DNA from: Fidelibacterota bacterium
GTDB taxonomy: Bacteria > Marinisomatota > Marinisomatia > Marinisomatales > UBA1611
DNA: 8,710 nucleotides
Direction: 5' to 3'
Assembly (NCBI GenBank): GCA_002694025.1
Contig: NZKX01000140.1
Span: 1-8,710, forward strand
Below the pieces are notes generated by a model that saw nothing but the letters and a program-made list of their open reading frames with translations, was not told the origin of the DNA and ran no database searches. How positions within the stretch are numbered: the first letter of the stretch is position 1; the number at the start of each line of letters is the position of its first letter. This document shows positions 1 to 8,710 of this stretch, in pieces. The translations under genes and the position numbers were made by a program.

Positions 1-34
1 ATAAGTGATGTACTTCAAAAAGGACTGTTTTCAA
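1..34 (-). CDS. 5' end of an unidentified gene running off the left edge
   Basis: Immediately after the TAG stop of the neighbouring methyltransferase gene, the minus strand reads TTG followed by ten more open codons to the window edge, giving MKTVLFEVHHL if TTG initiates. A start with no gap would match the zero-base junction between the two genes upstream in the same operon, and a GAG-containing stretch lies about seven bases before the TTG. The pattern of a short beta strand followed by two histidines resembles, from memory only, N-termini of some CDP-glycerol glycerophosphotransferase-family or GT-B proteins. Eleven residues are not enough to assign a family, and a start further downstream, outside the window, cannot be excluded. 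Confidence 0.4.
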   Translation of the reverse strand, partial: MKTVLFEVHHL

Positions 35-625
35 CTATTTGCTCACTCTTTTTCTTAAATTATAAAAAAAAAGATGTAGTCTTTCAAGATTTTTATGGTA
101 ATACATTCTATTTGCATCATGCAAAACCACAACACCCATGTCTGTAATTAAATCAAAGGATTTTTTTATACATTCTAACCTAGCTTGGCCATCAATTAAT
201 ATAAAATCATAAGGTGCATGATTATCTGGAAATTCAATGTAATCAATGAGGTCCTCATGTGAACCATCATTATTGTTATCAGACCACGGGTAATTATTTG
301 GAGGAATATATTTTATATTCACTCCTGAATTAAAATTCATTTGGTTAATCTTATTAGCCCAATCAGAGCAATGTTCTATTGCTAACCAATTTGCATCTTT
401 TAACAAAAGTTTTGGTAAATATATTGTACTATATCCAGAACCCCACTCTAAACAATTTTTGGGGTTTAAATTTCTAATGATCTCCTCCAGAATCATTATT
501 TCCCGATTCTTCATAAAAGGTTTATATCTTATATTTTTAATTTTTATACCAATTCGAGAATCCTCAAAATTCTTAATTTGTTCTCTAATAATTAAAGAAA
601 ATAATTTCGAACGTATTTTCAACAT
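35..625 (-). CDS. Class I SAM-dependent methyltransferase (small, glycan-locus type)
   Basis: This 196-residue cytoplasmic protein looks like a compact Rossmann-fold methyltransferase. Motif I is seen as CLEWGSGYST (residues 58-67), the acidic residue expected to hold the SAM ribose as E84 in IEHCSDW, a later strand as YDFILIDGQAR (139-149), and LHDANR (168-173) near the C-terminus. The middle segment (about 107-135) is rich in Asn, Asp and Pro and may form part of the acceptor site. No signal peptide or membrane segment is visible. The ATG directly follows the TAA of the FkbM-family gene with no bases between and no clear Shine-Dalgarno, so translation is probably coupled. Its neighbours suggest methylation of a sugar or other surface-glycan building block. 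The substrate cannot be read from the sequence. The fold is clear, the role is inference. Confidence 0.8.
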   Translation of the reverse strand: MLKIRSKLFSLIIREQIKNFEDSRIGIKIKNIRYKPFMKNREIMILEEIIRNLNPKNCLEWGSGYSTIYLPKLLLKDANWLAIEHCSDWANKINQMNFNSGVNIKYIPPNNYPWSDNNNDGSHEDLIDYIEFPDNHAPYDFILIDGQARLECIKKSFDLITDMGVVVLHDANRMYYHKNLERLHLFFYNLRKRVSK

Positions 626-1348
626 TTATTTTTTTTCTAGACAAAAGGTGATATTTAAATTATCATTTATAAGTTCTTTATAACCTTTTTGTTTTAATCT
701 ATGGATAATTTTCTTCGTCTCATCCTCAAAATCTTTTCCTTTAAGCTTCAAATCAAATTCAACACATAAATATGTTGGTTGAATCTGATTATCTAACATA
801 TTATTTAACACACGTATTTCAGCTCCCTCTATATCAAGTTTAAGTAAGTCGATTTGCTCATGTTTTTTTTCAGTCATTAGACTTTTAATGGTACAAGTCT
901 CAATTAAGTCATAATCATTGCCAAACATTCCGTTCACCAAGGTTTGAGAAACATTATTTATATTATTTTGTTTATAAAATTTTAATTTCCCAATAGAATC
1001 CCAAAGACCTTTTTCTTCTAATGAAATTTTTGAAAAATCAATATTCATTTTTTTGATTTTTTTTTCATAATCTTTTTGGATATTTCCTGAAAACAACCAA
1101 TCCCCTGATGCATAGTACCTAATCAACTCTTGAAGATGGACTAAAGAACGCGGCGTTGGATCTATTAATAAAATATTACAATTGAAATACGATTGTAAAT
1201 GCAGATCAAAAGAAATATCCTCTCCAGCGCCAGCACTGTAAACAATACTATTTGAATCTAATTGAATATCCTTGGGAATAAGCCAACCACCATAATTTGT
1301 ACCAAACTTCCTTACTGGTTTCGATGCAAACAAGTTTCTTAATAACAA
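626..1348 (-). CDS. FkbM-family methyltransferase
   Basis: This 240-residue protein has the FkbM layout: an N-terminal KFGTNYGGWLIP segment (14-25), SAM motif I as VYSAGAGEDISFD (36-48), the post-II acidic motif LLIDPTPRS (60-68), a central SQTLVNGM stretch (134-141), the hallmark LLKLDIEGAE (168-177) and VEFD (196-199). FkbM proteins are SAM-dependent O-methyltransferases, first known from macrolide synthesis and very common in surface-polysaccharide loci, where they are assumed to methylate sugar hydroxyls. The chosen start is a TTG. The frame is open only 10 codons further upstream and has no ATG or GTG there. An AAGGA sequence lies about 12 bases before the TTG, a rather long spacing. It is the first gene of a leftward operon and abuts the next methyltransferase gene exactly. 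Family is secure, substrate unknown, start moderately sure. Confidence 0.88.
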   Translation of the reverse strand: MLLRNLFASKPVRKFGTNYGGWLIPKDIQLDSNSIVYSAGAGEDISFDLHLQSYFNCNILLIDPTPRSLVHLQELIRYYASGDWLFSGNIQKDYEKKIKKMNIDFSKISLEEKGLWDSIGKLKFYKQNNINNVSQTLVNGMFGNDYDLIETCTIKSLMTEKKHEQIDLLKLDIEGAEIRVLNNMLDNQIQPTYLCVEFDLKLKGKDFEDETKKIIHRLKQKGYKELINDNLNITFCLEKK

Positions 1349-1377
1349 ACTGTAATTAAATCCTTTTTTGATTGATA

Positions 1378-1398
1378 TTTAATTAAGTTATAATTAAA
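1378..1398. repeat. Inverted repeat, 8-base arms, 5-base spacer
   Basis: TTTAATTA at 1378-1385 is repeated in perfect inverse as TAATTAAA at 1391-1398 around the spacer AGTTA. It covers the only -10-like box (1392-1387) of the leftward operon, so a repressor site is conceivable. The arms contain only A and T, and the surroundings are so AT-rich that chance is a real alternative. It has no GC pairs and no T-run, so it is not a terminator. Confidence 0.3.
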
Positions 1399-1559
1399 AA
1401 CTCTAATGTGTAGAAAAACTTTTATATTTAAAATATGAAAAATAAAAAACTTCTTTTAGAAAATAATATGATTATACGATCCAAAATACTTGATATCTTT
1501 ATAGTCTAGTTTATTTGAATCTTTTAAATTTAATAAGTGTTATTTTCTTTACCACGTGA

Positions 1560-1578
1560 AATTGTTTTAATAACAATT
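1560..1578. repeat. Inverted repeat, 7-base arms, 5-base spacer, over the predicted -35
   Basis: AATTGTT at 1560-1566 pairs perfectly in inverse with AACAATT at 1572-1578 around the spacer TTAAT. It lies over the predicted -35 box of the inositol operon, a common place for a repressor or activator site. The sequence does not match an operator I can name. Chance is possible in this base composition. Confidence 0.3.
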
Positions 1579-1590
1579 ATATCATATTAA
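1562..1590 (+). promoter_or_regulatory. Candidate promoter of the inositol operon
   Basis: TTGTTT (1562-1567) and TATTAA (1585-1590) are separated by 17 bases, resembling a sigma-70-type -35 and -10. Transcription would start near 1597, leaving a leader of about 30 bases that contains the Shine-Dalgarno. The match to consensus is partial, and in such AT-rich DNA similar pairs occur by chance. The position just ahead of the operon's first gene is the main support. Confidence 0.35.
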
Positions 1591-1613
1591 TTTAAACTAA
1601 AATACCTAATAGT

Positions 1614-1619
1614 AGGGGA
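1614..1619 (+). promoter_or_regulatory. Strong Shine-Dalgarno of the inositol-3-phosphate synthase gene
   Basis: AGGGGA stands seven bases before the ATG at 1627 and confirms that start. It is the clearest ribosome binding site in the window. The genes at 3686 and 4754 have none, so the lead gene of this operon appears to be set for stronger initiation. Confidence 0.75.
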
Positions 1620-1626
1620 TCATTTA

Positions 1627-2931
1627 ATGAAAGTTCATCAACCTCAAGGCAAACTAGGAGTATTAATCCCTGGCATGGGCGCGGTCGCAAGCACATTTAT
1701 TTCTGGTGTTTTAGCAATAAAAAAAGGTTTAGCAAAACCTATTGGCAGTATGACTCAAATGGGTACTATGCGACTAGGAAAGCGAACAGAAAATCGTGTC
1801 CCCTTGATTAAAGATTTTGTTCCTTTAGCAAAGCTCGAAGATTTGGTTTTTACAGGCTGGGATATTAATCAAGAAAATCTTTTTGATATTAGCATTAGGA
1901 ATGGAGTCCTTGAAAAAAGCCTTTTAAACCATCTAAAAACAGATCTTGAAAAAATAAATGTCCTCAAAGCTGTTTTTGACAAAAATTTTGTACGTCGTTT
2001 ATCTGGAGGCTGGATTAAAACTGGTAAAAACAAAATGGATTTAGCAAAACAAGTTGAAGTTGATATTCAAAATTTTAATAAAATAAATAATATCCAATCA
2101 AACATTATGATATGGTGCGGTAGTACTGAAATATTTTTAGAACCATCAGAAGTTCATTCATCTCTTCCAAAATTTGAAGAAGGGTTACTGAATAATGACC
2201 CTAAAATTTCACCAAGTATGATTTATGCATACTCAGCATTAAAAATGGGTATCCCTTTTGCTAATGGATCTCCAAATCTATCAGTCGATATACCTGCTTT
2301 AGAACAATTAGCAATAAATGAACAAACGCCAATTTGCGGTAAAGATTTTAAAACAGGACAGACACTTATGAAAACAATAATTGCTCCTGGTTTAAAAGCT
2401 AGACAAATAGGTATAAATGGTTGGTTTTCTACTAATATATTAGGTAACCGTGATGGTGAGGTTTTAGATGATCCTAGTGCTTTTAAAACAAAAGAAGAAA
2501 GTAAACTTGGTGTTTTAGATTATGTACTCCAACCAGATATTTATCCTGACTTATATAAAGACCTTTATCATAAAGTTCGAATTAATTATTATCCACCTCA
2601 TGGTGATAATAAGGAAGGGTGGGATAATATTGATATATTTGGATGGCTTGGATATCCAATGCAAATCAAAGTTGATTTTCTTTGTAGGGATAGTATTTTA
2701 GCCGCTCCCATTGTCCTTGATCTTGTCTTGTTCCTTGATTTAGCAAAAAGAAGTGGAATGAAAGGAATCCAAGAATGGTTATCCTTTTATTTTAAAAGCC
2801 CTATGACTCTACCTGAATTATATCCTGAACATGACCTTTTTGTTCAACTAGCAAAACTAAAAAATACATTGCGCCATATTATGGGTGAAAAATTAATCAC
2901 CCATCTTGGTTTAGATTATTATGAGGGTTGA
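1627..2931 (+). CDS. ino1: Inositol-3-phosphate synthase (myo-inositol-1-phosphate synthase)
   Basis: This 434-residue cytoplasmic enzyme is expected to convert D-glucose 6-phosphate to 1D-myo-inositol 3-phosphate in an internal NAD-dependent oxidation, aldol closure and reduction. The N-terminal NAD-binding loop is seen as LIPGMGAVASTF (13-24). Conserved catalytic-domain segments follow: GIPFANGSPNLSVDIPAL (208-225), the lysine-containing GKDFKTGQTLMKT (238-250), FSTNILGNRDG (267-277, the counterpart of the yeast NxLGNNDG region), KEESKLGVLDYV (289-300) and CRDSILAAP (353-361). Length fits bacterial members and is shorter than the roughly 530-residue eukaryotic enzymes. The start is fixed by a strong Shine-Dalgarno. 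It leads a four-gene operon, and its stop lies just before the start of a cytidylyltransferase gene. No inositol monophosphatase follows, so the phosphate is probably kept and the product activated with CTP. Assignment is firm, fate of the product is inferred. Confidence 0.95.
   Translation: MKVHQPQGKLGVLIPGMGAVASTFISGVLAIKKGLAKPIGSMTQMGTMRLGKRTENRVPLIKDFVPLAKLEDLVFTGWDINQENLFDISIRNGVLEKSLLNHLKTDLEKINVLKAVFDKNFVRRLSGGWIKTGKNKMDLAKQVEVDIQNFNKINNIQSNIMIWCGSTEIFLEPSEVHSSLPKFEEGLLNNDPKISPSMIYAYSALKMGIPFANGSPNLSVDIPALEQLAINEQTPICGKDFKTGQTLMKTIIAPGLKARQIGINGWFSTNILGNRDGEVLDDPSAFKTKEESKLGVLDYVLQPDIYPDLYKDLYHKVRINYYPPHGDNKEGWDNIDIFGWLGYPMQIKVDFLCRDSILAAPIVLDLVLFLDLAKRSGMKGIQEWLSFYFKSPMTLPELYPEHDLFVQLAKLKNTLRHIMGEKLITHLGLDYYEG
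2923..2927 (+). promoter_or_regulatory. Ribosome binding site deciding the cytidylyltransferase start
   Basis: GAGGG lies inside the last codons of the inositol-3-phosphate synthase gene. It is nine bases before the TTG at 2937, adjoining the TTG at 2928 (too close), and 15 bases before the ATG at 2943 (too far). This favours initiation at TTG 2937, with termination and reinitiation coupled across the junction. Confidence 0.5.
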
Positions 2932-2936
2932 TAAGA

Positions 2937-3665
2937 TTGAAAATGATATTTATTGCTGCTGGTAAAGGTTCCCGATTATCGAACATAACAAATGGAAATC
3001 ATAAAGCCTTAGTTAAAATTAATAATAAATCATTAATTGATATCTTATTCCAAAATTGTTTGGAAATAGGTATTAATGAAGTTATTGTAGTAACCGGTTT
3101 TAAGAAGCATCTAATCACAGAGCATACAAAAGCATTAAAGACTAATATTAATATTGAACTTATACATAATTTAGATTGGAAACTTCCTAATGGTCTTAGT
3201 GTTTTAACTGCAAAAGATTTAATTCCAAAAGGTGATGATTTCTTATTATCTATGTGCGACCACTATTATTTTCCTAGCTTATTAGATTTAGTTAAAAAAA
3301 GCAATCTGAAGAACACTTTAGTTAATGTTGGAATTGACTATAATCTAGAAAGAATATTTGACATAGATGATGCTATGAAAGTTAACATCAATAAAAATAA
3401 CAACCTGATTAAATCGATGGCAAAAACATTAACTACTTATAATGCCGTTGACTGTGGTGTTTTTAAATGCAACTATGATTTTTTTTCAATTTTAGAAGCA
3501 GCGAAAGAAAATGATAAATATTCTTTATCAGATGCCTGCAATTTACTTATCAAAAATAAGAAGCTTGGCGGTATAAATATCTGTGATAATTTTTGGATAG
3601 ATATAGACACTCCAGATTCATTAAACCAATGTAATATATATCTTAAAAATTCTAATTTATTCTAG
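2937..3665 (+). CDS. Inositol-1-phosphate cytidylyltransferase-like nucleotidyltransferase (CDP-inositol synthesis)
   Basis: This 242-residue protein has the sugar-phosphate nucleotidyltransferase fold: IAAGKGSRL at the start (6-14), K23, NGLSVLTAKD (85-94) and the metal-binding CDHYY (107-111). Its distal half, with DDAMKV (144-149), KTLTTYNAVDCGVF (163-176) and WIDIDTP (220-226), closely recalls the cytidylyltransferase domain of the archaeal IPCT enzymes. Those make CDP-inositol from CTP and inositol-1-phosphate for di-myo-inositol phosphate. Here the domain stands alone, without the membrane phosphotransferase half of the bifunctional enzymes. Its position directly behind inositol-3-phosphate synthase supplies the expected substrate. 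The GAGGG ribosome site favours the TTG at 2937, while ATG 2943 would shorten it by two residues and TTG 2928 would overlap the previous stop by four bases. Related phosphocholine or glycerol-phosphate cytidylyltransferases are alternatives. The fold is certain, the inositol substrate well supported but inferred. Confidence 0.82.
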   Translation: MKMIFIAAGKGSRLSNITNGNHKALVKINNKSLIDILFQNCLEIGINEVIVVTGFKKHLITEHTKALKTNINIELIHNLDWKLPNGLSVLTAKDLIPKGDDFLLSMCDHYYFPSLLDLVKKSNLKNTLVNVGIDYNLERIFDIDDAMKVNINKNNNLIKSMAKTLTTYNAVDCGVFKCNYDFFSILEAAKENDKYSLSDACNLLIKNKKLGGINICDNFWIDIDTPDSLNQCNIYLKNSNLF

Positions 3666-3685
3666 TCCATAATTAGTTAATAAAA

Positions 3686-4738
3686 ATGAATATTTACTAT
3701 TATGCAAACCAAGTCTACGAGTTTTCATTTTCAAGACCGATATATGAAAGATTAGGAGGAACTTTTATAGTCAATAAATATAGTCGATATTTAAGATTCA
3801 AATTGTATTTACGAAATGGAAATAGTTTCCCAGACGAAAATAAGACATTTTTAAACACTCCTCCTTTAACTATTAGAGATATCACAAAACCTATTAAGCT
3901 AAATGGCGCAGTTATATCTCAATCAAATACAACTATAAACTGTGAAGGTAATAATATTATAAAAATTTTCATGGGTCATGGAGCTGGAGATAAAAAATAT
4001 GGAGGTACACCAACACCTTTAGAAACCTATGATTATCATTTCATTTCCGGCAATAAACACCTCCAAAAACTAAAGGATCTCAATGTAAAAATCGCTCGAA
4101 AAAAACAAATAAAAATCGGATATCCTAAATTTGACGCTTATATCAACAATCAAATAAATAAAAAAGAATACCTTAATCATCTTGGAATTATAGATAAAAA
4201 TAGAAAAAATATTCTTTATGCACCAACATGGAAATGGGGCAATGGCACGCTCCAAAAATATTTTTATAAATTTTGCAATGAACTAACTAACGAGTTTAAT
4301 CTTATTGTAAGACCACATTTTTTTGAAAGAAAATATATCCCTTTATTCAAGGCATGGGCTAAATTGAACAGAATAAAGCATGTTTATTTTTCTAATCCCG
4401 CAAATATTTTAATAAATACTACAATGAATGATTTTGCAGTTTCTGATGTTTTAATTAGCGATACTTCCTCAATACTTTATGAATACCTTATAACCCTTAA
4501 ACCTATTATTATAGCGGAATCAAATTATTTAGATCTTCATGATATGCCAGATAATATGAATATCAATAACCTAGCAAAAAAATTTAATAATTATAATTCA
4601 AATATCATAAAACTTGTATATGATACTTTAGATTGTAAAAATACAAAGAATGATTATAAGGCAATGTTAAATAATTGCTTTTATTTTAATGATGGGCATT
4701 CTACCGAAAGGGCCATCGAATTTCTTTCCTCATTATAA
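3686..4738 (+). CDS. TagF-family CDP-alcohol phosphotransferase, possibly using CDP-inositol
   Basis: This 350-residue protein matches the catalytic domain of the CDP-glycerol:poly(glycerophosphate) glycerophosphotransferase family, a GT-B-like fold that moves an alcohol-phosphate from a CDP carrier to an acceptor. Visible landmarks are IFMGHGAGDK (94-103, catalytic-type H98), GYPKFD (145-150), ILYAPTWKWG (176-185), VRPHFF (208-213, second catalytic-type H211), SDTSSILYEYL (258-268, donor-site Asp and Ser) and the C-terminal DGHSTERA (336-343). It lacks a large extra N-terminal domain, has no signal peptide or obvious membrane helix, and probably works at the cytoplasmic face of the membrane. 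It follows the cytidylyltransferase gene by 20 bases without a clear Shine-Dalgarno. Known members use CDP-glycerol or CDP-ribitol, and no gene for either donor is in this window. The neighbouring genes suggest CDP-inositol instead, which is inference. Whether it adds one unit or polymerises cannot be told. Confidence 0.85.
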   Translation: MNIYYYANQVYEFSFSRPIYERLGGTFIVNKYSRYLRFKLYLRNGNSFPDENKTFLNTPPLTIRDITKPIKLNGAVISQSNTTINCEGNNIIKIFMGHGAGDKKYGGTPTPLETYDYHFISGNKHLQKLKDLNVKIARKKQIKIGYPKFDAYINNQINKKEYLNHLGIIDKNRKNILYAPTWKWGNGTLQKYFYKFCNELTNEFNLIVRPHFFERKYIPLFKAWAKLNRIKHVYFSNPANILINTTMNDFAVSDVLISDTSSILYEYLITLKPIIIAESNYLDLHDMPDNMNINNLAKKFNNYNSNIIKLVYDTLDCKNTKNDYKAMLNNCFYFNDGHSTERAIEFLSSL

Positions 4739-4753
4739 AGATAATTTGTAATT

Positions 4754-5794
4754 ATGAATCAATCTTTAACAAATCCTTTTATTTCTGTTATCATTAGATC
4801 ATACAATCGTTTAAAATATGTAATTGAATTAATTAATCGATGTTTGAGGCAAGATTATGACAATTTTGAGATTATAATAGTTGACCAAAGTGATTTAAAT
4901 CATTGGAATAAATACAAAACAAAGCTCTTTTCGATAGACTCAAAAGTTCGTTTAATTAGAGCCAGGCCTCAAGGCTCCGCTGGAGCAAGAAATTTAGGTG
5001 TGTTTGTTGCTCACGGAGATGTTGTCCTTTTAATGGATGATGATGATTTACCTTTGAATAATAAATGGATTTCTTCACATGCGAAAAATTATCAAGACCC
5101 TTCTTGCATTGGTGTCTCGGGCCGCTACATTCACGAAGTGAATGAAACCAATCGGTATAAAAATAAAAACTTTGCATACGAACGCTGCTTGAGTTATTCA
5201 TTTTTTTTAAGAGGCCGGGACTTTACGGGAATAGATAAAATCAAAAAACCTGTGGAATGGCTACATGGTGCTAATTCTTCAATTAGAAGAAGGTATGTTA
5301 TTGAACTTGGAGGATGGTACCCCTATGTAAATAATTTCGACGAACATTCTTTTTGCTTCAAATTACAAAAGGTAATGAAAAAAGAAGAGTATCTTATGTT
5401 TGACCCTGAACCAATAGTGCTCAGAAGATTTAATATTCCTGGCGGATTAGGAAAAAGATATCTTCCACTTTCTCAATTATTAAAAAACCAATTATTGTTT
5501 TATCATAGGGTAGTAGCAAAATATTACCCACTTCGTTTTTATTCACTTTATCCAATATTTAATCTTTATTCATTTAGATATATAATTAGATGGTTTCGAA
5601 CTTTTTCGTACTTTGACAATAACTTTTGGTTTAAATGGTTTCATAAAAAAAATGCTTTACGTTTATATTTTTTTCAAGAATTTATTAAATACCCATTTTT
5701 AGTTGTTCATTCCTTTTTTCAAAAAAGACCAAAATGGAATTCTCCTTTACATATATCAGATGATATATATTCTGAATATAAACAAGAACTCTAA
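4754..5794 (+). CDS. Family 2 glycosyltransferase
   Basis: This 346-residue protein is a GT-A fold family 2 glycosyltransferase using a nucleotide-sugar donor. FISVIIRSYNR (9-19) opens the nucleotide-binding domain, IIVDQSD (41-47) follows, then GSAGARNLG (74-82) and the metal-binding acidic cluster LLMDDDDLP (92-100). The acceptor side has WLHGANSSIRR (169-179) and GGWYPYVNNFDEHSF (186-200), where DE stands in the place often held by ED. From about residue 245 to 325 the chain is very rich in Tyr, Phe and Trp with many Arg and Lys, which suggests binding to the membrane surface, though no clean transmembrane helix is seen. It is the last gene of the inositol operon, 15 bases after the TagF-like gene. 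It probably builds the glycan or linkage unit that receives the alcohol-phosphate. Sugar specificity is unknown. Confidence 0.88.
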   Translation: MNQSLTNPFISVIIRSYNRLKYVIELINRCLRQDYDNFEIIIVDQSDLNHWNKYKTKLFSIDSKVRLIRARPQGSAGARNLGVFVAHGDVVLLMDDDDLPLNNKWISSHAKNYQDPSCIGVSGRYIHEVNETNRYKNKNFAYERCLSYSFFLRGRDFTGIDKIKKPVEWLHGANSSIRRRYVIELGGWYPYVNNFDEHSFCFKLQKVMKKEEYLMFDPEPIVLRRFNIPGGLGKRYLPLSQLLKNQLLFYHRVVAKYYPLRFYSLYPIFNLYSFRYIIRWFRTFSYFDNNFWFKWFHKKNALRLYFFQEFIKYPFLVVHSFFQKRPKWNSPLHISDDIYSEYKQEL

Positions 5795-5810
5795 TAAAGA
5801 GAGTACGAGA

Positions 5811-6764
5811 TTAAAGTAAACTCCAACCTGATAGTTCCTGAAAATCTAATATTGTCTTTTCCCATTTTTTATTACTAATGGAAGCAACAGCATTTTCTAA
5901 GACCCATTTTCTGGGATTATAATCGTTATTATTAAGAGATTTAATAAATAATCCAGTCTGATGAATTAATTCCATTTTATTTATTATTTTAATACCAAAA
6001 TAACTTTTATATATTTTATTTAAATCTAGTAAGTAAACTTCTTTTGGTCTGTTTTCATCTTTCATTAAACCCACATTTGTAAACATGCATGGAAGATTCA
6101 TTGCCATTGCTTCATTACAAACAATACTATTCCCTTCATATTTACTTAAATGGATAAAGGCTTTTGCTTTCCTCATCCTTTCTGGAACATCCTCAGGTTG
6201 ACAATTTAATGATTCAAAGTTCCATTCTGGAAAAGCCGTTTCTATTATTGGAAGAAGTGTAGATCCTTTATGTCTAGTTCTTGCATCATGGAGTATTAAA
6301 CAAGAATTATCGTTTTCTAACTTTCCATCAAAAGTTTCAGTATCTATTTGATGATATATTACATGTTTTGTTTGATTCCCGTATAACTCTTTAAAAGTTG
6401 AGGCTATCCAATCAGCACAAGCTATCCAAATTATATTTTCTCGTTTTGACGCTTTCATCTGTGCTTTTTTTAATTTTCTATGACCTGAGGATTTTGTAGC
6501 AAGGTATTTAATTGCGCCTACACCATGCTGAAATCCAATCACAGGAATATTTTCAGGAATATCAGAAACCATTTCATTAGTACAAATTACAGGGATTCTC
6601 TCTCGCAATATATATTCTAGATCTAAATTCTTTGGAGTCATGTACTCAACTCTGTCGAATATTGATTTTAATCCTCTCGCAAATGTTTGTACCCCTCCTG
6701 TTGTTGTTAAAGGGTTTTTATCATTATAGTAAATTATTCTAATAGGAATTTTTTTATTTTTCAT
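5811..6764 (-). CDS. GT4-like (GT-B fold) glycosyltransferase
   Basis: This 317-residue protein appears to be a short retaining GT-B glycosyltransferase. Near the N-terminus TTGGVQTFARGL (21-32) is the usual glycine-rich acceptor-domain loop. GFQHGVG (77-83) supplies a histidine in the typical place, ARTRHKGS (161-168) resembles the basic donor-phosphate site, and KYEGNSIVCNEAMAMNLP (208-225) corresponds to the E-x7-E donor-binding motif. It is shorter than the usual 350-400 residues. I chose the ATG at 6764, four bases after the ABC transporter stop and preceded by a weak AGAG. An in-frame ATG at 6791 would add nine residues overlapping the ABC gene but has no ribosome site. It is the last gene seen in its operon and converges on the inositol operon with 16 bases between. 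It probably adds a sugar to the glycan or lipid handled by the adjacent exporter; donor unknown. Confidence 0.82.
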   Translation of the reverse strand: MKNKKIPIRIIYYNDKNPLTTTGGVQTFARGLKSIFDRVEYMTPKNLDLEYILRERIPVICTNEMVSDIPENIPVIGFQHGVGAIKYLATKSSGHRKLKKAQMKASKRENIIWIACADWIASTFKELYGNQTKHVIYHQIDTETFDGKLENDNSCLILHDARTRHKGSTLLPIIETAFPEWNFESLNCQPEDVPERMRKAKAFIHLSKYEGNSIVCNEAMAMNLPCMFTNVGLMKDENRPKEVYLLDLNKIYKSYFGIKIINKMELIHQTGLFIKSLNNNDYNPRKWVLENAVASISNKKWEKTILDFQELSGWSLL

Positions 6765-6768
6765 ATCA

Positions 6769-8604
6769 TTAATCTCTAAGTTGATTGTCATAAAGAAATT
6801 TATAATATTTATTTAAATGGATAAGTTCTTTATGAGTACCTTGTTCAATAATATTTCCGTTTTCTAATACTATTATGTTGTCTGCTTTTCTAACTGTAGA
6901 TAACCTATGTGCAATTACCAAAACCGTACGATCAGCCATCAAAGTTTCTAGCGCTTCTTGAACCATACGCTCAGATTCTGAATCCAATGCAGATGTAGCT
7001 TCATCTAAAATCAATAATTCAGGGTTTTTAAATAAGGCTCTTGCAATAGCGACCCTTTGTTTTTGACCACCTGATAATTTTACACCTCTTTCACCAACTA
7101 GGGTATCAAGTCCAAACTCTAAATCATTTATAAAGTCAATCGCGTTTGCAGCTTTTATACATTCAATTAGCTTATGTTCATCTGCAATTTCATTTCCATA
7201 CAAAATATTTTCTCTGATAGATGTATTTAACAGAATAGTTTCCTGAGTTACTATACCCATTATCCCACTTAATGAAGCAATCGAAAATTCTTTAATATTT
7301 CTTCCATCAATAGAAATGATGCCTTCATAAATATCAAAAAATCTAGGAATTAAATCTGCTATGGTAGATTTTCCAGCGCCACTTGATCCTACTAAGGCTA
7401 CGGTATTACCCTTTGAAATTTCAAAATTTATTTTATTGAGTTTAAATGAACCAGTATCATAAGCAAAACTAACATTCTCAAATTTTAAATTATTTTTTAG
7501 AGTCTGTATGTTTTTTATTCCAGAGTCTACTATTTGAGGTTTTTCATCTAAAATAGTAAAAATCCTTTCAGCAGATGCAAAACCATTTTGTAATACTATA
7601 TGTACATTACTTAAAGATCTTATTGGGCCTAGCATAGAAAACAATAAAAACATGAAGCGTAGAAAGTCTTCAGAGGAAAGAGATGCATTATTTATTGCTG
7701 ATGACCCACCTAACCACAGTAATAAAACCGCCATAGAAACACCAATAGATTCAATGATAGGAGATGACATCAACCGCAACTTTGATGATCTAAATTGAAG
7801 ACTGAAATATTTCCATGACTCTGCATTAAAACGCTCTGTCTCTTTTTCACTCATCGCAAAGGCTTTGACTATTCTTATTGAATATAACGTTTCAGTGATT
7901 ATACTTAATATTCCACCAATTTGCTTTGTATTCCTTCTTGCCTTGCGTCTGATACTTCGGCCTATAACTTGCATTATAAACTGAGAAAAAGGAATAATGA
8001 ATAAAGCTATTAACATTAATTTCCAGCTTATTATAAATAACAATAATGAAATTGTAAAAATATTAATAGGCTCAACAATAATTTTTTGAAATGTAGCACC
8101 AATAGACTGATTTAATGCTCCAACATCATTCATAATAATTGAAGATAAATCGCCAGATCTTCTTTTATAAAAGAAAGCTAACGACATTTTTTGAAGGTGA
8201 GCATAAAGACTATTTCTAAACTGTGTAACTATTCTTAATTGAACATAAGACATTGATAAATTTTTTAAATAGAGAAAAATATTTTTCAAAATAAAAATAG
8301 AAACAATTGTAAAGCATAACACTTGCAATGTTTCAAGGTATGATTCACGTAAAATAAAACTATTAAAAATTATTTTCAGTTTTTGATTAATTGTGGTGAC
8401 CTCTAGATTAGTTAGAGTGGTTTGCTCAAGAATTAAGCTATCAAAATCCGCTAGCACATTATTGATCAAAGAAGCAGTTAACCAAATTGAAATGCTATTA
8501 AAAAAAACAAAAAATAACCCACACAATAAAGAGATAACAATAAAAAACCATTCAGGTTTAATGAACTCATAAATTTTTTTTAAATCTACTTTTTTATTCT
8601 TCAT
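6769..8604 (-). CDS. MsbA-like ABC exporter (fused permease and ATPase half-transporter)
   Basis: This 611-residue inner-membrane protein is a type I ABC exporter half-transporter expected to act as a homodimer. The N-terminal domain has about six helices (roughly 18-50, 92-113, 165-190, 192-214, 284-303, 312-330) and a fairly long polar loop (about 52-90) between the first two. The nucleotide-binding domain is complete: Walker A GSSGAGKST (406-414), Q-loop Q454, signature LSGGQ (510-514), Walker B LLILDE (530-535, catalytic E535), SALD (538-541) and H566. Members include MsbA, which flips lipid A core, and exporters of lipid-linked oligosaccharides, drugs and peptides. Glycosyltransferase neighbours favour a glycolipid substrate, but peptidase or toxin-export functions cannot be excluded. 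Its ATG overlaps the upstream acetyltransferase stop as ATGA, implying translational coupling, and it ends four bases before the GT4-like gene. Confidence 0.92.
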   Translation of the reverse strand: MKNKKVDLKKIYEFIKPEWFFIVISLLCGLFFVFFNSISIWLTASLINNVLADFDSLILEQTTLTNLEVTTINQKLKIIFNSFILRESYLETLQVLCFTIVSIFILKNIFLYLKNLSMSYVQLRIVTQFRNSLYAHLQKMSLAFFYKRRSGDLSSIIMNDVGALNQSIGATFQKIIVEPINIFTISLLLFIISWKLMLIALFIIPFSQFIMQVIGRSIRRKARRNTKQIGGILSIITETLYSIRIVKAFAMSEKETERFNAESWKYFSLQFRSSKLRLMSSPIIESIGVSMAVLLLWLGGSSAINNASLSSEDFLRFMFLLFSMLGPIRSLSNVHIVLQNGFASAERIFTILDEKPQIVDSGIKNIQTLKNNLKFENVSFAYDTGSFKLNKINFEISKGNTVALVGSSGAGKSTIADLIPRFFDIYEGIISIDGRNIKEFSIASLSGIMGIVTQETILLNTSIRENILYGNEIADEHKLIECIKAANAIDFINDLEFGLDTLVGERGVKLSGGQKQRVAIARALFKNPELLILDEATSALDSESERMVQEALETLMADRTVLVIAHRLSTVRKADNIIVLENGNIIEQGTHKELIHLNKYYKFLYDNQLRD

Positions 8605-8710
8605 TTTAAAATCATCTTAAAATGGGGAACGTCAGCTTCAAAAAACCTCACTCCCGTTTTATTAAATCCTAATTTTTCATAGAATCCTACTACCTGTTCT
8701 TGAGCATTCA
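8601..8710 (-). CDS. C-terminal end of a GNAT-family N-acetyltransferase (partial)
   Basis: The last 35 codons of a minus-strand gene enter from the right edge and end at a TGA that overlaps the ABC exporter ATG (ATGA). The residues NAQEQVVGFYEKLGF, then a Thr-Gly turn, then FFEADVPHFKM, are the typical end of a GNAT acetyltransferase: the helix and FYEKLGF strand of motif B, followed by the E-x4-PH segment common in ElaA-type members. GNAT enzymes transfer an acetyl group from acetyl-CoA to an amine. The acceptor cannot be judged from the tail. It could be an amino sugar, given the context, or a small molecule unrelated to glycans. The overlap puts it in one operon with the exporter and the GT4-like gene. 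Confidence 0.75.
   Translation of the reverse strand, partial: NAQEQVVGFYEKLGFNKTGVRFFEADVPHFKMILK

What the first reader, a model, noticed from the sequence alone, without database searches (positions are those of the whole stretch)
1627..4738. Possible CDP-inositol pathway feeding a TagF-family phosphotransferase: an inositol-phosphate surface polymer
Seen: three consecutive co-directional genes with a -6 to 20 base spacing encode inositol-3-phosphate synthase, a nucleotidyltransferase with IPCT-type signatures, and a TagF-family protein. Known: IPCT makes CDP-inositol for di-myo-inositol phosphate in hyperthermophiles, using a membrane CDP-alcohol phosphatidyltransferase partner. TagF-like enzymes build glycerol- or ribitol-phosphate polymers. 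Inferred: here the partner is swapped for a soluble TagF-like enzyme, giving an inositol-phosphate-substituted glycan or poly(inositol-phosphate), an inositol analogue of teichoic acid. The window holds no inositol monophosphatase and no CDP-alcohol phosphatidyltransferase, so neither free inositol nor phosphatidylinositol is the obvious end product. I do not know of a described system with this combination.
Basis: partly seen in the sequence, partly recalled or inferred. Interest (0 to 1): 0.82.

Follow-up and report, generated by a model that had tools for sequence, protein, structure and literature searches.

The report
Inositol-phosphate surface-tagging gene trio
Uncultured bacteria of the Marinimicrobia group keep three neighbouring genes that appear to make inositol phosphate, activate it as CDP-inositol and attach it to a cell-surface glycan, a pairing of enzymes that I did not find described and that can be tested directly.

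Summary
Genes 1627-2931, ~2943-3665 and 3686-4738 encode inositol-3-phosphate synthase (INO1), a nucleotidyltransferase (NT) whose nearest solved relatives are CTP:inositol-1-phosphate cytidylyltransferases (IPCT), and a single-domain TagF-like transferase keeping both catalytic histidines. The trio is conserved: of 199 genomes drawn from one phylum, 23 carry this stand-alone NT; TagF is the next gene in 22 and INO1 the previous gene in 19. Elsewhere the NT family is fused to a DIPPS-type CDP-alcohol transferase, fused to INO1, or beside INO1 alone. So the NT is a probable IPCT and TagF its swapped partner. The TagF pocket has the glycine of ribitol-type, not glycerol-type, enzymes. Half of 24 loci lie near an MsbA-like exporter. 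Best reading: an inositol-phosphate substituent added to an LPS-core-like glycan. Nothing was measured; the donor is better supported than the acceptor. I found no paper describing the combination in the library searched.

The parts
1627..2931 (+). INO1: inositol-3-phosphate synthase, makes L-myo-inositol-1-phosphate from glucose-6-phosphate (inferred from family)
   Evidence: PF07994/PF01658 over cut-off; best PDB relative 7nwr, inositol-3-phosphate synthase, 1.2e-154; 83% identical to the copy in L024
2943..3665 (+). NT: IPCT-like nucleotidyltransferase, predicted to make CDP-inositol from CTP (ORF listed from TTG 2928; start ATG 2943 or TTG 2937 likelier)
   Evidence: profile search best hits IPCT 2xme 2.8e-19 and 4mnd 1.7e-18; AlphaFold model pLDDT 94, best PDB fold 4jd0 T. 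maritima IPCT, TM 0.85; IPCT-type residues
3686..4738 (+). TagF-like phosphopolyol transferase, single GT-B domain, predicted to transfer inositol phosphate from CDP-inositol to a glycan; H98 and H211 catalytic
   Evidence: PF04464; model pLDDT 83 with TagF as the top 11 Foldseek rows and, by VIA-align, TagF in the top five rows, then two capsule multienzymes and TarL; H98, H211, D259, S261, S262 in 28 of 28, G101 in 28 of 28
4754..5794 (+). GT2 glycosyltransferase, likely same operon, may build the acceptor glycan
   Evidence: PF00535; homologues at E<=1e-20 in 3 of 24 relative loci (L024, L011, L020)
5811..6791 (-). GT4-type glycosyltransferase, probable part of the glycan cluster
   Evidence: PF00534/PF13692; homologues at E<=1e-20 in 2 of 24 loci, L024 and L011
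6769..8604 (-). MsbA-like ABC exporter (best NCBIfam model TIGR02203 MsbA, below its cut-off; HepA model close behind)
   Evidence: 479.5 bits of 602, HepA 458.9 of 725; a homologue lies within 6 kb of the NT in 12 of 24 loci

Best explanation
A three-step surface-modification pathway. (1) INO1 makes L-myo-inositol-1-phosphate. (2) The IPCT-like NT couples it to CTP, giving CDP-inositol. (3) The TagF-like GT-B enzyme, by direct displacement using two histidines, transfers inositol phosphate to a hydroxyl of a membrane-bound glycan, most likely the LPS core, which the neighbouring MsbA-like transporter then flips. Step 1 rests on clear family membership. Step 2 is well inferred. Step 3's chemistry is inferred from the family and its donor from gene linkage. 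The acceptor, and one residue rather than a chain, is the weakest step (I give the LPS-core part alone about 0.45).
For: Linkage: in the 24 nearest loci, INO1 directly precedes NT in 21 and TagF directly follows in 23, although NT identity to the window is only 43-55%. In 199 phylum genomes, 23 have the stand-alone NT: TagF next in 22, INO1 before in 19; of the 5 not used to find the family, TagF is next in 5 and INO1 before in 3. INO1 is present in 20 of these 23 against 23 of 169 genomes without the NT family, Fisher p=1.6e-12, kinship uncorrected and 18 of the 23 found through the NT itself. In 20 of 23 first-set genomes there is exactly one INO1 match and by its coordinates it is the one in the trio. 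NT identity: best PDB profile hits and best fold are IPCT. M109, D111, H112, D137, K166, D175, F179, W223, D225 and D227 are in 40 of 40 IPCT-type rows and R16, K26 in 38 of 38 with letters; A. fulgidus IPCT shares all, while the 7 NT2 paralogues differ at M109, H112, D175, F179, W223 and D225. Partner logic: NT fused to INO1 in L077; a bifunctional IPCT-DIPPS near INO1 in L056 and beside it in 5 of 7 same-phylum loci. TagF: the solved relatives by profile, apart from one chance-level hit, move polyol phosphates; catalytic His pair in 28 of 28; Gly at the position that is Pro in glycerol-P and Gly in ribitol-P transferases (PMC10299916, passages; motif alignment). Glycan context: MsbA-like gene near the NT in 12 of 24; lipid A acyltransferase in L006, GT9 heptosyltransferases in L001 and L015; LpxC in 21 of 23 and KdtA in 22 of 23 genomes.
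Against: No substrate, product or acceptor was measured. IPCT-like sequence does not fix the substrate: CpgD, whose top structural hit was also T. maritima IPCT, uses phosphoglycerate (PMC12275187, passages). The residue count is partly circular: loci L001-L080 were found with two motifs that include D145, K151, D175 and F179, and the rows were a chosen subset. G010, G019 and G095 have NT and TagF but no INO1 match anywhere; all are assemblies of unknown completeness. 12 of 24 loci show no MsbA-like neighbour, so the LPS context is not universal. The pocket Gly is also in 15 of 15 readable TagF paralogues, so it argues against glycerol, not specifically for inositol. In the NT tree the split from NT2 has only 86/85 support, and the trio NTs are not one clade: L110 groups with a Zixibacterium and L108 is unplaced. 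A third PgsA-like CDP-alcohol transferase exists in both genomes examined and could use CDP-inositol instead.
Confidence: 0.7

Rival explanations
1. The NT makes CDP-inositol, but for a lipid or solute made by a CDP-alcohol phosphotransferase elsewhere in the genome (phosphatidylinositol, or di-myo-inositol phosphate); the TagF-like gene uses another donor and is linked only as a surface gene.
For: INO1 plus an NTP transferase plus a CDP-alcohol phosphatidyltransferase is proposed for inositol lipids in Bacteroides vulgatus (PMC9246714, passages). Relatives carry 1-4 PF01066 matches per genome (21 genomes). In G096 and in a Zixibacterium, INO1 sits beside a CDP-alcohol-motif ORF while NT-TagF is elsewhere (Zixibacterium INO1 also).
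Against: Phosphatidylinositol-phosphate synthase model over cut-off in 0 of 23 genomes. In G006 and G023 the 7 CDP-alcohol enzymes checked are 2 PgsA over cut-off, 2 PssA-like (1 over cut-off, 1 just below), 2 PgsA-like below cut-off and 1 with only a weak ClsA match; none matched the IPCT-DIPPS model at E<=1e-5. TagF, not a CDP-alcohol transferase, is the constant neighbour (22 of 23).
Confidence: 0.15
2. The TagF-like enzyme polymerises inositol phosphate, giving an inositol analogue of teichoic acid.
For: The solved relatives TagF, TarL and Cps3D are named polymerases (PMC5974469, passages).
Against: The protein is 350 aa, a single GT-B domain, without the polymer-binding or TPR regions of those polymerases; NCBIfam TarF 45.7 of 550 and TarL 32.3 of 1000. 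The neighbours are LPS-core-like in half the loci, and no capsule export set was seen among the flanking genes scanned, which were a subset.
Confidence: 0.08
3. The NT activates a different alcohol phosphate (for example phosphoglycerate, glycerol phosphate or choline phosphate) and INO1 is linked for another reason.
For: Related cytidylyltransferases use phosphoglycerate, phosphocholine and phosphoglutamine (PMC12275187, passages); three NT-TagF genomes (G010, G019, G095) have no INO1 match.
Against: Linkage or fusion with INO1 in Fidelibacterota, Rhodothermota/Bacteroidota, Nitrospirota and Woesearchaeota. INO1 over cut-off in 31 of 35 other genomes bearing the NT family (35 searched, from 56 loci), against 6 of 14 control genomes. 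IPCT-type residues. TagF pocket Gly instead of Pro.
Confidence: 0.07

Closest known systems
Di-myo-inositol phosphate pathway (INO1 + IPCT-DIPPS) of hyperthermophiles
   Same: INO1 next to a nucleotidyltransferase whose best fold and profile hits are IPCT; the same phylum draw also holds INO1 beside a bifunctional IPCT-DIPPS-like ORF (L111-L114, L116)
   Different: no DIPPS domain and no adjacent CDP-alcohol transferase; a GT-B TagF-like enzyme takes its place
Bacteroides vulgatus-type putative inositol lipid cluster (MIPS, NTP transferase, CDP-alcohol phosphatidyltransferase, HAD; PMC9246714)
   Same: MIPS with an NTP transferase proposed to make CDP-inositol; INO1 here is closest in the PDB to 7nwr, which I recall as the B. 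thetaiotaomicron enzyme
   Different: partner is TagF-like, not a lipid-forming membrane enzyme; surface-glycan rather than lipid genes around it. I did not compare the B. vulgatus sequences themselves
TagF-like capsule polymerases and teichoic acid transferases (TagF, TarL, Cps3D, Bcs3/CroT)
   Same: PF04464, GT-B fold, two catalytic histidines, CDP-polyol donor chemistry
   Different: single 350-aa domain; predicted donor CDP-inositol rather than CDP-glycerol or CDP-ribitol; its own clade apart from the paralogues sampled
CpgD (phosphoglycerate cytidylyltransferase, Caulobacter; PMC12275187)
   Same: IPCT-like cytidylyltransferase feeding an envelope modification
   Different: phosphoglycerate substrate and sphingolipid product; no INO1 partner mentioned in the passages seen

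Membership tests
IPCT (CTP:inositol-1-phosphate cytidylyltransferase) | NTP_transferase fold with IPCT as closest solved relatives | tested here: met
   PF00483 54.5 bits of 21.2; 2xme and 4mnd best of 15 profile hits, 4jd0 fifth; 4jd0 best fold. With the single sequence instead of the profile, ST0452-type sugar enzymes score above 2xme
IPCT (CTP:inositol-1-phosphate cytidylyltransferase) | active-site Arg, Lys, Asp reported for T. maritima IPCT (PMC12275187, passages) | tested here: met
   R16, K26, D111 in all rows with letters (38 of 38, 38 of 38, 40 of 40); equivalence by motif position. These three are also kept by NT2 and ST0452, so they do not discriminate
IPCT (CTP:inositol-1-phosphate cytidylyltransferase) | CDP-inositol formation from CTP and inositol-1-phosphate | not testable with these tools
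   needs enzyme assay
Bifunctional IPCT/DIPPS (NF041135) | curated cut-off and C-terminal CDP-alcohol transferase domain | tested here: not met
   88.8 bits of 580, positions 2-217 of 419 only
TagF-like polyol phosphotransferases (PF04464) | Pfam gathering score and GT-B fold | tested here: met
TagF-like polyol phosphotransferases (PF04464) | two catalytic histidines (H444, H584 in TagF; PMC5974469, passages) | tested here: met
   H98 and H211 in 28 of 28; H211 aligns with H584, H98 by the HG motif
TagF/Cps-type polymerases | additional polymer-binding, TPR or second transferase domains | tested here: not met
   350 aa, one GT-B domain over residues 1-350
Teichoic acid TarF / TarL equivalogs | NCBIfam cut-off | tested here: not met
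   45.7 of 550; 32.3 of 1000
Phosphatidylinositol-phosphate synthase pathway | PIP synthase gene over curated cut-off in the genome | tested here: not met
   0 of 23 relative genomes over cut-off, G010 nearest at 137 of 170; the window's own genome is not held
Inositol-3-phosphate synthase (INO1) | both Pfam domains over cut-off | tested here: met
   the NCBIfam mycothiol-type INO1 model is not met (15.7 of 638), a different subfamily

The most novel reading that the evidence does not exclude
A lineage of Gram-negative bacteria builds a true poly(inositol phosphate), or inositol-phosphate repeat, on its LPS or capsule from CDP-inositol: an inositol counterpart of teichoic acid, made by a minimal TagF acting repeatedly.
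Probability: 0.1. Interest if true: 0.88.

Novelty: new variant of a known kind. Interest (0 to 1): 0.72.

Why it matters
CDP-inositol is known as a donor for solutes and proposed for lipids. A TagF-like enzyme that uses it would extend polyol-phosphate chemistry on cell surfaces to inositol. In one phylum the same IPCT family is paired either with DIPPS or with TagF, which gives a natural experiment on partner swapping. It would also predict a phosphate- and inositol-bearing, negatively charged surface in uncultured Marinimicrobia, with possible effects on phage attachment, metal binding and phosphorus budgets (inference). Each enzyme is small, without a predicted membrane domain, and testable alone.

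Tried and rejected
Phage collection (tblastn) and viral contigs gave no relative of the NT. tRNA scan: none.

Absence of IMPase in the window was tested as evidence and rejected: PF00459 occurs in 23 of 23 relatives and 14 of 14 controls.

The third CDP-alcohol transferase (near kdtA, after an ABC ATPase-like ORF) was considered as the CDP-inositol partner. In the two genomes examined it is PgsA-like, 86.6 and 83.7 bits of 109.1, with PIP synthase at 28.4 and 27.5 of 170; a CDP-alcohol match also lies near kdtA in G019, where no INO1 was found. Not excluded.

The INO1-NT loci in Rhodothermales and Bacteroidetes (L048, L074) were read for a hidden TagF: the next ORFs have no Pfam hit and look repeat-like, and one (P0029) is probably not a gene.

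The reciprocal test (is this TagF type ever found without the NT?) could not be run: the alignment A2 phylum search did not complete.

What was dropped: alignment A1 used the window and 20 of the 27 homologues (a duplicate and six shorter sequences left out); A2 used the window and 17 of 24 loci. NT tree: 48 chosen rows; 2xme and 2ggo are long branches; two Verrucomicrobia rows (L036, L075) were truncated by my cropping, hence 38 instead of 40 at the N-terminal columns. TagF tree: 28 trio and 16 paralogue rows; the trio TagFs of L005 and L010 were left out because contig ends cut them. In L013 only about the last 100 residues of INO1 match, probably a broken frame; it is counted as INO1 in the 21 of 24 but not in the 20 of 23.

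Literature: 10 searches. Twelve papers mention CDP-inositol in one of the five spellings searched: listings seen for all, passages for two (PMC9246714, PMC12275187). PMC5974469 and PMC10299916 were seen in passages only. Subscription journals are largely missing, so 'not described' means not found in this library.
Full report
Observation. The window holds, on the + strand, INO1 (1627-2931), a nucleotidyltransferase NT (listed 2928-3665, start ATG 2943 or TTG 2937 likelier from homologues) and a TagF-like gene (3686-4738), followed after 15 bases by a GT2 gene. Pfam supports all three. On the - strand lie a GT4-type glycosyltransferase and an MsbA-like ABC exporter (best NCBIfam model MsbA, 479.5 of 602 bits), and upstream two methyltransferase-like ORFs. 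Among the 24 nearest loci from genomes, mostly titled Marinimicrobia (Fidelibacterota), the best identities are INO1 83%, TagF 67%, GT2 69%, NT 55%. L024 keeps INO1-NT-TagF-GT2 together with the GT and ABC genes on the other strand.

What the NT is. A profile built from the window and 20 homologues finds A. fulgidus IPCT first in the PDB: 2xme 2.8e-19 and 4mnd 1.7e-18, ahead of sugar nucleotidyltransferases and LicC; T. maritima IPCT 4jd0 is fifth of 15. With the single sequence, ST0452-type sugar enzymes come first and 2xme third. The AlphaFold model (pLDDT 94) matches 4jd0 best. The active-site Arg, Lys and Asp named for IPCT in PMC12275187 (passages) are kept, but they are common to the wider family. 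More telling is a set of residues (M109, H112, D145, K151, D175, F179, W223, D225, window numbering) shared with A. fulgidus IPCT and across six groups of NT rows, the trio among them, but not with the seven NT2 paralogues of the same clusters (D145 38 of 40, K151 37 of 40, the others 40 of 40). This is partly circular, since loci L001-L080 were found with two motifs covering D145, K151, D175 and F179; A. fulgidus IPCT and the bifunctional rows were not. The curated model of the bifunctional Thermococcales enzyme matches only its first half and far below cut-off (88.8 of 580), as expected for a stand-alone domain.

Linkage. A scan of one genome per species gave 82 loci, of which 80 were kept. 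L001-L024 are Marinimicrobia or bacteria without a group in the title: INO1 directly before NT in 21 of 24 (in L013 only its last part matches), TagF directly after in 23 of 24. The misses are L007 (contig starts at NT), L011 and L020 for INO1, and L020 for TagF (2.2 kb away). A second, broader draw of 199 genomes of the phylum separates three tiers: 23 genomes with a stand-alone NT above 185 bits; eight hits at 134-160 bits in ORFs of 438-467 aa; all other listed hits below 86 bits, apart from a further piece of the broken NT in G095. In the first tier TagF is the next gene in 22 of 23 and INO1 the previous one in 19 of 23. Eighteen of these genomes had been in the first set; in the five new ones the figures are 5 of 5 and 3 of 5. 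INO1 is in 20 of 23 against 23 of 169 genomes without the NT family (kinship not corrected). The 20 INO1 matches found among the 23 first-set genomes are single and lie in the trio by their coordinates. Flanking genes differ between loci, for example asparagine synthase (L003), a GH99 glycosidase (L008), PhoX (L018) or MsbA-like, so the trio keeps together where its surroundings do not.

Partner swap. The second-tier ORFs are IPCT-DIPPS-like: 7 of 7 fetched carry the CDP-alcohol transferase motif, and INO1 is adjacent in 5 of 7 (L111-L114, L116). L056 (Nitrospirota) has INO1, a CDP-alcohol transferase and a bifunctional IPCT-DIPPS-like ORF in a row. In 31 of the 56 other loci (30 Verrucomicrobia and L056) a CDP-alcohol motif ORF lies within 1.5 kb of the NT, and the two Verrucomicrobia ones checked match the second half of the IPCT-DIPPS model. 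In a Woesearchaeote the NT and INO1 are one ORF (L077). In Rhodothermales and a Bacteroidetes MAG, INO1 and NT are neighbours and no TagF was found (L048, L074). INO1 is over cut-off in 31 of the 35 other NT-bearing genomes searched (35 chosen from 56 loci), against 6 of 14 controls. The tree places trio NTs with these, apart from NT2, with moderate support (86/85); the trio NTs are not one clade, because L110 joins a Zixibacterium and L108 is unplaced.

What the TagF-like enzyme is. Profile and structure searches return TagF, Cps3D, a second capsule multienzyme (8a0m/8a0c, which I take to be Bcs3) and TarL first; UDP-GlcNAc 2-epimerases follow as a shared fold. H98, H211, D259, S261 and S262 are in 28 of 28 trio enzymes, which form one clade (100/99) apart from 16 paralogues. 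In the Hib enzyme Bcs3 the residue three after the first histidine is Gly, as in ribitol-phosphate transferases, where glycerol-phosphate transferases have Pro (PMC10299916, passages); the trio has Gly in 28 of 28, and so do 15 of 15 readable paralogues. So the donor is probably not CDP-glycerol; inositol is compatible but not proven. The protein is one domain of 350 aa, unlike the multi-domain polymerases (PMC5974469, passages).

Where the product goes. An MsbA-like gene lies within 6 kb of the NT in 12 of 24 loci and was not seen in the other 12, several of which have short flanks. L006 has a lipid A acyltransferase upstream of MsbA and the trio; L001 and L015 have GT9 heptosyltransferases. 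LpxC is found in 21 of 23 and KdtA in 22 of 23 of these genomes. I therefore infer an LPS-core-like acceptor, with limited confidence. Lipid or DIP end products are less likely: no PIP synthase over cut-off in 23 genomes, and among seven CDP-alcohol enzymes of two genomes none matched the IPCT-DIPPS model. An unassigned PgsA-like enzyme near kdtA leaves that route open, and in G096 and a Zixibacterium INO1 itself sits beside a CDP-alcohol-motif ORF.

Known or new. Heaver et al. (PMC9246714, passages) proposed MIPS + NTP transferase + CDP-alcohol phosphatidyltransferase for inositol lipids via CDP-inositol. CpgD (PMC12275187, passages) shows an IPCT-like enzyme feeding an envelope modification with another substrate. 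None of the 12 papers that mention CDP-inositol (listings, passages of two) was seen to pair it with a TagF-like enzyme using it. I call this a new variant of a known kind: known enzyme families in a conserved, apparently undescribed combination. All of it is sequence inference; no activity has been measured.

Noticed in passing
L001, L005, L011, L014, L015, L016, L021, L022, L023, L024 (e.g. L024:5479-8350 minus strand): Further TagF-like genes, in most of these loci with a second nucleotidyltransferase (NT2), sit in the same clusters as the trio; they form their own clades. Substrate unknown; an Fe-alcohol dehydrogenase (L024) or a HAD protein (L015) lies nearby.
   Followed up: partly
G006:C1 about 2677-2680 kb; G023:C84 8510-11433: A third, PgsA-like CDP-alcohol phosphotransferase lies near kdtA, with an ABC ATPase-like ORF directly before it, in these two genomes. 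Its substrate is not evident.
   Followed up: partly
L077:10007-11863: A Woesearchaeote ORF fuses an IPCT-like domain to an inositol-3-phosphate synthase.
   Followed up: partly
L029-L080, Verrucomicrobia: IPCT-like NT convergent with a DGCDGEIAR-type CDP-alcohol transferase ORF in 30 Verrucomicrobia loci: a possible inositol-phosphate pathway in what look like soil organisms from the record titles.
   Followed up: partly
L003:11795-12667, L008:11824-12708: A 290-294 aa protein matching the helical domain of 5-hmdU DNA kinase (PF18723) is encoded directly beside the trio in the two loci scanned.
   Followed up: no
window 35-625 and 626-1348, minus strand: Two adjacent methyltransferase-like ORFs (a sub-threshold Methyltransf_24 match and FkbM), perhaps modifying the same glycan.
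   Followed up: no
L030:3-3253: A Zixibacterium has TagF-like, NT and MsbA-like genes in a row, with INO1 on another contig beside a CDP-alcohol-motif ORF; its TagF belongs to the paralogue clade.
   Followed up: partly
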